From the NCBI GenBank assembly GCA_020832925.1, contig JAJHRF010000004.1:1-64000 (forward strand): a stretch of DNA of 64,000 nt. The letters run 5' to 3'. Positions 1-64,000 of this stretch are shown one piece after another. Origin of the DNA: Desulfurococcaceae archaeon (GTDB taxonomy: Archaea > Thermoproteota > Thermoprotei_A > Sulfolobales > Ignisphaeraceae). The first letter of the stretch is position 1, and every line of letters begins with the position of its first letter. Both the position numbers and the translations under genes were made by a program. A model generated the notes under the pieces. That model worked only from the letters and a program-made list of their open reading frames with translations, was not told the DNA's origin and ran no database searches.

Positions 1-1110
1 CAAAACCTAGTAGTACTGAGTTGGTCAAGGAGCATGAGTAGCGAGGATCACAGCATTATTCAGCAATTTGCTGACCCAAGGCCTATAGACAGCTCAAGCA
101 TCATTTTGAAGAACGTGAACAGAAGCCTTACTCCATAGAGTGATCTATACCTCTGAACCACCTTATCCCCAGGTTACTGGCTATATCTTTTGACTTCCTA
201 ATAATGGATTCCTTTAGCAATTTTAACCAGTATTCTCTACTGTTTGTTGCAAAGATTTCCTGAAGCATCCTTACCAATGCAACTCTACTTACAACTTTAT
301 CAGGGTTAGTTCTAAACCTAGGGTCGTTAGCAAAGTCCTCTCTTCTAAGAGCTTTGCACAGGGGTTACCAAAGCCTATCATTTGTTGCTGTAACAATAAA
401 CCACTTCTCTTCTTTATCCTGAAAAGCCTGGTAGGTAGCAAATGACAGGTGTGCGTCTCATTCTCTTAACCTTCCTACCTGTGAGTAGATAGAACATTGG
501 AATGGAGCACATTGAGAATATTGCTATATCGTAGAGCGGAACCTCTATCTTTATAGGCTTTGCATTAGCGTAGAGAGCTGCCAAAACATATATAAATATC
601 ATCATATCTGTATAGACATCAAATAAGGCAAATCTCGCTCTAATAGGAAGACTATTCTCTTTACCTGTAGTACTCATAAACCCTGACATACCCTATACAG
701 CTATGTCATATGCTGGTTTGTGTTCATAGGTACCCCTACTCTTAAACCTCTTAATACTCACACATATTATCTACGGATTCATCTTTACAATAGCCTCATA
801 ATCAACATCAAGCTTTTCAGCAACAGCAGGTCTAAAGTTCTCTAGGAGAATATGAGGCTTTTTAGCAAGTTCATAAACTATTCTACGGTTCTTCTCATCC
901 CTCAAACTCACAGTAATACTCCTCCTACCCCTGTTTATAGACATAAAGTAAGCACTCTAACCACCAACAAAAGGAGCCCAAGTTCTAGTTTCATCACTAT
1001 GAATAGCCTCTACCTTAACAACATTATCACCAAGAACTTTAACATTTATCCTCTCAAACCAAGGTCTACCAACATTCAACTCAATCATGAGTTCACTAAG
1101 AATTCACGAC
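1..1110 (-). pseudogene. CaiB/BaiF-type CoA-transferase, decayed, runs off the left edge
   Basis: Read on the minus strand, the stretch gives collinear pieces of a class III (CaiB/BaiF) CoA-transferase. From about 1088 downward there is a segment with VVKVEAIHSDETRTWAPF, then PHILLENFRPAVAEKLDVDY, then a middle block at 689-414 (MSGFMSTTGKENSLPIRARF) and a C-terminal part down to base 1. In-frame stops follow WAPFVGG and the residues VKMNP, and the frame changes near 414. The family (about 400 residues) moves CoA between acyl groups. The gene cannot make a full protein. It lies on the 3' side of tRNA-Gly. The C-terminal end is outside the window. Confidence 0.75.
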
Positions 1111-1172
1111 ACTACAAAATGGTGTGAACTATTATCGTGTTAAAATACTTAAAGTAGAGAGGATTTCATTTT

Positions 1173-1251
1173 TGGTGCGGCGGCCGGGATTTGAACCCGG
1201 GATCTCCGGCTTGGAAGGCCGGCGTCCTAGACCAGGCTAGACGACCGCCGC
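1173..1251 (-). tRNA. tRNA-Gly (anticodon TCC), CCA encoded
   Basis: The minus strand folds as a complete cloverleaf: acceptor stem GCGGCGG/CCGCCGC, T loop GTTCAAATC, and a five-base-pair anticodon stem closing the loop CTTCCAA, giving anticodon TCC. Discriminator A is followed by an encoded CCA at 1175-1173. No intron is present. Its 3' side faces the CoA-transferase pseudogene. Confidence 0.95.
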
Positions 1252-1302
1252 TCCTTAGTTTGAAATATGTTGTGTAGAACTAAATAAGTGTTGTGGTGTT
1301 TT

Positions 1303-2322
1303 TCAGCATATTGTTTGTTTTAATTCTTTGTTCTGTAGTATTTCTTTAATTGTTTGTTCTCTCCACTGTCCTAGTCTTCCGAAGAGATGTATATCGTAGT
1401 TCGCTAGTTTCTTTATTACTTCATCGATTCTTTGTTTATCTATTCTGTTTATCAATGTGTAGGCTATGTTTAATCCGAATTCTTTGACTATGTTTTTAGG
1501 GGAAGCTATTCTAAATCTCTTTATCTCTGATAACAGTTTCTCGCTTATACCTGGTAGTAATGGGTATTTTTTGGAATAGCTGGTGATTATGTAGAGAACT
1601 TTCTTACTCTCTATGTTTAACTCTATAGCTGTATGCATTCTAGATGCTTTTGTTGAATGTATATACATCTTGACTCTGTCTTTTCTATTTTCTTTCTGTA
1701 GTAAGAGTGTTAGTATATAAGCTGGGATATTGTTAAGCTTTAAACTATCTATCGATTCATTTACAATGTTTGTAACCTGTGTTGGGTATAGTAGTTTTGG
1801 GAGTAGTGGTAGAGGCCATGTGTATACAAGCTTCTTGTACTTGATAAATTCTCCACTAGTTAAAGCAACGATTTTCTTCTCTACATCTATCTTTCTAATA
1901 CCTGAAGATATATGTATAGGTTTACCTTGTTCAAATCCTAGAACCTTCTTTAAATCCTCGAAAATGTTTTCTGAGTAACAGAGCCTCTTTTTATTAACCC
2001 ATTCCGAGAACCAGTTCCTCTGGACATCTATATCTTCGTAACCTAGGGTTTTAGCTACATAGTTACCTTCTTTTAGAACTACAACCTCGTTATCAAAACA
2101 CTCAACTTCTACACCTAGATTTTCGAAGAAGTACATATCGTCTAGATCGATGAATATAGGAGCTTTTGGAATTCTATAAAGAGTATCTATAACCTGTATA
2201 TACCCACCATCGCTATAGGTACTATCTACAGCCAAAACCCTTCTACCGCACTCCCTAGCTATTTGAAGAGTTTTTAGAGCTGATACACCTGAACCTATAA
2301 CTATTACCTCTACCTCGATCAT
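1303..2322 (-). CDS. FAD/NAD(P)-dependent oxidoreductase-like protein
   Basis: About 339 residues. The N terminus carries a dinucleotide-binding beta-alpha-beta motif (VIVIGSGVSALKTLQIA) followed by an acidic residue at the end of the second strand (VLAVDS). A later KLVYTWPLPLLPKLL stretch resembles the substrate-side segment of amine-oxidase or UDP-galactopyranose-mutase-like flavoproteins, so FAD binding is likely; the substrate is unknown. A TATA-like CTATATAAAG (2339-2348) would start transcription at or just before the ATG at 2322, so I prefer a leaderless ATG over the GTG nine bases upstream. Single gene between tRNA-Gly and a small hypothetical gene. Confidence 0.7.
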   Translation of the reverse strand: MIEVEVIVIGSGVSALKTLQIARECGRRVLAVDSTYSDGGYIQVIDTLYRIPKAPIFIDLDDMYFFENLGVEVECFDNEVVVLKEGNYVAKTLGYEDIDVQRNWFSEWVNKKRLCYSENIFEDLKKVLGFEQGKPIHISSGIRKIDVEKKIVALTSGEFIKYKKLVYTWPLPLLPKLLYPTQVTNIVNESIDSLKLNNIPAYILTLLLQKENRKDRVKMYIHSTKASRMHTAIELNIESKKVLYIITSYSKKYPLLPGISEKLLSEIKRFRIASPKNIVKEFGLNIAYTLINRIDKQRIDEVIKKLANYDIHLFGRLGQWREQTIKEILQNKELKQTIC

Positions 2323-2448
2323 GAAGAACACTAGAGCTCTATATAAAGCAGAAGCTTATCTACTTTAAATCTGAGACAGATAATACCTATGTAGAGATAG
2401 CTTGTTCAACTTCGGTATAGTCTACAATGGTACCGGGGGTAGAGATCG

Positions 2449-2793
2449 CTAAACCTCTATTTGCGCAGCTGCTAATAATGGTTCGTTATTATGTAGAGCT
2501 GCTGGTATATACGTCTCTTCTCTCCTATACCTCTCTTTAGCTATGTTGATTACGAAATCTACTACTTCTTCAACTAGCGGTACACGTCCTATGAAAGCAG
2601 GTCTACCCCCTATGTATACCGATGGCAACGATTTTAATGTAGATGTTAGAAGATCGTTCCAAGTATTGTAAGGTATTATCACGAGTTTTATACCGTATTT
2701 CTTTCTAAGTATATCAGATGCTTTCTTAAGGTTCTCAATAACTTTCTCGCTATCCGGATCGAAACCTATGATAGCTAGAGCTTCTACAATCAA
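2449..2793 (-). CDS. Hypothetical protein, possible thioredoxin-like fold
   Basis: 114 residues, not recognised. It alternates hydrophobic strands and helices and contains LPSVYIGGRPAFIGRVP, a turn resembling the substrate-side loop of thioredoxin-fold proteins, but it has no CxxC pair. This is a structural guess only. No signal peptide or membrane segment is seen. It is read leftwards from a short spacer shared with the divergent gene at 2856. Confidence 0.6.
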   Translation of the reverse strand: MIVEALAIIGFDPDSEKVIENLKKASDILRKKYGIKLVIIPYNTWNDLLTSTLKSLPSVYIGGRPAFIGRVPLVEEVVDFVINIAKERYRREETYIPAALHNNEPLLAAAQIEV

Positions 2794-2855
2794 TATAAAC
2801 CCCTTACTAGATATCTTTAACCAATAGGTAAATATTAAGTGAGAGGCGTATAGCT

Positions 2856-3125
2856 ATGTTCTTCAGCTATAGGAAATCACCTCTTGGAGTTGCTGTTAGA
2901 GAGTATATGGTGTCTATAGTAGGTTTCTATAAGAGTAGAGAGGAAGCTGAGAAAGATATAGATATGCTTAAGGATAAGCTATCGGCTGAGCTAAAGATTA
3001 TAGATATAGGCTATGTAGAGGGTTGGGAGAAGATAGCTAAGCTAGATCCAGACTCTGTTAATTTCGCTAAAGAGTGTGGATATAGATATGTTTTACTAGC
3101 TCTATGGACATCTTCAGAACCTTAG
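2856..3125 (+). CDS. Small hypothetical protein (89 aa)
   Basis: 89 residues, soluble, mixed alpha/beta, not recognised. GTGAGAGG about ten bases before the ATG could pair with 16S rRNA. The stop codon overlaps the stop of the convergent membrane-protein gene by three bases, the compact arrangement seen across the window. No catalytic motif is visible. Confidence 0.6.
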   Translation: MFFSYRKSPLGVAVREYMVSIVGFYKSREEAEKDIDMLKDKLSAELKIIDIGYVEGWEKIAKLDPDSVNFAKECGYRYVLLALWTSSEP

Positions 3126-3889
3126 AGAAGTAGTTCACGAACATTTAGTATGTAGGCTATCAATGAGGTTATTATAGGCAACGTTAGGTTATCCTCAGGA
3201 CTGATAAGCTCTACAACTACAGAAGCAATGCTTATAGCTAAAGATTTCGCTAGATCCATTGTCAACAGGTAGAGGATAAGTGTGAATACAGCTAATGTTA
3301 TAGCTATAGAGATATCGCTATGTTTATATACTTTCCTTCTTCTAGGCGTGAAATACGTCGTTATAGAGGATACTGTATCGACTATAGCTAGAGCTAGTAT
3401 TCCGTAGATAGCGAAGTTCTTGAAGAATACATAGCTCATTGTTATAGAGAGAAGACCGAACGTTATACATACATAACCGTACTTAACTTCGTAATCTCTC
3501 TCAACAATCGATATCAACTCCAACAACTTCTCTTCATACCTAATCATGGTCTTCAAGAAGTTATCCACGATCTCTACGTAGGGTTTACCTCTACCGTTTA
3601 TTTGAAGACCTTCAACTACTTTATTACGGAAATCAATAGTTATTCTAAGGAACCTCTCCCTAAGATCCGGCATCCTTATCTGTATACTGTTTAAAATACT
3701 TGCAACAAATAACAGGATAGTAAACGTTAGAAGAGTAGGCTCTGGAACCCACGGAGCTAAACCGAGTATGAATTGTCTGTAGAGAGTTGTAAAGGGTATT
3801 ATAAGTAATAACGAGAATATTATGTGAAATATCTTCCTCAGGATAGTCGATGTAAAGATCCTTGTAGCACTTCTCGAAATTATGCTCAT
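3122..3889 (-). CDS. SEC59/dolichol-kinase-like integral membrane protein
   Basis: 255 residues with about seven hydrophobic segments. The N terminus has RKIFHIIFSLLLIIPF, matching the R-K-x-x-H start of the dolichol/phytol kinase family (COG0170). The C terminus has VVELISPEDNLTLPI, the hallmark ELxSPxDNLTxPI signature. The family phosphorylates polyprenols with CTP or related donors, and in an archaeon could act on dolichol carriers for N-glycosylation. The usual GD(A/G) motif after the central helix reads IVDTVSS here, and a soluble insert occupies roughly residues 60-125, so activity is uncertain. Convergent with the 89-residue gene; upstream gene ends four bases away. Confidence 0.65.
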   Translation of the reverse strand: MSIISRSATRIFTSTILRKIFHIIFSLLLIIPFTTLYRQFILGLAPWVPEPTLLTFTILLFVASILNSIQIRMPDLRERFLRITIDFRNKVVEGLQINGRGKPYVEIVDNFLKTMIRYEEKLLELISIVERDYEVKYGYVCITFGLLSITMSYVFFKNFAIYGILALAIVDTVSSITTYFTPRRRKVYKHSDISIAITLAVFTLILYLLTMDLAKSLAISIASVVVELISPEDNLTLPIITSLIAYILNVRELLL

Positions 3890-3892
3890 AAT

Positions 3893-4483
3893 CTAATCCT
3901 CTTCCTCTTTCCTGGAAACCTCGGGTTTCCCTATCTCGAACTCTATATACTCGTATCCTCCTGTCTTCTTCCCCTTGAAGCCGTATATAGCTAGAATGTT
4001 CTTGCCAACTATATCCCACTCCTCGTCGCCTGAACCCATATCGACTTTAACTATCCTCGACCCAGGTGGGAAAACCCAGTAAGCTACGTAATCATATTCA
4101 ACTACTTCAGGTTCGTATCTATTCTCATAGATATTAAGCCCTATTTTTATAGGTACTCTAAACCTTATGCAGAAAACTATGTAGGGTCTTTTCCTACTAC
4201 CTCTAAACCCTATATCTATCATGCTAACCTTGGGTCTAACCCTGATATTATTGACAACAACTTGTTCTTTATCTAGAAAACTCTGCATATTTGCCCAAAG
4301 CTTCCCAACCTCCTCATTGAAAAGTTTTTCATCTCTTAGCACAGTATCGTAGTATCCGTAAGGATCGTGGTAATCGAATACGAGGTAGTAGGATATGTAG
4401 TTTAGCGATACGTAGAAAAAGCCTTGAGCATATATAGGCTCAACATGTTTACTTGCTTCCTCTAGAAATCTTGTTGAAGCCAT
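3893..4483 (-). CDS. Hypothetical protein (196 aa), beta-rich
   Basis: 196 residues, not recognised. Rich in aromatic residues and predicted beta strands, with an acidic, lysine-rich tail (RKEEED). No membrane segment, signal peptide or metal motif. It lies 14 bases after the PAPS-reductase-family gene and 3 bases before the SEC59-like gene, so all three are probably co-transcribed on the minus strand. Confidence 0.6.
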   Translation of the reverse strand: MASTRFLEEASKHVEPIYAQGFFYVSLNYISYYLVFDYHDPYGYYDTVLRDEKLFNEEVGKLWANMQSFLDKEQVVVNNIRVRPKVSMIDIGFRGSRKRPYIVFCIRFRVPIKIGLNIYENRYEPEVVEYDYVAYWVFPPGSRIVKVDMGSGDEEWDIVGKNILAIYGFKGKKTGGYEYIEFEIGKPEVSRKEEED

Positions 4484-4497
4484 GCCGAACCACTTCT

Positions 4498-6564
4498 CTA
4501 CGTATTCATCTCGAAGAACGAGCTTATATCTTCGAAATCTCTTCTGAAATCCTTTCTAGTCTCGGTCTCTACCCCTATGAACATCTTCACGAAGTTAGCT
4601 ATCTTCTCTAGAACTTCTGAATGGTGTTCACGTGTAGATCTTCTCCAAGCCTCGGGATCTCCAAAAACTATGGGTGCCACAACGTGTTCTACATAAACTT
4701 CTGCAACAGGGCAGTTATAGACACAGAATTTGCATTGGATACACCTCTTCTTATCTATAACAGGCCTCTCCCTACCCCCTACATGGATAAGCTTTGCCGC
4801 ACCCGATGGACATATAGTTTCGCAAGATCTACACCCTGTGCATAGACGCCATCTGTAGTAGAGTTTCAGTATATCGATAAGCTTCTCTATACCTTCCTCT
4901 TTGCTGAAGCTAGCTTTAATCCTTCTACCTTCTACAACGATAACGGTGTCTCCCCATCTGAACTCAGCTACCTTCTTCCCGTAGTCTACGGAGTAGCTGA
5001 ACGGGTTTATAGAAGTTGCCTGGTTATCCAGTATACTTACGTCTATCTCTTCACCTAGAACAACCTCTGTATATCCCTCACCTCTAGATACACTCTCTAT
5101 AGACGGGTTCAAATCTTTTGTGAAAGTTCTACGCCAATCATTTACCCTATCCACTACACCTAACCTCTTCGACAACATTGTTCTGTACCTAGCAGGTGCA
5201 TTCCATCTCCATAAAGCGTAGTCTATCCACTCCCTAGGGAGCTCTAGCTTCTTAGCCCAGAACTCTAGAATTTCTAACCATCTACTCCAGAGTTCCCTAT
5301 GTGTTTGAGAAACAAGATCTAGTTCAGCCATAGTCGAGGCTGGGCACATAAAGCACCCAATTCTTTCATAACCCATGAAGTAGAGTGGGTTAGGCTCTAG
5401 CTTGTTTATGAATATGTAGAGCCATACCTCGAACTGTGACCACTCATTTATAGGTGAGAGGTTTAGTAGGTATGGAGACCATCTAAGTCTCCAAACCCTA
5501 GGGCTTCTAGCTCTATCGATAGACTCGAAAGCTCTTTGACCAACAACATTCAAACCTCCTTTACTCCACATCTTCTTAACAGTTATAGCTAGAGGTGCAA
5601 GCTTACATACTTTACAACACCATCTATAGTCTCTCCCAGGAACCCCAAGCTCGTAAACACTACGCCAAAACTTATCGTTTGCTGAAGCTTCTACAAGCTC
5701 TAGACCATACTTATCAACTGTTTTGTAAACAGTTTCAACTGTTTCAGGAAGCTCTATACCTGTGTTGTTGAAGAGGATAACAGGTTCGAATCCTAGACCT
5801 AGAGATAGGTGGAGAGCAACAAGACTATCTTTCCCACCGCTGAAAGAAACTACGACAGGTTTTCGGATTTTCTCGTACATAATGAAGAGGAATTTTTTCG
5901 CTCTAGAAGTTAAGATCCTTATGTAATCTCTATGAGCTTCGATAACATCCATTATATCGGATTTCCTCCGAGCTTCTACTATCTCTATTTTTTGTCCAGA
6001 TCCCCACCACGTATGGATCATAATCTTGCCTCTACCTCTAGAATATCCAAGACCAACGATATTGTCTTCTCTATCGAGTAAGACAACCTGTTTATACTTC
6101 TCGATATCTTTATCGATTCTAACTATATCTCCATGGACATAGTTCTTCTTATCAACAACTACTTTCTCAAGCACATCAGGGTAGCTAGTGTAAAGATTTT
6201 CAGCTGTATACCTAGATAACCTGAATCTCCATCTACGTAAAAGAGGTTCGAAGTATAGCCTACCTATGTGTATACCATCTGCTACAACCTCCTTCATCTC
6301 GTCGTAGTACGGAGCTTTATTGAGTAGAAGAGGTGATTTTCCGATGATATCGTTGAACCCTTTAGAAGTCCCGAATTCGTAGATATAAGCATCGCTAAGA
6401 AACCTGTAATCACGTTCAAAAGCAAGCCTAGCATCGCCAGGATCTGATAAGGGGACTCTTTTAGCAGGAGACCTACATCTAGGACATATATTTTCAAGTA
6501 CAGGTATGTTGCAGTTGAAACACCACCATATCTTCTTTATCTTTGGCCATGTCAACCTCATCAA
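4498..6564 (-). CDS. PAPS-reductase-family PP-loop protein with zinc ribbon and ferredoxin domain
   Basis: 688 residues in four parts. An N-terminal zinc ribbon carries CFNC (15-18) and CPRC (27-30). A PUA-like RNA-binding region spans about 130-200 (YVHGDIVRIDKD). A PP-loop ATPase of the phosphoadenosine-phosphosulfate reductase family has SGGKDS near 242 and CCKVC further on. A C-terminal two-cluster ferredoxin domain has CTGCRSCETICP and CIQCKFCVYNCPV (about 577-625). The first and second domains suggest RNA modification or sulfur transfer on RNA rather than simple assimilatory reduction, with the [4Fe-4S] clusters supplying electrons; this is inference. First gene of a three-gene minus-strand group. 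Confidence 0.85.
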   Translation of the reverse strand: MMRLTWPKIKKIWWCFNCNIPVLENICPRCRSPAKRVPLSDPGDARLAFERDYRFLSDAYIYEFGTSKGFNDIIGKSPLLLNKAPYYDEMKEVVADGIHIGRLYFEPLLRRWRFRLSRYTAENLYTSYPDVLEKVVVDKKNYVHGDIVRIDKDIEKYKQVVLLDREDNIVGLGYSRGRGKIMIHTWWGSGQKIEIVEARRKSDIMDVIEAHRDYIRILTSRAKKFLFIMYEKIRKPVVVSFSGGKDSLVALHLSLGLGFEPVILFNNTGIELPETVETVYKTVDKYGLELVEASANDKFWRSVYELGVPGRDYRWCCKVCKLAPLAITVKKMWSKGGLNVVGQRAFESIDRARSPRVWRLRWSPYLLNLSPINEWSQFEVWLYIFINKLEPNPLYFMGYERIGCFMCPASTMAELDLVSQTHRELWSRWLEILEFWAKKLELPREWIDYALWRWNAPARYRTMLSKRLGVVDRVNDWRRTFTKDLNPSIESVSRGEGYTEVVLGEEIDVSILDNQATSINPFSYSVDYGKKVAEFRWGDTVIVVEGRRIKASFSKEEGIEKLIDILKLYYRWRLCTGCRSCETICPSGAAKLIHVGGRERPVIDKKRCIQCKFCVYNCPVAEVYVEHVVAPIVFGDPEAWRRSTREHHSEVLEKIANFVKMFIGVETETRKDFRRDFEDISSFFEMNT

Positions 6565-6722
6565 CGATACCCGCAGAACTTAGCTAGGTTAACACCTCTA
6601 GCCTAGCTTTTGTATACAATGCTTTTCTACCTTAATTACTTACAAACTCTACAACTACGGATAGGTTTAATACCCTATAACCCGATGTCTGTATTTCGAG
6701 AAGTTAGAGAAGGCTCTACAAC

Positions 6723-7541
6723 ATGAGTAGATCACAAGATGAGATAGTTAGAAGTTATTTCGTTGATAAAGGTTCGTTGTTTAGGATAGTGATGGACTCT
6801 AAACATATGCTGTATAGAGCTAAAAAGATTGCTAAAGGTGTAGCTAAACAGCTTATGTTTATGGGGATAGATAGAGGGTATATACTGGATATAGGTTGTG
6901 GAACTGGTAGGATAGCCCTAGAGCTAGCTGATATAGGCTACCACGTGGTAGGTATAGATATTTCTCGGCAATATGTAGAAGAAGCAATTAGACGTGCAGA
7001 AGAGAGAGGTTTATCTGATAAAGTTAAGTTCATTGTATGCGATGCGAGAGATATAGTGTCGTGCTTAAAGGGAATGGAGTTCGATGCAGTGATTTTCGTA
7101 TGGTCTTCAGTTATAGGTTATTACGATGAGGATACAGATGTAAGGATCCTCTCCCAGGTAAGGAATGTTGTAAAGGGTAGTAGTGCTCTATTCCTTATAG
7201 ACTTCGTAAACAAAGAGCATATCATGATGGAGTTCATGGTCACGGGTGTTAAAACCTATGCCTACGACTACGGCAATTACGTTGTTCTTGAGAATACCTT
7301 GTTTAACCCGATAACGAGCGAAGTCTTGATAAAACAGGTATTCTATAGGAAAGAAGGTAGAGACCTTGTATACATCGACGAATCGTACTTCAAGATGAGG
7401 GTCTATAGCTTAAGCGAATTAGTTCAGCTAGCTCGGAGAAGTGGTTGGTGTTTGAGTAGAGTTCTCAAAGAGATAGGTGGTGAACCTGGGTACAATCCTT
7501 TAGGACCTCTAAACCTTGTTTTTACACCTTGTAAACAGTAG
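6723..7541 (+). CDS. Class I SAM-dependent methyltransferase
   Basis: 272 residues. Motif I YILDIGCGTGRIAL (about 54-67) is followed by the acidic strand-2 residue VVGIDIS, then IVCDARD and FDAVIFVWSSVIGYY as motifs II-III. This is a Rossmann-fold methyltransferase that uses S-adenosylmethionine; substrate unknown. The C-terminal half (VLIKQVFYRKEGRDL, then SLSELVQLARRSGW) resembles small-molecule methyltransferases of the methyltransf_11/25 type. GGTTTAATA upstream (6664-6672) may be its promoter. Transcribed divergently from the PAPS-reductase-family gene. Confidence 0.8.
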   Translation: MSRSQDEIVRSYFVDKGSLFRIVMDSKHMLYRAKKIAKGVAKQLMFMGIDRGYILDIGCGTGRIALELADIGYHVVGIDISRQYVEEAIRRAEERGLSDKVKFIVCDARDIVSCLKGMEFDAVIFVWSSVIGYYDEDTDVRILSQVRNVVKGSSALFLIDFVNKEHIMMEFMVTGVKTYAYDYGNYVVLENTLFNPITSEVLIKQVFYRKEGRDLVYIDESYFKMRVYSLSELVQLARRSGWCLSRVLKEIGGEPGYNPLGPLNLVFTPCKQ

Positions 7542-7576
7542 AGATACGCTTATAATGTTACTAAACATACCCTGTC

Positions 7577-7640
7577 CTTAGATGATGTAAGAGTCCCGCG
7601 ATACAGATAGAAGATGATGTTAACCACCGTCGCTGATAAG
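7577..7640 (+). ncRNA. C/D box sRNA (2'-O-methylation guide), candidate 1
   Basis: Both box pairs are present in order: C ATGATGT (7582-7588), D' CAGA (7604-7607), C' ATGATGT (7614-7620), 12-base guide TAACCACCGTCG (7621-7632), D CTGA (7633-7636). Flanking CTTA (7577-7580) and TAAG (7637-7640) form a four-pair terminal stem. The layout is that of archaeal fibrillarin/Nop5/L7Ae-bound sRNAs that direct 2'-O-methylation. The D guide would bind a target reading CGACGGTGGTTA; I could not name the target. Lies between the methyltransferase and GTPase genes. Confidence 0.75.
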
Positions 7641-7653
7641 TATAGGTGAGGAT

Positions 7654-8733
7654 ATGTTGGAGAGAAATTCTTTCGATAGAGAGCTGGGGCAGATATGTTT
7701 AGAAGATCTTGTAAAGGTGAAGCCTGTAACTTTCGATAGTATAAGGTCTTCAGCTCTCAATCTCTTCATACAGAAGGTATCTATCCCCCCCAGCGTTAAA
7801 GATGAGTTAAAACGTGTGAAGCTAAGGTATGTTGCTAAATGTGAACGTGTTTACCAGTTGATAGCTACAGAGATCAGCGCTATAGCGAGACTACCTATCA
7901 ACGAGCTCCACCCTTTCTACCTCGAGCTACTAAACATAGCTAGCGATGGTCATTACCAAGACATAATCAAGTCCGCTAAAAAAATTGTGGTTATTGCAAG
8001 CGATCTCTGGCGAGAGTATAGGAGAAAGATACTCAACAGCTCTTCTCATGAAGAGGCGAAGAAACTTGCTAGAGAATTCGTTGGTAGAATTCTATCGCTA
8101 GTTAAGAGGAACTCGCACTACTTCAGCTATCTACAAGAGATAACAAAAACTGTTAAAACGACACCGTGTGTAGTTACTGAATGGCCGACAGTCATAGTAG
8201 CAGGTATGCCTCAAGTAGGGAAATCTACGTTGGTAAGCAGAATTTCTTCAGCTAAACCGAAGATCTCGCCATACCCATTCACAACGAAGACTGTTATCAT
8301 GGGCCATGTAAAGCTTAAGGAGGGTTTATATCTACAGATTCTCGATACCCCAGGTATACTTGATAGACCGTTAGAAGATCTGAATACTATAGAGAGAAAA
8401 GCTATTGCTACTCTAAGACATTTAAAAGCTGTTACAGTTTACCTTATGGATCCTTCGCCTGATTCCTACTACAGCTTTGAATCCCAGTTAAACGTTCTAA
8501 AATCTGTTGAATCTATAGTTGGGAAGGAGAGGATCTTCGTTGTATTCAATAAGATTGATAAAGTAGATAACGAGAGAGTTAGGAAGTGTGCTGATCTAGT
8601 TGAAAAAGTTGCTGGATTCCAGGTAAGGTTAGCTATAAGTGCTCTACACGGATACAACGTGGATAAGCTTCTTAACGAAGTTCTGAAACTCTATGACACT
8701 ATATACGGGACTAGCTATCATAGAGAACTCTAG
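7654..8733 (+). CDS. Nog1-family GTPase
   Basis: 359 residues. The N-terminal 170 residues form the helical NOG1N-type region; the G domain follows with G1 GMPQVGKS (184-191), G2 around PYPFTTK, G3 DTPG, and G4 NKID, then SALHG as G5. Nog1 proteins act in large ribosomal subunit assembly; the archaeal forms, like this one, lack the long eukaryotic C-terminal extension. Starts with ATG after GGTGAGGAT. Ends four bases inside the convergent Elf1-like gene. Confidence 0.85.
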   Translation: MLERNSFDRELGQICLEDLVKVKPVTFDSIRSSALNLFIQKVSIPPSVKDELKRVKLRYVAKCERVYQLIATEISAIARLPINELHPFYLELLNIASDGHYQDIIKSAKKIVVIASDLWREYRRKILNSSSHEEAKKLAREFVGRILSLVKRNSHYFSYLQEITKTVKTTPCVVTEWPTVIVAGMPQVGKSTLVSRISSAKPKISPYPFTTKTVIMGHVKLKEGLYLQILDTPGILDRPLEDLNTIERKAIATLRHLKAVTVYLMDPSPDSYYSFESQLNVLKSVESIVGKERIFVVFNKIDKVDNERVRKCADLVEKVAGFQVRLAISALHGYNVDKLLNEVLKLYDTIYGTSYHREL

Positions 8734-9176
8734 GCTTCCTCCTTCTCTCCGCTCTCTTCCTCTGTAACCTCTTCAACTTCCTCAACGATCTCTTCCTCGA
8801 CCTCTTCTAGACCCTCAGCTCCACTGGTCTGCTCAACACCTTCAGCAGGTGGAGGTTGGGTTTCAGCGATTTCAGGAGCTTTAGATTTCGGAGGTACTTC
8901 TTGAACTACGTCGAGTACTTTCGAGTATACCCAGAACTCATCGGCTATGATAGGGATTTCAGGGAATGTGTATCTGAATCCGCATGCTGTACAGAATACT
9001 TCTGCACTCTTCTTATCAGTCTCTTTATCGACCTTGATTACTATAGATAAGCTATAGGGGTTTCCACATACAGGGCACTGCCTAAGGCTTTGATAAGCTC
9101 TAACCTTTCTAGCTTCCTGCATCATCTTCTTAACAATTTGCCAAGTTCTACGCCACTTACTTCTACGTCTAGCCAT
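8730..9176 (-). CDS. Elf1-like zinc-ribbon protein with acidic tail
   Basis: 148 residues. A basic N terminus (MARRRSKWRRTW) precedes a four-cysteine zinc ribbon, CPVCGNPYSLSIVIK then FCTACGFRY, the pattern of the transcription elongation factor Elf1. The last 50 residues are almost only Glu, Gly, Thr and Val. Eukaryotic Elf1 binds RNA polymerase II during elongation; a matching role with the archaeal polymerase is inference. Convergent with the Nog1-like gene with a four-base overlap. Confidence 0.75.
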   Translation of the reverse strand: MARRRSKWRRTWQIVKKMMQEARKVRAYQSLRQCPVCGNPYSLSIVIKVDKETDKKSAEVFCTACGFRYTFPEIPIIADEFWVYSKVLDVVQEVPPKSKAPEIAETQPPPAEGVEQTSGAEGLEEVEEEIVEEVEEVTEEESGEKEEA

Positions 9177-9245
9177 AAACTTTACACCTCGTATTCTAGA
9201 AGAATCCGGAATTTATATAGATTAATGATTTAAACATATTCCTTC

Positions 9246-9294
9246 GTAACTTAAGTAACTTAAAAACTGTATTACAGTATAATATATAGAGGTG
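9246..9294 (+). promoter_or_regulatory. Promoter of the Hsp20 gene with a tandem 9-base repeat
   Basis: Two exact head-to-tail copies of GTAACTTAA (9246-9254 and 9255-9263) run into the TATA-like CTTAAAAAC (9259-9267). A transcript starting about 25 bases later would carry the GAGGTG ribosome site at 9289-9294, eight bases before the ATG. The repeat overlaps the TATA element, so a factor bound to it could block or help TBP/TFB; this is inference. Confidence 0.5.
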
Positions 9295-9302
9295 CCCGAG
9301 CT

Positions 9303-9866
9303 ATGAGTGAACACGAGTCTGAGAAAAGAAGGAGAAGAAGATCTATATTCGATATGTTCGATGAACTCTTTAGAGAACTTAACGAAGAGCTAGAGGAGTT
9401 CATGGATGAGATTTGGAGATATAGACCTATGATAAAACCGGAAGAGTCTCTTGAGATATATAGAAAGCCTATTGTCTATGGTTTTAGGATTGAGATAGGT
9501 CCTGACGGAGTTCCGAGGATCTACGAATTCGGCAACGTTAAGAGAACCCCTAGGGGTAGGGTAGCGGTTGTTGAAGAAAGAGAACCTCTGGTAGATATCT
9601 ATGAAGAAGATGATAAGATAAGAATTGTTGCAGAGCTTCCCGGTGTTGATGAGAATAAGATTAATGTTAGAGCTATAGATGATAAGCATATAGTTATCGA
9701 GGCTTCTAACCACGATAGGAAGTATAGGAAAGAGTTAGAGCTTCCTGTTGAAGTAGATGTGGATAGTGCTGATGCTGTTTATAAGAACGGTGTTCTAGAG
9801 ATAAAGTTTAAGAAGAAGAAGGTAGAGGAGAAGAAGGGGAAGGAGATAAAGATTAGAAAAGAGTAG
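9303..9866 (+). CDS. Small heat-shock protein, Hsp20/alpha-crystallin family
   Basis: 187 residues. An N-terminal region rich in Arg and Glu is followed by the alpha-crystallin domain (about 95-180): VDIYEEDDKIRIVAELPGVD, then KHIVIEASNHDRKYRKELEL and the A-x-x-x-N-G-V-L motif AVYKNGVLEIKF. The C terminus is lysine-rich and ends EIKIRKE, giving an I-x-I anchor. Such proteins form ATP-independent oligomeric holdases in the cytoplasm. It stands alone with its own promoter. Confidence 0.93.
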   Translation: MSEHESEKRRRRRSIFDMFDELFRELNEELEEFMDEIWRYRPMIKPEESLEIYRKPIVYGFRIEIGPDGVPRIYEFGNVKRTPRGRVAVVEEREPLVDIYEEDDKIRIVAELPGVDENKINVRAIDDKHIVIEASNHDRKYRKELELPVEVDVDSADAVYKNGVLEIKFKKKKVEEKKGKEIKIRKE

Positions 9867-9884
9867 AACAGATCAGACCAAAGT

Positions 9885-10457
9885 TCAGCATTTTTTAAAG
9901 TTGTTACGGTAGCTTCTTACAATCCTTATATTGCCGACGCTACTGATAACTCTTACAGTTATAGGTGTTGAAGGGTTCTCAGCTGATCGCCTAAGAGTAT
10001 TCACGATGTTTACACATTTCTCTATATCTAAACCTTGCTCAGCTTCTATACATACTTTCTCTAGGTTATCAGCTATATCGAGGAGTATACCATCTACAGT
10101 AACGTAGTTACCCATAACGATATCTGATAGCTCTGCAAGTTCTAGCTTAACCTCGAACTCCGGTATCTCTATAGATGATCCTGGGGGTATGAATAACAAT
10201 GTTTTGAGATCCTCTACATTCTCAACCTTTACCTCTGTACACTTATACTCGTCTTCCTCTATAATCGGTATAACCTCTGCTTTCTTATACTCACAGTTAC
10301 TACATCTCAACGTAATTATTATAAGAGTTTCATAGAGTGATCTGTACTCCGAAATAATTAACGAAGCTTCGTTACCGCATACAGGGCACCCAATCTTCTG
10401 TGTTGATAGTATATATACTCTCTCCCCGATATCGATTCTATCACTTGACGACACCAT
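9885..10457 (-). CDS. ZPR1 zinc-finger domain protein
   Basis: 190 residues. The N-terminal third has CPVCGNEASLIISE then LRCSNCEYKKAEV, the C4 finger and following strands of the ZPR1 family, followed by the ZPR1 beta-sandwich region with SSIEIPEFEVKLELAELS. The archaeal proteins carry one ZPR1 unit where eukaryotic ZPR1 has two. In eukaryotes ZPR1 acts with elongation factor eEF1A; a link to aEF1A here is inference. Convergent with Hsp20. Confidence 0.8.
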   Translation of the reverse strand: MVSSSDRIDIGERVYILSTQKIGCPVCGNEASLIISEYRSLYETLIIITLRCSNCEYKKAEVIPIIEEDEYKCTEVKVENVEDLKTLLFIPPGSSIEIPEFEVKLELAELSDIVMGNYVTVDGILLDIADNLEKVCIEAEQGLDIEKCVNIVNTLRRSAENPSTPITVRVISSVGNIRIVRSYRNNFKKC

Positions 10458-10509
10458 ATCTGCATATCCTCAAGTATACCTATTCTAGAAGCATATTTTG
10501 TGAATAAAA

Positions 10510-10519
10510 TTTAAAAATA
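10510..10519 (+). promoter_or_regulatory. TATA-like element upstream of aglB
   Basis: TTTAAAAATA is the best TATA match in the spacer between ZPR1 and aglB and would place a transcript start about 15-20 bases before the TTG start codon. It is preceded by an A-rich stretch but no clear BRE. Confidence 0.4.
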
Positions 10520-10558
10520 CCTCTGAATAGATATGATGTTCAGCGTAGGTGTACTACA

Positions 10559-12967
10559 TTGAGCTTATCAAGAATATACGTCGGTATATATAGGTTCTGG
10601 TCTAAGTACTCTACAATAATCACAGCTATAATCGTGTTCATAGCTGCTGTAACAGCTTTCTGGTTAAGATTTCAGCAATACCTAGGTGTTCTAAACGGTG
10701 TTGGAGCTGTATATCCAGAAGCTAGACTTGATGAACTAGATACTTTCGTGAATTTCTGGATTGTTAACTACATGGATAAGAATGGCCCTCTCTCTTTCTA
10801 TTCGCTAACAAGAAATAATCCAGCTACATGCCTATTCTGGTACCCTGAGTGTAGAGATATAGCGCATTCAGAACTTCCAGGACATATATACACGATATAC
10901 TTGCTGTACCAGCTATTTAAACCTCTCAACATCTCTCTATACGACTTAATAGCTTTACTACCCCCTATCCTCGGAGCACTAGGCGCTATATTCACAGCGC
11001 TAGCTGTTAAAGAAGTTTCGAAAAGCAATCTAGCCGCAGCCATGTCATCCCTTATGTACGCCTTCATATTCTTGAGTAGAGAGATAGCGGGTTTCACAGT
11101 TAAATATAGCTTTGGTTTATTTACAGCACCTCTATCGATATGGCTACACATAAGGTTTGTCAAGAATCCTACAATAGCTAACGCTATTATAGCTGGGCTT
11201 AGCCTTGCTTATGCAGCTAGTGTTTGGACTGGAGCAGGTTTAACCTTCATACCTGTATACGTATTCCTAGCGTTAGCACCTCTACTACTCGATCTATCTA
11301 ACCTTAAGAACTTCACGAAGTACTCGATACTATTCGGTATAGAGATTGTTATACCTATTCTAGCTATGTTAGTGATACCTCCTTACAGAGGTGGAAGAGC
11401 TGTTATGTGGATAGCGTTTATAGTAGCGTATATACTCTATATCTCGGGAGCAGGGCTCCAGCTTTTCCTAGGTAGAAATAGGGGTTTCAAGATATATTTA
11501 GCGATGTTGATAGTTTTAACGATTTGCGGAGGCTCTTTAATATGGCTTATAGCTACTAACAGAGCTTTCTTCGAAGCATTCACAAAAGTTATCCCTATAG
11601 CTGGTAAGATACTACTAGGACTCGGTATAAATCCTGGTGGTGTTGCAGAAACAGTAGCTGAGTACCAAGCTGGGCATCCTCTTGCTGGAGAACCTTATAT
11701 GGTGATGCTTCTGCTAACCACAGTCTTCTTACTCATACCTATAGCTATAGTCGATGCTGTTAAGAAGAGAGATGTGGTATTCCTAACGTTAGCTGTATGG
11801 GCTTTCCTATCCTGGTATGCTACATACAATACATCTTACTTCAGCGACTACACTAAGATAACTTCTGTAGCTATCGTTGGTATAGCTGTTGGTAGAATAC
11901 TTGTATTCTCTACACCAGTCATAAGGAGTATAGGTAGATATGCCAAGGTTAGCTTAAGCTTCGAGAAAATACTAGGTATACTTCTAGCAATAGCTGTAGC
12001 TATACCTTCTATCTACGCATCCTACGACATGTCCAAGCTATACAATGCTCAAGCACTTGTAGGGACAATGTTAGCTAGAGCAGAAGGATTCTATATGCAA
12101 ACCGATGTATGGTTGAAAGCTCTTGAATATTTACGTAGAAACACCACATCTAACTCCCTCGTTGTTAGCTGGTGGGACTACGGTTACTGGTTATCAGTTA
12201 TAGGGAATAGATCAACAGTAGCTGATGGAGCAACTATAAGCGGTGCGAAGATACAGAGATTAGCACAGTACTTCGTAGAGAACTACAACGAATCCTACAA
12301 AATACTTAAAGAGTTCGGCGCATGTAGAAAAGATGCTGTCTACATAGTTATCTTCAGTCCTGTCGATGTATACGCTTCTACAGATACCCAAACACTGTAC
12401 ATAGCCTTCCCTGTTTACCCGATGAGCTTCGGCGATATACCTAAGTTTATAAGCGCCATAGTTTACCTAGGAACAGGTAGATGGGCTAATCAAGATCTCC
12501 GATATACTACTAGGAAATACAACTACGATTTATACACCAACGAATGGATAATACAGGCATCAACCTATATACAATATGGACAAACAGGTGGGCAGGTGGT
12601 GAGCTTCATATCGCTGAACTTAAACTCGTCAAGAGTGTTATACTCAACTCTTCCGAGGTTGTTTATGTGGGCTGTATCCCAGAAATTAAGAGAGCTGTAC
12701 CCAGGTTTTGAACAGGAGATTGTACCAGCATTAATAGGTTCTGAAGGTGTAACTACTGTGTTATACATATCGCAAATAACTAAAGAGGTTATAACGTTTG
12801 ACTACGTCTTAGACCCGAAAAAGTTAGAACAGGATATATATGAAGTAGCTTTCGTATCAGTATCGCAACCATACATAATACATGCACAAGATATAACTGT
12901 CTACAAATACGTGTTCGTAGCTATTCTGAAACTGAGAGAAGATGTTTTAAAGAATCTCTGCACCTAG
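10559..12967 (+). CDS. aglB: Oligosaccharyltransferase AglB (STT3 family)
   Basis: 802 residues. An N-terminal hydrophobic segment is followed by an external loop with EARLDELDTF, the acidic pair that binds the divalent metal, and about a dozen further membrane spans to residue 490. The catalytic WWDYG motif lies at about 538-542 in SWWDYGYWLSVIGNRSTVADGAT, and a soluble C-terminal domain follows. AglB moves a lipid-linked oligosaccharide onto Asn in N-x-S/T sites outside the cell membrane. The start is TTG. Its end overlaps the convergent 111-residue gene by four bases. Confidence 0.93.
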   Translation: MSLSRIYVGIYRFWSKYSTIITAIIVFIAAVTAFWLRFQQYLGVLNGVGAVYPEARLDELDTFVNFWIVNYMDKNGPLSFYSLTRNNPATCLFWYPECRDIAHSELPGHIYTIYLLYQLFKPLNISLYDLIALLPPILGALGAIFTALAVKEVSKSNLAAAMSSLMYAFIFLSREIAGFTVKYSFGLFTAPLSIWLHIRFVKNPTIANAIIAGLSLAYAASVWTGAGLTFIPVYVFLALAPLLLDLSNLKNFTKYSILFGIEIVIPILAMLVIPPYRGGRAVMWIAFIVAYILYISGAGLQLFLGRNRGFKIYLAMLIVLTICGGSLIWLIATNRAFFEAFTKVIPIAGKILLGLGINPGGVAETVAEYQAGHPLAGEPYMVMLLLTTVFLLIPIAIVDAVKKRDVVFLTLAVWAFLSWYATYNTSYFSDYTKITSVAIVGIAVGRILVFSTPVIRSIGRYAKVSLSFEKILGILLAIAVAIPSIYASYDMSKLYNAQALVGTMLARAEGFYMQTDVWLKALEYLRRNTTSNSLVVSWWDYGYWLSVIGNRSTVADGATISGAKIQRLAQYFVENYNESYKILKEFGACRKDAVYIVIFSPVDVYASTDTQTLYIAFPVYPMSFGDIPKFISAIVYLGTGRWANQDLRYTTRKYNYDLYTNEWIIQASTYIQYGQTGGQVVSFISLNLNSSRVLYSTLPRLFMWAVSQKLRELYPGFEQEIVPALIGSEGVTTVLYISQITKEVITFDYVLDPKKLEQDIYEVAFVSVSQPYIIHAQDITVYKYVFVAILKLREDVLKNLCT

Positions 12968-13299
12968 TTCTCTCCAGACTCCTCTTCCTCCGTAATACCC
13001 TCTTCCTCTTCAGCCTCCTCCTCTTCGCCGACTTCGTAAAGCCTAAACTCTCCCGACCTAGCATGAACCTTCATATGGAAAAACATATCATCTGCATTGA
13101 AGAATAGAAGAGCATTAGGAGCTACAACCCCTGGGGTTGGATCGCTATAACTTGGGCATAGCTTAGATACATCTACACATATAGGACATACTATAAGACC
13201 TGTCGTAATATCTACACAACTCTCTATCTCTATACCTTCACCCATCTTAAATTTCCTCCTAATCCACTTAGGCTCCCAACCAATAGCCAAACAAACCAC
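12964..13299 (-). CDS. Small hypothetical protein with CxxC and acidic tail
   Basis: 111 residues, not recognised. A CPIC pair plus two more cysteines (CVDITTG, KLCPS) and histidines (FFHMKVH) could bind a metal. The C-terminal 20 residues are nearly all glutamate, like the tail of the Elf1-like protein at 8730. Soluble and probably cytoplasmic. Convergent with aglB. Confidence 0.6.
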   Translation of the reverse strand: MVCLAIGWEPKWIRRKFKMGEGIEIESCVDITTGLIVCPICVDVSKLCPSYSDPTPGVVAPNALLFFNADDMFFHMKVHARSGEFRLYEVGEEEEAEEEEGITEEEESGEN

Positions 13300-13424
13300 C
13301 TTACTAAAGTACTTCTCTCCCGAAGTATTTATCTTATAAACTCAGCTTCGTATTCATTGACATACGTTACAGAGGTACACTACTTAAACAGTACTACACC
13401 TAGGAAAAAATCTCGGTGAAATGA

Positions 13425-13538
13425 TTGGAAGAGATATTGACAACACTGTTGATATACATATCGTTCGTAATGGCTATGATCTTGAGCCTAACTGCCATAG
13501 CTCTTATAGAGGGTAAAATTACGAAAATCAAGCATTAA
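13425..13538 (+). CDS. Small membrane peptide (37 aa)
   Basis: A short frame with TTG start, 37 codons and stop TAA at 13536-13538. The ribosome site GGTGA sits five bases before the TTG. The product has an acidic start (MEEIL), one hydrophobic span (about residues 6-27) and a basic tail ending KITKIKH, the layout of a single-pass membrane peptide. CTTAAAC at 13383 may be its promoter. It lies between an unknown gene and the divergent membrane-anchored HTH regulator. Similarity unknown. Confidence 0.45.
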   Translation: MEEILTTLLIYISFVMAMILSLTAIALIEGKITKIKH

Positions 13539-13582
13539 ACAAAACTATAGAGTTCCTACGTCCCGAACTACAATATTTTAAG

Positions 13583-13993
13583 CTATGTATATTGCTTAAC
13601 TTGTTTCAAACCTTCAAGAAACAGTATAGTGAATGCTATTAATGATGATACTGTTGCTAGAACTCTATCAATATTTGCTCCATGCAGTATCGATATAACT
13701 ATGAATCCTAAAGCTGTACCGAGGAAAAAGAAGGAGTACATAGTTAATCTATGAATAAATATACCTTTGATAATAATAATTTTATCGGGTTTCAAAAGCT
13801 TTTTCACAGAATACCCATCACCATCTCTTTGAACAAGCCCTAGCTCTTCTAACTTCTTTAAATTATAGTAGACTGTACTTGGAGGAAGCTTTAGTTCTCT
13901 AGCGATATCTCTAACACCTACGGATCCTCTCCTCTTAACTAAGTAGAGATATATCTTAGCCGCTGTTCGATTAAGCCTAATTTCATTACTCAA
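13583..13993 (-). CDS. Membrane-anchored winged-helix transcription regulator
   Basis: 136 residues. Residues 8-70 form a winged helix-turn-helix of the MarR/ArsR-like kind (RDIARELKLPPSTVYYNLKK, then LEELGLVQRDGDGY). Two hydrophobic spans follow (about 83-103 and 110-126) with a short basic end. The layout fits a one-component regulator held at the membrane, sensing through its spans or a partner. It is divergent from the secreted beta-propeller gene at 14134, its probable target. Confidence 0.75.
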   Translation of the reverse strand: MSNEIRLNRTAAKIYLYLVKRRGSVGVRDIARELKLPPSTVYYNLKKLEELGLVQRDGDGYSVKKLLKPDKIIIIKGIFIHRLTMYSFFFLGTALGFIVISILHGANIDRVLATVSSLIAFTILFLEGLKQVKQYT

Positions 13994-14133
13994 ATCTTTG
14001 AACCTCTCTGTATATCTATAGAGTATCTATAAATATCTATTTGTAGAACAGAATTGTTCAAGTATTTGGATAGCTATTGTCTAAGGTCTAAATTAAAAGG
14101 ATTTCTAAAACATAGTGTATAGTGGGTGAAGTC

Positions 14134-16344
14134 ATGAATTCCATAGGTAAACAACTTATGTTAATAGTTTTAGCGTTAACGCTAGGTTTAGTACTTGTAT
14201 TAACACCATATCTACTTATATCTAGACCTATATCAACAACTATACCTAGCCCGATGGTAACACCGACTATAACAACTCAACCAATAACACAGGGGGTTGT
14301 TACTGTTTCAACTTCTACTGTACCAACAATTAGAATAGAAACTCAAAATATATTTAGGGCAAACTATACAACAACCAAAGATTTTAAAACACTGTTAAAC
14401 TTCTTACTAAATGCGAAAACTATTAACAATGTTATCCAGCCATACTATAGAGCACTCGGAGCGATACCGCTACCTGTTATGATGGTAACACCGACAACGC
14501 TTTTAGCTGAGTATACAGCTCTTAAGGTTTCAACTTCACCTGTATATCAAAGAGTTTCAGAAACTAATGTACAGGTTGTTGGTGTTGATGAACCTGATAT
14601 TGTGAAAACCAACGGTAGGATTATAGTTTTTGCCTCTGGTTCAAAGATCTATGTAGTAGATGCTAAAGGTAGAGAAGTGCTAAGCGTTCTTGATTTTAGC
14701 GGAGAAGTTAGAGGGGTTATTCTTAGAAATAATACTTTAATCGCTCTTATCTGTAGCTATGTAGTTAGACCAATAATTATCGATATAGCTACAAGTTTTA
14801 AAACTGTTATAGCTCCAGGTACAGCGAATACTAGTATTATTGTTGTAGACCTAGCTAACGGTAGAAATCCGAAAGTTTTACTAAACGTTGTATTAACAGG
14901 AGATCTTGTTGATGCTAGGAGAGTTGATAATAGGGTCTATGTTGTTGTTAACCAAGGTATAGACTTCAACATTATTGGTAATAATACTCTACCTCTACCT
15001 ATAGTGAACGGAGAACCTCTAAATCCTGAAAAAATACATATAGTAGATAAAACAGCTTCGAACTACATCAATATAGCGATAATCGATATAGATAACCTTA
15101 AGTTTAACGTTGAGTCTTTCGTGATGAGTGGTAGTAGTAGGATATATATGACTCCATCAAAGCTTTACATAATTTCAAACGAGATACCTTACAACGAAAT
15201 TCTAAAGAGAATAGTTGAAAAAGCTCTTCAAATACTTCCAACTAATATCTCCAACAATATATACAAGATCTACACAGCTGGTAATGTTGCTGAAGCATAT
15301 AGGGTTTTAATCGATACTCTATCTAAACTAGATAGTAGCTATGTTAAAGATGTTGTTAACGATATTAATAAAGATCTTTCATATCTTAGCGTAGAGATAG
15401 TTAAAGTATATGTATTTGATATAGAGAAGCTAAGCATATCTCTTAGAGGTTCTATTGAAGCACCTGGAAAACTACTTGATCAATTCGCTATAGAGGAGAT
15501 AAACAACGTAATAGTATTAGCAACAACTTACTCAAAATCAATACCAAAACTATTTATAGAAACTATAGAAGCTATACCTAGAATTCTAGATATATCAGAA
15601 GTAGAGATCAAGATATGTAATACAACTGGATGCTATATAAAAACCTTGAAGATTCCTAAGGAGACAAAAGAAACTCAAAACATTACGTATATAGCTCTAC
15701 AGATTACCTCTAGCGACGATACCCAGAACAATGTATATCTATTCAATGCATCTACACTACAGCTTCTAGGTAAATTAGAAGGTCTTGCTAAAGGTGAACG
15801 TATCTACGCAGCAAGAGTTGTTAAAAACATTCTATTCCTAGTAACATTCAGACAAGTAGACCCATTATTCGCTATAGATATGAGCAACCCAAGTAACCCT
15901 AGAGTATTGGGATTCCTGAAAATACCAGGTTTTAGTGAATACCTACACCCACTACCAAACGATAAACTACTAGGTATAGGTCTAGAAAATTCTGATCTAA
16001 AAATATCTCTATTCGATGTATCAAACCCAATAGATATGAAGGAATTATCGAAGATATATATAAAGAATAGCAATAGCGAAGTACTTCAAAATCACAGAGC
16101 TATAACAATAGATATAGAGTTTAAAAGAGTTTTTATACCGCTAACAATTGCATGGAGTAGGAACAGTATCGCTATTATAGAGATAAAGAACAACACCCTT
16201 GCATTAAATAATGTAGTATTTCATGAAGGGGCGAGAAGAGCTATATACATAGACCAAGAGCTTTTCATAGTATCGCCAAAAAGTATCAAAGTGTACAACT
16301 ATTGGACACTTGAAGAACTATACGAAATACCATTACCACAGTAA
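14134..16344 (+). CDS. Secreted or membrane-anchored beta-propeller domain protein
   Basis: About 736 residues. An N-terminal hydrophobic span (LMLIVLALTLGLVLVLTPYL) is a signal anchor, followed by a Thr/Pro/Ser-rich linker and a large domain with repeated strand patterns such as VDEPDIVKTNGRIIVFASGS, typical of the archaeal/bacterial C-terminal beta-propeller family (COG4880). Many N-x-S/T sites suit N-glycosylation by AglB. The likely start is ATG at 14134 with GGTGA before it; a GTG at 14122 in frame overlaps that ribosome site. Divergent from the membrane HTH regulator. Function outside the cell unknown. Confidence 0.75.
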   Translation: MNSIGKQLMLIVLALTLGLVLVLTPYLLISRPISTTIPSPMVTPTITTQPITQGVVTVSTSTVPTIRIETQNIFRANYTTTKDFKTLLNFLLNAKTINNVIQPYYRALGAIPLPVMMVTPTTLLAEYTALKVSTSPVYQRVSETNVQVVGVDEPDIVKTNGRIIVFASGSKIYVVDAKGREVLSVLDFSGEVRGVILRNNTLIALICSYVVRPIIIDIATSFKTVIAPGTANTSIIVVDLANGRNPKVLLNVVLTGDLVDARRVDNRVYVVVNQGIDFNIIGNNTLPLPIVNGEPLNPEKIHIVDKTASNYINIAIIDIDNLKFNVESFVMSGSSRIYMTPSKLYIISNEIPYNEILKRIVEKALQILPTNISNNIYKIYTAGNVAEAYRVLIDTLSKLDSSYVKDVVNDINKDLSYLSVEIVKVYVFDIEKLSISLRGSIEAPGKLLDQFAIEEINNVIVLATTYSKSIPKLFIETIEAIPRILDISEVEIKICNTTGCYIKTLKIPKETKETQNITYIALQITSSDDTQNNVYLFNASTLQLLGKLEGLAKGERIYAARVVKNILFLVTFRQVDPLFAIDMSNPSNPRVLGFLKIPGFSEYLHPLPNDKLLGIGLENSDLKISLFDVSNPIDMKELSKIYIKNSNSEVLQNHRAITIDIEFKRVFIPLTIAWSRNSIAIIEIKNNTLALNNVVFHEGARRAIYIDQELFIVSPKSIKVYNYWTLEELYEIPLPQ

Positions 16345-16369
16345 CTCTCACAGAGTTTATTTAAAACTT

Positions 16370-16386
16370 AAGATAAAAATTATCTT
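16370..16386 (+). terminator. Hairpin with T tract after the beta-propeller gene
   Basis: AAGATAA and TTATCTT pair over a three-base loop, directly followed by TTTTA, 25 bases after the stop codon. The T tract alone would suit archaeal termination. Confidence 0.4.
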
Positions 16387-16453
16387 TTTATAAAGTTCAA
16401 TTCATTTAATAGTTTTGAGGAATTATTCCCTCTACATTTACGGATTGAGAATA

Positions 16454-16479
16454 ATGGTATTATCTGTAAATAATACCAT
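16454..16479. repeat. Perfect 10-bp inverted repeat upstream of the MFS gene
   Basis: ATGGTATTAT (16454-16463) and ATAATACCAT (16470-16479) are exact inverse copies around CTGTAA. It lies 93 bases before the MFS start codon and could be an operator or an RNA hairpin. Confidence 0.5.
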
Positions 16480-16571
16480 ACAAACATTACCTAGATTTCA
16501 TTTAAAACATAAAATTTAAAATTCAATACATCCTTACCTAATATAATAATATAATAATGCTGGCGAAATAG

Positions 16572-17798
16572 ATGAATACATTATTATTAACATGTTTAGG
16601 ATTTACAACAATATCATTTATACAATTTAGTTTATTTGGAACAGCTTTACCTATTATAGTTTTAGATCTTGGTATAGGCTATGACCTAGTAGGTATTTTA
16701 ATGGCTTTGTGGACTTTAATTTCTGTTGTAGTAGCTTTAATTTTCGCTAAATATCTCGATTCCATAAATATTTTTTGGTTGGCCATACTTGAGCTAGCTA
16801 TTCTATCTATATCATCTTTATTAACAGCTTTTTCCTACGATTTAGCTATGCTGAACTTAGCTAGGATATTGCTAAGTTTTTCAATGCCATTTATATGGCC
16901 TATTTGTGCAAAAATTGTTTCAATGTATGTTACTAGTAGAAGGTATGGATATTCAACAGCTATCTACAATATTGGTTCGGTCATCGGTTTGGCATTGACT
17001 TACATTATCATAGCTTTAGTAGATAACAATTGGAGGACTTCTATGATTATCTCAGGTGTAATCGGTTTAACTTATATACCTATAATGTTCTCAATGTGGA
17101 GGTTTATTACTAAGGGTATGAAGACTTATGTTATTTTGAAAGATGAGAATCGCTATCGATTCAATAATTTATTTGAGCTGAATAAGAATTTCACTTTATT
17201 AGGTATACTGCTGTTTTTTGCATTCTTTTTCGCATTATATACATGGGGTTTTATAGTTAATTGGCTTTCAACGTTTTTAATATATGAGTTAAAGTTTAGT
17301 TATAGATACGTAGCTCTATACATGATTCTTATAGCTATAGTAGCTAGCTTTCTAGAAATTACTGCTGGAAAATATTCTGATAGTATAGGAGGTCTAGAGG
17401 GGAAAATTAGAATTCTGTACATAGGTTTAATTCCATCTGCTATCCTACTCCTACTCTCAACGATACTCAGCGATACTCTAGCAAGAATGATTTCAATAAC
17501 GTTTTCTATAGCAATATACAGAATAGCAACACCTTCATTCTGGTCTATAGTTAACGAAGTTATACCAGTTAAATACATAGGCAAATTCAGCGCTATATAT
17601 ACACTAGCAGGTCCTTTAGCTGGTATAACATCATCTATATTGAATGGCTATATAGTTGCATTAACAAACTCAATAAAATATGGAGTAATTTTAGCATCTA
17701 CCTCAGCATTCATATCCATAATGATATATACAGTAGCTAGAAGATTCTACATAAATACAGTAATCAACTATAAATCAAAACCTGAGATATTACCATAA
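16572..17798 (+). CDS. Major facilitator superfamily transporter
   Basis: 408 residues with twelve predicted spans in two halves joined by a charged loop near residues 175-210. The loop between spans 2 and 3 (FAKYLDSI) is a weak form of the MFS motif A. The second half has KYSDSIGG at the matching place. Substrate unknown. It has its own upstream region with an inverted repeat, and no partner gene; downstream lies the decayed island. Confidence 0.75.
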   Translation: MNTLLLTCLGFTTISFIQFSLFGTALPIIVLDLGIGYDLVGILMALWTLISVVVALIFAKYLDSINIFWLAILELAILSISSLLTAFSYDLAMLNLARILLSFSMPFIWPICAKIVSMYVTSRRYGYSTAIYNIGSVIGLALTYIIIALVDNNWRTSMIISGVIGLTYIPIMFSMWRFITKGMKTYVILKDENRYRFNNLFELNKNFTLLGILLFFAFFFALYTWGFIVNWLSTFLIYELKFSYRYVALYMILIAIVASFLEITAGKYSDSIGGLEGKIRILYIGLIPSAILLLLSTILSDTLARMISITFSIAIYRIATPSFWSIVNEVIPVKYIGKFSAIYTLAGPLAGITSSILNGYIVALTNSIKYGVILASTSAFISIMIYTVARRFYINTVINYKSKPEILP

Positions 17799-18095
17799 CA
17801 CAGTACACTATAACAAATACTCAAGTAAATCATAAATATTTGATACCCTCAGTAATAAAAAGATCTTAATTCTAATTTTAAACCTCTATATATTAGTTAA
17901 ACATCGAATTAATAATTAATTTCATATTTAATTATTCCTCTTCCTCTTATTCATAACTAAAAGGATGTAAAAATAATGAATAACTCTTGAGAATTAAACC
18001 TTAATATTTAATAGTATATTCAAGCTTATTTCCTTAACATAAACTACAATTTTCCTTATTGATCTTTCATCGGTTCTATATAGGTAGATCTATCT

Positions 18096-18610
18096 TTAGA
18101 ATGAATATTCTATAGATATGTTAACTAATATATTTTGATTTGAGGAAATGAATATCATTATATATGCTATTTCTAGTATCACTAGAGATACGAAAATACC
18201 TTCAGCTATAGTACTGTTGATATCTAGTGGATACCTCAGATCATAAACTCTCTTAGTTGAATCATGGTTATGTGCATATATACTCCACCTCCTGCAAAAT
18301 TTATTATAAATAACTCTTCATTAGGTGTTGCATACGCTAGCTGTATACGATTATTTTGTTGCGTAATTACAAGTCTATACCGCTTTCCAAAATTACAGAA
18401 GATTAAAAACTTCTTATTATAGTACTTATTGTATTCTTTATCTGTTGTTGAAAAGACTTCTTCTCTTTCACTAGGGATTTATTTTGATGTTCTTCTCCAT
18501 AACAATATCGTTATGATCAATGTAAAACCAAATCAGCAATAAAGATAAACTTATAGTTAGGAATACAGCAGAAAGAGCATATCATCGTTTACAACTACTA
18601 TATGTTACAG
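18096..18610 (-). pseudogene. Remnant of a small membrane protein
   Basis: Three consecutive minus-strand frames make one protein when joined: an N-terminal span (YALSAVFLTISLSLLLIWFY), a soluble middle of about 70 residues (KKFLIFCNFGKRYRLVITQQ), and a C-terminal span (TIAEGIFVSLVILEIAYIMI) ending at 18096. The frame changes near 18480 and near 18250. The layout, two spans around an exported domain, is not one I recognise. No intact start codon is seen. Confidence 0.55.
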
Positions 18611-18689
18611 GCATATACTGTGATTTGCATATATCTCTCTTATCTTAGTTAACTATTAGAATACGAATAATTTAAACATGATATTTTAA

Positions 18690-18838
18690 GATCAGATCGA
18701 AGATGGCTTAAGGTTAGGGTCAGCAACGAACCTGCAATAAGGCTTTACATTTCCCTAGACTACAAAATATCCTCAGTGTTGAAAAGATATTACCTTGATG
18801 GAGAGGATGCATACCTCATGATCAAGGATGAGCTTTGA
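18690..18838 (+). pseudogene. Short coding remnant of unknown origin
   Basis: An open stretch on the plus strand reads RRWLKVRVSNEPAIRLYISL then a charged helix with RYYLDGEDAYLMIKDEL and a TGA stop. It has no ribosome site and no similarity I can name. It sits just before the alcohol dehydrogenase and is probably a fragment of a longer gene. The remainder of 17799-18921 shows only AT-rich DNA and the membrane remnant. Confidence 0.3.
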
Positions 18839-18942
18839 AGTCTAGTGTAGACAGAATGAGTGTATACAGAACCAGACTTCAAAATAGAAAAATTAAAAAC
18901 TGAGCTCACGCTTTTAACAAGTTGCTAAGCGGGTTGATGCCA

Positions 18943-20085
18943 ATGGTGTTTACCTTAAGGTATGAACAAACAACACTATACTTTGGTGTAAATGGATTAG
19001 AAAAAGCTAAGAGCTTTCTGGCTGGTCGTGAAAAGGTTGTTATCGCTACGGGAAAGACCTCCGCCAAAGTTTCTGGAGCCCTAGGAGATGTTGAGAAGGT
19101 TTTAAAGGAGTTTGGAGCAAGCTATGTTATATACGATAATATTTCTCCGAATCCATGGGCTAGTCAGGTAGAGGAGCTTGCAAAGATTATTTGGAGTGAG
19201 GGGGCTGACGCAGTAATAGCTATTGGTGGTGGTAGCCCCATAGATGCTGCTAAGGTTGCTAGCGTTATTGCTGTTAGTGGTGGTACTGTTAAGGACATTG
19301 TAAGGGGTAGGAAGCCGAAGAGGAGCGTGCCTCTAATGGCTATAAATCTTACTCATGGAACTGGTACAGAAATTGATAGGTATGCTGTTGTCACGCTTAA
19401 TGAGGAGAGGGAGAAGCATGGTTTGAGTGTTAAGTACCCTGAGATCTCTATAGATGATCCCAGATACACGTTGACTCTTGACAGGAGACAGACTATATAT
19501 ACATCACTTGACGCCTTCTATCACTCATACGAATCAGCAACATCAACCGTTAGGAACATGCTCATAGAGTCAATGGCTCGTGAAGCTGTTAGGCATATTG
19601 TTGAAGCTCTGCCTAGAGCTGTGAACGATCTGAGGAATGTTGATCTTAGGGAGAGACTTCTATATGCATCCATGATAGCTGGCATAGCTATAGACGCTGG
19701 CTCAACGCATCTTAACCACGCCATTGAGCATGCACTAAGTGGTCTACAGCCAAAGCTTGCACATGGATGTGGTCTTGCACTTCTTGGACCAAGAATCGTT
19801 TACTACACGCACAAGGCTGTACCCGAAGCCTCTGCCTCAATAATAAGGATTATAGACCCTACAATAAAGCCTGTAGCTGATGATGCTGAGAAGGTGCAGA
19901 AAGCTGTTGAGAGGTTCCAGAAAGAAGTTGGGTTTGAGGAGAGATTGAGTGATTATGGCTTCACAGAGAAGGATATTAATACAATTGTTGAGTACACTAT
20001 GAAGAGACTTGGCTACATGTACTCAAATACGCCATTCACAGTAACTGAAGAGATTATAAGGGATGTTGTTAGAAGTGCTATCTAA
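18943..20085 (+). CDS. Iron-containing alcohol dehydrogenase
   Basis: About 380 residues. The NAD(P)-binding part has GGGSPIDAAK, the standard GGGS motif. The metal-binding half has ligands in TSLDAFYH (D190, H194), LNHAIEH (H259) and KLAHG (H274), all four present. Group III dehydrogenases of this type interconvert alcohols and aldehydes. ATG at 18943 is preferred; TTG at 18922 and ATG at 18937 are also in frame. It is the only intact gene in an island of broken ones, and its G+C content and codon use look higher than in neighbours, which suggests transfer. Confidence 0.87.
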   Translation: MVFTLRYEQTTLYFGVNGLEKAKSFLAGREKVVIATGKTSAKVSGALGDVEKVLKEFGASYVIYDNISPNPWASQVEELAKIIWSEGADAVIAIGGGSPIDAAKVASVIAVSGGTVKDIVRGRKPKRSVPLMAINLTHGTGTEIDRYAVVTLNEEREKHGLSVKYPEISIDDPRYTLTLDRRQTIYTSLDAFYHSYESATSTVRNMLIESMAREAVRHIVEALPRAVNDLRNVDLRERLLYASMIAGIAIDAGSTHLNHAIEHALSGLQPKLAHGCGLALLGPRIVYYTHKAVPEASASIIRIIDPTIKPVADDAEKVQKAVERFQKEVGFEERLSDYGFTEKDINTIVEYTMKRLGYMYSNTPFTVTEEIIRDVVRSAI

Positions 20086-20094
20086 ACATAATCT

Positions 20095-20120
20095 CTTTTA
20101 ATCTCTTTTTACTTGTTCCT
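20095..20120 (+). terminator. T-rich terminator after the alcohol dehydrogenase
   Basis: Two runs of T (CTTTTAATC and CTTTTTACTTG) begin 10 bases after the stop, as expected for archaeal transcription end sites. Confidence 0.4.
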
Positions 20121-20169
20121 CTCTTTCCGCTCTTGAGATATTTAACCTTAGTAAGCATAGAATATATTC

Positions 20170-21629
20170 TTGGCACCTAAAACGGTGCACTCAATGCCTA
20201 AAGAGGCCATGCTCTACAGGGTTCTAGACCCCTCTAAGAATCTTGTTAAATGTACTGTGTATCCTAGGAGGTGTAAGCTTGCTGATAACCAGTATGGCTT
20301 CTGTGGTATTAGGTGGAATTTTGGTGGGAAACTATACCTGGTCTCCCATAGCTTGACAATAGCAGTTGCTATAGATCCTATAGAGAAGAAGCCTCTGTAC
20401 CACTTTAATCCGGGCTCCCTGGTCTTCTCGATGTCTACAACAGGGCTGTAGCTGGGTATGTGCTCTCTGCTAGAACTGGGATATTAGTCAGAGAAGGGTT
20501 ATAGCTGGGTGGAAACTACCACCAGAGCTAGCTATTGAACTAACGCAGACGTATGGTGCCCAGGGAATTACCTATACCTATAATGAACCTGTGGTGTTTA
20601 TAGAGTATGCATACGATGTTGAAGTGCTGGCCAAGAAACATGGGTTCTTCAATACAATGGTTACAAATGGTTACATGACTAATGAGACTGTGGATCTAGT
20701 GGCAAAGTATATCGATGCCGCGACAGTTGATCTCAAGGGTCATGGAGACAAGTAGTTCGCTAGGAAATTTAGTCTTATACCCGATACTGAGCCTGTTTTT
20801 TAGGCTATGATTGAGCTGAAGAAAAAGGGTGTGTTTATAGAGGTTGCAGACCTTGTAGTCCTTAGATATGGTGACGATCTTGAAAAGGCTAAGAAACTTG
20901 CTAGGTGAATTGTTGAAAATCTTGATCCTGAAACACCTGTACACTTCCTAAGATTCCACGGACTACAAGCTTCTAGACCTTCCATCAACACCTATAGCAA
21001 CTCTTGAGAAACATATAAAGATTGCAAAGGATGAGGGACTTCACTACGTATGCATAGGTACTGTGTCTGGACACGAATATGAGAACACATATTGCCCAAG
21101 GTGTGGAAGACCGTTGATTAGAAGGATAGGATTTGACATTGTTGAGCTTAATCTGACTGAGGATATGAGATGCCCATACGGTGGATATAAGATTAATATT
21201 GCTGGTAAGATTCATCCTACCTACAAGATAGATCACTTTGTATACATACCTCTAGAGACTTTGAGAAGTGTTGGGAAGCCTCTGAAGCTTGCAAAGCTTT
21301 AGAATGTGCTTCATGAGTGAGGGTACTACGTAGCTGATGACAGGATTAGAAACATTCTAAAAGAGTTCATAGTCAAAGACATACTTGTGGAGTTCCCAGA
21401 TGGCACCATAGGCTTTCCAGAATGGGGTAAGTGGTACATTCCTAGAAACGTTATGAGAGTGAAGTCTCTCAACCCATACAAGTTCTACCAGCGTTACGGA
21501 TCCTACGCAGTAACTATTAGGAAAATGGGTCTACTAGTTGAAGAGACTCTCAGAATCATTCATGGGAGAGCCTTGAAGGGTAAGATCGGTAAAGCTTTTG
21601 TGAACCGTGCTAGGGGTAGGGGTGTATGA
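20170..21629 (+). pseudogene. AmrS-like radical SAM enzyme, decayed
   Basis: Joining frames gives one protein of nearly 490 residues of the AmmeMemoRadiSam radical SAM group: N-terminal cysteine motif CTVYPRRCKLADNQYGFCG, then KKPLYHFNPGS, the SAM cluster motif as CSWVCALC, and GAQGITYTYNEPVVFIEYAY, ending in a domain with CPRCGRPLIRR. A one-base insertion near 20450 and a deletion near 20964 shift the frame. Stops replace expected Gln (20490s), Glu (after GDK and after PVF) and Trp (twice TGA). It lies just after the intact dehydrogenase and shares its composition. Not functional as read. Confidence 0.7.
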
Positions 21630-21666
21630 GTAGGGGAAGGTTTTAACGCATCTCCCCGTACAAAAT

Positions 21667-22080
21667 CATGATAATGATGGATAGCGAGCAGCTTCTCAGG
21701 TTAAGGTACGCAATAGTGATGCCAATGCTACCACCACTATCTGGAGCTCTCAATACTGAAGATGTTGAGGAGATAAATGTAGGTTAGTTGATCAACGTTG
21801 TTGAGCATTACATCAGCGCCTACAATTTAGAGGGGCCGAAGATTCTCGAAGAAACCTGCAGAAAACACTTCGGTAGATCCTGCGACGAGTTACAGCCCAA
21901 TGAGTTGCTAAATATACCTCTTAAGATGCTTAAAAGATGGAGTCTCATTCGATATCGTTGTAGAAACTATGGCGATACTATACAGCACGCTAGTATATAT
22001 GTTGAACATCGTAGCACCTGAGGAGTATGGCAAGCTATTGACAAGAGGGTTTATTATAGAAGATACACAGCAAACCTGAT
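21667..22080 (+). pseudogene. Decayed small gene of unknown function
   Basis: From ATG near 21667 the frame reads LLRLRYAIVMPMLPPLSGAL, hits TAG after EEINVG at 21786, resumes with INVVEHYISAYNLEGPKILE, then shifts by one base near 21950 to continue FDIVVETMAILYSTLVYMLN and ends with TGA at about 22078. Together this makes a helical protein of about 135 residues. Family not recognised. Same strand and composition as the AmrS remnant, so perhaps one former operon. Confidence 0.45.
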
Positions 22081-22143
22081 CTTCACCGTAATCATTATAC
22101 AGTACTCACACCATCTTTTGAGTCTTATATATCTGAGTGTGGT

Positions 22144-22470
22144 GTGGAAAATATTAGTGGGCCTCTGTCTCCGTTCTATCGAATTAAAAGACAGAGGTAT
22201 AGGAACAGGACCTATTACTATCTTTATAAAGAATGGTATAATGCTAATGCTAAGAGGAAGAGGTCTAAGCTTATTGGTAGATGCGATGAGCTGGAGAAGA
22301 TCGTTGAGGAGCTTGAGAAGCTTAAGCAAGGAGTTGATAGTTGTTGGTGCGGGGGGTGGGATTTGAACCCACGCAGGCCTACGCCAGCGGGTCTTAAGCC
22401 CGCCCCCTTTGACCTAGCTCGGGCACCCCCGCACTTATTTACAGCTCTATTTTCATATTTTGTTTTTTAG
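22144..22470 (+). mobile_element. Int(N) stub of an SSV-type integrase overlapping tRNA-Leu
   Basis: The frame reads YYLYKEWYNANAKRKRSKLI then GRCDELEKIVEELEKL before running antisense through tRNA-Leu as GGWDLNPRRPTPAG. This is the layout of SSV-family integrases, whose N-terminal part has a Y-x-Y-x-Y/K short basic region and whose coding sequence spans the att site, so integration splits it into Int(N) at the intact tRNA and Int(C) at the far end. The stub points at the tRNA 3' end as the model requires. No Int(C) with catalytic R-H-R-Y residues was seen to the left. Start uncertain (GTG at 22144). Confidence 0.6.
22345..22432 (-). tRNA. tRNA-Leu (anticodon TAA), CCA encoded
   Basis: Minus-strand cloverleaf of 88 bases with acceptor stem GCGGGGG/CCCCCGC, long variable arm typical of leucine tRNAs, anticodon loop CTTAAGA giving TAA, T loop GTTCAAATC, discriminator A and encoded CCA at 22347-22345. 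No intron. Its 3' half is overlapped by the Int(N) reading frame. Confidence 0.95.
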
Positions 22471-22493
22471 GGGTTAAATATTTATCAATACTT

Positions 22494-22549
22494 GGCTGTG
22501 ATGATGCACGAGCGTGTTGATTTATGATGTATGTCAAGAGTACTGAGCC
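22494..22549 (+). ncRNA. C/D box sRNA, candidate 2, overlapping a gene start
   Basis: C GTGATGA (22498-22504), 12-base guide TGCACGAGCGTG (22505-22516), D' TTGA (22517-22520), C' ATGATGT (22524-22530), 12-base guide ATGTCAAGAGTA (22531-22542), D CTGA (22543-22546). GGC (22494-22496) and GCC (22547-22549) close a short stem. C' contains the ATG start of the THUMP gene. TTAAATATTTATC upstream may serve as promoter. Confidence 0.68.
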
Positions 22550-23060
22550 GAGAGTATTTATTACTTGTGGTGTTGGTAAGGAGAAGTTTGTTTGTGATGA
22601 TGTTAAGAATATTTTATTTAGTGTTGGTGTTGATGTTGAATGTAGAAGTTTTGATGGTAGAGGTTTTGTTGTTATTTACTTTGGCGATGATGTTGATGTT
22701 ATTAAGGTTGTTAGAATTCTTGTTTCTAGGTATGTTAGGGGGTACTGGGTTATACCAATTGATATGGTCTGTAGAAGTAGTTATGAAGAAGTGTCGAAGT
22801 GTGCTATAGAAATTATTCTTTTGAAGGGCTTAGATCTTCCTCTACGTTTAGTTGGTGTTTGTAGGAAACGTGGTTTTGCTATAGATTCGTGTTCTAATCT
22901 TCTTAGATATGTAGGTGAGAAATTAGAGTCTTTAGGTATAGCTGTTGTGGATTTCAAGGATTACGACTATGTTCTTAGGATTGAGGTTGTATATGAAGAT
23001 ACTTTCTTATCACTTTACAGAAAAGAACAAGAGACTTTGTTTAGAGTTCAAAGGAGGTAA
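22524..23060 (+). CDS. THUMP-domain RNA-binding protein
   Basis: 178 residues. The body matches the THUMP fold of tRNA-modifying enzymes: an N-terminal ferredoxin-like part (RVFITCGVGKEKFVCDDVKN) and the THUMP core with CAIEIILLKGLDLPLRLVGV then CRKRGFAIDSCSNLLRYVGE and VLRIEVVYEDTFLSLYR. It has no catalytic domain, like Tan1/THUMPD1, which helps acetylate cytidine in tRNA; that role is inference. The annotated ATG lies inside the C/D box sRNA candidate, so translation may begin later or from the same transcript. The GTG-rich, TTT-rich first half is unusual. Confidence 0.75.
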   Translation: MMYVKSTEPRVFITCGVGKEKFVCDDVKNILFSVGVDVECRSFDGRGFVVIYFGDDVDVIKVVRILVSRYVRGYWVIPIDMVCRSSYEEVSKCAIEIILLKGLDLPLRLVGVCRKRGFAIDSCSNLLRYVGEKLESLGIAVVDFKDYDYVLRIEVVYEDTFLSLYRKEQETLFRVQRR

Positions 23061-23530
23061 TATTTCCTATACCCCGATATTCATCATAATTCAGTGGGCA
23101 TGACTTAAGACATCTATACTTATGCTTTTCTTAGAGGTTATATAAACTTTCGCTACAGTCTGTAACAAGAACAAGTTTTGTATTAGTTGTAGATATTTTA
23201 TGTATAGCCGTAGTATTTGGTCAACCACTTCCTCTAAACAATTTCTAAAGCCATCTAAACACATAGAAATAGTTGAAAATCTCTGCGAATCTACATCGAT
23301 AAAGGTTCAGCAACTCGCTAAGTTGTCTCCGAGACATAGATAAGAAGTTTAATATACGTGAGTAGCTCATGGATTAATACTCTGATATGAAGTGGTGAAA
23401 CCCTGAACTAGGCAAGGAATTCTTACAAGAAAACAGTTTATTGCCTTGGAGAAACCCTTTATATTAAGTCTTAAATACTTCAGCTATACCACAGAGTTTA
23501 ACAGTTGGTTTTATACGTGGTGGTATTAAT

Positions 23531-24682
23531 TTGAGGAAGGTTTACGTTGTCGGAGTAGGTATGACTAAGATCGATAGACATTATGATAAAGGTTTTGCAG
23601 AACTTGTACACGAAGCTTTTGTTAAAGCTTACGAAGATTCTCGTGGAGCTGAACCAGAGGCTGTTGTTGTTGGTAATATGCTTAGCAGTTCTCTATATCA
23701 GCAAGACTCTTTAACAGCTCTAGTTGCTGACGCTATGGGTTTGAGGGGTAGAGGAGGGTTCAAGGTTGAAGCAGCATGCGGAAGCGGTGGTTATGCATTT
23801 GTTGCTGGTTACAGTCTTGTAGCCTCTGGTTTATACGATGTTATTGCTGTTGTAGGTGTTGAGAAGATGTCTGACTACCCAACAGCTAGAGTTACATCAG
23901 CACTAGCTCAAGCTGCTGATGCTGAGCATGAGGTTATATATGGAGCTAGTTTCCCAGGGTTGAATGCTCTAGCTATGAGACTCTACATGAAGATCTACAG
24001 AGCTTCTAGAGAAGATCTAGCACTATGGCCTGTTAGAATGCATGAATACGCTTACTACAATCCCTATGCACAGCTGAGGAATAGGATAACAGTTGAAGAT
24101 GTATTGAAATCTACAACAATAGCAGACCCGATAAAGTTGATGGACTCTGCACCAGTAGGTGATGGAGCAGCTGTTGTAATACTTGCATCAGAGGACATGG
24201 CTAAGAAGTTTAACGATACACCTATACAAATAGCTGGTGTAGGGTTGGGAAGCGATGCTCTAGATCTTAGCTCTAGAGATGATCTGTTAAAACCTTTGAG
24301 CATAGTTAAAGCATCAGAGAAAGCTTATAGAATGGCTAAGGTAGAGTCTAAGGATATAGATGTTGCTGAGATCCACGACGCTTTCACAATAACAGCTCTC
24401 CTCTGTATAGAAGGTCTGCGATTCGCTGAATGGGGAACATCGTGGAAGATGATTAAAGAAGGTAGGTTTACTAAAGATGATAAACCAGCTCTAAATCTTA
24501 GTGGAGGATTGAAAGCTAGAGGACATCCCGTAGGTGCTACAGGTGTATATCAGGTAGCTGAGATAGCTATGCAGCTTAGAGGAGATTTCCCAGGGGTAAA
24601 AGCTTCTTCACCTAGCATAGGGTTAGCTCTAAATACTGGTGGTGTAGCAACACTAACATCTGTAGTAATCCTTAAGAGGTGA
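23531..24682 (+). CDS. Thiolase-family protein (acetyl-CoA acetyltransferase-like)
   Basis: 383 residues starting at TTG. The nucleophile is in KVEAACGSGGYAF; EIHDAFTI and GGLKARGHPVGATG supply the further conserved His and Gly residues of archaeal thiolases. In archaea this enzyme condenses two acetyl-CoA for the mevalonate route to isoprenoid lipids, acting in a complex with a DUF35 protein, here the next gene. The HMG-CoA synthase that usually precedes the pair is not present in the 470 bases before it. Spacer 23061-23530 shows no further gene. Confidence 0.88.
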   Translation: MRKVYVVGVGMTKIDRHYDKGFAELVHEAFVKAYEDSRGAEPEAVVVGNMLSSSLYQQDSLTALVADAMGLRGRGGFKVEAACGSGGYAFVAGYSLVASGLYDVIAVVGVEKMSDYPTARVTSALAQAADAEHEVIYGASFPGLNALAMRLYMKIYRASREDLALWPVRMHEYAYYNPYAQLRNRITVEDVLKSTTIADPIKLMDSAPVGDGAAVVILASEDMAKKFNDTPIQIAGVGLGSDALDLSSRDDLLKPLSIVKASEKAYRMAKVESKDIDVAEIHDAFTITALLCIEGLRFAEWGTSWKMIKEGRFTKDDKPALNLSGGLKARGHPVGATGVYQVAEIAMQLRGDFPGVKASSPSIGLALNTGGVATLTSVVILKR

Positions 24683-24687
24683 TAGAT

Positions 24688-25086
24688 ATGATTATGTCTC
24701 CTGCTCGTGTTTGGAGAGAAAGAGGTTCTAGACTAAGACTCGAAGGATCTAGATGTAAGAAATGTGGAAAGATGTTCTATCCACCGAAACCTTCTTGTCC
24801 TTACTGTAGTTCGCTAGAAACTGAGAGAATTGAGTTACCTAGGAAAGGTAAGGTGATAAGCTGGACAATAGAGTACACCGTACCTGAAGGGTATAGAGCA
24901 GAAGCACCTCTAGTAATAGCTCTTATAGAGCTTGATAACGGTGTCAAAGTTCTATCAGCTTTAACAGATGTAGAACCTGATAAAGTTTACGACGGTATGG
25001 AGGTAGAAGCTGTGCTTAGAATATTGTGGGTTGAAGGTGCCGAAGGTCTCATAGTCTACGGGATAAAATTCGTACCTATACAATAA
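24688..25086 (+). CDS. DUF35 OB-fold protein with zinc ribbon, thiolase partner
   Basis: About 132 residues. The zinc ribbon is CKKCGKMFYPPKPSCPYC; the OB-fold half contains KGKVISWTIEYTVPEG. In archaea DUF35 protein bridges thiolase and HMG-CoA synthase and channels acetoacetyl-CoA. The ATG at 24688 has GAGGTG six bases before it, so I prefer it over the GTG at 24679 that overlaps the thiolase stop. Translationally coupled with thiolase. Confidence 0.85.
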   Translation: MIMSPARVWRERGSRLRLEGSRCKKCGKMFYPPKPSCPYCSSLETERIELPRKGKVISWTIEYTVPEGYRAEAPLVIALIELDNGVKVLSALTDVEPDKVYDGMEVEAVLRILWVEGAEGLIVYGIKFVPIQ

Positions 25087-25110
25087 TCATAGTCCACAAC
25101 TGTGTTCTTC

Positions 25111-26598
25111 ATGAATAAGAGGATTAGAGCGATACTTTTCTCCATATCTATCACGATCTCGACCACGATGCTCATAGCTCTTGTAGAGGGTGTTCTCTTC
25201 TACATATACTCTATATTAACAGGGAATCTCGTAGAGTTGGAAGCCTCAAACAGATTCATACTAATCGTGGTAACGATCTCTATACCTAGTATACTAATTT
25301 CTATCAGTTTAAGAGGTTCTGCTCTAACAGAGATTGAGGATGCTATAATAGCTATATCTATTGCGTGGATAGCTATACCCGCTATCAATGCCTTCATATA
25401 CAGCTACACCGTGGGTATAGACTACATAGACGGGTTTTTTGAATCGTTAAGCGGTTTCACTGGAACTGGTCTCACAATATTCTCTAGACCTGAAGATCTA
25501 CCCTATACAATCCTTATCTGGAGAGCTACAACACAGTGGATAGGTGAGCTTGGTGTAATAGTTTTTTCTGTAGCTTTGCTACCCTATATCCATAGGGTTC
25601 TGGGGAGGATATACTTAGCTGAACGAGGTGTTAGACTAGGGCCAACGATTCTGTCTACAACTAGAAGACTTCTAACTATATACCTCTTCCTCACTTTTAC
25701 AGGGGTCTTGATGCTGATGATGAGCGGAATGAATTTCCTAGATGCTGTAGCGCATTCAATGACAGGTATAGCTACAGGTGGCATGTCTACAAATTCCCAA
25801 AACATAGGTTTCTGGTACAATATCGCTGGATATAGAGTGTTGTTAACCTCGGTTATCATCATGGTTTTCGGAGCCCTAAATTTTGCTGATCTTCATAACT
25901 TGTTTAGGGGAAAAGTGAAGAAATTCCTGAGAAGCCCCGAAGTTAAGTGGTTCTTCTACATCACATTATTCTTATTAGCAACAGTTATAGCTATAGTTAT
26001 AATCTGCTATGGGTTTGACATCGAATTAATAGGTTTAGCTATATACAACACTATCTCTGGACTTACAACAACAGGTTTCCAGGTTGGTTATATAGGGAAA
26101 GAATATAGCGAAATTCTTAAACTAGTTATCGTAATAGCTATGGCTATAGGGGGTGCCACTTTCTCTACGGCTGGAGGTATTAAGATTAAGAGAATTATTA
26201 TAGCGTTGAAAGCTCTTGGCTGGTCTTTTGCAAAACCATTCCTACCAGAGAAAGCTTATTTCGTTAAAAGAGTTGGTGAAGAAGTTATCGATGAAGAGAA
26301 TATAGCCTCGACCTACGCATACATAGTGTTATACATGCTAACAGCAATTACTATCTCTGTACTGCTCTACATAACCCTGAACTTGAGCGGGTATGTATGG
26401 AGTAGGAATTATATCGATGCTCTTTTCGAAACAGTATCAGCTCTATCCTGTGTAGGACTTACAACAGGTATAACCTCTATCTCTATGCCTATACAAGCAA
26501 AGGTATTGCTAATGGTAGCTATGTATTTTGGGCGATTAGAATTCTCACCTCTATACATAGTTATAGGGTATCGGTATAGAAGTAAAATGATATTGTAA
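25111..26598 (+). CDS. trkH: TrkH/KtrB-family potassium transporter subunit
   Basis: About 495 residues. Four pore loops are visible, each with the filter glycine: SGFTGTGLTI, TGIATGGMST, SGLTTTGFQVG and SALSCVGLTTG, between pairs of spans, so the four-fold M1-P-M2 plan is complete. These subunits let K+ enter driven by membrane potential or a Na+/H+ gradient and are gated by an RCK (TrkA) ring, which is the next gene. ATG at 25111 is preferred to the GTG at 25102. Confidence 0.92.
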   Translation: MNKRIRAILFSISITISTTMLIALVEGVLFYIYSILTGNLVELEASNRFILIVVTISIPSILISISLRGSALTEIEDAIIAISIAWIAIPAINAFIYSYTVGIDYIDGFFESLSGFTGTGLTIFSRPEDLPYTILIWRATTQWIGELGVIVFSVALLPYIHRVLGRIYLAERGVRLGPTILSTTRRLLTIYLFLTFTGVLMLMMSGMNFLDAVAHSMTGIATGGMSTNSQNIGFWYNIAGYRVLLTSVIIMVFGALNFADLHNLFRGKVKKFLRSPEVKWFFYITLFLLATVIAIVIICYGFDIELIGLAIYNTISGLTTTGFQVGYIGKEYSEILKLVIVIAMAIGGATFSTAGGIKIKRIIIALKALGWSFAKPFLPEKAYFVKRVGEEVIDEENIASTYAYIVLYMLTAITISVLLYITLNLSGYVWSRNYIDALFETVSALSCVGLTTGITSISMPIQAKVLLMVAMYFGRLEFSPLYIVIGYRYRSKMIL

Positions 26599-26684
26599 AT
26601 ATCGTAAGCTTTATAAATCGCTAGCGACAAAACAGTAAACCTGATATCTAATAAAAACCCTTTATAATATCTGGTTAAAATACT

Positions 26685-27326
26685 ATGAGGATTTTAATTG
26701 TAGGAGCTACTGATGAAGCTCTAGATATAATTCGCGAGTTAGTGAAGAATAAACACGAGGTTGTAGTTGTAGATGATAATAAGAGTCGTATAGATAGAGT
26801 TGTACAGGAACTCGATATAGCTGCTCATCTCTTCTCCTTCATAGATCTAGAAGTTTTTCAGCAAATAGGTATGCATAGAGCTGACGTAGTTATAGCTATG
26901 CACCCTATCGACACTATAAACATAATAGTATGTACAATTGCTAAATACTTCAGAGTACCGAAGGTATACGCAATTGTAAATAGTAGAGAATCAGCGAATA
27001 TCTTGGAGAAACTAGGGCTTTCCAATAGTGTTAAAGTAAAATCGAGAGCTATGTTTAAAGAAGTACTGGAGATGGTGTACAACATAAAGATAGCTGAACT
27101 CGATGATAAATATTACCTAGTTATAGCTACTGTCGAAGAAGGTAGTAACCTAATCGATAAAAAAGTTGAGGAGGTCGAAGATGAAGGTGTGAAGGTTTTA
27201 ACCATAGTATCTAACGATAACAATGTCGTGAACTTCGATAAAAACTACAGCTTTAAGAAGAAAGATAAAGTTCTGTTTATTGTTGATAAGGGTAAGTTTA
27301 GTTCATTTCTATCCAGTTTCACTTAA
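26685..27326 (+). CDS. trkA: TrkA-type RCK/KTN regulatory protein
   Basis: 213 residues. The N-terminal Rossmann motif MRILIVGATDEALDIIRELV and VVVVDDNKSRID bind NAD(H) or a nucleotide; a TrkA-C (RCK_C) domain occupies about 135-213 (ATVEEGSNLIDKKVEEVE). It would form the cytoplasmic gating ring of TrkH, its upstream neighbour 86 bases away. A TATA-like TTATAATAT (26662) may give it its own promoter. Confidence 0.9.
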   Translation: MRILIVGATDEALDIIRELVKNKHEVVVVDDNKSRIDRVVQELDIAAHLFSFIDLEVFQQIGMHRADVVIAMHPIDTINIIVCTIAKYFRVPKVYAIVNSRESANILEKLGLSNSVKVKSRAMFKEVLEMVYNIKIAELDDKYYLVIATVEEGSNLIDKKVEEVEDEGVKVLTIVSNDNNVVNFDKNYSFKKKDKVLFIVDKGKFSSFLSSFT

Positions 27327-27426
27327 TGAAGATATACCAACATATTATCACATAAATAGATATAAGATAGATAACTTGACTACTTAGTGTACCTATGTAC
27401 CTAGTTTACCTCAGGTGTACCAATAT

Positions 27427-28218
27427 ATGTCTATAACCTTTGAATCACTACAAGATATTCTAGAAGTAGTGAAGCAGTACGTATTACCTATCGTTATAGC
27501 TTTTGTCATAGTTGTAGTGATATACATCATTATTAGCAAAGTTCTTTCAAAGATCAGATCTAGAGGTATTGTGTCGAGAGGGGTAGAGGAAGCTGTAAAA
27601 ATGGCTGTGTTGATAGCATCCGTGATAATCGTGATACCTCTAACACTTTCCTCATGGTTCCAAGTATTTCATGTAGCGATAACATTCATCGCTATACTTC
27701 TGCTTCTCGCCGGGTTCATGTTGTACTACATAAGGTCCTACGCAGAGAACACGCTATCGTATATAATCTTCATCTCCTCGAATGTTGTGAAAGATGGTGA
27801 ATATGTAAGGGTTAGTATTAATAACGAAGTATACGAAGGGAAGATAAGCATATCTGAAGGGGGTTACGCAGTTATAGAGTCAGACGATAAGAAAGTGTAT
27901 ATCCCATACAGCTTGTTGATAAAGTCTGTGATAACTAAAACAATTCGTAACAAAGCTATGTTTAAACTTACTATAAGAGGTCAGAGTCTTGAACTCTCTA
28001 GGATTGTAAACGATGTTATGAATATCCTATCTAGCGAGCTTAAGATGATCAATAGAGAGAGCATCTACATAACACCTATAACGGTGAGCGATGATGAGGT
28101 TGTTCTAAATATCTCTATGGAGATCCCCAACCCTAGGAATATAGATGAATGTTACAAAACTTTAACAGAGTTGTTGATACGGAGATTCCCATATAAATTC
28201 TCTATAGAGTTCCGGTAA
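27427..28218 (+). CDS. MscS-like mechanosensitive channel protein
   Basis: About 263 residues. Three spans at the N terminus (up to about 105) are followed by an MscS beta domain, VKDGEYVRVSINNEVYEGKI, and VYIPYSLLIKSVI, then an alpha/beta C-terminal domain. The pore-helix Gly/Ala pattern of MscS is weak, so conductance is not assured. ATG at 27427 has AGGTG nine bases before it. Position after TrkH-TrkA suggests release of solutes after osmotic shock, opposing the K+ uptake genes. Confidence 0.7.
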   Translation: MSITFESLQDILEVVKQYVLPIVIAFVIVVVIYIIISKVLSKIRSRGIVSRGVEEAVKMAVLIASVIIVIPLTLSSWFQVFHVAITFIAILLLLAGFMLYYIRSYAENTLSYIIFISSNVVKDGEYVRVSINNEVYEGKISISEGGYAVIESDDKKVYIPYSLLIKSVITKTIRNKAMFKLTIRGQSLELSRIVNDVMNILSSELKMINRESIYITPITVSDDEVVLNISMEIPNPRNIDECYKTLTELLIRRFPYKFSIEFR

Positions 28219-28251
28219 ACTGTAGAGAATCTCTGGGATATACCTTATCGT

Positions 28252-29418
28252 CTACTCTTCAAAACCTTTATACCTCGGTTTAGCTGTAACTTTCTTCTCT
28301 ATCTGTTTCCTAATCCTCTTCTCCAGTATACCCATAACCTCTCTAACACATGTAGGTAGATCCCAGCACATAGATTTAGCTGTGAAACCCCCTACATCGG
28401 TTACAAGCCTTGCAGAGACCTCGAAACCTCTTCTAACATCTCTTCCTCTAGATTCCTCAGGTTTCCCTATTTCTTTAATAGCTAACTTAAAGTCTATGAT
28501 ATTTACATACTTCGTGAAACCTGATAGATAGCTATTTACAATCCTCTCTACACTAATCCTCGTCTGCTCATCTACTTCTCCTACAGTGCTTATCTTAACC
28601 CCTAAAGGTTGTAGAACTATAGATGTTTCAAGGTACTTCTTAAGAATATCGATACCGCTTAGAACCCCTGCAATACGGTCATCACCTGTAACAATTGGGA
28701 TACCTGCTACACCTCTATCTATCATAGTTTTCGCAGCTTCAACTATTTTCACACCTAGGGGTACGGTGATAGGGGGTGTAGACATGAAATCTGCAACTGG
28801 TGCTGCTAAGAAAGATTCTTCGCTTTGTATCCATTCATATCCTTTCCTTCTACTAAGTTTTATCCTGAATAACCGTTCAACTATATCGCTTAACGTTATA
28901 ACTCCTACAACCCTATCGTATTTATCGACAACAGGTAATCTAGAGATCCCGTTTCTAAGCATAGCCCACCTAGCTCTTGCAATACTCTCCCATTCCTGTA
29001 TAGTTATAGCTGGGGTACTCATAACATTATCTACAACAACATCAGGGATCAGATTTCTCTCCACAAGTAGTTTCAATAACATCATCCTATTGATATAGCC
29101 AACAACTTTCTGAGAATTATCAACAACAGGTATATCCCTAGCTTTCCACTGAACAATCTTCGTTACAGCTTCATCTATAGAGCTGTTCTCCCTTAAGGAG
29201 TAGGGTGGATCCATAACTGTCGAAACCTTAGTATCTCTACCAACACCTTTCAATAGTATAGCTCTGTAGCTTATAACCCCTACCAGAACTCCGTTATAGT
29301 CTACAACAGGTGCTTCTCTAATCCTTAACTCGCTCATCTTGGGTATAACCTCTCCTATCTTCATATCGGGTTTTAGTAGAATAGGGGGTTCTATAGCTAT
29401 ATCGCTTACAAACGACAT
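28252..29418 (-). CDS. Four-CBS-domain protein with C-terminal HPF-like domain
   Basis: 388 residues. Four CBS motifs fill about 1-270 (e.g. REAPVVDYNGVLVGVI, RDIPVVDNSQKVVGYI, SRLPVVDKYDRVVGVI, AGIPIVTGDDRIAGVL), each fit to bind adenine nucleotides. The last 110 residues (FTKYVNIIDFKLAIKE, RGFEVSARLVTDVGGFTA, WDLPTCVREVMGILEKRIRK) have the strand-helix pattern of ribosome hibernation-promoting factors. That suggests a nucleotide-sensing ribosome factor; this is inference from pattern. Convergent with the MscS-like gene. Confidence 0.8.
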   Translation of the reverse strand: MSFVSDIAIEPPILLKPDMKIGEVIPKMSELRIREAPVVDYNGVLVGVISYRAILLKGVGRDTKVSTVMDPPYSLRENSSIDEAVTKIVQWKARDIPVVDNSQKVVGYINRMMLLKLLVERNLIPDVVVDNVMSTPAITIQEWESIARARWAMLRNGISRLPVVDKYDRVVGVITLSDIVERLFRIKLSRRKGYEWIQSEESFLAAPVADFMSTPPITVPLGVKIVEAAKTMIDRGVAGIPIVTGDDRIAGVLSGIDILKKYLETSIVLQPLGVKISTVGEVDEQTRISVERIVNSYLSGFTKYVNIIDFKLAIKEIGKPEESRGRDVRRGFEVSARLVTDVGGFTAKSMCWDLPTCVREVMGILEKRIRKQIEKKVTAKPRYKGFEE

Positions 29419-29478
29419 ATCTTAACACCTGCTACTGGTTAAACATATACGGTTGAGATATATTAACCGCAATGGACA

Positions 29479-29712
29479 TTATCTACATAGTTTGAGTAGA
29501 AGTTTCCTTCTCTCAAAGGAAGGGTATTTACATAGAGTACCTCTCTTAATCAGCGAGGCTACAACTTTCCTAAGCTCAACGCTGTTTAAGTAAATACCTT
29601 GGGATTCCAGGTATTCTCTCAATTCTTCAAATGTAAGCCCTTTCTCAGCTCCCCTCACTACCTCTACCACCTTGTTCTCTACATAGTTCTCTGAAAAACT
29701 CATCCACCTCAC
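29479..29712 (-). CDS. Small winged-helix protein (77 aa)
   Basis: 77 residues. LTFEELREYLESQGIYLNSV with ELRKVVASLIKRGTLCKY forms a winged helix-turn-helix without additional domains. It starts inside the end of the radical SAM gene (up to 68 bases of overlap; an ATG at 29703 or GTG codons further in would shorten it), implying coupled translation. Target unknown. Confidence 0.6.
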   Translation of the reverse strand: MRWMSFSENYVENKVVEVVRGAEKGLTFEELREYLESQGIYLNSVELRKVVASLIKRGTLCKYPSFERRKLLLKLCR

Positions 29713-30493
29713 CTCTACCGATCTTTCTCCTAGTGATAGGTTCGTATAGTATCCAAGGCTTTAAACCTTTCCTACACAAACGCCGTACAGTTGATGGATA
29801 TAGTATGAATACCTCAGGCTCTAGGTAGCTAAAAACATGGTCACCAATACGTTGGGTAAGTATTTCAACAAGTTTTGAAAAACTGTTCTTCGAACAGAAA
29901 CTTATCGGTATAGCCACTGTGTAAGGGATACCTTCTGCATCGAGATTCTCTAAAGCTTTGATCTGAAGATAGAAAACACTTCTATTGAAACCCGTAATCT
30001 TCTCGAATTCTTCTTCGGAACACCCTTTAATAGATAACCTCACAACTATCGCCGATCTATATGGTTTCAGTCTATGTACATAATCATCGTTTACACCCAG
30101 AACTATACCATTGGTCTCCACTACAAAGATCTCGGATCTTCTTACAGATGCGAAGATCTTCAAAACATTGACAAGGTGATCGAAACAGAGGGTAGGTTCA
30201 CCACCACTCAACCTTACAATTCTGAATCCATCTCTCCTCGCGATACTTAAAAGAATCTCTACAACATCCTTGGGTTTCCGATAATCGCCTAGCTTAAGCT
30301 TAGAGTTTATAGACCAACACCAACAGTATACACATCCTAAATTACATCCAAGTACATCTCCTACAGCTGAACCTCCATAGTTCTTAGATGCTCTAAATCT
30401 ATAGTATCTACGAAGAATTTCACCACTTTCTTCAATACATACACTACTCTCTACAACTTTCGTAAACTTCAGCAAATCTTCTAGCGAAGCCAT
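29645..30493 (-). CDS. Radical SAM protein
   Basis: 282 residues. CNLGCVYCWCW (about 50-60) is the CxxxCxxC cluster motif that cleaves S-adenosylmethionine; IVRLSGGEPTL is the GGE motif; VVETNGIVLG follows. The rest of the TIM barrel is present but there is no extra cluster-binding SPASM domain. It resembles archaeal anaerobic activase-like or 7-carboxy-deazaguanine synthase-like proteins; substrate unknown. Cotranscribed with the overlapping winged-helix gene. Confidence 0.8.
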   Translation of the reverse strand: MASLEDLLKFTKVVESSVCIEESGEILRRYYRFRASKNYGGSAVGDVLGCNLGCVYCWCWSINSKLKLGDYRKPKDVVEILLSIARRDGFRIVRLSGGEPTLCFDHLVNVLKIFASVRRSEIFVVETNGIVLGVNDDYVHRLKPYRSAIVVRLSIKGCSEEEFEKITGFNRSVFYLQIKALENLDAEGIPYTVAIPISFCSKNSFSKLVEILTQRIGDHVFSYLEPEVFILYPSTVRRLCRKGLKPWILYEPITRRKIGRGEVDEFFRELCREQGGRGSEGS

Positions 30494-30585
30494 GGCTCTC
30501 TACTTTCTATCTACCCGAAGTAACCCGAAGGTTCTCAGTATTTATATCTACTTCGAGGAATACATAAAATTCTAGGCTCGTAGAT

Positions 30586-31317
30586 ATGAGTTTCGCTAGA
30601 TATGCAGCTCTTGTTAAGAATTTAAGAGGTGTTGTTCTAGCTAATCTAGATGGGGTTGGGGTATGGGATAGCATTAGGTGGATGGTTAAGAGGTTTAGGT
30701 ATAGAGATCTAGGGTTAACACCGTCAATGGTCAAGAAGTATAGGGATAGATTAGCTCAATACCTGAACGGAAACCCATTCGTAGAGCTGACTCCTCCTAT
30801 AAATGCTGTTGAACATTTAGTAGAAGTTCTATCTAATGTAGTTGAGGTAGATGTAGAAGTTTTGGAGCTCTTGGTCTACGCTTCTACATATATATCCCCC
30901 GCTATAGTTATAGGATTCGATTATCTAGAGGATGTGAAGAAATTAGCTGTAGATACTGTGAACATATGTAGAGATCTCGATCTAGATTCGTGGAGACTCC
31001 ATCTTAGGATAGCTGACTACACAATCCTGGATTTCTATAGAGAGTGTGTAGATGAGGTACTGAGTATCTTAAGATCTTCGAAACCTGAAGAAAGGGTTAA
31101 GATATTGAAGAACGTTATCGATGATAGGAAGAACAGGATATCTAGAGATAAGAAGAGGTATTGGAGGATAGCATGTAGTAACGGTAAACCATTCCTACTC
31201 TACATAGATATGGTCGATATAGTCTATAGGTATAGTGTAGTTCATGTACTTAACGAAGATCATGCTGCATGCCTCGCTATAGTACCTGTTGTCGTTATAC
31301 CTCCAAACCTTAGGTAA
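30586..31317 (+). CDS. Hypothetical protein upstream of herA (243 aa)
   Basis: 243 residues, mostly helical, not recognised; no membrane spans. It has MVKRFRYRDLGLTPSMVKKY near the start and a Cys-rich NICRDLDLDSW segment in the middle. It is the first gene of the run leading into herA-mre11-rad50, 77 bases before herA, at the place where some crenarchaea put other repair genes. It lacks the D-G-S motif expected of a NurA nuclease, so I do not call it NurA. Confidence 0.6.
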   Translation: MSFARYAALVKNLRGVVLANLDGVGVWDSIRWMVKRFRYRDLGLTPSMVKKYRDRLAQYLNGNPFVELTPPINAVEHLVEVLSNVVEVDVEVLELLVYASTYISPAIVIGFDYLEDVKKLAVDTVNICRDLDLDSWRLHLRIADYTILDFYRECVDEVLSILRSSKPEERVKILKNVIDDRKNRISRDKKRYWRIACSNGKPFLLYIDMVDIVYRYSVVHVLNEDHAACLAIVPVVVIPPNLR

Positions 31318-31394
31318 TTGTAAAAGTTTTGCGAAACACACTCTTTTTAACTTGGTTAAGCATACATAGCTTAGTTTAGAAAGGTTGAAGTACT

Positions 31395-33110
31395 GTGGTC
31401 TGTAAATCTAGGTCTAGTGTTATCGGCAAAGTTGGCTCTACTTCGTATCCAACACATGTAGAGATTATCTCGAGACACCCAATACCTATAGGGACATACA
31501 TAGCTATACCATTCAAATCTCTAGATATAGCTACTGGAGGATCTATCGATTGCTGTGCTATAGGGGTTATAAGCTCTACATCTTATAGAAGACTTCTACC
31601 CATATCCCCGACAACCACCTCTAGTGAAAGCATCGGCATAGAGGATGAGATGCTGAGGTACTCACCATCCCAAGCTAGGTTAATAGCGTTGATATGCTCA
31701 GAAAACGGTAAAACCGAGGTTAGAGTTCCAAATGTACCACCACCACCAGATTCAGAAGTATTTCTAGCACCAGCAGAGATACTATCTCAACTGTTTAGCT
31801 GTAGAAGAGAAAGCTCTATAAAAATTGGATATCTTTTAACTAGACCTGAGGTAGAGATATACGTAGATATCAACGCTCTAACTAAACACCTCTTCATCAC
31901 AGGGACAACAGGTTCTGGTAAAAGCAATACTGTAGCTGTTCTAGCTGATAGAATAGCTTCTTACGGTGGAACAGTCGTGATATACGATGTGCATGGCGAG
32001 TACTGGAATCTCGATGTGAGTAACAGGGATAAGGTTAAGCTTATACCTATAGAGTACAAGATAAATCCTCTAGAAATACCGCCGAAAGTATTAGCTAGAA
32101 TGATAGTACCTGAAGGAGGTGCAACAATACAGAGGATGTTAGTGACAAGAGCTTTAGAAATCACCCAGAAGATATTTAGAGAAATTAAGAGTAGGTATGG
32201 ACTTAATGAGAAAGCGTTGGAGTATCTTCCCCAGATAGCTAAAGAGGTTTTAGCTAAGAAAAGAGAACAAGTATCCTTAAATCCGCAAATTCTTGACTAC
32301 TCTAGGAATGAGGAAGAAGAAGTGCTTAGCTTAGATGATGTTCTTGTAAATGCATTTAAAGAGTATGTCAAGAATTTTATAACAGGATCTAAGCTAGGGT
32401 CTAGCTTTGATAAAGAACCTATCCAAAAAGCGTGTGCAAAAGTTGACGAGTTTTTCGAGAATGCAGCAATAAGTTTTAAAACACCTAACATTGCATCGCT
32501 CATAGCCTCTTCAACACTCATTGTTCTCAACGTATCTATCTTAAGCGATGAGCAGAAAGACTATGTATTGAAAGTTGTTCTCGACGAACTTCTCTGGAGT
32601 GTTAAGCATAGCTACTTCGTGGGGAGGCCTCAGCCTGTTGTAGTTTTTATAGAGGAAGCACATCTATTTCTATCGAATACAGCTTCAACAATCTCCAGGT
32701 ACTCTATAGAGAGAGTGGCTAGAGAAGGTAGGAAGTTCGGGTTAGCGTTAGGGATAGTATCTCAAAGACCTAGGAACATAGATATGAATACCCTTAGCCA
32801 GATACAGAATTTCGTCTTTATGAAACTTGTTCAAGAAGCTGATCAGCAATCTATTATGAATGCATCGGATATGTTGACAGAGGACCTAGCTAGGTCGTTG
32901 GCTACGATGGGTCTGGGCGAAGCTCTTATCCTTGGTGAATGGGTTGGTAGATTCCCTATATTCGTTAAAATAGATAAACATGAGGGTAAGAAGATAGGGG
33001 CTACACTCGATATAGCTTCTATATGGAGATCCTATAGATTATCAACACCTACAGAGAAGTACTCTGGGGTAGTTGAAGCATCTAGAGATTTCGAGGAGTT
33101 GTTCAGCTAA
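31395..33110 (+). CDS. herA: HerA hexameric DNA translocase
   Basis: 571 residues, GTG start. A HAS-barrel region opens the protein (TSYPTHVEIISRHPIPIGTY). Walker A is GTTGSGKSN (about 170-178), preceded by KHLFI; Walker B is VVVFIEEAHLFLS, and the arginine-finger region VAREGRKFGLALGIVSQRPR follows. HerA forms a hexameric ring that works with NurA, Mre11 and Rad50 to resect DNA ends into 3' tails. The mre11 gene follows after 39 bases and rad50 after that. Confidence 0.92.
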   Translation: MVCKSRSSVIGKVGSTSYPTHVEIISRHPIPIGTYIAIPFKSLDIATGGSIDCCAIGVISSTSYRRLLPISPTTTSSESIGIEDEMLRYSPSQARLIALICSENGKTEVRVPNVPPPPDSEVFLAPAEILSQLFSCRRESSIKIGYLLTRPEVEIYVDINALTKHLFITGTTGSGKSNTVAVLADRIASYGGTVVIYDVHGEYWNLDVSNRDKVKLIPIEYKINPLEIPPKVLARMIVPEGGATIQRMLVTRALEITQKIFREIKSRYGLNEKALEYLPQIAKEVLAKKREQVSLNPQILDYSRNEEEEVLSLDDVLVNAFKEYVKNFITGSKLGSSFDKEPIQKACAKVDEFFENAAISFKTPNIASLIASSTLIVLNVSILSDEQKDYVLKVVLDELLWSVKHSYFVGRPQPVVVFIEEAHLFLSNTASTISRYSIERVAREGRKFGLALGIVSQRPRNIDMNTLSQIQNFVFMKLVQEADQQSIMNASDMLTEDLARSLATMGLGEALILGEWVGRFPIFVKIDKHEGKKIGATLDIASIWRSYRLSTPTEKYSGVVEASRDFEELFS

Positions 33111-33149
33111 TTAAAATATCTATCTCAAGCTATGATTATAGGTTAGAGT

Positions 33150-34406
33150 ATGCTTGCACTACATGTTAGCGATACACATCTCGGAGCAACTCCATCGGGT
33201 CTGCTTTTCAGAGCTCGGGATATTTACGAAGTTTTTCTCGAGACTATAGATATAGCTTTGAAAGAACGCGTCGATATCTATATCCATTCAGGAGATTTCT
33301 TCAACACACCTAACCCACCTCCAGAATCCTACGTCGTAGCGTATAGAGGGTTGAAGAAGTTAAAAGATAGAAACATAAGGGTTGTAGCTATAGCTGGTCA
33401 ACACGATCTACCGAAGAGATACGCTTTATCACCTTTAACAATTCTTAAAGATGTTGGGGTACTAGACTACGTAGCTATAGATAGTATAGCTGTGCATAGT
33501 GTCGAGGTCGGGGGTAGGAAAATTCAATTCGTTTGCGTACCTTTTAACCAAAGACAGAAAATACCTACACTAAGTATTCAAAAAGAATTCAAATCTATTC
33601 TCGTTGCACATCTACTACTCAAAGAACTCGGCATCCCTAGTAGTGAAGCCGATATATCTCTAGACCTAATCCCGGCAGGTTTTATGTATGTAGCTCTAGG
33701 GGATTACCATATAAAGACTGTTCTAAGAGGTAGAGACGGTGTTCCTGTTGTATATCCAGGTGCAACAGAGGTTCACAAAGTTAATGAGTATGGCAAAAAA
33801 TTCGTTGCTTTGGTAGATTTAAGTACTGATGAAGTTAAGGTAAACTTCATAGAGTTGGCGAGTGTTAGACCTTGGGTAATCCTTAGATGTGGCGATGTTA
33901 AACAATGTCTAAACGATGTAATTGAAAACTCTAAGTCTATTACTTCGAGTGGTAGGAAGAAACCTATAGCTTACGTAGTTGTAGATAAGCTTAGAGCAGA
34001 AGCTATCGCTAGGTATTTAGAGGAACTAGTTTTGAAGAACTTGATAGAGCATTACTATATTGTACATAGAGAAGAAGAGGAGAGAGATAGCAGAACTGTG
34101 AATATTGAAACATATGCTGAGAAATTAGAGCATATAGATGTTGAGAAGATATTAAGCGATTTGATAGGAGATCGAAAACTAGCTCTATACATACTAAACA
34201 TCATCGAGAACCCCTCTAAACAGATAGCAGAAGAACTTATAGAGTACATAAGGTCTAATATAGATAACCTGAGAGATGTCGAACAAAGAATTCGGTCAGT
34301 GCTAAGCTTAACTTCATCTAAAACATCTAACGAATCTTCTCTCCTCAAGAAGACAGAACAGCAGAATATTAGGAAATCTCAAGCATCTAGAGAAAAGCTT
34401 TTCTAA
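33150..34406 (+). CDS. mre11: Mre11 DNA double-strand break repair nuclease
   Basis: 418 residues. Calcineurin-like phosphoesterase motifs are in order: VSDTHLG (1), HSGDFF (2), AIAGQHD (3), LVAHLL (4), ALGDYH (5). In the Pyrococcus enzyme motif 3 is GNHD and motif 5 GHxH; here Asn is Gln and one His is Asp. Both could still bind metal. The C terminus has charged helices for Rad50 contact. Mre11 trims DNA ends by endo- and 3'-5' exonuclease activity. Twelve bases separate it from rad50. Confidence 0.9.
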   Translation: MLALHVSDTHLGATPSGLLFRARDIYEVFLETIDIALKERVDIYIHSGDFFNTPNPPPESYVVAYRGLKKLKDRNIRVVAIAGQHDLPKRYALSPLTILKDVGVLDYVAIDSIAVHSVEVGGRKIQFVCVPFNQRQKIPTLSIQKEFKSILVAHLLLKELGIPSSEADISLDLIPAGFMYVALGDYHIKTVLRGRDGVPVVYPGATEVHKVNEYGKKFVALVDLSTDEVKVNFIELASVRPWVILRCGDVKQCLNDVIENSKSITSSGRKKPIAYVVVDKLRAEAIARYLEELVLKNLIEHYYIVHREEEERDSRTVNIETYAEKLEHIDVEKILSDLIGDRKLALYILNIIENPSKQIAEELIEYIRSNIDNLRDVEQRIRSVLSLTSSKTSNESSLLKKTEQQNIRKSQASREKLF

Positions 34407-34417
34407 GGTGTTAGAGA

Positions 34418-36730
34418 TTGAGTGGTCCGATAGTTATTAGATCTGTTAAACTTACAAATATTCTCTCACATACACAAACCTATATAGAGTTTCCTCTAGG
34501 TTTAACAGCTTTAGTAGGACCTAATGGAGCTGGTAAAAGTTCTATCGTAGATTCCATAGTCTACGCCCTATTCACCCATCCCCAGAATATAAAGTCTTTG
34601 AGAGGAGGGAGTAAGAAAAGCTTCCTGAGGTTAGGAACATCTACAGGTAGTATCGAGGTAGAGCTCAGCATCGGAGGAAGGAAATACGTGGTATACAGAG
34701 TTATCAGTGCTACTAAAAGCGATGAAGTTTTCCTCTACGAAGTTCTCGAAGATGGGAAGAGGAAGCTTATTGCATCAAGTATCCAACAAGTTCTAGACAG
34801 TATAAAGAAGTTGATGTCTATACCTTCAGCTGATTCAGTTAAATACACCATAATATCTAGGCAGAACGAGATAGCTGAACTACTTAACGCAACACCAGCT
34901 GTAAGAAAAGAGTTGATACTTAAGTTGCTCGGTTTAGAAGGGTTAGAGCAATCGAAAGAATTACTAGGACAGTATCTTAGAGATATAGAGGGTAAGAAGA
35001 TTAGATTCAATGAGTATAGGGGGAGGTTGGAGGAGATCAGGAAGAAGATAAACGATGTAACTACGGTTATCGAGAAAGATAAAGAAGAGTTGAAGAGGTT
35101 AGAGGAAGAGATCCGGATACTTATGGAGAAAGTCGGTCTCTACGAGAAATTGTTAGAACTTCTTAGAGAATACGAAACGCTTTCGAAAGCTATTGAAATA
35201 GTTAACGAGTTGAAGAATATAGAGCAAGCTTTACCTATATGTAAAGAGATACTTGGTATCAGTATTGATGAGTATGTAACAGTTATGGCTATGATTAAAG
35301 AACGTAAGAAAGATCTAGAAGAAGCAGGTAGGAAGTTGAATGAGCTTGAATCTAGGTACAGATCTTGGATACAAAGTGTTGTGAAAGAGGTAGGTATAGA
35401 TGTTGCGGAGAAAGATCTTCAAGATATATCTAAAGTTCTTGAAGTTCTAGAGAACTTCGGGAGAGAGGTAGAGCAGAAGATAAGTTTGAAACAAGCAGAG
35501 ATATCGATGCTTAGAAGCTCTACAAGTATAGTCGAAATTAGCACGAAATGTCCGTTGTGTGGAAGAGAGCTTGATGAAGATGCTAAGAACAGGGTACTCT
35601 TAGATATTAAGCGTAGAAGCGATGAGATTGCTAGAGATTTGAAGAATCTCGAGAATATTTACACCGTTGTCAGAAAGGCTATCGATGAGGCGAAGAGGTT
35701 TGAGAGAAGCAGGTTAGAGATTTTAACAAGAATCGATAGCGATAAAAAATATCTTGAGAACTACCTTCGTAAATTTAGAGAACTTAAAGATAAGGTTGAT
35801 AAAATTGTTGAGAAAGCCGAGGATCTCCCCATATTCTCTCCATGCAAAGGGTTTAGATCTGGTTTAGAGTTCTTGAAATGTCTTAACAAACTCTCTATCG
35901 AGTACACAAAGCTCTACGAAGAGAAGAAATCTGTTCTCAAGAAGATCCTAGGGAAAGAAGTAGGTATTGAAGAGGTTATCTCTAGGTTTAACAAGGTTAA
36001 GGAGGAGATGAAGTCTATGGGATTCGATGTTGAGAACATTGATGTAAAGAGTATTGAGGATGAGTATAGAAAGTTCAAGCTTAGAGTTGATGAGGTTAGA
36101 GAGAAGCTGGGTAAGGTTCGGGGTAGACTTGAGAGTAATGCTAAACTTTTGGATGAGCTTATTAAGGAGGAGAAAGAGGTTGAAACAATGCTTACGAATA
36201 TCTCTAGAGATATCCAGGTATACCCGATACTCAACACTATCGTGAATACCCTACTTGGAAAGGATGGTGTTCTAGCTAAAGTTCTTACACTAGAAGCTAG
36301 GAGGTTGATGGAGAAGTACACAAACAATATTTTGAAGGAGCTTGGCATGGATTTCAAGGTTAAGATTAGCGAAGATTTCGATATAGATGTTTATTCGAGT
36401 CTCGGAATACTCGATATAAAGAGTTTGAGTGGTGGAGAAACAGTTGCACTAGCTATAGCTCTTAGGATAGCGCTAGCGTACACTATTTTTGGTCGTTTAC
36501 CGGGTTTCTTCATACTAGACGAACCAACACAGTTTCTCGATGTGGAGAGGAGGAGAGCTGTTTTCGAGATTATCAAGAGGTTATCTGAGAAAGTTCCGCA
36601 GGTTATTGTTGTGACCCATGATCAGGAGGTAGAGGAGCTTTCTGATAAAGTTTATTTTGTTAGTAAGGAAGGTGGTAGATCTGTTGTTAGAGAAAAAGAG
36701 AAATTTGTTGAAGTTATAGCTAGAGAGTAG
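34418..36730 (+). CDS. rad50: Rad50 ATPase
   Basis: 770 residues, TTG start after a short GGTG. Walker A GPNGAGKSS lies near 33; a long coiled coil follows, with the zinc hook CPLCGREL at about 378-385; the second coil returns to the ABC signature SLSGGE near 668 and the Walker B/D-loop FFILDEPTQFLD. Two Rad50 join through the hook and clamp DNA with Mre11 in an ATP-controlled way. Last gene of the operon; NurA is not next to it. Confidence 0.95.
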   Translation: MSGPIVIRSVKLTNILSHTQTYIEFPLGLTALVGPNGAGKSSIVDSIVYALFTHPQNIKSLRGGSKKSFLRLGTSTGSIEVELSIGGRKYVVYRVISATKSDEVFLYEVLEDGKRKLIASSIQQVLDSIKKLMSIPSADSVKYTIISRQNEIAELLNATPAVRKELILKLLGLEGLEQSKELLGQYLRDIEGKKIRFNEYRGRLEEIRKKINDVTTVIEKDKEELKRLEEEIRILMEKVGLYEKLLELLREYETLSKAIEIVNELKNIEQALPICKEILGISIDEYVTVMAMIKERKKDLEEAGRKLNELESRYRSWIQSVVKEVGIDVAEKDLQDISKVLEVLENFGREVEQKISLKQAEISMLRSSTSIVEISTKCPLCGRELDEDAKNRVLLDIKRRSDEIARDLKNLENIYTVVRKAIDEAKRFERSRLEILTRIDSDKKYLENYLRKFRELKDKVDKIVEKAEDLPIFSPCKGFRSGLEFLKCLNKLSIEYTKLYEEKKSVLKKILGKEVGIEEVISRFNKVKEEMKSMGFDVENIDVKSIEDEYRKFKLRVDEVREKLGKVRGRLESNAKLLDELIKEEKEVETMLTNISRDIQVYPILNTIVNTLLGKDGVLAKVLTLEARRLMEKYTNNILKELGMDFKVKISEDFDIDVYSSLGILDIKSLSGGETVALAIALRIALAYTIFGRLPGFFILDEPTQFLDVERRRAVFEIIKRLSEKVPQVIVVTHDQEVEELSDKVYFVSKEGGRSVVREKEKFVEVIARE

Positions 36731-36734
36731 CTAC

Positions 36735-37691
36735 CTACTCTACAACAGGCCCTATAACCTCTTTCCCAACCATCTTGTTTATACGTTCAACTTCTTTATC
36801 TATGAATCTCTGTATCTCCTCTATATCTTGATCTGTTAAATGGTTGAACCTTCCTTGAGCTCTTATATAATGTTTAACATGTTTACGTTTAGGTACTGGT
36901 ACTGTTACCCTAAATACTTCGTTATTCTCTAGCTCCCAGTTTATCCACATAGCTGTTTCTGTAGCTAATCTAGCTATCTTTATACCGTATCTAGGATCGA
37001 ATCTCCATCCAGTTGTACAAGGCTGTATTACATGGATAAACGATGGGCCATCAACAGAGAGCCCTTTCCTAAATTTATTCGCCATATCTATTATGTACGC
37101 AGGGTTCGCTGTTGCAACATAGGGAATCTTGTGTGCTGCGACTATCTCTGCTATAGGTTTCTTAGGCTGTAGCTTACCTTTCAAAACTTTTCCTACAGGG
37201 GTTGTTGTTGTCCATGCTTTGAAAGGTGTTGCACCACTTCTCTGAATACCTGTGTTCATATACGCTTCGTTATCGTATAGAACATACATAACTCTATGCC
37301 CTCTCTCCAGCATACCGCTAAGAGCTTGGAAACCTATGTCAACAGTTCCACCATCGCCACCTATAGCTACAACGTTTATCTTTTTGCTTGGATCTACCAA
37401 ACCTTTTCTCTGAAGTGCTTTTACTGCAGCCTCTACACCGCTAGCAACAGCAGCTGCATTTTCGAATGCTACGTGTATCCATGGAACTTTCCACGCTGTG
37501 TAAGGGAAAGGTGTTGTCGATACTTCTAGACATCCTGTAGGTGTTACAACTATAGTGTTAGGCCCAGCTACCTTCAGCAATACTCTAACTATTGTACCGA
37601 CTAAGCATCCTGCACAAAGTCCGTGTCCTGGTGATAGATATTCTTCTCTCGGTAATTCGAATATCGATTTATATAGAGTAGGTTTACTCAT
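36735..37691 (-). CDS. porB: Pyruvate:ferredoxin oxidoreductase, beta subunit
   Basis: 318 residues. It binds thiamine diphosphate through GGDGGTVDIGFQALSG and DNEAYMNTG, and has cysteines for one [4Fe-4S] cluster (GHGLCAGCLVG and a later PCTTGW). With the alpha subunit it decarboxylates pyruvate to acetyl-CoA, reducing ferredoxin. Family members using other 2-oxoacids (VOR, KOR) look similar, so substrate is not certain. Overlaps porA by four bases. Confidence 0.88.
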   Translation of the reverse strand: MSKPTLYKSIFELPREEYLSPGHGLCAGCLVGTIVRVLLKVAGPNTIVVTPTGCLEVSTTPFPYTAWKVPWIHVAFENAAAVASGVEAAVKALQRKGLVDPSKKINVVAIGGDGGTVDIGFQALSGMLERGHRVMYVLYDNEAYMNTGIQRSGATPFKAWTTTTPVGKVLKGKLQPKKPIAEIVAAHKIPYVATANPAYIIDMANKFRKGLSVDGPSFIHVIQPCTTGWRFDPRYGIKIARLATETAMWINWELENNEVFRVTVPVPKRKHVKHYIRAQGRFNHLTDQDIEEIQRFIDKEVERINKMVGKEVIGPVVE

Positions 37692-38884
37692 TCCCTAACA
37701 CCCCAATAAATAGACTCCATAGGTACTACATTCTTCTCTATAAGCTTAGAGACATGGTCTACTATACCTATTATGTCTGACTCTGTTACAGTTCTCTGAC
37801 CTATACCTACGATGTAGTTGTACAAGTTTGTATCTAGAGATTTGAATTTGAGGAGTGTCGCTATCTCTAACGCTACAGGTCCTTCGATAACTCCTCCGAA
37901 AGTTATAGCTCTATCAAGTACAACTAGGTGTTTCAGATTCTTTATAGCGTTGAACAGCTCGTTGTATGGGAATGGTCTGAACACTCTTAACTTTATAGCA
38001 CCTACTTTAACCCCTTTCTCTCTAAGTATATCAACAGCTTCTTGAACAGTTCCGTAGAGACCTCCATAGGTTAGTAGAGCTATATCCACATCCTCAACTT
38101 TGTATGTCTCTACAAATCCGTAGCTTCTCCCAAACCTCTTCCCAAATTCTTCATCAGCTTTCTTAACAACTTCGTAAGCTTTCCTCATAGCTACAACTTG
38201 CTGGTATTTGAATTCGTAATACCAGTTAGGATCAGCTATAGCTCCCATGGTTATCGGGTTGTCTGGGTCTAGTCTATACCTATTCTTGAAGTTCTTAGGT
38301 ACATACTCGAGGATAGGAGCTCTATCTTTAGCTACATACACAGGTTCATATGTATGGCTCATGATGAAGCCGTCGTAGGCAACCATAGCTGGTAGAAGTA
38401 CTTCAGGATCTTCTGCAACTCTGTACATCTGGATAATACTGTCGTATACTTCTTGAGCTGACGAAGCTATTACTGTAATCCACGAAGAGTCTCTCGTCGC
38501 CATAAGATCGCTGTAGTCACACCATATATTTATAGGAGCTGATAAAGCTCTAGCAGCGATAGCCATCACTATCGGGAGCCTTAAACCCGACGCTATGAAG
38601 AGCATTTCGTGCATAAGTTCTAAACCTTGAGCTGAAGTAGCTGTGAAGACTCTTGCCCCTGTAGCTGAAGCTCCTATACATGCACTTAAAGCTGAATGCT
38701 CACTCTCAACGTGAATCATCTCTGCATCTAGCTCCCCATTAGCTATAAACTCTGCTATTCGTTCAACTACAGGTGTTTGAGGTGTTATTGGATATGCGGC
38801 TACAACATCTACATCAACATCTTTAGCTGCATATGCAGCTGCATAGTTTGAGGTTAGAGGTATTCTTATCCAGAGATCGCTCAT
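37688..38884 (-). CDS. porA: Pyruvate:ferredoxin oxidoreductase, alpha subunit
   Basis: 398 residues. It starts with the pyrimidine-side TPP-binding domain (YAAKDVDVDVVAAYPITPQT, HVESEHSALSACIGASATGA), then transketolase C-terminal-like and other domains (VALLTYGGLYGTVQEA). The YPITPQT motif and the E in VESEH are present. It pairs with the beta subunit to hold thiamine diphosphate. Third gene in the gamma-delta-alpha-beta operon, one base after porD. Confidence 0.9.
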   Translation of the reverse strand: MSDLWIRIPLTSNYAAAYAAKDVDVDVVAAYPITPQTPVVERIAEFIANGELDAEMIHVESEHSALSACIGASATGARVFTATSAQGLELMHEMLFIASGLRLPIVMAIAARALSAPINIWCDYSDLMATRDSSWITVIASSAQEVYDSIIQMYRVAEDPEVLLPAMVAYDGFIMSHTYEPVYVAKDRAPILEYVPKNFKNRYRLDPDNPITMGAIADPNWYYEFKYQQVVAMRKAYEVVKKADEEFGKRFGRSYGFVETYKVEDVDIALLTYGGLYGTVQEAVDILREKGVKVGAIKLRVFRPFPYNELFNAIKNLKHLVVLDRAITFGGVIEGPVALEIATLLKFKSLDTNLYNYIVGIGQRTVTESDIIGIVDHVSKLIEKNVVPMESIYWGVRE

Positions 38885-39211
38885 CTACTTCACCTCTTCA
38901 ACAAAATCAATAGCTTTAACAGGGCATTCCTCTACACAAAGTCCACAACCTTTACAATAGTTGTAGTCTATCTCGAGAGTGAACTTCCACTCTCTACCGC
39001 TAGAGGTTCTATACGGTTTATCGATGATATATATAGCAGGTTCTGGGCATATAGCCCAGCATATAAGGCATCTTAAACACTTGTCCTGGTTTATTATAGG
39101 TCTGAAGACTCTCCAATCACCTGTAGGTCTTTCAGCGAAATTCCCTGGTTTCAGTATTGCTCCGCCTATAGGTATCGATTTCCAGCTTGGTAACTTCTTC
39201 TCGAAGCTCAT
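38885..39211 (-). CDS. porD: Pyruvate:ferredoxin oxidoreductase, delta subunit
   Basis: 108 residues. Two ferredoxin cluster motifs, CLRCLICWAICP and CKGCGLCVEECP, each supply four cysteines for [4Fe-4S] clusters that pass electrons from the TPP site to ferredoxin. The length and the GDWRVFRP lead are typical. It overlaps porG by four bases. Confidence 0.92.
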   Translation of the reverse strand: MSFEKKLPSWKSIPIGGAILKPGNFAERPTGDWRVFRPIINQDKCLRCLICWAICPEPAIYIIDKPYRTSSGREWKFTLEIDYNYCKGCGLCVEECPVKAIDFVEEVK

Positions 39212-39771
39212 AGTGTTTCAACCTCTTGGTAAGCTCTTCTAACAGCTTCGATATTAAGTTCAGCTACTTTAGGTCTAAAAGTCTCTTTAATAACTTCCTC
39301 TACATAGTGTAGATCGATAACAGGTACTACTCTCACTAAAGCACCTATCATAGCCATGTTAACGAAAGGTGCTTTCAGTACCTCTAGAGCAATTTTTGTA
39401 GCATCTACTCTAGCTATCTTAAGATCGTCTCTACCTATGTACTTCCTAACTTCGTCCAAACTCTTCTTAGTATTGATTATAAGTATTCCGCCGATCTTGA
39501 GACCTTCTAAGTATATAGATTTATCGAGAGATGGATCCATAACAACAACTACGTCAGGTGTTAGTATAGGTGCCCTAGTTTTGATATGTTCATCGGATAC
39601 CCTTGTATAAGCTCTAACAGGTGCACCTCTACGTTCAGCACCGAACTCTGGATAAGCTTGAGCATATTTACCTTGATACACAGCTGCCTCAGCTAAAACA
39701 ATAGATGCTGTAACAACTCCCTGACCACCTCTACCATGCCATCTAATTTCAGTACGCTTCACATATATCAC
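39208..39771 (-). CDS. porG: Pyruvate:ferredoxin oxidoreductase, gamma subunit
   Basis: 187 residues, GTG start within GGTGATATATGTG. The domain opens with IRWHGRGGQGVVTAS, the family signature, and contains PEFGAERRGAPVRAY. It forms the CoA-binding domain of the four-subunit enzyme. First gene of the operon; CTTTTTATA in the shared spacer (39805-39815, read leftwards) is a likely promoter, divergent from carS. Confidence 0.92.
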   Translation of the reverse strand: MIYVKRTEIRWHGRGGQGVVTASIVLAEAAVYQGKYAQAYPEFGAERRGAPVRAYTRVSDEHIKTRAPILTPDVVVVMDPSLDKSIYLEGLKIGGILIINTKKSLDEVRKYIGRDDLKIARVDATKIALEVLKAPFVNMAMIGALVRVVPVIDLHYVEEVIKETFRPKVAELNIEAVRRAYQEVETL

Positions 39772-39880
39772 CGTAAACTTTCTGTCTTTAAATACCTAGG
39801 GATAGGGTATAAAAAGTTCATGGGTAAAATCAGCTAATATATCGATATTTAAACCATTAACTAGGTAAGGTAGTTACGCT

Positions 39881-40414
39881 ATGGATATACTTGAAAAAGT
39901 GCTGATCTTGATATGGTTAGTACTACCAGCTTACGTAGCTAACGGAGCACCTGTTGTAGGTATTAAAATTCTTGATAAGCTTGGGTATAGGAGACACCCT
40001 ATAGATAGAGGTAAGCATCTGTTCGATGGCAAAAGAATTTTCGGTGATAATAAGACTTGGGAAGGATTCCTCATAGGAATAGCATCGGGTACTCTTGCTG
40101 GTGTTGTTCAGCAGTTTCTAGGAGATTTCGACTATATCTATATCGCGAGAGGTGTAGTTTTAAGTATCGGGGCTATGGTTGGGGATCTCCTCGGGGCTTT
40201 CATCAAGAGAAGACTAGGTATAAAACCGGGGGACCCGCTCCCATTCATAGACCAGACATCTTTTCTCTACGTAGCTCTACTCGTAGCTCTTCCACTGAAT
40301 TTACTAAATATTTCGTTCATAGATTTCTCAATTCTGACAATTGTAACAGTATTTCTACATGTATTGACGAATTTCGTAGCGTATAAACTCAAGCTTAAAC
40401 ATGTACCGTGGTAA
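39881..40414 (+). CDS. carS: CDP-archaeol synthase
   Basis: 177 residues with five spans. LPAYVANGAPVVG at the N terminus and GNDNKTW-like GDNKTWEGFLIGIASG after it are the family motifs, followed by GDLLGAFIKRRLGIKPGDPL. CarS joins unsaturated archaetidic acid (DGGGP) to CTP, giving CDP-archaeol for polar lipids. TATTTAAACC at 39847 is a likely promoter. Divergent from the POR operon. Confidence 0.93.
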   Translation: MDILEKVLILIWLVLPAYVANGAPVVGIKILDKLGYRRHPIDRGKHLFDGKRIFGDNKTWEGFLIGIASGTLAGVVQQFLGDFDYIYIARGVVLSIGAMVGDLLGAFIKRRLGIKPGDPLPFIDQTSFLYVALLVALPLNLLNISFIDFSILTIVTVFLHVLTNFVAYKLKLKHVPW

Positions 40415-40531
40415 TAGAGTGGAACAGTAGTACTCGAGTTTAATTGAGTAGACTGGATGTTTTAGTCAACTACTTATTGAACTCGCTAAATCTATAAATC
40501 TGTAAAACTGTACCCCTAGTGGGGGACCCAG

Positions 40532-40927
40532 GTGAAACTGAGAATATTTACCCAGATACTCATAGGCTTCATCCTCGGCTGGTTTTCAGCAACGGTAGTC
40601 GGTAGAGATAACGTTTACATTGTGTTAGTAGCTATACCATTGATAGGTTTTATCCATGAAGTTCTACACCTAGTACCGTTGAAACTCTATAGACTCGATT
40701 TCAACTTTGTGGTGAATGGTATGCTTATAGGGTTTAAATCGACATTTAGAAACGTAGATCAGTACATAGTTACAGCTACAGCTCCACAGATACTGACAAT
40801 AGCATTAGCAATCCTATACATACTTACAATGAATACCTACGTATTAATTCTATCAGTTCTCCACATAGTTATCTCTTGCGAAGATATCCTAAAGGTGTTT
40901 AGATATATCGTAAACTACTCTACGTAA
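40532..40927 (+). CDS. Membrane zincin, DUF3267-like
   Basis: 131 residues, GTG start after GGGGGACCCAGG. Four spans; the second contains the zinc-protease motif HEVLH, in GFIHEVLHLVPLKLY, and a later helix has SCEDILK, where an acidic third ligand could lie. These features match the DUF3267 putative metalloprotease family. Whether it cuts peptides within the membrane is inference. Overlaps the convergent 101-residue gene by 13 bases. Confidence 0.65.
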   Translation: MKLRIFTQILIGFILGWFSATVVGRDNVYIVLVAIPLIGFIHEVLHLVPLKLYRLDFNFVVNGMLIGFKSTFRNVDQYIVTATAPQILTIALAILYILTMNTYVLILSVLHIVISCEDILKVFRYIVNYST

Positions 40928-41220
40928 TCTCTACACATAGCTTTACAACTTACATCTACTCGATGAATACATAAACAGAGGATTTCGTCATCAACTCTAT
41001 AGATAAATATCTTCCCACCTTTAGTATCGTAGAAACCTATAAGAACTCTATTAACAACTTCGAGCTCCTCCTTTATATAGAGATCGAAAAGTTCTAAAGC
41101 ACATTCACTTGTTTCACAATCAAGAAAATCGTCTATATCGCATACCAGAGGTTTCTCTTGATCTCTGTAAACAATAGTTGTTTTCAGGAAAGATGTTTCT
41201 GCTTCAGGTAAATTCTTCAA
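40915..41220 (-). CDS. Hypothetical protein (101 aa), cysteine-containing
   Basis: 101 residues, not recognised. It is acidic with seven cysteines (VCDIDDFLDCETSECAL; ILCLCIHRVDVSCKAMC), spaced unlike a standard zinc finger but able to bind metal. No membrane span. Convergent with the zincin gene. Confidence 0.5.
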   Translation of the reverse strand: MKNLPEAETSFLKTTIVYRDQEKPLVCDIDDFLDCETSECALELFDLYIKEELEVVNRVLIGFYDTKGGKIFIYRVDDEILCLCIHRVDVSCKAMCRDYVE

Positions 41221-41427
41221 ACTACCACCAGATTACAGTAGCTTAATCTATCTAAACAGCTTATATATATTCCAAGAACTTGAACAATTTCTATCCTTCG
41301 TAAAACCATATAATCTTTTCTTAGAAAATGTTCCAACTACGAAAAACAGATAAATTTATAAACTCTTTCACTGGGTTTTAAGATATAGATAAGAGTTGAG
41401 TGTGAGAATATGAGTGGAGGAGAGCTT

Positions 41428-41784
41428 ATGTTTGAGAAGAGAAGGAGAAGGAAAAGAAAGTTAGTGATTGAGGGTAACAAGATCGTATTTAGGAAAAGAC
41501 TTGAGCATACCTTCGAGTTACCACCAGATATAGTTGAATGGGTTAAGAAACACCTAGATGTAATTGATTGGCTTGTATTCGATAGCGGGATAGCTTCATC
41601 GCTTAGACATCCGCATAGCGTTAGAACCCTCATATACTTACTATATGCAAGAGCTAACGATATATCGATAGCCCAGATGGCTAAGAAGATAGATATAGCA
41701 CATGAACAACTCTATAGACTAGAAAGACTCTTGGCTAAAGCTGGTATCAAAGATATGGTATACGCTATGCTAAAGAAGAGCTAA
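41428..41784 (+). CDS. Small basic protein, possible DNA-binding HTH
   Basis: About 118 residues. The start MFEKRRRRKRK is strongly basic; the C-terminal half has ISIAQMAKKIDIAHEQLYRL, a possible helix-turn-helix. The ribosome site GGAGGAG (41416-41422) lies five bases before the ATG at 41428, so that start is better than the ATG at 41410, which would place the site inside the gene. Family not recognised. Confidence 0.6.
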   Translation: MFEKRRRRKRKLVIEGNKIVFRKRLEHTFELPPDIVEWVKKHLDVIDWLVFDSGIASSLRHPHSVRTLIYLLYARANDISIAQMAKKIDIAHEQLYRLERLLAKAGIKDMVYAMLKKS

Positions 41785-41930
41785 AACTACTTAAAGCTTA
41801 TATACTATATACCTTAGTAAACACCTTAAACATACTCAACATAAAATAATTTTTGTTACATAGTTTCACAGGTATTCTAGCTAACGTCGTATATAGTATT
41901 ACCATTGTCTACAAAGTCTAGGGCTAAAAC

Positions 41931-42260
41931 GTGGTACAGAAAATCCCGCCTCAAATAATATTGTTATCGATAATAGCTAAGAACTCGAATGGATTAACAT
42001 TAAAAGAACTTGTATCTCAAATGACTACCCTATGTAAGAATAGCGATATCTTTCTACATTACTATAGTTGTGGAAAAGGTGAGAGTATATTTAGAGAAAT
42101 TCTACTAGATCTGAATACATTAAAAATCTTAGGGCTTATTGAGGAGGTGAAAGGGAGGTATTTTGCTACAGAGAAAGGATACATAATCCTAAGAAGAATG
42201 GACGATAATAAAGAAAACCGAAAGTTTAACATCGTTACACAGCTCAAGGATAATACATAG
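41931..42260 (+). CDS. Winged-helix-like small protein (109 aa)
   Basis: 109 residues, GTG start. LLSIIAKNSNGLTLKELVSQ and LNTLKILGLIEEVKGRYFAT followed by EKGYIILRRM is the pattern of a winged helix with a C-terminal wing, as in small archaeal transcription regulators. A cysteine-rich insert (CKNSDIFLHYYSCGKG) separates the helices. Target unknown. Confidence 0.55.
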   Translation: MVQKIPPQIILLSIIAKNSNGLTLKELVSQMTTLCKNSDIFLHYYSCGKGESIFREILLDLNTLKILGLIEEVKGRYFATEKGYIILRRMDDNKENRKFNIVTQLKDNT

Positions 42261-42378
42261 ATACAGTAAGTATAGCAGCAACCTCAATAAGATATACAGA
42301 TTCACTCAATACCTCTAACTACTGGTCGTGAACTACGTTTCAGCTAGTATTATTTTACGTAGGTTAAGGAGGTAGAGA

Positions 42379-42663
42379 CTAGAGCAATAAGTCGAAAGAG
42401 TTTGTTTTGATAGTTAACTCGGTACACGGTTCAACATAAATGTTGTTTACAATAGCTAGAGAGTCGTGTACTTTAAGTCTCTCAATAAATTTCTCGATAT
42501 CTTCTTCGTTACCTATAGCTAAGATTTCGACCGAGTTATCCTCTCTATACCTACCCCAACCTCTTATCTTAAGCTCTTCTGCAACTATATATACATACCC
42601 TAGGTACCCCAACCCTTTTAAAACCCCTTCAACAGTTATTACAACACATTTCAAAGTATTCAC
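42379..42663 (-). CDS. Acylphosphatase-fold protein lacking catalytic residues
   Basis: 94 residues. VEGVLKGLGYLGYVYIVAEE and LKIRGWGRYREDNSVEILAI align by eye with archaeal acylphosphatases (VQGVGFR...GYAKNLPDGSVEVVAEG). The catalytic Arg in GVGFR is Leu21 here and the Asn in KNLPDG is Tyr39, so hydrolysis of acyl phosphates is unlikely. A binding role of the alpha/beta fold is possible. Stands alone between two divergent spacers. Confidence 0.6.
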   Translation of the reverse strand: MNTLKCVVITVEGVLKGLGYLGYVYIVAEELKIRGWGRYREDNSVEILAIGNEEDIEKFIERLKVHDSLAIVNNIYVEPCTELTIKTNSFDLLL

Positions 42664-42850
42664 CTAGCTATACCTACTACTTATCTTAAGCCCATATCTT
42701 ATATGTATAACTATAGTCAAGATTCTTAACTAGTTAGAACCGATAGAGAACTTATTCGTTGATATATATGTAGAGAGTTCTAGGTAATATAGTTTCCTCT
42801 ATACTATACTTCTGATGAGGATTAGCTAGAGCTTATCAAGGGTGTGGTAA

Positions 42851-43810
42851 GTGGGGGATGTTGATAGGGATTTAGATGTAGTTATAGCTTTTAATAGATG
42901 GGTATCGACAACAGTATCTAGGGTAAATGAATCGCTTGTTCTAATCTACACTACTCTCGATAATACTCCATGTAGTGAATCGCAAGACTTTATCAGATCG
43001 GCTACAGGTTTCGCGATAGATAGAGATGTTGTGGTTACTGTAGCTCATCTAAACCCTGTTGAAAAATTATGTCTTGCTGATTTAAGTGGTAGGAGATTCT
43101 ATGGCGAAGTTCTTGCTATCGATAATAGATGGGATATAGCTTTCATAAAAACTGAAGAAGAGCTTAAGCCTCTTAGCTTATCGCAGAATCTACCCCCCAT
43201 CGGTAGCATCGTTGTAGTAGGCGGTATACCTTATGGACTTCTAAGATCTTACTACGCCTTAGGTATTGTTAGCGGGTACAAGGTTAACACATTTATCAAT
43301 GGTAAACGTATCGAAGGTTTGATAATGCTTAGCGCACCTACAACACCTGGTATGAGTGGAGGACCTGTTATCGATATACATGGAGATGTTGTAGGGATGC
43401 TGGTGGCTAACGCTATGAATTTAAACGAGTTTACCCTAGCTGTACCAGGTAAACGTATACTCTACAGCTATACAATGCTGAAGAAGTTAGGGAAAGTTGT
43501 CCACCCATCTCTAGGTCTTAAAGTAGTTGAAGGGCTTACAAAAGAAGTTAAAGGGTTGACTATCTCCTCTATACACAATAAGCTAGTTATAGAGTTATGC
43601 GGTATAGATCTAGGAGATATATTGATATCAGTGAACGGTTCTGACGTTGAGACTCTTGAAGATCTTTGGGATGCTCTAGATAGAGCAGCTATAGATTGTG
43701 TAGATTTCCTTAAGATAAAGTTCTACGATTACAGCGATAAAAAAGTTAGAGAATGTGTATACCCTCTATCTCTAGAAACCACCAGCTATTCTACGAAACC
43801 TCTTTTATAA
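42851..43810 (+). CDS. HtrA-like serine protease with PDZ, cytoplasmic
   Basis: 319 residues, GTG start. The trypsin-like domain has the triad H66 (VTVAHLN), D95 (RWDIAFIK) and S169 (TPGMSGGPV). A PDZ-type region spans about 215-300, with GDILISVNGSDV. No signal peptide or anchor is visible, so it should act in the cytoplasm, unlike periplasmic DegP. It ends 20 bases inside the convergent gene. Confidence 0.82.
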   Translation: MGDVDRDLDVVIAFNRWVSTTVSRVNESLVLIYTTLDNTPCSESQDFIRSATGFAIDRDVVVTVAHLNPVEKLCLADLSGRRFYGEVLAIDNRWDIAFIKTEEELKPLSLSQNLPPIGSIVVVGGIPYGLLRSYYALGIVSGYKVNTFINGKRIEGLIMLSAPTTPGMSGGPVIDIHGDVVGMLVANAMNLNEFTLAVPGKRILYSYTMLKKLGKVVHPSLGLKVVEGLTKEVKGLTISSIHNKLVIELCGIDLGDILISVNGSDVETLEDLWDALDRAAIDCVDFLKIKFYDYSDKKVRECVYPLSLETTSYSTKPLL

Positions 43811-44468
43811 GAGGTTTACCACCTCTCTCCCTAGCAATCTCTGTCACCGTTTTAGTCTCCTTAATGTTGAACACAAGTTCTGATTCCAGCGGGACCTCTA
43901 CCATCTTCTCCTCATACACATACTCATCCTCCTTAACATGCTTATATACATAGACACTATGCTTACCCTCCGGAACCTCTACAACAGCAAACCCACTAGC
44001 ATCTGTTTCAGCTGATGCAACTACCCTACCCTCGGACTCTACCACGATTTTCGCTTTCTCTAGAGGTACTGAATTGAATAAGATTTTCAATCTTAGTGCA
44101 TAGTACTTAAGTTCTCTAACACATGTAGGCATCCCCTTCATTGTGAAGAACTTGTTAGTTCTATCAGCTAACTCTTTAACAAGATTCTTAACTTCTGATT
44201 TCATATCTTTATCAGATATGATCAATCTATATATTTTCGAAAACGTATCGCAGAATTCATTATAATTCTCATTACTAAACCTAGCTGTTAAAACTATCAG
44301 CTTATCTCTGATATTCTCTATCTGCTTAAATACATCAGGTGGAAGTTTAACCATATAGATATTGAATACTTTTGTCAGAAACTCGTGAACTTCATCACGT
44401 ATATCTTTCCTAATCTCTACCTGTTGATATTTATAAGTTTTCCAATCCTCTACAGCCATGGTCAACAC
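43791..44468 (-). CDS. Hypothetical protein with C-terminal beta-sandwich
   Basis: 225 residues. The first 140 are helical with basic residues and no known motif. Residues 145-210 (KIVVESEGRVVASAETDASG, FAVVEVPEGKHSVYVYKH) resemble carboxypeptidase-regulatory or PEGA-like beta sandwiches. It lacks a signal peptide, unusual for that domain. Overlaps the HtrA-like gene end by 20 bases. Confidence 0.6.
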   Translation of the reverse strand: MLTMAVEDWKTYKYQQVEIRKDIRDEVHEFLTKVFNIYMVKLPPDVFKQIENIRDKLIVLTARFSNENYNEFCDTFSKIYRLIISDKDMKSEVKNLVKELADRTNKFFTMKGMPTCVRELKYYALRLKILFNSVPLEKAKIVVESEGRVVASAETDASGFAVVEVPEGKHSVYVYKHVKEDEYVYEEKMVEVPLESELVFNIKETKTVTEIARERGGKPLIKEVS

Positions 44469-44543
44469 CTAGACGAGGTACTTAGCCAACACTCTAAATT
44501 ACTAGTTTTGACAAAGTTTATATGTTTAAACGAGATGACGGTG

Positions 44544-45464
44544 TTAGTACCTTTTAATAGCTTTGAATCCCTGGATAGCTTCGATCCACTTAACCTCTTC
44601 GAAACCTGCTTTAGCTAACCTACTCTTGATACCTTTAAGTATATCTATATTGCTGTGTTTCCCTGGGTTACCTGTGTAGTGGATAAGGATCCCACCTTTT
44701 CTAAGAACTTCGTAAATCTTTCTATAGAAATCTAGGCTGTAGAGCTCTCCTGCTACTTCGAATCTCGGAGGATCGTGTACAACTACATCGTATTCCCCAG
44801 GGTTTATATAGTCTAGAACTTCTACAGCATCTCCTAAGATTATCTCTATCTTAGGGTTTTCTAAACCTCTTGACCAGGGATTCATAGATGCGAAGAATAA
44901 CACATTCTCATCTATATCGATTGTAGTTACACTTTCTGCTCCAAACATAACCTCTGCTATAGCTGTGTAACCTAAACCTGTACAGATATCTAAAACTCTT
45001 GCATTCTTAATCTTCTTACCAATAGCTCTAATCTTCAAAATACTGTCACTCCAAGGGTCTAGCCCATGTATTCTATGCATATGAATCCCGTTGATCTCGA
45101 TTGTAGGAGCTTTATCACGGGCTACAGCTCTGAGTTTGTAGTATTTTCCATTGCTATACATGTCGAGCCTCCTAACCTCCCCATTGATCACCTTGTAGAC
45201 AAAACCTTCTTTAAAATCCCTAACTATATTGAGATCTATTAAAGCGCTGTCTATCGATATAGAATCCCCTAATACCTCTACCTCTACCTTCCTAAGCCCG
45301 AGATCAACAACTACTTCAAACTTCTTCAAGTCTCTATCTATATTCCTCAGTATCTCCTCGATATCCCAGCTAGTCAACGCAATACCTTCGATGTATTTAT
45401 AGTTATAGCTCTTCATACACACTTCAAAATACTGTAAACTACTAAAGATTTTTATATATTGCAT
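44544..45464 (-). CDS. SAM-dependent methyltransferase with DPPR motif
   Basis: 306 residues. An N-terminal domain of about 130 residues is followed by a Rossmann methyltransferase: VLDICTGLGYTAIAE (motif I), VTTIDIDENVL (II), VVVHDPPRFEV (IV), and FYRKIYEVLRKGGILI. D-P-P-R replaces the N/D-P-P-Y of amino-methyltransferases; the family is an archaeal group with spermidine-synthase-like traits. Substrate unknown. Divergent from the YbaK gene. Confidence 0.75.
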   Translation of the reverse strand: MQYIKIFSSLQYFEVCMKSYNYKYIEGIALTSWDIEEILRNIDRDLKKFEVVVDLGLRKVEVEVLGDSISIDSALIDLNIVRDFKEGFVYKVINGEVRRLDMYSNGKYYKLRAVARDKAPTIEINGIHMHRIHGLDPWSDSILKIRAIGKKIKNARVLDICTGLGYTAIAEVMFGAESVTTIDIDENVLFFASMNPWSRGLENPKIEIILGDAVEVLDYINPGEYDVVVHDPPRFEVAGELYSLDFYRKIYEVLRKGGILIHYTGNPGKHSNIDILKGIKSRLAKAGFEEVKWIEAIQGFKAIKRY

Positions 45465-45499
45465 AATATGTTTATTAAGAAGATATTTGGTGAAGATCC

Positions 45500-45958
45500 G
45501 TGAGCTCTGTATCTAGGTGGGAACAAGTTGTTGAAGGTATTAAAGTAGAGGTTTTAGAGTTTAGCGATACTGTTGAAAGTGTTGATAAAGCTTCTAAGCT
45601 AAGCGGGGAACCTTCTAGTAAGATCGTTAAGACTCTTCTGCTAAAGGTAGGAGATAGCTTTGTTGTCGCTGTTGTTAGAGGTGATAGAAGAGTTGACTAT
45701 GGTAAAGCTTCTAAAGTTTTCGGGTTACCTGTAACACTTGCTAAACGTGAAGAAGTTCTCAATATCCTCAATGTTGAACCTGGTGCTGTAACACCTTTAT
45801 CGTCTAGAGTTAGATCGTTGAATGTTGTTCTAGATCCCGCTATACTAGTTAACGAGTATATTCTATGTGGTGGAGGGAGTACTAAGAGGTTGTATAAGGT
45901 TAAGACTTCGGATCTCGTAGAGTACCTCAAACCCATTATCGTAGATATATTCAAGTAG
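45500..45958 (+). CDS. YbaK/ProX-type aminoacyl-tRNA deacylase
   Basis: 152 residues, GTG start. SSKIVKTLLLKVGDSFVVAV has the conserved Lys, followed by VVRGDRRVDYGKASKVFG; the later part includes GAVTPLSSR and ILCGGGSTKRLYKV. Members hydrolyse mischarged tRNAs (such as Cys- or Ala-tRNA-Pro) in trans. The specificity cannot be read. Divergent from the methyltransferase. Confidence 0.85.
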   Translation: MSSVSRWEQVVEGIKVEVLEFSDTVESVDKASKLSGEPSSKIVKTLLLKVGDSFVVAVVRGDRRVDYGKASKVFGLPVTLAKREEVLNILNVEPGAVTPLSSRVRSLNVVLDPAILVNEYILCGGGSTKRLYKVKTSDLVEYLKPIIVDIFK

Positions 45959-45996
45959 CATCTATATAGCTTATCTCTTAGTTTTGCAGATTATCC

Positions 45997-47064
45997 TCAC
46001 AATCTACCCTGCTCTTGCTCTACTCTCTTCCTTATCTCCTCTATAGCTTTCCTCGGAAGTGTTAACGTAGGTTTTTCAGGCATAAGCCCTTGAGGTTTAA
46101 ACATAACTACAAAGATTATCACTAACCCGACGAGTATATATTCAAGCCATTCAGCTGCTATAGGTATAACCGATGTTATAACGTACTTGTACTGAATAAT
46201 AGCTGTTCTAGCTAATGTAAACAGTAGAACTCCTACTAATATACCAAGGTTATTACCTACACCACCAAGCATCATGAAAGCCCATGGCCAGAAAGTCCAT
46301 GTAAGCCTGGTATAGGAAGCTACATTCATCCTCCCTGTATATGTAGCCCATAGAGCTCCAGCTACAGCCGCTATAGCCCCCCCAATGACGAGTGTTTGTG
46401 CACGTGCTTTAACAATGTTTTTACCGTAGACTTCTGATGCTACCTCTGAATCCCTTATAGCTTTAAGCATTCTAACGAAAGGAGATCTTGCAAGTATTTC
46501 AGCGTAGATATAGATACTGATGGCAATCGTTAGCGTAATTAAGGCTGCTAACGATGAACTTCCACTACCTACGAATGCGAATGGGTTCACCATGTATACC
46601 CCTGCAGTCCCCCCGACGAGAGGTTGGTAGTTCCAAGCTATACTCGTAACTATTTCACCAAACGTTAGTAATGTGATTCCTAGGTACGATCCTTTTAGAC
46701 GAAGTGCTGGATATGCACATAGATAACCTATTACACCACCTGCTAAAGCTGCTAAAACAAGTGTTAAAATGAATACCGCTAACGAGAGTAAAAGGTTTTT
46801 CGAGAGGAAGTTGTTTATCTGAATAACGATCTTAGCGTTATACATATGGTCAGCATACTCAGCTCCATATGGAAGTCCTAGGTATAAAGCGAGAATTCTA
46901 CCAGGTACAGCTGCAGCTATTACAGCTCCTACAATGACAGCTAAAAGTCGTCCGAACTGGGGGATCCTTAAGTACCCTACCTCTATGTTTAAGCTTATAG
47001 TTACGATCAGACCTACCGCGAAGTTCATTATTATGAGCTCTACAAGAGGGTTCAACTCTATCAT
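45997..47064 (-). CDS. livM: Branched-chain amino-acid-type ABC permease LivM
   Basis: 355 residues with about nine spans. LKAIRDSEVASEVYGKNIVK is the EAA-like loop contacting the ATPases. Forms the pore with LivH. It overlaps livH by one base (ATGA-type junction). Long loop near 60-95 is external. Confidence 0.88.
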   Translation of the reverse strand: MIELNPLVELIIMNFAVGLIVTISLNIEVGYLRIPQFGRLLAVIVGAVIAAAVPGRILALYLGLPYGAEYADHMYNAKIVIQINNFLSKNLLLSLAVFILTLVLAALAGGVIGYLCAYPALRLKGSYLGITLLTFGEIVTSIAWNYQPLVGGTAGVYMVNPFAFVGSGSSSLAALITLTIAISIYIYAEILARSPFVRMLKAIRDSEVASEVYGKNIVKARAQTLVIGGAIAAVAGALWATYTGRMNVASYTRLTWTFWPWAFMMLGGVGNNLGILVGVLLFTLARTAIIQYKYVITSVIPIAAEWLEYILVGLVIIFVVMFKPQGLMPEKPTLTLPRKAIEEIRKRVEQEQGRL

Positions 47065-47987
47065 TATCTCAACCTCCTCTCAATAATAACTCCAAGACCC
47101 GAAGGCTTTATGAGTAGTGTTAGAACCATCATTGTAAGCGGTATAACCATTCTATAAGAGTTTATCCAGCTCCCTACAAGAGGTGCTAGAATTGGTGGTA
47201 TGAGGTACTCGCTCAACCCTACGAGGAAACCCCCTACAAAACATCCATATACCGTCTCTATACCTCCCACAATAGCGCCGGCAAAAAATGTTACAACAGT
47301 TTCCATACCTATCGTAGGTCCTCCAGCGAATACCAAGCTTAGAATACCACCTGAGAGCCCTGCTAATCCTCCTCCTAGAAACCACGAGAAAAGATACACA
47401 ATTTCAGGGTTTATACCTTGCAGTTGAGCAAGCTCTGGATTCTCTATAGTTGCCCTCATAGCTATACCTAGTTTTGTTCTAGAGAACATTATGTAGATAA
47501 ACAAGAACATGATGATAAATACTACGGGAGCTACAATCCACGCCAACCTTACCTCGAAATCGAGGATCTTTATACGAGGATCCCATGTCTCTAAAACAAA
47601 GCCTTTCGCAATACCGATCTTATGTGTATACATAAGGTAGTCAGCGAATATGTTGAGAAAAGCAAACAGTATTAGATCCACACCTAGTGTCGACATCATA
47701 AGGTTTATATCGGAAGCCTTAGCCATTATTAAACGTCTGTTAACAGTTACATAAGTAACTACACCTAGAAACCCTGAGAAAAGGAATGCTATTGGAAGAA
47801 ACAGTTCTGGTATGTATTTAGTGAACCAGAAGAATGCGAAAATTATGTAAACACCCCAGGCAACCATAGAGGCATGGGCGAAATTAAACGTTTTTGTAGC
47901 GTTATATATTATGGATATCCCTACAGCTCCAAGAGCTATACTTATCGAGTAAACTACAGCTTTAATAACTAGCGTAACATCGATCAC
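47064..47987 (-). CDS. livH: Branched-chain amino-acid-type ABC permease LivH
   Basis: 307 residues, about eight spans. The ATPase-contact loop is MRATIENPELAQLQGINPEI; GGPTIGMETVVTFFAGAIVG is the conserved membrane part. Paired with LivM. Their promoter lies in the 122 bases shared with the divergent substrate-binding protein gene. Confidence 0.88.
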   Translation of the reverse strand: MIDVTLVIKAVVYSISIALGAVGISIIYNATKTFNFAHASMVAWGVYIIFAFFWFTKYIPELFLPIAFLFSGFLGVVTYVTVNRRLIMAKASDINLMMSTLGVDLILFAFLNIFADYLMYTHKIGIAKGFVLETWDPRIKILDFEVRLAWIVAPVVFIIMFLFIYIMFSRTKLGIAMRATIENPELAQLQGINPEIVYLFSWFLGGGLAGLSGGILSLVFAGGPTIGMETVVTFFAGAIVGGIETVYGCFVGGFLVGLSEYLIPPILAPLVGSWINSYRMVIPLTMMVLTLLIKPSGLGVIIERRLR

Positions 47988-48109
47988 TCTTTACAACACC
48001 TACGCATCTATACCATCAACAGCAGGTTAAAAATTTTTGCTAAGTTATAAAACTTTATATACCTTTACTAAATAGGTTAGTATTATAAGAACTTGTATTG
48101 GGTGTAAAA

Positions 48110-49366
48110 ATGGCTATGAAAATAAGCCCTCTATACATAGCTATACTCGTGATAGCTATTGTGGTAGCCGGAATCATAGGATACTACTTTATAACTAGGA
48201 CTACAAGAGCTGAAGTTTATACAATCGGAGCTTTGTTACCGATATCAGGTCCGTTGGCATCTTTCGGTGCAGAATTAAAAACGATAATTGAGTATGCTGA
48301 ACAAGAGATAAATAGCTATCTACAATCGCAAGGCAGAAACTGGAGAATCCATTTCGTTATCGAGGATACAGCTGTAGACCCTAAGACACATCTAGAGAAG
48401 TTAATGGCTCTACACGCTACCGGTGTTAAGATATTCATAGGGGGTATATCTAGTGCAGAGCTTAGTGAAGCTCTTAGCTACTGTAATTCGAAAGGTATAT
48501 TGATAATATCTCCTTCATCAACATCTCCAGCTCTTGCTCTCCCAGACATGGCTTTGAGGTACGTACCTCCAGACCACGCGCAAGGTATCGCTATCGCTAG
48601 GATTCTCTGGGAGAGAGGTGCTCGCTGGCTTATAGTTATGTGGAGACGCGATACCTGGGGTGATGGATTAGCTGATGCAACTATCAAAGCTTTCGAGAGG
48701 ATATGTAAAGCTAGCGGAGAAAACTGCGGTATTTTGGAGCGTATACCTTACGATCCTAAAGCTAAGGAGTTCTCTCTAGAAGTTTCACAACTAGCTTCTG
48801 TAGTTGAAGATGTTGTTAAAAAGTATGGAAAAGATAAGATAGGTATTGCGTTGATATCTTTTGGAGAAGCTGAAGCTGTGTTCGCTGCCGCAAAGAACTA
48901 TCCAATTCTTAGCGAAGTTAAATGGCAAGGATCTGATGGTACAGCTAACATAGTTGAACTACTTAACCCAGGTGTTGTAGATATGGTTGTGAAAGTAGGT
49001 TTCTATAGCACTATGGCATCGCCAGAACTTACCGAGAAAGCAGATGTTGTGAAGAAGGTTATCCGTGAGAAACTCGGTAGAGATCCTATGGGTTACACAT
49101 ACTTTGCCTATGATATAGCTTGGACACTCGCATTAGCAATAGATCGTGCTGGTAAGTATGATCCTGTAGCTGTTAAAGAAGTTCTCGTTAACCAGATTTT
49201 GAAAGAGTATGTAGGGGCTTCAGGTAGAATTATACTAGATGAAAACGGTGATAGAGTTCCACTGAGATACGATATATGGGCTGTTGTTAAAGTTGGCGAT
49301 AAGTATGAATGGAAAGTTGTAGGAGTTTACGATGTTCTTAACGATGCTATAAAGTGGTATTCTTAA
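48110..49366 (+). CDS. livK: ABC substrate-binding protein, LivK type
   Basis: About 418 residues. An N-terminal span (IAILVIAIVVAGIIGYYFIT) anchors or exports it; the two-lobed periplasmic-binding domain (GALLPISGPLASFG, HLEKLMALHATGVKIFIGGI) is of the leucine/isoleucine/valine family. Such proteins also bind amides or urea. ATG at 48110 has GGGTG eight bases upstream; TTG at 48098 is also in frame. First gene of livK-livG-livF. Confidence 0.87.
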   Translation: MAMKISPLYIAILVIAIVVAGIIGYYFITRTTRAEVYTIGALLPISGPLASFGAELKTIIEYAEQEINSYLQSQGRNWRIHFVIEDTAVDPKTHLEKLMALHATGVKIFIGGISSAELSEALSYCNSKGILIISPSSTSPALALPDMALRYVPPDHAQGIAIARILWERGARWLIVMWRRDTWGDGLADATIKAFERICKASGENCGILERIPYDPKAKEFSLEVSQLASVVEDVVKKYGKDKIGIALISFGEAEAVFAAAKNYPILSEVKWQGSDGTANIVELLNPGVVDMVVKVGFYSTMASPELTEKADVVKKVIREKLGRDPMGYTYFAYDIAWTLALAIDRAGKYDPVAVKEVLVNQILKEYVGASGRIILDENGDRVPLRYDIWAVVKVGDKYEWKVVGVYDVLNDAIKWYS

Positions 49367-49469
49367 CAATAGCAGGTATTGAGCGATAAGTTTAAATAGC
49401 TTATCTCTTTTTAAACCTTTAGATATAGTGCTAAGTATATTATGAAGATATAAACAAAGGGATGATGTT

Positions 49470-50249
49470 ATGGATAATGCTGAATCTGTTCTAACAACGA
49501 TTGGGTTGACGAAGAGGTTTGGAGGATTAGTAGCATTAAATAATGTGAATATCAAGGTTAAGAGAAACTCCTTAACACTATTGATAGGGCCTAACGGAGC
49601 AGGTAAAACAACATTCATAAATACGTGTATAGGTGTTCTTAAACCTGATAAAGGTAAAGTTATCTTCTCACCAGACAACGGTAGTAGTTTGGATATAACT
49701 GGATGGCCTCCTCATAAAGTCTATAAGCTAGGATTTGTAAGGTCTTTCCAGATACCCCAGCCATTCCTCTCACTTACAGTTCTAGAGAATATCCTGACTG
49801 TTTTCAGTAGTAAAGGTGAGAACCCTCTATATGCTCCTATTAGACCTGTTTGGAGGAAGGTTGAGGAAGAGTATGTAGAGAAAGCTTTCAAAGTTCTTAA
49901 ACTAGTTGGTCTAGATAGCTACTGGGATATGCCTGCATATAAACTTGGAGCTGGACAGTTGAAGATGTTAGAAGTTGCAAGAGCTTTAGCTGCGAATGCT
50001 AAGCTTGTAGCTCTTGATGAACCTATAGGTGGTACTGATCCTGCTTACGCTAAATCTATTTTCGAAAAACTTAGAGCTATAAAGAGTTCTGTAGATATAA
50101 CGTTCCTAGTTGTCGAGCATAGAATAGATATTGCTCTACCTTTTGCAGACTACGTATACGCTATGGATAGAGGGAGTGTAATAGCTGAAGGATCTCCTTG
50201 GGAAATAAGTAAGAATCCGAAGGTTGTAGAGGTATACATCGGGGAATAG
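49470..50249 (+). CDS. livG: ABC transporter ATPase, LivG type
   Basis: 259 residues. Walker A GPNGAGKTT (about 43-51); signature LGAGQLKMLEVARAL (LGAGQ replaces LSGGQ, the form common in LivG); Walker B LVALDEPIGG; H-loop VVEHRID. Works with LivF on the cytoplasmic side of LivHM. Three bases separate it from livF. Confidence 0.92.
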   Translation: MDNAESVLTTIGLTKRFGGLVALNNVNIKVKRNSLTLLIGPNGAGKTTFINTCIGVLKPDKGKVIFSPDNGSSLDITGWPPHKVYKLGFVRSFQIPQPFLSLTVLENILTVFSSKGENPLYAPIRPVWRKVEEEYVEKAFKVLKLVGLDSYWDMPAYKLGAGQLKMLEVARALAANAKLVALDEPIGGTDPAYAKSIFEKLRAIKSSVDITFLVVEHRIDIALPFADYVYAMDRGSVIAEGSPWEISKNPKVVEVYIGE

Positions 50250-50252
50250 TTT

Positions 50253-50957
50253 TTGAGTATCTCAACTGTAAACCTTTCCTCAGGGTATGGTAAACTTAGA
50301 GTTCTATTCGATATAAATATCTCTATACCTCAAAATAGTGTAACAGCGATCGTAGGTCCTAATGGAGCAGGTAAAACAACTTTGTTGAATAGTATCTATG
50401 GGCTAGCCGATGTATTTGAAGGTAGAATTCTATTCGATGGGGTAGATATAACGAGATTCAAACCTTATAAAAGAGCTCGTCTAGGTATAGCTTATGTTCC
50501 TCAGATGTTCAACATATTCTCAGAGCTAACAGTATACGAAAACCTTGTTATAGCTGGGTATCTATTAGATAAGAAGGAGTTAAAGGAGAGAATAGATATT
50601 ATCCTAGACCTTTTCCCGAAGCTGGGAGAGTTTCTACATAGGAAAGCTGGTACACTGAGCGGTGGAGAGAGGAGGATGCTTGCAATAGCTATGGGGTTGA
50701 TGAAGAACCCTAGAGTACTACTCCTAGATGAAATCACAACAGATCTCGCACCAATAATAGTTAAGAAAGTACTCAATACTGTTATAGATATAAAGGATAA
50801 GCTGAAAGTAACAGTAGTACTTGTTGAACAGTATGTAAGAAGAGCTCTAGAGATAAGCGATAAAGTATACCTCTTAGTAAGCGGGAGAATAAGATTCGAA
50901 GGAAATCCTAAAGATCTTGAAAATAGTGAACTCGCGAAAATATACCTAGGACTATAG
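50253..50957 (+). CDS. livF: ABC transporter ATPase, LivF type
   Basis: 234 residues, TTG start. Walker A GPNGAGKTT (about 36-44), signature LSGGERRMLAIAMGLM, Walker B VLLLDEITTDLAP, and VVLVEQYVR as H-loop region with Gln replacing the usual His (VEQ is normal for LivF). Completes the five-part transporter with both permeases divergent. Confidence 0.92.
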   Translation: MSISTVNLSSGYGKLRVLFDINISIPQNSVTAIVGPNGAGKTTLLNSIYGLADVFEGRILFDGVDITRFKPYKRARLGIAYVPQMFNIFSELTVYENLVIAGYLLDKKELKERIDIILDLFPKLGEFLHRKAGTLSGGERRMLAIAMGLMKNPRVLLLDEITTDLAPIIVKKVLNTVIDIKDKLKVTVVLVEQYVRRALEISDKVYLLVSGRIRFEGNPKDLENSELAKIYLGL

Positions 50958-50995
50958 ATACACAATTACCTAGAGCTACCCTGATTTCGGGATAT

Positions 50996-51781
50996 CTAAT
51001 CTCTGAGCAACGCTATCAAATCCTCAACTAGTTTCCTCCTCAACTCCTTGTCGACAACATTTTTGTATTGTTTAGCTATTTCGAGAACCTTACCTAGTTT
51101 ATACTCGTTCAGCTTAACTATATCTCTAACCTTAGTACCCTCGATAACGCCGTTGATTAAGAAGTTTACGATTTTGGTGATGTTTAAAGGTTTAAGACTT
51201 ATCTTAGCGGATTCGAAGTCTATGAATATAGGTTCGTCAGGTTTACAACATCTATAGATAACCTGTTTAAGAGGTTTCGAAATCTCGGCAAGATCTATAC
51301 CTAGTAGATCTAGTTCTAAAGCTCCTTTAAGAAGATTTATCAAACCTATTGAAACTGTTTCAATGCTATATCTATTTATTACTACGAATTTCTCTAGAGT
51401 ACACCCATCAACATACTCTCTCAAAAGGAAATCCCTTGAATATGCATATACCTTAGGTGTAAATCTTGATACAGCTTTCTCAAGAAGAAACCCTTCGTAC
51501 TCTAACGACAATCTTTTAGAGTCAACTCTCCTAATCTTTAAACCAATATCTCCATATACAGCATGATGTGCAAGAACAATAACAGATGCATGACCTTTAC
51601 CAACAACACGTACACCATTCCAAAGAACAACATCTCCAAAACTATACATATACTCAATACCTAACTTCGTAAGTTCTTCAACTCTACTCCTACAACAAAC
51701 ATCATCAAAACTAGGAAAACATACAACTCTACAAAGATTCTCCTTATCTAAAACATCATAACTATAAGATCTACAAAACAT
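50996..51781 (-). CDS. Archaeal serine/threonine kinase-like protein (COG2112)
   Basis: 261 residues. VVGKGHASVIVLAHH is the glycine-rich loop, GLKIRRVDSKRLSLEYE carries the ATP-binding Lys, and IFIDFESAKIS corresponds to the DFG-like metal motif (D-F-E). The usual catalytic loop HxDxxxxN lies around GIDLAEISKPL and is short, as in this archaeal group. Phosphorylates unknown targets. Convergent with livF. Confidence 0.75.
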   Translation of the reverse strand: MFCRSYSYDVLDKENLCRVVCFPSFDDVCCRSRVEELTKLGIEYMYSFGDVVLWNGVRVVGKGHASVIVLAHHAVYGDIGLKIRRVDSKRLSLEYEGFLLEKAVSRFTPKVYAYSRDFLLREYVDGCTLEKFVVINRYSIETVSIGLINLLKGALELDLLGIDLAEISKPLKQVIYRCCKPDEPIFIDFESAKISLKPLNITKIVNFLINGVIEGTKVRDIVKLNEYKLGKVLEIAKQYKNVVDKELRRKLVEDLIALLRD

Positions 51782-51866
51782 ACCGAGTCAAACCGAGTTA
51801 ACTATACCTAAAACAGAATAAGAATAAATATATCAAAAACATAACGCTAAATAACTATGGAGAGAA

Positions 51867-51917
51867 TCAGACTCGGGTTCTTACATCACATCTCAGTAGA
51901 GGCGAGCCTAACATCAT
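51867..51917 (-). ncRNA. C/D box sRNA, candidate 5, minus strand
   Basis: Reading the minus strand from 51917: C ATGATGT (51917-51911), 14-base guide, D' CTGA (51896-51893), three-base spacer, C' GTGATGT (51889-51883), 12-base guide AAGAACCCGAGT (51882-51871), D CTGA (51870-51867). No strong end stem is seen. A 61-codon open frame on the other strand covers it and is probably not a gene. Confidence 0.6.
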
Positions 51918-52054
51918 CAACACACCTATATTACAGTATAACTAGAGATAAGCTTTTCACTAAACTAACACAGTATATAATAGAAAGAAATATAAAACAT
52001 GTTACACAGATAGCCTACACACAGCCATCACAATCAACATAAATAACTAAAATA

Positions 52055-52063
52055 CTTTAAAAC
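52055..52063 (+). promoter_or_regulatory. TATA box of tRNA-Arg
   Basis: CTTTAAAAC is centred 25 bases before the tRNA 5' end, as expected for archaeal promoters. Confidence 0.6.
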
Positions 52064-52083
52064 AAGACAAGAGATATAGAGAA

Positions 52084-52162
52084 GGGCCCGTAGCTCAGCC
52101 AGGATTAGAGCGCCGGCCTTCGGAGCCGGTGGTCCGGGGTTCAAATCCCCGCGGGCCCGCCA
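52084..52162 (+). tRNA. tRNA-Arg (anticodon TCG), CCA encoded
   Basis: Cloverleaf with acceptor stem GGGCCCG/CGGGCCC, anticodon loop CTTCGGA giving TCG, T loop GTTCAAATC, discriminator G and encoded CCA at 52160-52162. No intron. Pseudogene DNA follows its 3' end. Confidence 0.95.
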
Positions 52163-52391
52163 CACAAATAATATAGATGTAAAGTAGAGGAGTTGATTCT
52201 GCTAACTTCTATGTACTTATTTCTCTCCTAGCTATGCAGTTGAATAGTTAGGAACTCATCCTTCTCCTTCCCTGTTAAGCTAATGATTTGATATTGTGAA
52301 GCTTTTTACCTAGCCTATTAAATGTTGAGTTGATGTGGGTAAAGCTTAAAGTTATCTTGAATTTGTTCTTCTTCATATTAGAGGTGTAATT

Positions 52392-52559
52392 ATGAGGTTA
52401 AAGAGTGAGAGAAGAAGTATTGTTAAATGCCCTAGACGTGGTTTCGAGTTCGATATCTTTTATACAAGGGTATTGACATGTATTAGCTGTGTAATAGTTG
52501 TTAGATGATGTCAATACATTAGATATTCTCGATGTGGTTATGAATGGCTACTAAGATAA
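52392..52559 (+). pseudogene. Small zinc-ribbon protein, decayed
   Basis: A frame of 56 codons reads VKCPRRGFEFDIFYTRVLTC then ISCVIVVR, a TGA at codon 39 (52506), and CQYIRYSRCGYEWLLR. It matches a small archaeal two-knuckle zinc ribbon (KCPRCGFEFD...C..C...KCPKCGYEW); two of the expected cysteines are now Arg and Tyr. Similar proteins often lie next to feoAB iron-transport genes, which are absent here. GAGGTG precedes the ATG. The rest of 52163-52680 holds nothing recognised. Confidence 0.55.
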
Positions 52560-52680
52560 TGATTTTACCCAGGTCTCGATTTCCCTTCGCCATGAATTTA
52601 CGAAGCGAACTTGAACACTAAATAATCATCAGGAAACTTAGCTGTTTTGAGAATTGATTAGAGGGAGCTCTGCAAAAGAT

Positions 52681-54210
52681 TTAGCTTCCTTTCAGAATAG
52701 CGGCTCTAATTATGTCTTCTTCTTTTGCTTGTTCACGTGTAAACTCTGCTACTATTCTACCTTCCCTCATTACGAGTATCCTATCGCTCATATTTATGAT
52801 CTCTGGGAGTTCTGATGATATCAATATTATTGCTTTTCCTTCTCTCGCAAAATCGACCATGAGCTTCCTAATCTCTACTTTCGTACCTACATCTATACCG
52901 TGTGTCGGTTCATCGAGTATTAGCACATCTGCTTTTGCTGCAAGGAGTTTTGCTATAGCAACTTTCTGTCTATTTCCACCGCTGAGATACATAGCTTTTC
53001 TATTAGGATCTCTAGGAACTATCCTGAGGCTATCTATGAATTTTAATGCGAGATCTTTTTCAGATGAGGTATCTATAGGTGATACTAAACCTATGTCAGT
53101 TCTTTTAATACTTTGGATTATTGGTAGAGCTATGTTTTCTCTTATTGAGAGCAGGTATACTAGAGCGAGTTTCCAGTCTTCGGGGAGATAAGCTATACCA
53201 TACCTAAAAGCGTCCAAGGGTTTCTCGATATTAACTCTTACCCCTTTCACATATATCTCCCCTTCTTTCTTAGGCCTATAACCAATTAATGTTAAAGCCA
53301 TTTCTGTTCTTCCAGAACCAACAATTCCATATATACCTAGGATCTCACCTCTTCTCACATAGAATGAAGCATTCTTAACCATTCCGTAGAGATCAGATAG
53401 GTTTCGTACCTCGAGAACCGTCTCTCCTATAGGTACTTTCTCCTTCGGGAAGAACTCCTTTATCTCTCTAGCAATCATAGCCTTGATGATCTCGTTCAAA
53501 TCAAATCTACTTCTATCGAATTCAGCAACTATCTCTCCATCCCTCATAACGTAGATCCTATCAGCAACCCTCACAACCTCCTCGATCTTATGACTAACAA
53601 ATATCATCGAGATACCTCTAGACTTTAGCTTAACCATGATATCGAGTAAACGTTCAACTTCTATAGGTCCTAAAGCAGATGTAGGTTCATCTAATGCAAT
53701 AAGCTTAGCTTTAAAATGTAGAGCTCTAGCAATAAGAGTTATCTGTGCAATAGCTGTCCCAACCTTTTCACCTCTAATCCTGGGATCGATATCGATACCC
53801 AGCTCATTCAGCAATTGCTTAGCTATATCAAGTTCGCTACGAACTTCTTTTAAAGAGAATAACCCTCTACCCTCCATCCCCAAGAATATGTTGTCCATTA
53901 TAGATAAGTTTTTCACAAGCACAATATCTTGAGGTACATACATAATCCCATTCTTAAGAGCTTCCGAAGGTGAACGAAAATCTACTGAACGACCAAACCA
54001 GAAAATTTTACCGCTATCCTTCCTAATAACACCTGTTATACACTTCAATAACGTAGATTTACCTGCCCCATTCTCACCTACAAGCCCTACTATCTCCCCT
54101 TCGAAAATCTTTATAGAAGCACCTTTAACAGCTACTACTCCTGGAAATCTTTTCCACAGATTTTCAACTACTAGAATCGGTTGAAAAGAACTACTACGTA
54201 CAGTACTCAT
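52681..54210 (-). CDS. CUT2-type sugar ABC transporter, tandem ATPase (RbsA/MglA-like)
   Basis: About 509 residues with two ABC domains. First: Walker A GENGAGKSTLL, signature-like VGTAIAQITLIARAL, Walker B LIALDEPTSALG. Second: GIVGSGRTEMA as a degenerate P-loop, YLSGGNRQKVAIAKLL, VLILDEPTHGIDVG. The fused pair is typical of ribose/galactose importers. ATG at 54210 with GGTG before it is favoured. Divergent from the permease and binding-protein genes. Confidence 0.9.
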   Translation of the reverse strand: MSTVRSSSFQPILVVENLWKRFPGVVAVKGASIKIFEGEIVGLVGENGAGKSTLLKCITGVIRKDSGKIFWFGRSVDFRSPSEALKNGIMYVPQDIVLVKNLSIMDNIFLGMEGRGLFSLKEVRSELDIAKQLLNELGIDIDPRIRGEKVGTAIAQITLIARALHFKAKLIALDEPTSALGPIEVERLLDIMVKLKSRGISMIFVSHKIEEVVRVADRIYVMRDGEIVAEFDRSRFDLNEIIKAMIAREIKEFFPKEKVPIGETVLEVRNLSDLYGMVKNASFYVRRGEILGIYGIVGSGRTEMALTLIGYRPKKEGEIYVKGVRVNIEKPLDAFRYGIAYLPEDWKLALVYLLSIRENIALPIIQSIKRTDIGLVSPIDTSSEKDLALKFIDSLRIVPRDPNRKAMYLSGGNRQKVAIAKLLAAKADVLILDEPTHGIDVGTKVEIRKLMVDFAREGKAIILISSELPEIINMSDRILVMREGRIVAEFTREQAKEEDIIRAAILKGS

Positions 54211-54368
54211 GATGAACACCCTTAACATTCAGTAATTTGTACATAGTAAATCGTTTAAAAATCTTTAAGAGTTTTTCTGGTGGTGAGAGTTTAGATAGTG
54301 AATGTAAAAGTTAAGATAAGTTTATTAAGAAGTTCTATAGAATTGCTATCCTTAGCAGGTGTTATGCT

Positions 54369-55343
54369 TTGAGTATAAGGTTAGAGGATGTTGTTAGAGG
54401 AAGGGTACCTATATTCAATATTGTTCTAGCTATAGTAATTATATCACTTATCACAGGTTTTATTAACCCTAAGTTCTGGGAACCCTCGAATTGGCAAGTA
54501 TTGCTCACATGGTTCTTAGGTTTAAGTGTTCTAGCTATGGGGGAATCTATGGTTTTAATCTCTGGAGGTATTGATCTATCTGTAGGTTCTATTGCATCAG
54601 CTGTTTCAATGATCTTAGCGTTGATCATTAAGAATGTTACATGGATTCCTGTGACAGAGAGGATCGTTATAGCGATAATTGTAACGTTAATTTTTGGTGC
54701 AAGTGTAGGGTTATTCCATGGAGTAGTTGTAAGTATTTTCTCCCCACCTCTCCCACAGATAATGCCTGCCTTCATCATAACCTTAGCTAGCTTAATATTT
54801 TGGGGAGGTTTTTCAAGCGCTATTACACTTGGATGGCCTATAACACTTCACGAATTCCCAACTTTAGCTGTGATAGGGCAGCCTTGGATCCTTGCATTGA
54901 TATTAATCATAGTTGGAAGTACCACGATATTTATACAGAGATACACTATTGTTGGTAGATATCTATACGCTATTGGAGGAAATATTGAGGTAGCTAGATT
55001 AAGCGGTGTACCAATAAATAAGTCTAGGCTTTTCGCATACTCTTACAGCGGTATTTGTGCAGCTATAGCAGGTATAGTATTTACATCTCTTATGATGACA
55101 GGTTACCCAGGTGTTGGAAAAGGTCAAGAGCTATACGCAATAGCTTCAAACGTTATAGGTGGAGTAAGTTTAGCAGGTGGTGAAGGAATAGCCCTCGGAT
55201 CCGTTATAGGAGCTTTTCTTATAACGTTAATAAGAAATGCTCTTGTATTAACAGGTGTTTCCCCATATTGGTACGACCCTGTAACAGGTGTTATACTAGC
55301 TGTAGCAGTTGCAATAGATCTTTATAGGAGAAGAGGTAGGTAA
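54369..55343 (+). CDS. CUT2-type sugar ABC transporter permease (RbsC-like)
   Basis: 324 residues, about nine spans, TTG start with AGGTG before it. MVLISGGIDLSVGSIASAVS near the start and GRYLYAIGGNIEVARLSGVP, the ATPase-contact loop, are family motifs. It would pair with itself to form the pore. Followed after 108 bases by the binding protein. Confidence 0.9.
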   Translation: MSIRLEDVVRGRVPIFNIVLAIVIISLITGFINPKFWEPSNWQVLLTWFLGLSVLAMGESMVLISGGIDLSVGSIASAVSMILALIIKNVTWIPVTERIVIAIIVTLIFGASVGLFHGVVVSIFSPPLPQIMPAFIITLASLIFWGGFSSAITLGWPITLHEFPTLAVIGQPWILALILIIVGSTTIFIQRYTIVGRYLYAIGGNIEVARLSGVPINKSRLFAYSYSGICAAIAGIVFTSLMMTGYPGVGKGQELYAIASNVIGGVSLAGGEGIALGSVIGAFLITLIRNALVLTGVSPYWYDPVTGVILAVAVAIDLYRRRGR

Positions 55344-55451
55344 AACGTTAACTTGTCAAAACTTTTTCTAACTTCTATCCATACAGCAATGGTGATGTTC
55401 ATATAGAAATTTTAGCCTAATTTACGTAGTTTCCCTTGGGGGTAAAAAATT

Positions 55452-56591
55452 ATGTATAAAGCTATTTCCAAAACTTTAGCTGCGGTAATAATAGCTATAG
55501 TCGTCATCGCTATAGTTGCTGGTGTAGTTGTATACATGTACTATCTAACTCCGCGAGCTCCAACTAAATTAGTGTTCGTTGTCATTGGTAAATCTGTTCA
55601 CCCATATTGGAGTGTTGTTGAAGCAGGTGTTAAGAAAGCTGGTCAAGAACTAGGTGTTGAAGCTATATTCTGGGTTCCTACAAAAGAGGATGTACCTGCA
55701 CAGCTTAGCACTATGGATTCTTATATTGCTCAAAAAGTAGCTGGAATCGCTATAGCGCCTTCTGATCCGGGTGCTGCAACTCCTTATATTAATAAAGGTC
55801 TTCAGCAAGGTATACCTGTAATCACTATAGATACTGATGCTCCTCAAAGCAATAGACTTGTATACCTAGGTACAGGTAACTATAAAGCTGGGTGGCTAGC
55901 TGGTTTAGTTGCATGGCAACTAGCGAAAGAGAAAGGATATATAAAACCTGGTGCAACAATTAAAATAGCTATGTTGACAGGTTCTCTAACAGCTATGAAT
56001 TCTCTAGAGAGAATGGCTGGATTTAGAGACGCTATAATGAACTGTTCTGTAAAAGACCCGGATATCAAGGGTAACATAAACATAGTATGGCTTGGGCCAT
56101 ACAATGATCAAGAAGATCCAGTACAAGCCTATAACTTAGCTCTTTCAGCACTTCAAGCACACCCAGACCTGACAATAGCATTCGGAGTCTATGCCTACGA
56201 TGGACCTGCATGGGCAAAAGCTCTTAAAGCAGCAGGGTTCCCACCAGGTAAAGTTATACTCGTAGAATTCGACGTAACATCAGATAACGTACCACCGTTA
56301 GTAGAAGGATATGCACAAGTAACTGTAGGTCAGAGACAGTACTTCATGGGTTACTACGGAGTTAAACTACTCTACAACATGACTAAGTACGGTGTTGAAC
56401 AAGCATTAAAACAATTCATACCTGGTTATCCAAATAACAGAATCTATGATACAGGTGTAGACTTGGTATCAACTAAACACATGGAGTTTACAGCACCTAC
56501 AGGAGAAAAAATCGTAGTACTATCACTAGATGAATATAAAGCATTAGCACAGAAACTAGGAATAGACCCATCACTACTAGGTCTAAGTTAA
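55452..56591 (+). CDS. CUT2-type sugar-binding protein (RbsB-like)
   Basis: 379 residues. An N-terminal hydrophobic span (AVIIAIVVIAIVAGVVVYMY) anchors it, then a periplasmic-binding type 1 domain with GKSVHPYWSVVEAGVKKAGQ, IAPSDPGAATPYINKG and VITIDTDAPQSNR, which are sugar-ring contacts of the ribose/galactose group. The sugar is unknown. TTGGGGGTAAAAA gives a strong ribosome site. Last gene of the transporter. Confidence 0.9.
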   Translation: MYKAISKTLAAVIIAIVVIAIVAGVVVYMYYLTPRAPTKLVFVVIGKSVHPYWSVVEAGVKKAGQELGVEAIFWVPTKEDVPAQLSTMDSYIAQKVAGIAIAPSDPGAATPYINKGLQQGIPVITIDTDAPQSNRLVYLGTGNYKAGWLAGLVAWQLAKEKGYIKPGATIKIAMLTGSLTAMNSLERMAGFRDAIMNCSVKDPDIKGNINIVWLGPYNDQEDPVQAYNLALSALQAHPDLTIAFGVYAYDGPAWAKALKAAGFPPGKVILVEFDVTSDNVPPLVEGYAQVTVGQRQYFMGYYGVKLLYNMTKYGVEQALKQFIPGYPNNRIYDTGVDLVSTKHMEFTAPTGEKIVVLSLDEYKALAQKLGIDPSLLGLS

Positions 56592-56879
56592 ACTTAAATA
56601 AAACTAGTTTTTCATTTTTACCTCAACATATATTATTCTAACATAAATACCTAAGATCTAGATACTCATTGAGATGAATACCTGAATTCATTCAGAATAA
56701 GATTAGAATAGAAAATGAGGATATATAAAGATATGAATATCTCTTAATATGTTTTAATAGGCTTTGTATTTCCATTATATACCATGCTGTTTTACATCTC
56801 GATACTGTGTATATTATCTCGTAGTTTTAGCTATATCCATATGTTAAACAAAGCCTAGGTGTTCTAGCCCTCGGTACTC

Positions 56880-56906
56880 TAACCCTCATCCCAATAGTCA
56901 GGGTTA
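56880..56906. repeat. 7-bp inverted repeat in an orphan GC-rich patch
   Basis: TAACCCT (56880-56886) and AGGGTTA (56900-56906) form a perfect stem over 13 bases, within a GC-rich patch (about 56855-56945) in otherwise AT-rich spacer. No gene is seen in 56592-57152, and an 14-base palindrome-like CTGAATTCATTCAG lies at 56682-56695. Confidence 0.35.
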
Positions 56907-57152
56907 GCAAACCCTCCTCACCTGAAGACATGTCTAGTAAACCTTGTACCTAGCTATATTAACTTTTCTAAAGCAATTGAGGTACTTCAGCTTTACTAAC
57001 TGATCACCAAAAAGGAAAAAACCTTATAAGCTTTCTCTCCATTCCCCACCATAAATAGTGAGGCTTTCAGCTATAAACGAAATTATGCTTTGCCTTACCT
57101 GAGTTAAGCCTATATAGCTGGGTTTAGCTTACAGTACCTGGGCTTACCGTAT

Positions 57153-57410
57153 ATGGAGTCTAAGCTTGTGTTTGAGGTTAAGGTATCCAGGAAGAGGCTT
57201 ATAGCTATACCTAAGGCTGTTGCTGAGAAACTTGGTATTGTTGAGGGTATGAAGCTAAAGCTGTATGTGGAGGGGGATAGAATTGTTTTAGAACCTGTGA
57301 GAGACGCACTATGGTTCGCTATCTACGGACCAAAAGTTGCTCGTATAACTTTTGAAGAGGTTGAGGAGGAGAGTATTCGTGAGCAGGAAAGACTTGCAGA
57401 TACTTCTTGA
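57153..57410 (+). CDS. VapB antitoxin, AbrB/SpoVT type
   Basis: 85 residues. VFEVKVSRKRLIAIPKAVAE then KLGIVEGMKLKLYVEGDRIV is the swapped-hairpin AbrB DNA-binding domain; the acidic C-terminal tail (TFEEVEEESIREQERL) would neutralise the toxin. The next gene overlaps its end. The pair likely represses its own promoter. Confidence 0.85.
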   Translation: MESKLVFEVKVSRKRLIAIPKAVAEKLGIVEGMKLKLYVEGDRIVLEPVRDALWFAIYGPKVARITFEEVEEESIREQERLADTS

Positions 57411-57807
57411 CACATCATTTATCCTACCATTCCTAGGAATAGATGTTGGAGAGGTTATAGCTGGTGTTCTGCACAGGCTTAGAGATTACGAGCTATACTA
57501 TAGCGAATTAAGCTTGCTAGAAGCTTTGTGGAAGATTGTGAAAGTCGTAAGCTTTGACAAGCTAGATATTGTTTTAGAGGGTCTCACCCTTATTAGGGGA
57601 GATCTTAGATTAGCTCAAGTAGATGAGAAGGCAGTTAGAACAGCATTAGAGCTCTATAGGCTTGGTCACAGAGATCTCATAGACAATCTACTGTACGGGA
57701 TATCGCTTTCGCAGAACCTGAAGTTCTTAACAATTGATAGAGAATTAGTAAGCTTTGTAAAGAGCAATAACTATCCAGACACCTTTATTTCTCCAATAGA
57801 GCTCTGA
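57379..57807 (+). CDS. VapC toxin, PIN-domain ribonuclease
   Basis: About 142 residues. LLDTSFILPFLG, LSLLEALW and HRDLIDNLLYG provide the acidic PIN residues (D, E, D), with FLTIDREL near the end. PIN toxins cut RNA, often tRNA or rRNA. GTG at 57379 starts within the antitoxin gene (32-base overlap); a TTG at 57352 is also possible. Confidence 0.85.
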   Translation: MSRKDLQILLDTSFILPFLGIDVGEVIAGVLHRLRDYELYYSELSLLEALWKIVKVVSFDKLDIVLEGLTLIRGDLRLAQVDEKAVRTALELYRLGHRDLIDNLLYGISLSQNLKFLTIDRELVSFVKSNNYPDTFISPIEL

Positions 57808-58135
57808 AGAGCTACAATATCTAGCTATAGCGTTTTCAATCCTCAGCATAATCTTTTCAATAATCCTAATAATTTACTTGTAATTAACTCATTTTCTGGG
57901 TATGAAGCAGTTTTGAGGATAAATATCTTTGTGTTAATTGGAGAGGTTTTGAGGATAGAATTGATGTTTGTTGCTAAGCAGATAACTTTGTAGTGTTGCG
58001 GGATATTCATTACTTATTAGCAAGGATATCTAATCATCTTAGAGTGGAGATTATGTTTACTACGGATTAAAGGTGTAGTGTTTACCGTGCTTGTTTCTTC
58101 TCCTTTAATCTAGTCATGTTGTAAAGGTATGGTAT

Positions 58136-58420
58136 TCTTATCTCATTAGCTTTCTCTGACGGTTCGGATATCGCTACCGTTTCTCGGTAGATAGCGGTTC
58201 ATTGCCCTTCATCTTCATTGATTTCAGGCTCCCCACTATCTACTTCTCAACGGTCTCCCCAAGCCCCCTCACCGCAGAAGCTCAGCCTCTGTCACCAGAG
58301 GCTTCAAAGCTCTGCGGATCTCGGAAACCCGGGGTCACTAACCAAACTTATAAACAACAGCTGCTTATAAACTCAACTCCAGGTCTTCTTAAACATCAAT
58401 GAAAATAAGTGCTGCAAATA
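58136..58420 (-). other. GC-rich structured remnant, possibly the end of a TnpB-type element
   Basis: On the minus strand, open frames give VTPGFRDPQSFEASGDRG and SAVRGLGETVEK with stops between, like the Ala/Gly/Ser-rich end of an IS605-type TnpB. Two hairpins are present: 58272-58317 (CCGCAG/CTGCGG outer stem and 8-bp AGCCTCTG/CAGAGGCT inner stem, loop TCAC) and 58174-58190 (CTACCG/CGGTAG). TnpB elements carry a guide RNA at this end. No intact transposase is nearby. In 57808-58615 nothing else was recognised. Confidence 0.35.
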
Positions 58421-58615
58421 ATTATGAAGACCGAAACAGCCCCAAAAATCAATAGGGTTATCAACATAGCTTTAGATATTAGCGGAGGTTTTTGCGAAGA
58501 TCTCTGCAGGAACTGGGAGGTGGAATATTTTCGTTGTTTTATTATCTATCAATTCTAGGTATTAATTTCTCTACGGTAGTATTGCTAGAGCAAGTCTATT
58601 CTTTAATTTAATTCT

Positions 58616-59311
58616 TTATTCAGGGCATTGATATCTATAGCTATACTTTACATCCCCTATGTTTATCCCTACTTTCTTCGCTAACGATATTATTATCCTC
58701 GCCATCAATACACCTGCCATGATCATAGCTGATTCACAGTCTAGATAGTTGGTAACGCTTTTATCGTATAGGATGGATATAGATGGTGGTATACTTTCTT
58801 CTCCTAGCCATATAGCTAAAACTATAGGAACTCTTGGAAGTGTATATATTTTTACAGCTATATCTCCTATATCGACTTTCTGAGGATTGAAAGGTTCAGC
58901 AGCTTTAAGTAATAGCTCTGGATTTAATGAGAATACCGATTGTGTAAGCTTCGTTATAGCCTCTAGATTCTCTTTAGTCATTGGGCAATGTATAGCTGGG
59001 CATATCTGCGAAGGTGTAACAAGCTCTCCTAATTCCCCTATATCCTCCTTAGCCTGAGCATATGTGTATAGAACATAGTATAATCCATACCTCTCCCTCT
59101 CGGTCAAAAACCTCTCTAAAACCTCATCATAAACCTCACCTGTATCTATATCAAGCCTAAGCCTGAAGAAGTTTAAAACATTCCCTTTACCGAAACCAAG
59201 TCTACCAGGAAGAGACTTTATAACATTCTTAACCCTATCCCATCCCCAGACCTCTCTCCACCAAGCACTTACACCAAAACTCAAAAACCTCACCGCAAAA
59301 AACATACTCAC
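58616..59311 (-). CDS. DUF3786-type protein
   Basis: 231 residues. Residues from about 145 (KVDIGDIAVKIYTLPRVPIV then LAIWLGEESIPPSISILYD) and DCESAMIMAGVLMARIII match the DUF3786 family pattern of archaea and anaerobic bacteria; cysteines (ICPAIHCP) lie in the middle. Biochemical role unknown. Stands alone. Confidence 0.65.
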   Translation of the reverse strand: MSMFFAVRFLSFGVSAWWREVWGWDRVKNVIKSLPGRLGFGKGNVLNFFRLRLDIDTGEVYDEVLERFLTERERYGLYYVLYTYAQAKEDIGELGELVTPSQICPAIHCPMTKENLEAITKLTQSVFSLNPELLLKAAEPFNPQKVDIGDIAVKIYTLPRVPIVLAIWLGEESIPPSISILYDKSVTNYLDCESAMIMAGVLMARIIISLAKKVGINIGDVKYSYRYQCPE

Positions 59312-59423
59312 AGCAGTATATAAATCGTGTTGCAGAACTATCTTATCTGAAATCTAGGGATATAGAGATCTGTTAAAATCTTGAACTATACTTATAGTTT
59401 AAGCTAGGAACAGGAACTGCGAT

Positions 59424-59472
59424 GTGATGAAGGCTATTGGTTCTGATAAGTGATGATACGGCGGAGAACTGA
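59424..59472 (+). ncRNA. C/D box sRNA, candidate 3
   Basis: All four boxes match the consensus and both guides are 12 bases: C GTGATGA (59424-59430), guide AGGCTATTGGTT, D' CTGA (59443-59446), spacer TAA, C' GTGATGA (59450-59456), guide TACGGCGGAGAA, D CTGA (59469-59472). The end stem is weak. It would direct 2'-O-methylation of RNAs reading AACCAATAGCCT and TTCTCCGCCGTA; targets not identified. Lies in the spacer between DUF3786 and the isomerase remnant. Confidence 0.78.
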
Positions 59473-59491
59473 TTAAATAGCTATTAGTTTT

Positions 59492-60140
59492 CTACGTTAT
59501 CAATGGTAATAATGTTTCTATACCTATTCTTAGAAAGGTGTCGAGATCTGGTTCTATCCTTGCTTCAATACTTATATACCCGTTATACCCTATTCTTTTG
59601 AGTCTGAACACTATCTTCTCCCAGTCAAGCATACCTAAACCTGGTGCTAATCTATTGCTATCAGCTACATGGACATGAGCTATGTTTTTCCCACCTTTGA
59701 GTATAGCATCGTATACATTTCTTTCCTCAAGCATTGTATGAAATGTATCGAGTAGTATTTTAATGTTTTTGAATTGTTTAATTATTTCTAAAGCTTCATC
59801 TAGTTTATTTATGAGATCTGTCTCATATCTATTCAATGGTTCTAGGAGAAGTATAACACTATTTTCTTCAGCATATCTATCTAGTACTTCAAGAGTCGCT
59901 AAGAATCTTTCCCTAGCTTTTCTACAATCTTCTTCACATCTACCTCTAGCTAAACCTATAACAACTTTGTATGTTTCGAGATATCTTGCAATCTCTATAT
60001 ATTTCTTGAAGAATTCTACAATCGATACCTCCTATCTTAATGCATTACCTCTAGCAATATTTTGTAAATCACTGATATGCCTCCATAAACTTTTCTTAAA
60101 ACTTATAGCGATAATCCCTAGCTTATCTATTGTAGCATTT
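59492..60140 (-). pseudogene. Sugar-phosphate isomerase/epimerase remnant
   Basis: The minus strand encodes the C-terminal half of a xylose-isomerase-like TIM barrel: VILLLEPLNRYETDLI, IKILLDTFHTML, NIAHVHVADSNRLAPGLGML, and IGYNGYISIEAR, with the expected metal-binding Glu, Asp and His residues. Upstream, the reading frame continues to KYIEIARYLETYKVVIGLAR but meets TAG just before EVSIVEFF, and the remaining N-terminal barrel is absent. The family works on keto sugars or inositols; it may once have served the adjacent sugar transporter. Confidence 0.65.
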
Positions 60141-60164
60141 ATTATTAAAGTTCGCTTAGATCTT

Positions 60165-60550
60165 CATCGAGAACAGGGTATGCATAGGTATAGGATAACA
60201 TATTTCCATTCTCATTGAGAAGCTTAACCTTTACTTTCCATCAAATTATGCTTTCTTTCGGAAATAAGCTCAACTACAATTACATCGAAAAATTATTTAG
60301 AAACTCTATATCTATAGGTATTAAAACAATTACAGATTCATCACTTTTAGTACCACCGTTAACTAATACAACTGTAATTCTTGGTATATCTCTATACGAA
60401 ACTCTAACCTTTACTTGAATAACCAAGAACAATACCTGACACTATATACCTTCTGTATCTACCGAGTTTAATCTTCTTATTTTCAAAATCTTAGCTCTGC
60501 CTTCAGTTATAAGTTTAAGTTTCAGTATTAACTCATCATTTACATTTACT
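60165..60550 (-). pseudogene. Decayed gene of unknown function
   Basis: From 60550 downward: VNDELILKLKLITEGRAKIL, stop TAG after SVDTEGI, then VIQVKVRVSYRDIPRITVVL, a shift near 60290 (DVIVVELISERKHNL), and a second shift to VKVKLLNENGNMLSYTYAYP ending at about 60170. Together about 125 residues of a beta-rich protein. Not recognised; lies directly behind the nitrilase gene. Confidence 0.45.
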
Positions 60551-60552
60551 GC

Positions 60553-61356
60553 TTAGCTTTTGACTACCTCTACTCTGCTATACACCTCTGGGATATAGTC
60601 TTTAAGAATTGGTATAGTTTCTCTAGCTTCTTCAACTAAATCTAGATCTATATCTGTTGTTAAGATAACTTCTTCTTTTCTACCTGCTTCAACAACGTAA
60701 TCTCCGTAAGGATCTATTATTGCGGAGTTTCCGCAGTATTTATTATTCGTATCTTTTCCAACTCTATTAGATGCTAGTACATAGATCTGGTTCTCTATAG
60801 CTCTGCTTCTAATAAGTGTTCTCCAAACATCTATTCTTTGACATGGCCATTCAGCTGGTGTAATTAGGATCTTTATACCGTTGAAAACCATTGATCTTAT
60901 CATCTCTGGAAACCTTATATCGTAACATATAGCGAACCCTATCCTCCCAAACTCAGTCTCCAGAACAACAACTTTATCCCCTGAGCTGAAGATCTTGTGC
61001 TCGTTCATGAGTTTGAATAAGTGTATCTTCCTATATACACCAGCTACACCTCTAGGTGTTATCAAAGGTATAGAGTTATAGATTTTACCACTGTTTTCCT
61101 CAGGTATTGAACCGAAGATATAGATACCGTAGTCTCTAGCTATCTTACTTAGAATAGCTACCGTAACACCTTTAAACACATCTTCAGCTAAACTATCTAT
61201 ATTAGGTGCGTAACCTGTTAACCATAGCTCAGGTAGAACAACTACTTTAGAACCTCTTCTAGCAACCTCTATAACAAATTCTACAACTCTATCCCTATTA
61301 ACATCAGCTCTACCTAACACAATATCTAGCTGAACAACAGATACCCTAATCCTCAA
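60553..61356 (-). CDS. Carbon-nitrogen hydrolase (nitrilase superfamily)
   Basis: 267 residues. The catalytic triad is E43 (VLPELWLTGY), K110 (VYRKIHLF) and C144 (FAICYDIRFPE). The proteins hydrolyse amides such as omega-amides of 2-oxoacids or N-carbamoyl compounds. The IRFPE and ITPAEWP segments resemble the Nit2/omega-amidase and hyperthermophile nitrilase branch. Single gene. Confidence 0.9.
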   Translation of the reverse strand: MRIRVSVVQLDIVLGRADVNRDRVVEFVIEVARRGSKVVVLPELWLTGYAPNIDSLAEDVFKGVTVAILSKIARDYGIYIFGSIPEENSGKIYNSIPLITPRGVAGVYRKIHLFKLMNEHKIFSSGDKVVVLETEFGRIGFAICYDIRFPEMIRSMVFNGIKILITPAEWPCQRIDVWRTLIRSRAIENQIYVLASNRVGKDTNNKYCGNSAIIDPYGDYVVEAGRKEEVILTTDIDLDLVEEARETIPILKDYIPEVYSRVEVVKS

Positions 61357-61496
61357 AACACCACCCTAAACATATTTCAAAAAGAAACATATCTAAACAC
61401 CTAGCTATTTAGCTTAGATGTAACATCAGCAAGATAAACTTTCCTACTACAGCTATGTTGAAGAACATTAAAAACCTCTTAGAACTAGAACTTCTC

Positions 61497-61555
61497 TGGG
61501 ATGATGCGCATCCCGGTTTCAGTTGATCTATGATAGAGAGTTACCCTCCTGACCA
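61497..61555 (+). ncRNA. C/D box sRNA, candidate 4
   Basis: C ATGATGC (61501-61507), 15-base guide, D' TTGA (61523-61526), spacer TCT, C' ATGATAG (61530-61536), 12-base guide AGAGTTACCCTC (61537-61548), D CTGA (61549-61552). TGG (61497-61499) and CCA (61553-61555) close a short stem. The boxes are a little less exact than in candidate 3. Confidence 0.55.
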
Positions 61556-61577
61556 AACACCTCTAAGCAATGGATGA

Positions 61578-61624
61578 TCAAAAACTTTAACTCATTATCT
61601 ATCAGCAACTAGTCTGTTCATCAT
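61578..61624 (-). ncRNA. C/D box sRNA, candidate 6, minus strand, weaker
   Basis: Minus strand: C ATGATGA (61624-61618), 12-base guide ACAGACTAGTTG, D' CTGA (61605-61602), spacer TAG, C' ATAATGA (61598-61592), 10-base guide, D TTGA (61581-61578). The first half is exact, the second half degenerate, and no end stem is seen. It faces candidate 4. Confidence 0.35.
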
Positions 61625-61714
61625 CTACAAGCTTCAATATGTAGAGGAAAAGCTCTAGCAAAATAAGTATCTCTAACTGTCTATGAATAACTTTAAACAT
61701 TTCCTCCCTTCCTT

Positions 61715-61980
61715 TCCCCCTCGCTGGTCTCACTCTCTACCAAGGAAGTTCTTAGGGTGTGATTATGTATACCCGCATATGTCTTGGAAACCTTTAACCA
61801 AGTATTCATAGCTTTAACAGGATCTCTACCAGAGTTTTTCCTTCTTCAAGAAATCTTAGAGCTAAATCAAGATGCTTCTCAGCCTCACTACCTAAGGATC
61901 TGTGAAACTCAGCACTATCTATAAACATTTTTAGACACAAACCATGGTTATGTGTACCTCTCCTAATATCCTCATATACT
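61715..61980 (-). pseudogene. PaREP1-family gene remnant
   Basis: Minus strand from 61978: YEDIRRGTHNHGLCLKMFID then SAEFHRSLGSEAEKHLDLAL and RFLEEGKT, a frame shift near 61840, then GRDPVKAMNTWLKVSKTYAG. This is the PaREP1 (PF05942) pattern, helical HEPN-like proteins repeated in crenarchaeal genomes. It has no start codon and a frame shift. In 61357-62151 only this and the sRNA candidates are seen. Confidence 0.6.
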
Positions 61981-62151
61981 TAAAATGATCATAAGGTTTG
62001 AAGTATTACTTAAATTGTCTGCAATAATGTTGATTGATGATTTCAAAACCCTCGGTATCTAAGGTGATTGAGTGTTTCAGAGTTAATGTTTAAAAGCTAA
62101 GTTTATAAAATCTAAGTTTTTGAGCGTCTGGGGATAAAAGGTGGTTAGATC

Positions 62152-63039
62152 TTGAACAGAGATCGGGTTGCTATATACATGTTTATAGTTTTGATTATTC
62201 TTATTCCTTTAATACTCTATATAAGTATTGCGAATTTCTATCGGTATAGAGTAGAAGGATCATCGATAACTACTTCTACAACATCTACGTTATACACCTA
62301 TACCTCTACTACTGATATCGGTAACCAAGTTAATACTGATACATCTGCTGAAGGGTTTAAGCTTAGGGTTATCTATGTTGTTCTACCTTTGAAGAATTTT
62401 ACGAAATTTCATAACCTAGTTAAAGCTAATGCTATACTTGTTGCTCCATGCTATGTAGAGGAGGTGTTTGATCTACCTAGGGTTATCCCGAGGAAGTTTA
62501 AACCATCGTTATATCCATCACTTAGAGCTGTTCTACTTGAACCAGATATTGGTGATGGGTATCTAGGAGAAGAAGACTACATAATAATTAACTTGCCGAT
62601 ACTTGAGAAACCTAGTCATAATATAACTAGTAGATGTGAATGGCATGAACTTGTATACAGAATGGGATTTCTCTACAGATACTTAGTAACTCTTAAACCA
62701 GAGTTAAAGATATTCACAGATAGAGGTATTGAGGTTCTCAACACCTCTATAATAATAGCCATATACTATACGTATAGCAAACCCCTCATAGGCTCTGGTA
62801 TACCATTCGATGTACAGCAAACATTATCTATAGGGGATGCTGTTGGATTGGAAAGACCTTCAGAACCATTAGCTGTGAAAATAGAGTACAACTCTATAGA
62901 AGAGATAGAGAGTAAATCTATAGAAGCATGGAGAAAAGCTGAAAAAGCTTCAGAAACATGGAATAACTGGCTTAATGAACTTCACAAAAAATTAGAGGAG
63001 CTAGAACTCGATAAATACATAGCTATCCTCAATGGATAG
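62152..63039 (+). CDS. Membrane-anchored extracellular protein of unknown function
   Basis: 295 residues, TTG start. An N-terminal span (YMFIVLIILIPLILYISIAN) precedes a Thr/Ser-rich linker (SSITTSTTSTLYTYTSTTD) and a soluble domain of about 230 residues, exposed outside, with several N-x-S/T sites. A C-terminal helix is Glu/Lys-rich. The fold is not recognised. Confidence 0.65.
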   Translation: MNRDRVAIYMFIVLIILIPLILYISIANFYRYRVEGSSITTSTTSTLYTYTSTTDIGNQVNTDTSAEGFKLRVIYVVLPLKNFTKFHNLVKANAILVAPCYVEEVFDLPRVIPRKFKPSLYPSLRAVLLEPDIGDGYLGEEDYIIINLPILEKPSHNITSRCEWHELVYRMGFLYRYLVTLKPELKIFTDRGIEVLNTSIIIAIYYTYSKPLIGSGIPFDVQQTLSIGDAVGLERPSEPLAVKIEYNSIEEIESKSIEAWRKAEKASETWNNWLNELHKKLEELELDKYIAILNG

Positions 63040-63155
63040 ACAGCAACTATAATCTTTATCTATAAAGATAGAGTTGATATGGAGAGCTGTGGTTAAGATA
63101 GTGGTAGATGTGGGGATGTTGTTTAACAAATAAGTGATTTTATATTGTTTAGATC

Positions 63156-63884
63156 CTAGTCAAGGTCTTGGTGTTTATAGCATTCTAGTTCAACAGGTAT
63201 ATCCGGGTTCTCCAAAACTATCTTCTTCCTGTAGGGGTCTAGGTAGATACCTATTGCTTTAAATTTAACGCCTTTCTCTTGAGCATATCTAGCTATAACA
63301 CCTATCTCTCTATCTTCTTCGCAGTAGAGTTGGAATTTCTTAATGTTAGGTAATGCACATATAAATACTACGAGAGATTCATAGCCATGTTTTGTTGCTT
63401 TATCTGCAAGTAGTTTTAGATGTTGTCTACCTCTAGATGTTGGAGCATCAGGATACCCAGCTATATCGCTTGGTAATCTAAGTACTGCACTCTTAATCTC
63501 TACCAATACATAGCTACCTCTACCTATCAACAGGTAGTCGAGGATTTTCCCATCAACTCTAGGATATCTTCTAGAAATTCTGAACCCTTGTAGCCATGGT
63601 AGAAGATCTCTATCGATAAGAACTGCGAACACATCTTCATGTATCTTCGTATCGACGATAGCTGCATAATCACAATCTTTCACACCTAAAAGTTTATAAC
63701 TATGTTTTCTACCCCTACCCTCTACCTTGGTTAGATAACCAATGTTACCAGGTTTCATAAATTGTAGAAGTCTACCGCTATTACCTAGATAAACCTGTAC
63801 CTCTACGTTGTTTATCTCGACAATCACTGTGAACCTCGATATTCTTCTCAAGATTCTACACTCGATAAGCTCATCGATATCCAT
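63156..63884 (-). CDS. sfsA: SfsA-family nuclease
   Basis: 242 residues. The N-terminal OB fold (FTVIVEINNVEVQVYLGNSG) is followed by a restriction-nuclease-like core with YVLVEIKSAVLRL (catalytic E-x-K) and GYPDAPTSRGRQHLKLL, the SfsA signature. Bacterial members bind or cut DNA/RNA. The full family length is present. Its 5' side lies near the end of a partial gene. Confidence 0.88.
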   Translation of the reverse strand: MDIDELIECRILRRISRFTVIVEINNVEVQVYLGNSGRLLQFMKPGNIGYLTKVEGRGRKHSYKLLGVKDCDYAAIVDTKIHEDVFAVLIDRDLLPWLQGFRISRRYPRVDGKILDYLLIGRGSYVLVEIKSAVLRLPSDIAGYPDAPTSRGRQHLKLLADKATKHGYESLVVFICALPNIKKFQLYCEEDREIGVIARYAQEKGVKFKAIGIYLDPYRKKIVLENPDIPVELECYKHQDLD

Positions 63885-63921
63885 AATATCTATAGACGTG
63901 GAGAACCACCTTGTTATACCC

Positions 63922-64000
63922 CTAGTTCTTAGGTAATCTATAGAATAGATTATTTACGAGTATCTCGATATCCTCTCTACTGAGAACATTCTTCAGATCT
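63922..64000 (-). CDS. C-terminal end of an unidentified gene, cut by the window edge
   Basis: The minus strand reads LKNVLSREDIEILVNNLFYR then LPKN and TAG at 63924-63922. It is open to the window end at 64000. Too short to identify; it precedes sfsA by 37 bases on the same strand and may be cotranscribed with it. Confidence 0.4.
   Translation of the reverse strand, partial: DLKNVLSREDIEILVNNLFYRLPKN

Follow-up and report, generated by a model that had tools for sequence, protein, structure and literature searches.

The window analyzed here, a 64-kb stretch of DNA from a heat-loving Ignisphaera-type archaeon, carries a C box, a guide, a D' box, a C' box, a second guide, and a D box in exact order at positions 22498-22546 of the forward strand (Table 1). 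A TTT spacer separates the D' box from the C' box, and the element is flanked by a terminal stem of 3-6 bp (CTTGGC at 22491-22496 and GCCGAG at 22547-22552). This order, with guides of 12 nt, is that of an archaeal box C/D sRNA, in which guides of 10-12 nt are expected. The start codon of a genuine open reading frame (ORF) encoding a THUMP-fold protein lies inside the sRNA, as in 5'-overlapping C/D sRNA genes. Read from the sequence, the element is confirmed as a box C/D sRNA whose C' box is also the THUMP start codon.

Table 1. Features at the start of the THUMP gene and its upstream flank, in window coordinates.
Feature	Position	Strand	Basis and remarks
tRNA gene, divergent neighbor	22348..22432	-	Rfam tRNA, 56 bits; leucine from the TAA anticodon is our own reading
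AT-rich promoter-like stretch GTTAAATATTTATC, preceded by GGG	22473..22486	+	predicted from sequence
Box C/D sRNA with terminal stem	22491..22552	+	stem 5' strand 22491-22496, 3' strand 22547-22552
C box GTGATGA	22498..22504	+	direct sequence; relatives in family f1 keep RTGAYGA
D' guide TGCACGAGCGTG, 12 nt	22505..22516	+	predicted 23S target AACGCTCGTGCC; methylated C at about E. coli 2397
D' box TTGA, non-canonical	22517..22520	+	relatives mostly NTGA; GAGA in G009
C' box ATGATGT, holding the THUMP ATG at 22524	22524..22530	+	A/GTG-AT here in 13/13 orthologous coding sequences
D guide ATGTCAAGAGTA, 12 nt, within codons 3-7	22531..22542	+	predicted 23S target [A/G]C[C/U]CUUGACA; C at about E. 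coli 2354
D box CTGA, codons 7-8 (ACT GAG)	22543..22546	+	NCT GA fixed in 13/13 coding sequences
Stand-alone THUMP-fold protein gene, 178 aa	22524..23060	+	AlphaFold2 model, Foldseek, Pfam in distant orthologues

The earlier note on this DNA had described a full C-D'-C'-D layout with two 12-base guides, the C' box containing the ATG of the gene and the D box lying in codons 7-8; every part of this description is exact in the sequence (ATG at 22524, ACT GAG). A strict C/D descriptor matched the window twice (at 22498 and 59424), compared with no match in 200 dinucleotide shuffles and none in the reversed control of 1.19 Mb from the relative G009. At the gathering threshold, Rfam gave no C/D match in the window. 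The D' (TTGA) and C' (ATGATGT) boxes are non-canonical in the window, and both are weak in several other genomes; such non-canonical boxes are common among archaeal C/D sRNAs. The terminal stem forms 3-6 bp in most genomes and is missing or poor in at least four (G004, G005, G007, G008). Across 16 genomes, its first three positions form 35 of 48 possible pairs against 27.2 with permuted partners (p=0.004), whereas the excess is not significant when 4-6 bp are counted.

Judged from its modeled fold, the protein encoded from this start codon is a stand-alone protein of the THUMP type named in the earlier note. An AlphaFold2 model built with 22 relatives has a pLDDT of 94.1, with disorder limited to residues 1-5, and its 25 best Foldseek matches in the PDB are RNA-modification proteins that are THUMP-containing or THUMP-like (the top matches being CDAT8 3g8q, ThiI-type PH1313, Trm14, TrmN, ThiI, Trm11, and RlmM). 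The window protein itself has no match in Pfam or NCBIfam, so the assignment is based on the fold and on distant orthologues in which Pfam does detect THUMP (L023, 3.6e-7; L016, 3.1e-6). Tan1/THUMPD1, an acetylation adaptor that partners a cytidine acetyltransferase on a tRNA target, may offer a lead for its role. Like Tan1/THUMPD1-like stand-alone THUMP proteins, the window protein has an N-terminal domain followed by THUMP and no catalytic domain visible in its 178 aa; it differs from them in being very divergent, to the point that Pfam gives no score. Because no in-frame ATG, GTG, or TTG occurs from codon 3 to codon 60, the C' box must be where translation starts. The alternative raised in the earlier note, that translation begins downstream, is not supported, given this absence and the A/GTG found at the C' box in all 13 aligned Ignisphaeraceae-type orthologues.

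Conservation was read locus by locus in a sample of 18 genomes of f1, the family of the window; most of these relatives are metagenome bins. The overlap, whose retention in related genomes had been put forward as a check, is kept: besides the window, 14 f1 genomes in five genera carry the sRNA at the start of the THUMP gene. In 12 of the 14, as in the window, the C' box supplies the A/GTG start of the gene, and codons 7-8 hold the D box; in G016 the start codon is closer to the D' box, and in G012 it comes shortly after the C' box. The core of the D' guide (ACGAGCG) is almost invariant in f1 and recurs in parts of the families f2 and f4. Most f1 genomes have a TGTCAAG(G/A)G-like D guide, which differs in G008, G012, and G016; in two of the 14 relatives (G012 and G016) it has been replaced. 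The 13 aligned coding sequences have intact frames and encode proteins with 40-56% identity. The THUMP protein of G012 (L023/L035) is closer to the f4 type, with about 20% identity to the window protein, and the sRNA at its start combines the f1 D' guide with a different D guide; the gene may have been replaced under a retained sRNA.

One f1 genome, G017, has kept the sRNA and lost the gene. Its THUMP frame stops after 14 codons, yet the C box, the D' box, the D guide, and the D box are still present, and the converging next gene (converging also in G011) ends a few dozen bases downstream; by these signs in the sequence, the THUMP gene is deleted. At this locus (L045, reverse complement about 1501-1600), the converging gene that faces the 14-codon THUMP stub looks PUA-like by eye.

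The codons shared by the sRNA and the THUMP gene are, on the evidence of codon choice, under constraint at the RNA level. Valine 4 is encoded by GTC in 11 of 12 genomes, compared with 10.7% of the valines in the bodies of the same genes (p=2e-10), and codon 7 is NCT in all 13 coding sequences although its residue varies between Ala, Ser, and Thr (p=8e-6); both p-values are nominal and ignore the kinship of the genomes. The arithmetic of the frame is such that a 7-nt box followed by a 12-nt guide puts the UGA of the D box out of frame (NCU GAN), which suggests how a gene can start in a C' box without running into a stop. The notion that the D guide is an orphan by-product of coding is rejected for most genomes by the GTC bias and the 23S matches described below; it was accepted for G008 and may hold for G012 and G016.

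Both guides have their best or near-best 23S rRNA match at the same two neighboring places across genomes. No assembled rRNA was found in the window genome, and the predicted targets were read from the 23S rRNA of relatives, in which AACGCTCGTGCC is complementary to the D' guide and, 45 nt further upstream, GACCCTTGACAG to the D guide. Alignment places the cytidines to be methylated at about 2397 (D') and 2354 (D) in E. coli numbering, within domain V. The D' guide forms 10 consecutive Watson-Crick pairs with the 23S rRNA of G002. The D guide forms 8-10 bp at the same place in seven of the eight relatives with their own 23S sequence; the duplex contains one internal mismatch in G002 and G009, and the match is lost in G008. 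For the predicted targets, both guides thus show the complementarity of about 9 bp and the N+5 position of the target nucleotide that are expected of C/D guides. By eye, the adjacent tRNA-Leu, considered as another guide target, showed no match.

At one position, guide and rRNA may have changed together through a Gly/Ser codon. In G004, G005, G006, and G010 the rRNA reads GCTCTTGACA (with U) and the guide TGTCAAGAG (with A, in a Ser AGT or Arg AGG codon), and in G007 the rRNA reads ACCCTTGACA (with C) and the guide TGTCAAGGGT (with G, in a Gly GGT codon). The matching base is missing in two of the four C-type genomes (G009 and G008), and a Fisher estimate is about 0.2; the pattern is suggestive only, and no statistical covariation is claimed because only eight genomes have both sequences. 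The 23S model matched G009, G006, G005, and G010 in pieces, by its 3' part alone (L027-L029, L065-L070), and no 16S was found in G009; introns, insertions, or a limit of the search are possible reasons.

When the 214 genomes of the order were searched with a pattern for the D' half of the sRNA, 28 matched, compared with none for the reversed control. The matches fall mainly in f1, in two genera of f2, and in two f4 genomes; those in G122 and G182 lie in coding sequence and look like chance, a few of the 28 are probably of this kind, and the status of G103 is doubtful. In the two f4 genomes (L031, L032), an sRNA with the same D' guide overlaps a Nudix hydrolase gene at its 3' end, stop codon included. 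In the sister family f2 (L051-L057, L104-L121), C/D sRNAs in at least six genera lie over the start of a nucleotidyltransferase-like gene. As in f1, these genes start at the C' box, and NCT GA recurs as the D box in nearly all cases (decayed in genus g28). The f2 D guide, AGC(A/G)AACC, is unlike that of f1 and is constant, whereas the D' guide varies in several genera and is that of f1 in two; in two f2 genomes with their own 23S sequence, the D guide matches 94 nt downstream of the D' site. Genera g60 and g62 also have the sRNA, but there it lies outside the gene frame. No such sRNA leader precedes the THUMP relatives of other families. The sRNA is not dependent on its THUMP partner, because G017 has lost THUMP and, in f2, the same D' guide belongs to an sRNA on an unrelated gene. 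The f1 and f2 sRNAs could have either one ancestor that changed its host gene or convergent origins.

Upstream of box C, the mean TTTAWA-like score over 15 relatives peaks at 34 nt. Single genomes have TTTATA, GTTATA, or ATTATA at -28 to -36 relative to box C, and the nearest TTTAWA-like matches in the window are at -25 and -34. The end of an equivalent tRNA gene lies upstream in several relatives (e.g., L002, L006, L012, L013).

Given the boxes, their conservation, the synonymous constraint, the target complementarity, the fold, and the independence of the sRNA from the gene, all read from sequence, we infer expression, methylation, a shared transcript, and an either/or outcome. The element is quite probably a functional double-guide sRNA, and the one RNA made from its promoter would be either packaged as a methylation sRNP or translated, not both at once. 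The sRNA, whose 3' half is shared with the first eight codons of the THUMP gene, would guide fibrillarin to a pair of domain V cytidines of 23S rRNA that are separated by 45 nt. A single RNA with the whole sRNA at its 5' end would arise from a promoter immediately before box C; a separate mRNA promoter downstream of box C is a conceivable alternative. Where L7Ae, Nop5, and fibrillarin assemble, this RNA would be trimmed to an sRNP, and the start codon in the C' box would be lost to translation; without sRNP assembly, translation could start at the ATG/GTG of the C' box and continue across the guide and box D. The protein would tolerate the guide sequence because its N-terminal tail is disordered. 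The mutual control of sRNA and THUMP gene that had been proposed earlier may follow from this arrangement and agrees with a published reduction of downstream reporter transcription by 5'-overlapping sRNAs (PMC7994747); it is possible that the competition between the two products is used as regulation, though passive hitch-hiking is at least as likely.

Two rival readings concern the boxes and the start codon. The boxes could be chance matches or translation-initiation signals conserved with the N-terminus, with no sRNA made. In many relatives GTGATGA runs across the D' region 2-8 nt before the start, and its GTGAT resembles a Shine-Dalgarno core complementary to the 16S 3' end GGATCACCTCC; this reading is nevertheless very improbable, because it accounts neither for the ACGAGCG core of the D' guide ahead of the ORF nor for the codon constraint (GTC, NCT), the complementarity to 23S rRNA, the copy in G017 that has no gene, or the occurrence of the same motif on another gene. 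Equally, a downstream start or a pseudogene, for which the modeled disorder of residues 1-5 could speak, is hardly credible against the lack of start codons between codons 3 and 60 and the 13 coding sequences with intact frames and A/GTG at the C' box. Independently of either reading, the complementarity of GTGAT to the 16S 3' end means that the D' box (window 22511-22520 and its equivalents) may double as a ribosome-binding signal.

The overlap itself could be either neutral or selected. There is about an even chance that the gene has merely borrowed the sRNA promoter and the RTG of the C' box, with passive competition between the two products and an overlap that persists because their separation would need a rare duplication. 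Archaeal sRNAs are known to be co-transcribed with neighbors and to use borrowed promoters (PMC5539422, PMC7994747), the host genes differ by family (THUMP in f1, nucleotidyltransferase-like in f2, the 3' end of Nudix in f4), and the sRNA occurs without start overlap in g60 and g62. For a purely harmful coupling, however, persistence over five genera of f1 and most of those of f2 is long. It is rather doubtful that the overlap was selected as a switch in which sRNP assembly, or L7Ae on the C/D kink-turn (k-turn), represses THUMP translation so that the output reports free L7Ae, Nop5, and fibrillarin. The predicted k-turn/k-loop as a whole does bracket the start codon, the arrangement is retained over five genera, L7Ae of Sulfolobus acts on k-turns in mRNA leaders to repress its own mRNA and probably that of nop5-fibrillarin (PMC5539422), and 5' overlaps lower downstream reporter transcription (PMC7994747). 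However, G017 has kept the sRNA with the gene gone, THUMP relatives of other families lack such a leader, the same D' guide recurs in an sRNA that overlaps an unrelated gene of the sister family, and conservation of guide and coding sequence alone would suffice for the overlap to persist. A fuller version is unlikely: in it, a selected bifunctional RNA would become either a 23S methylation sRNP or an mRNA, THUMP dosage would fall with a surplus of C/D core proteins, the guide would co-evolve with rRNA through N-terminal residues, and the device would have arisen separately on the nucleotidyltransferase-like gene.

The earlier note had called the overlap unusual, which holds for its conservation and not for its occurrence. 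An ORF is overlapped at its 5' end by about 7% of the C/D sRNA genes of archaea, and 5' overlap by an sRNA significantly lowered transcription of a downstream reporter gene (PMC7994747); in Nanoarchaeum, C/D sRNAs that overlap rRNA-modification genes were reported (PMC3491384). Because 5'-overlapping C/D sRNAs are already known, the THUMP-start sRNA is a well-conserved variant rather than a new class. Like those described in 2017 and summarized in PMC7994747, it has a start codon inside the sRNA and a compact shared sequence. In those cases a guide or the sequence following box D is the most frequent place of the start, whereas here it is the C' box. The THUMP-start sRNA further differs from known 5' overlaps in its dual-coded D guide, its family-wide retention, and the parallel case on another gene. 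Nanoarchaeum equitans likewise has C/D sRNAs overlapping genes of rRNA and tRNA modification enzymes, but the genes differ, and the accessible portion of that text mentions no family conservation, start-codon sharing, or guide-codon constraint (PMC3491384).

Double guides with both rRNA targets within 100 nt are common, and a 9-bp criterion has been used for them (PMC4644070). The THUMP-start sRNA resembles these in its two predicted 23S matches 45 nt apart, of about 9-10 bp and following the N+5 rule, and differs in that one guide is also coding sequence; positions 2354 and 2397 and H88 do not appear in the main text of that paper. The leader of the l7ae mRNA (PMC5539422) similarly has a k-turn, built of C-like and D-like strands, close to the start of the mRNA, although that k-turn lies in the 5' untranslated region and is not a guide, in contrast to a full C/D sRNA reaching into the ORF. 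The architecture of the THUMP leader is no more than compatible with an L7Ae-regulated leader, in which L7Ae bound to a leader k-turn represses translation.

In this locus, a guide RNA and protein codons share bases over family-level time, and the constraint on the RNA is visible in codon choice. The question of regulator or hitch-hiker also has a natural set of genomes in which the overlap is kept, the guide is lost (G008), the gene is deleted (G017), the sRNA is unlinked from the gene (f4), or the gene is an unrelated one (f2). The strict descriptor gave 16 C/D candidates in the 1.19 Mb taken from G009, and among these no other case was found that encloses the start of an ORF of at least 80 codons; the descriptor misses weak-box sRNAs, including G009's own copy of the THUMP-start sRNA. 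The second strict candidate in the window lies at 59424-59472 on the forward strand and reads GTGATGAAGGCTATTGGTTCTGATAAGTGATGATACGGCGGAGAACTGA.
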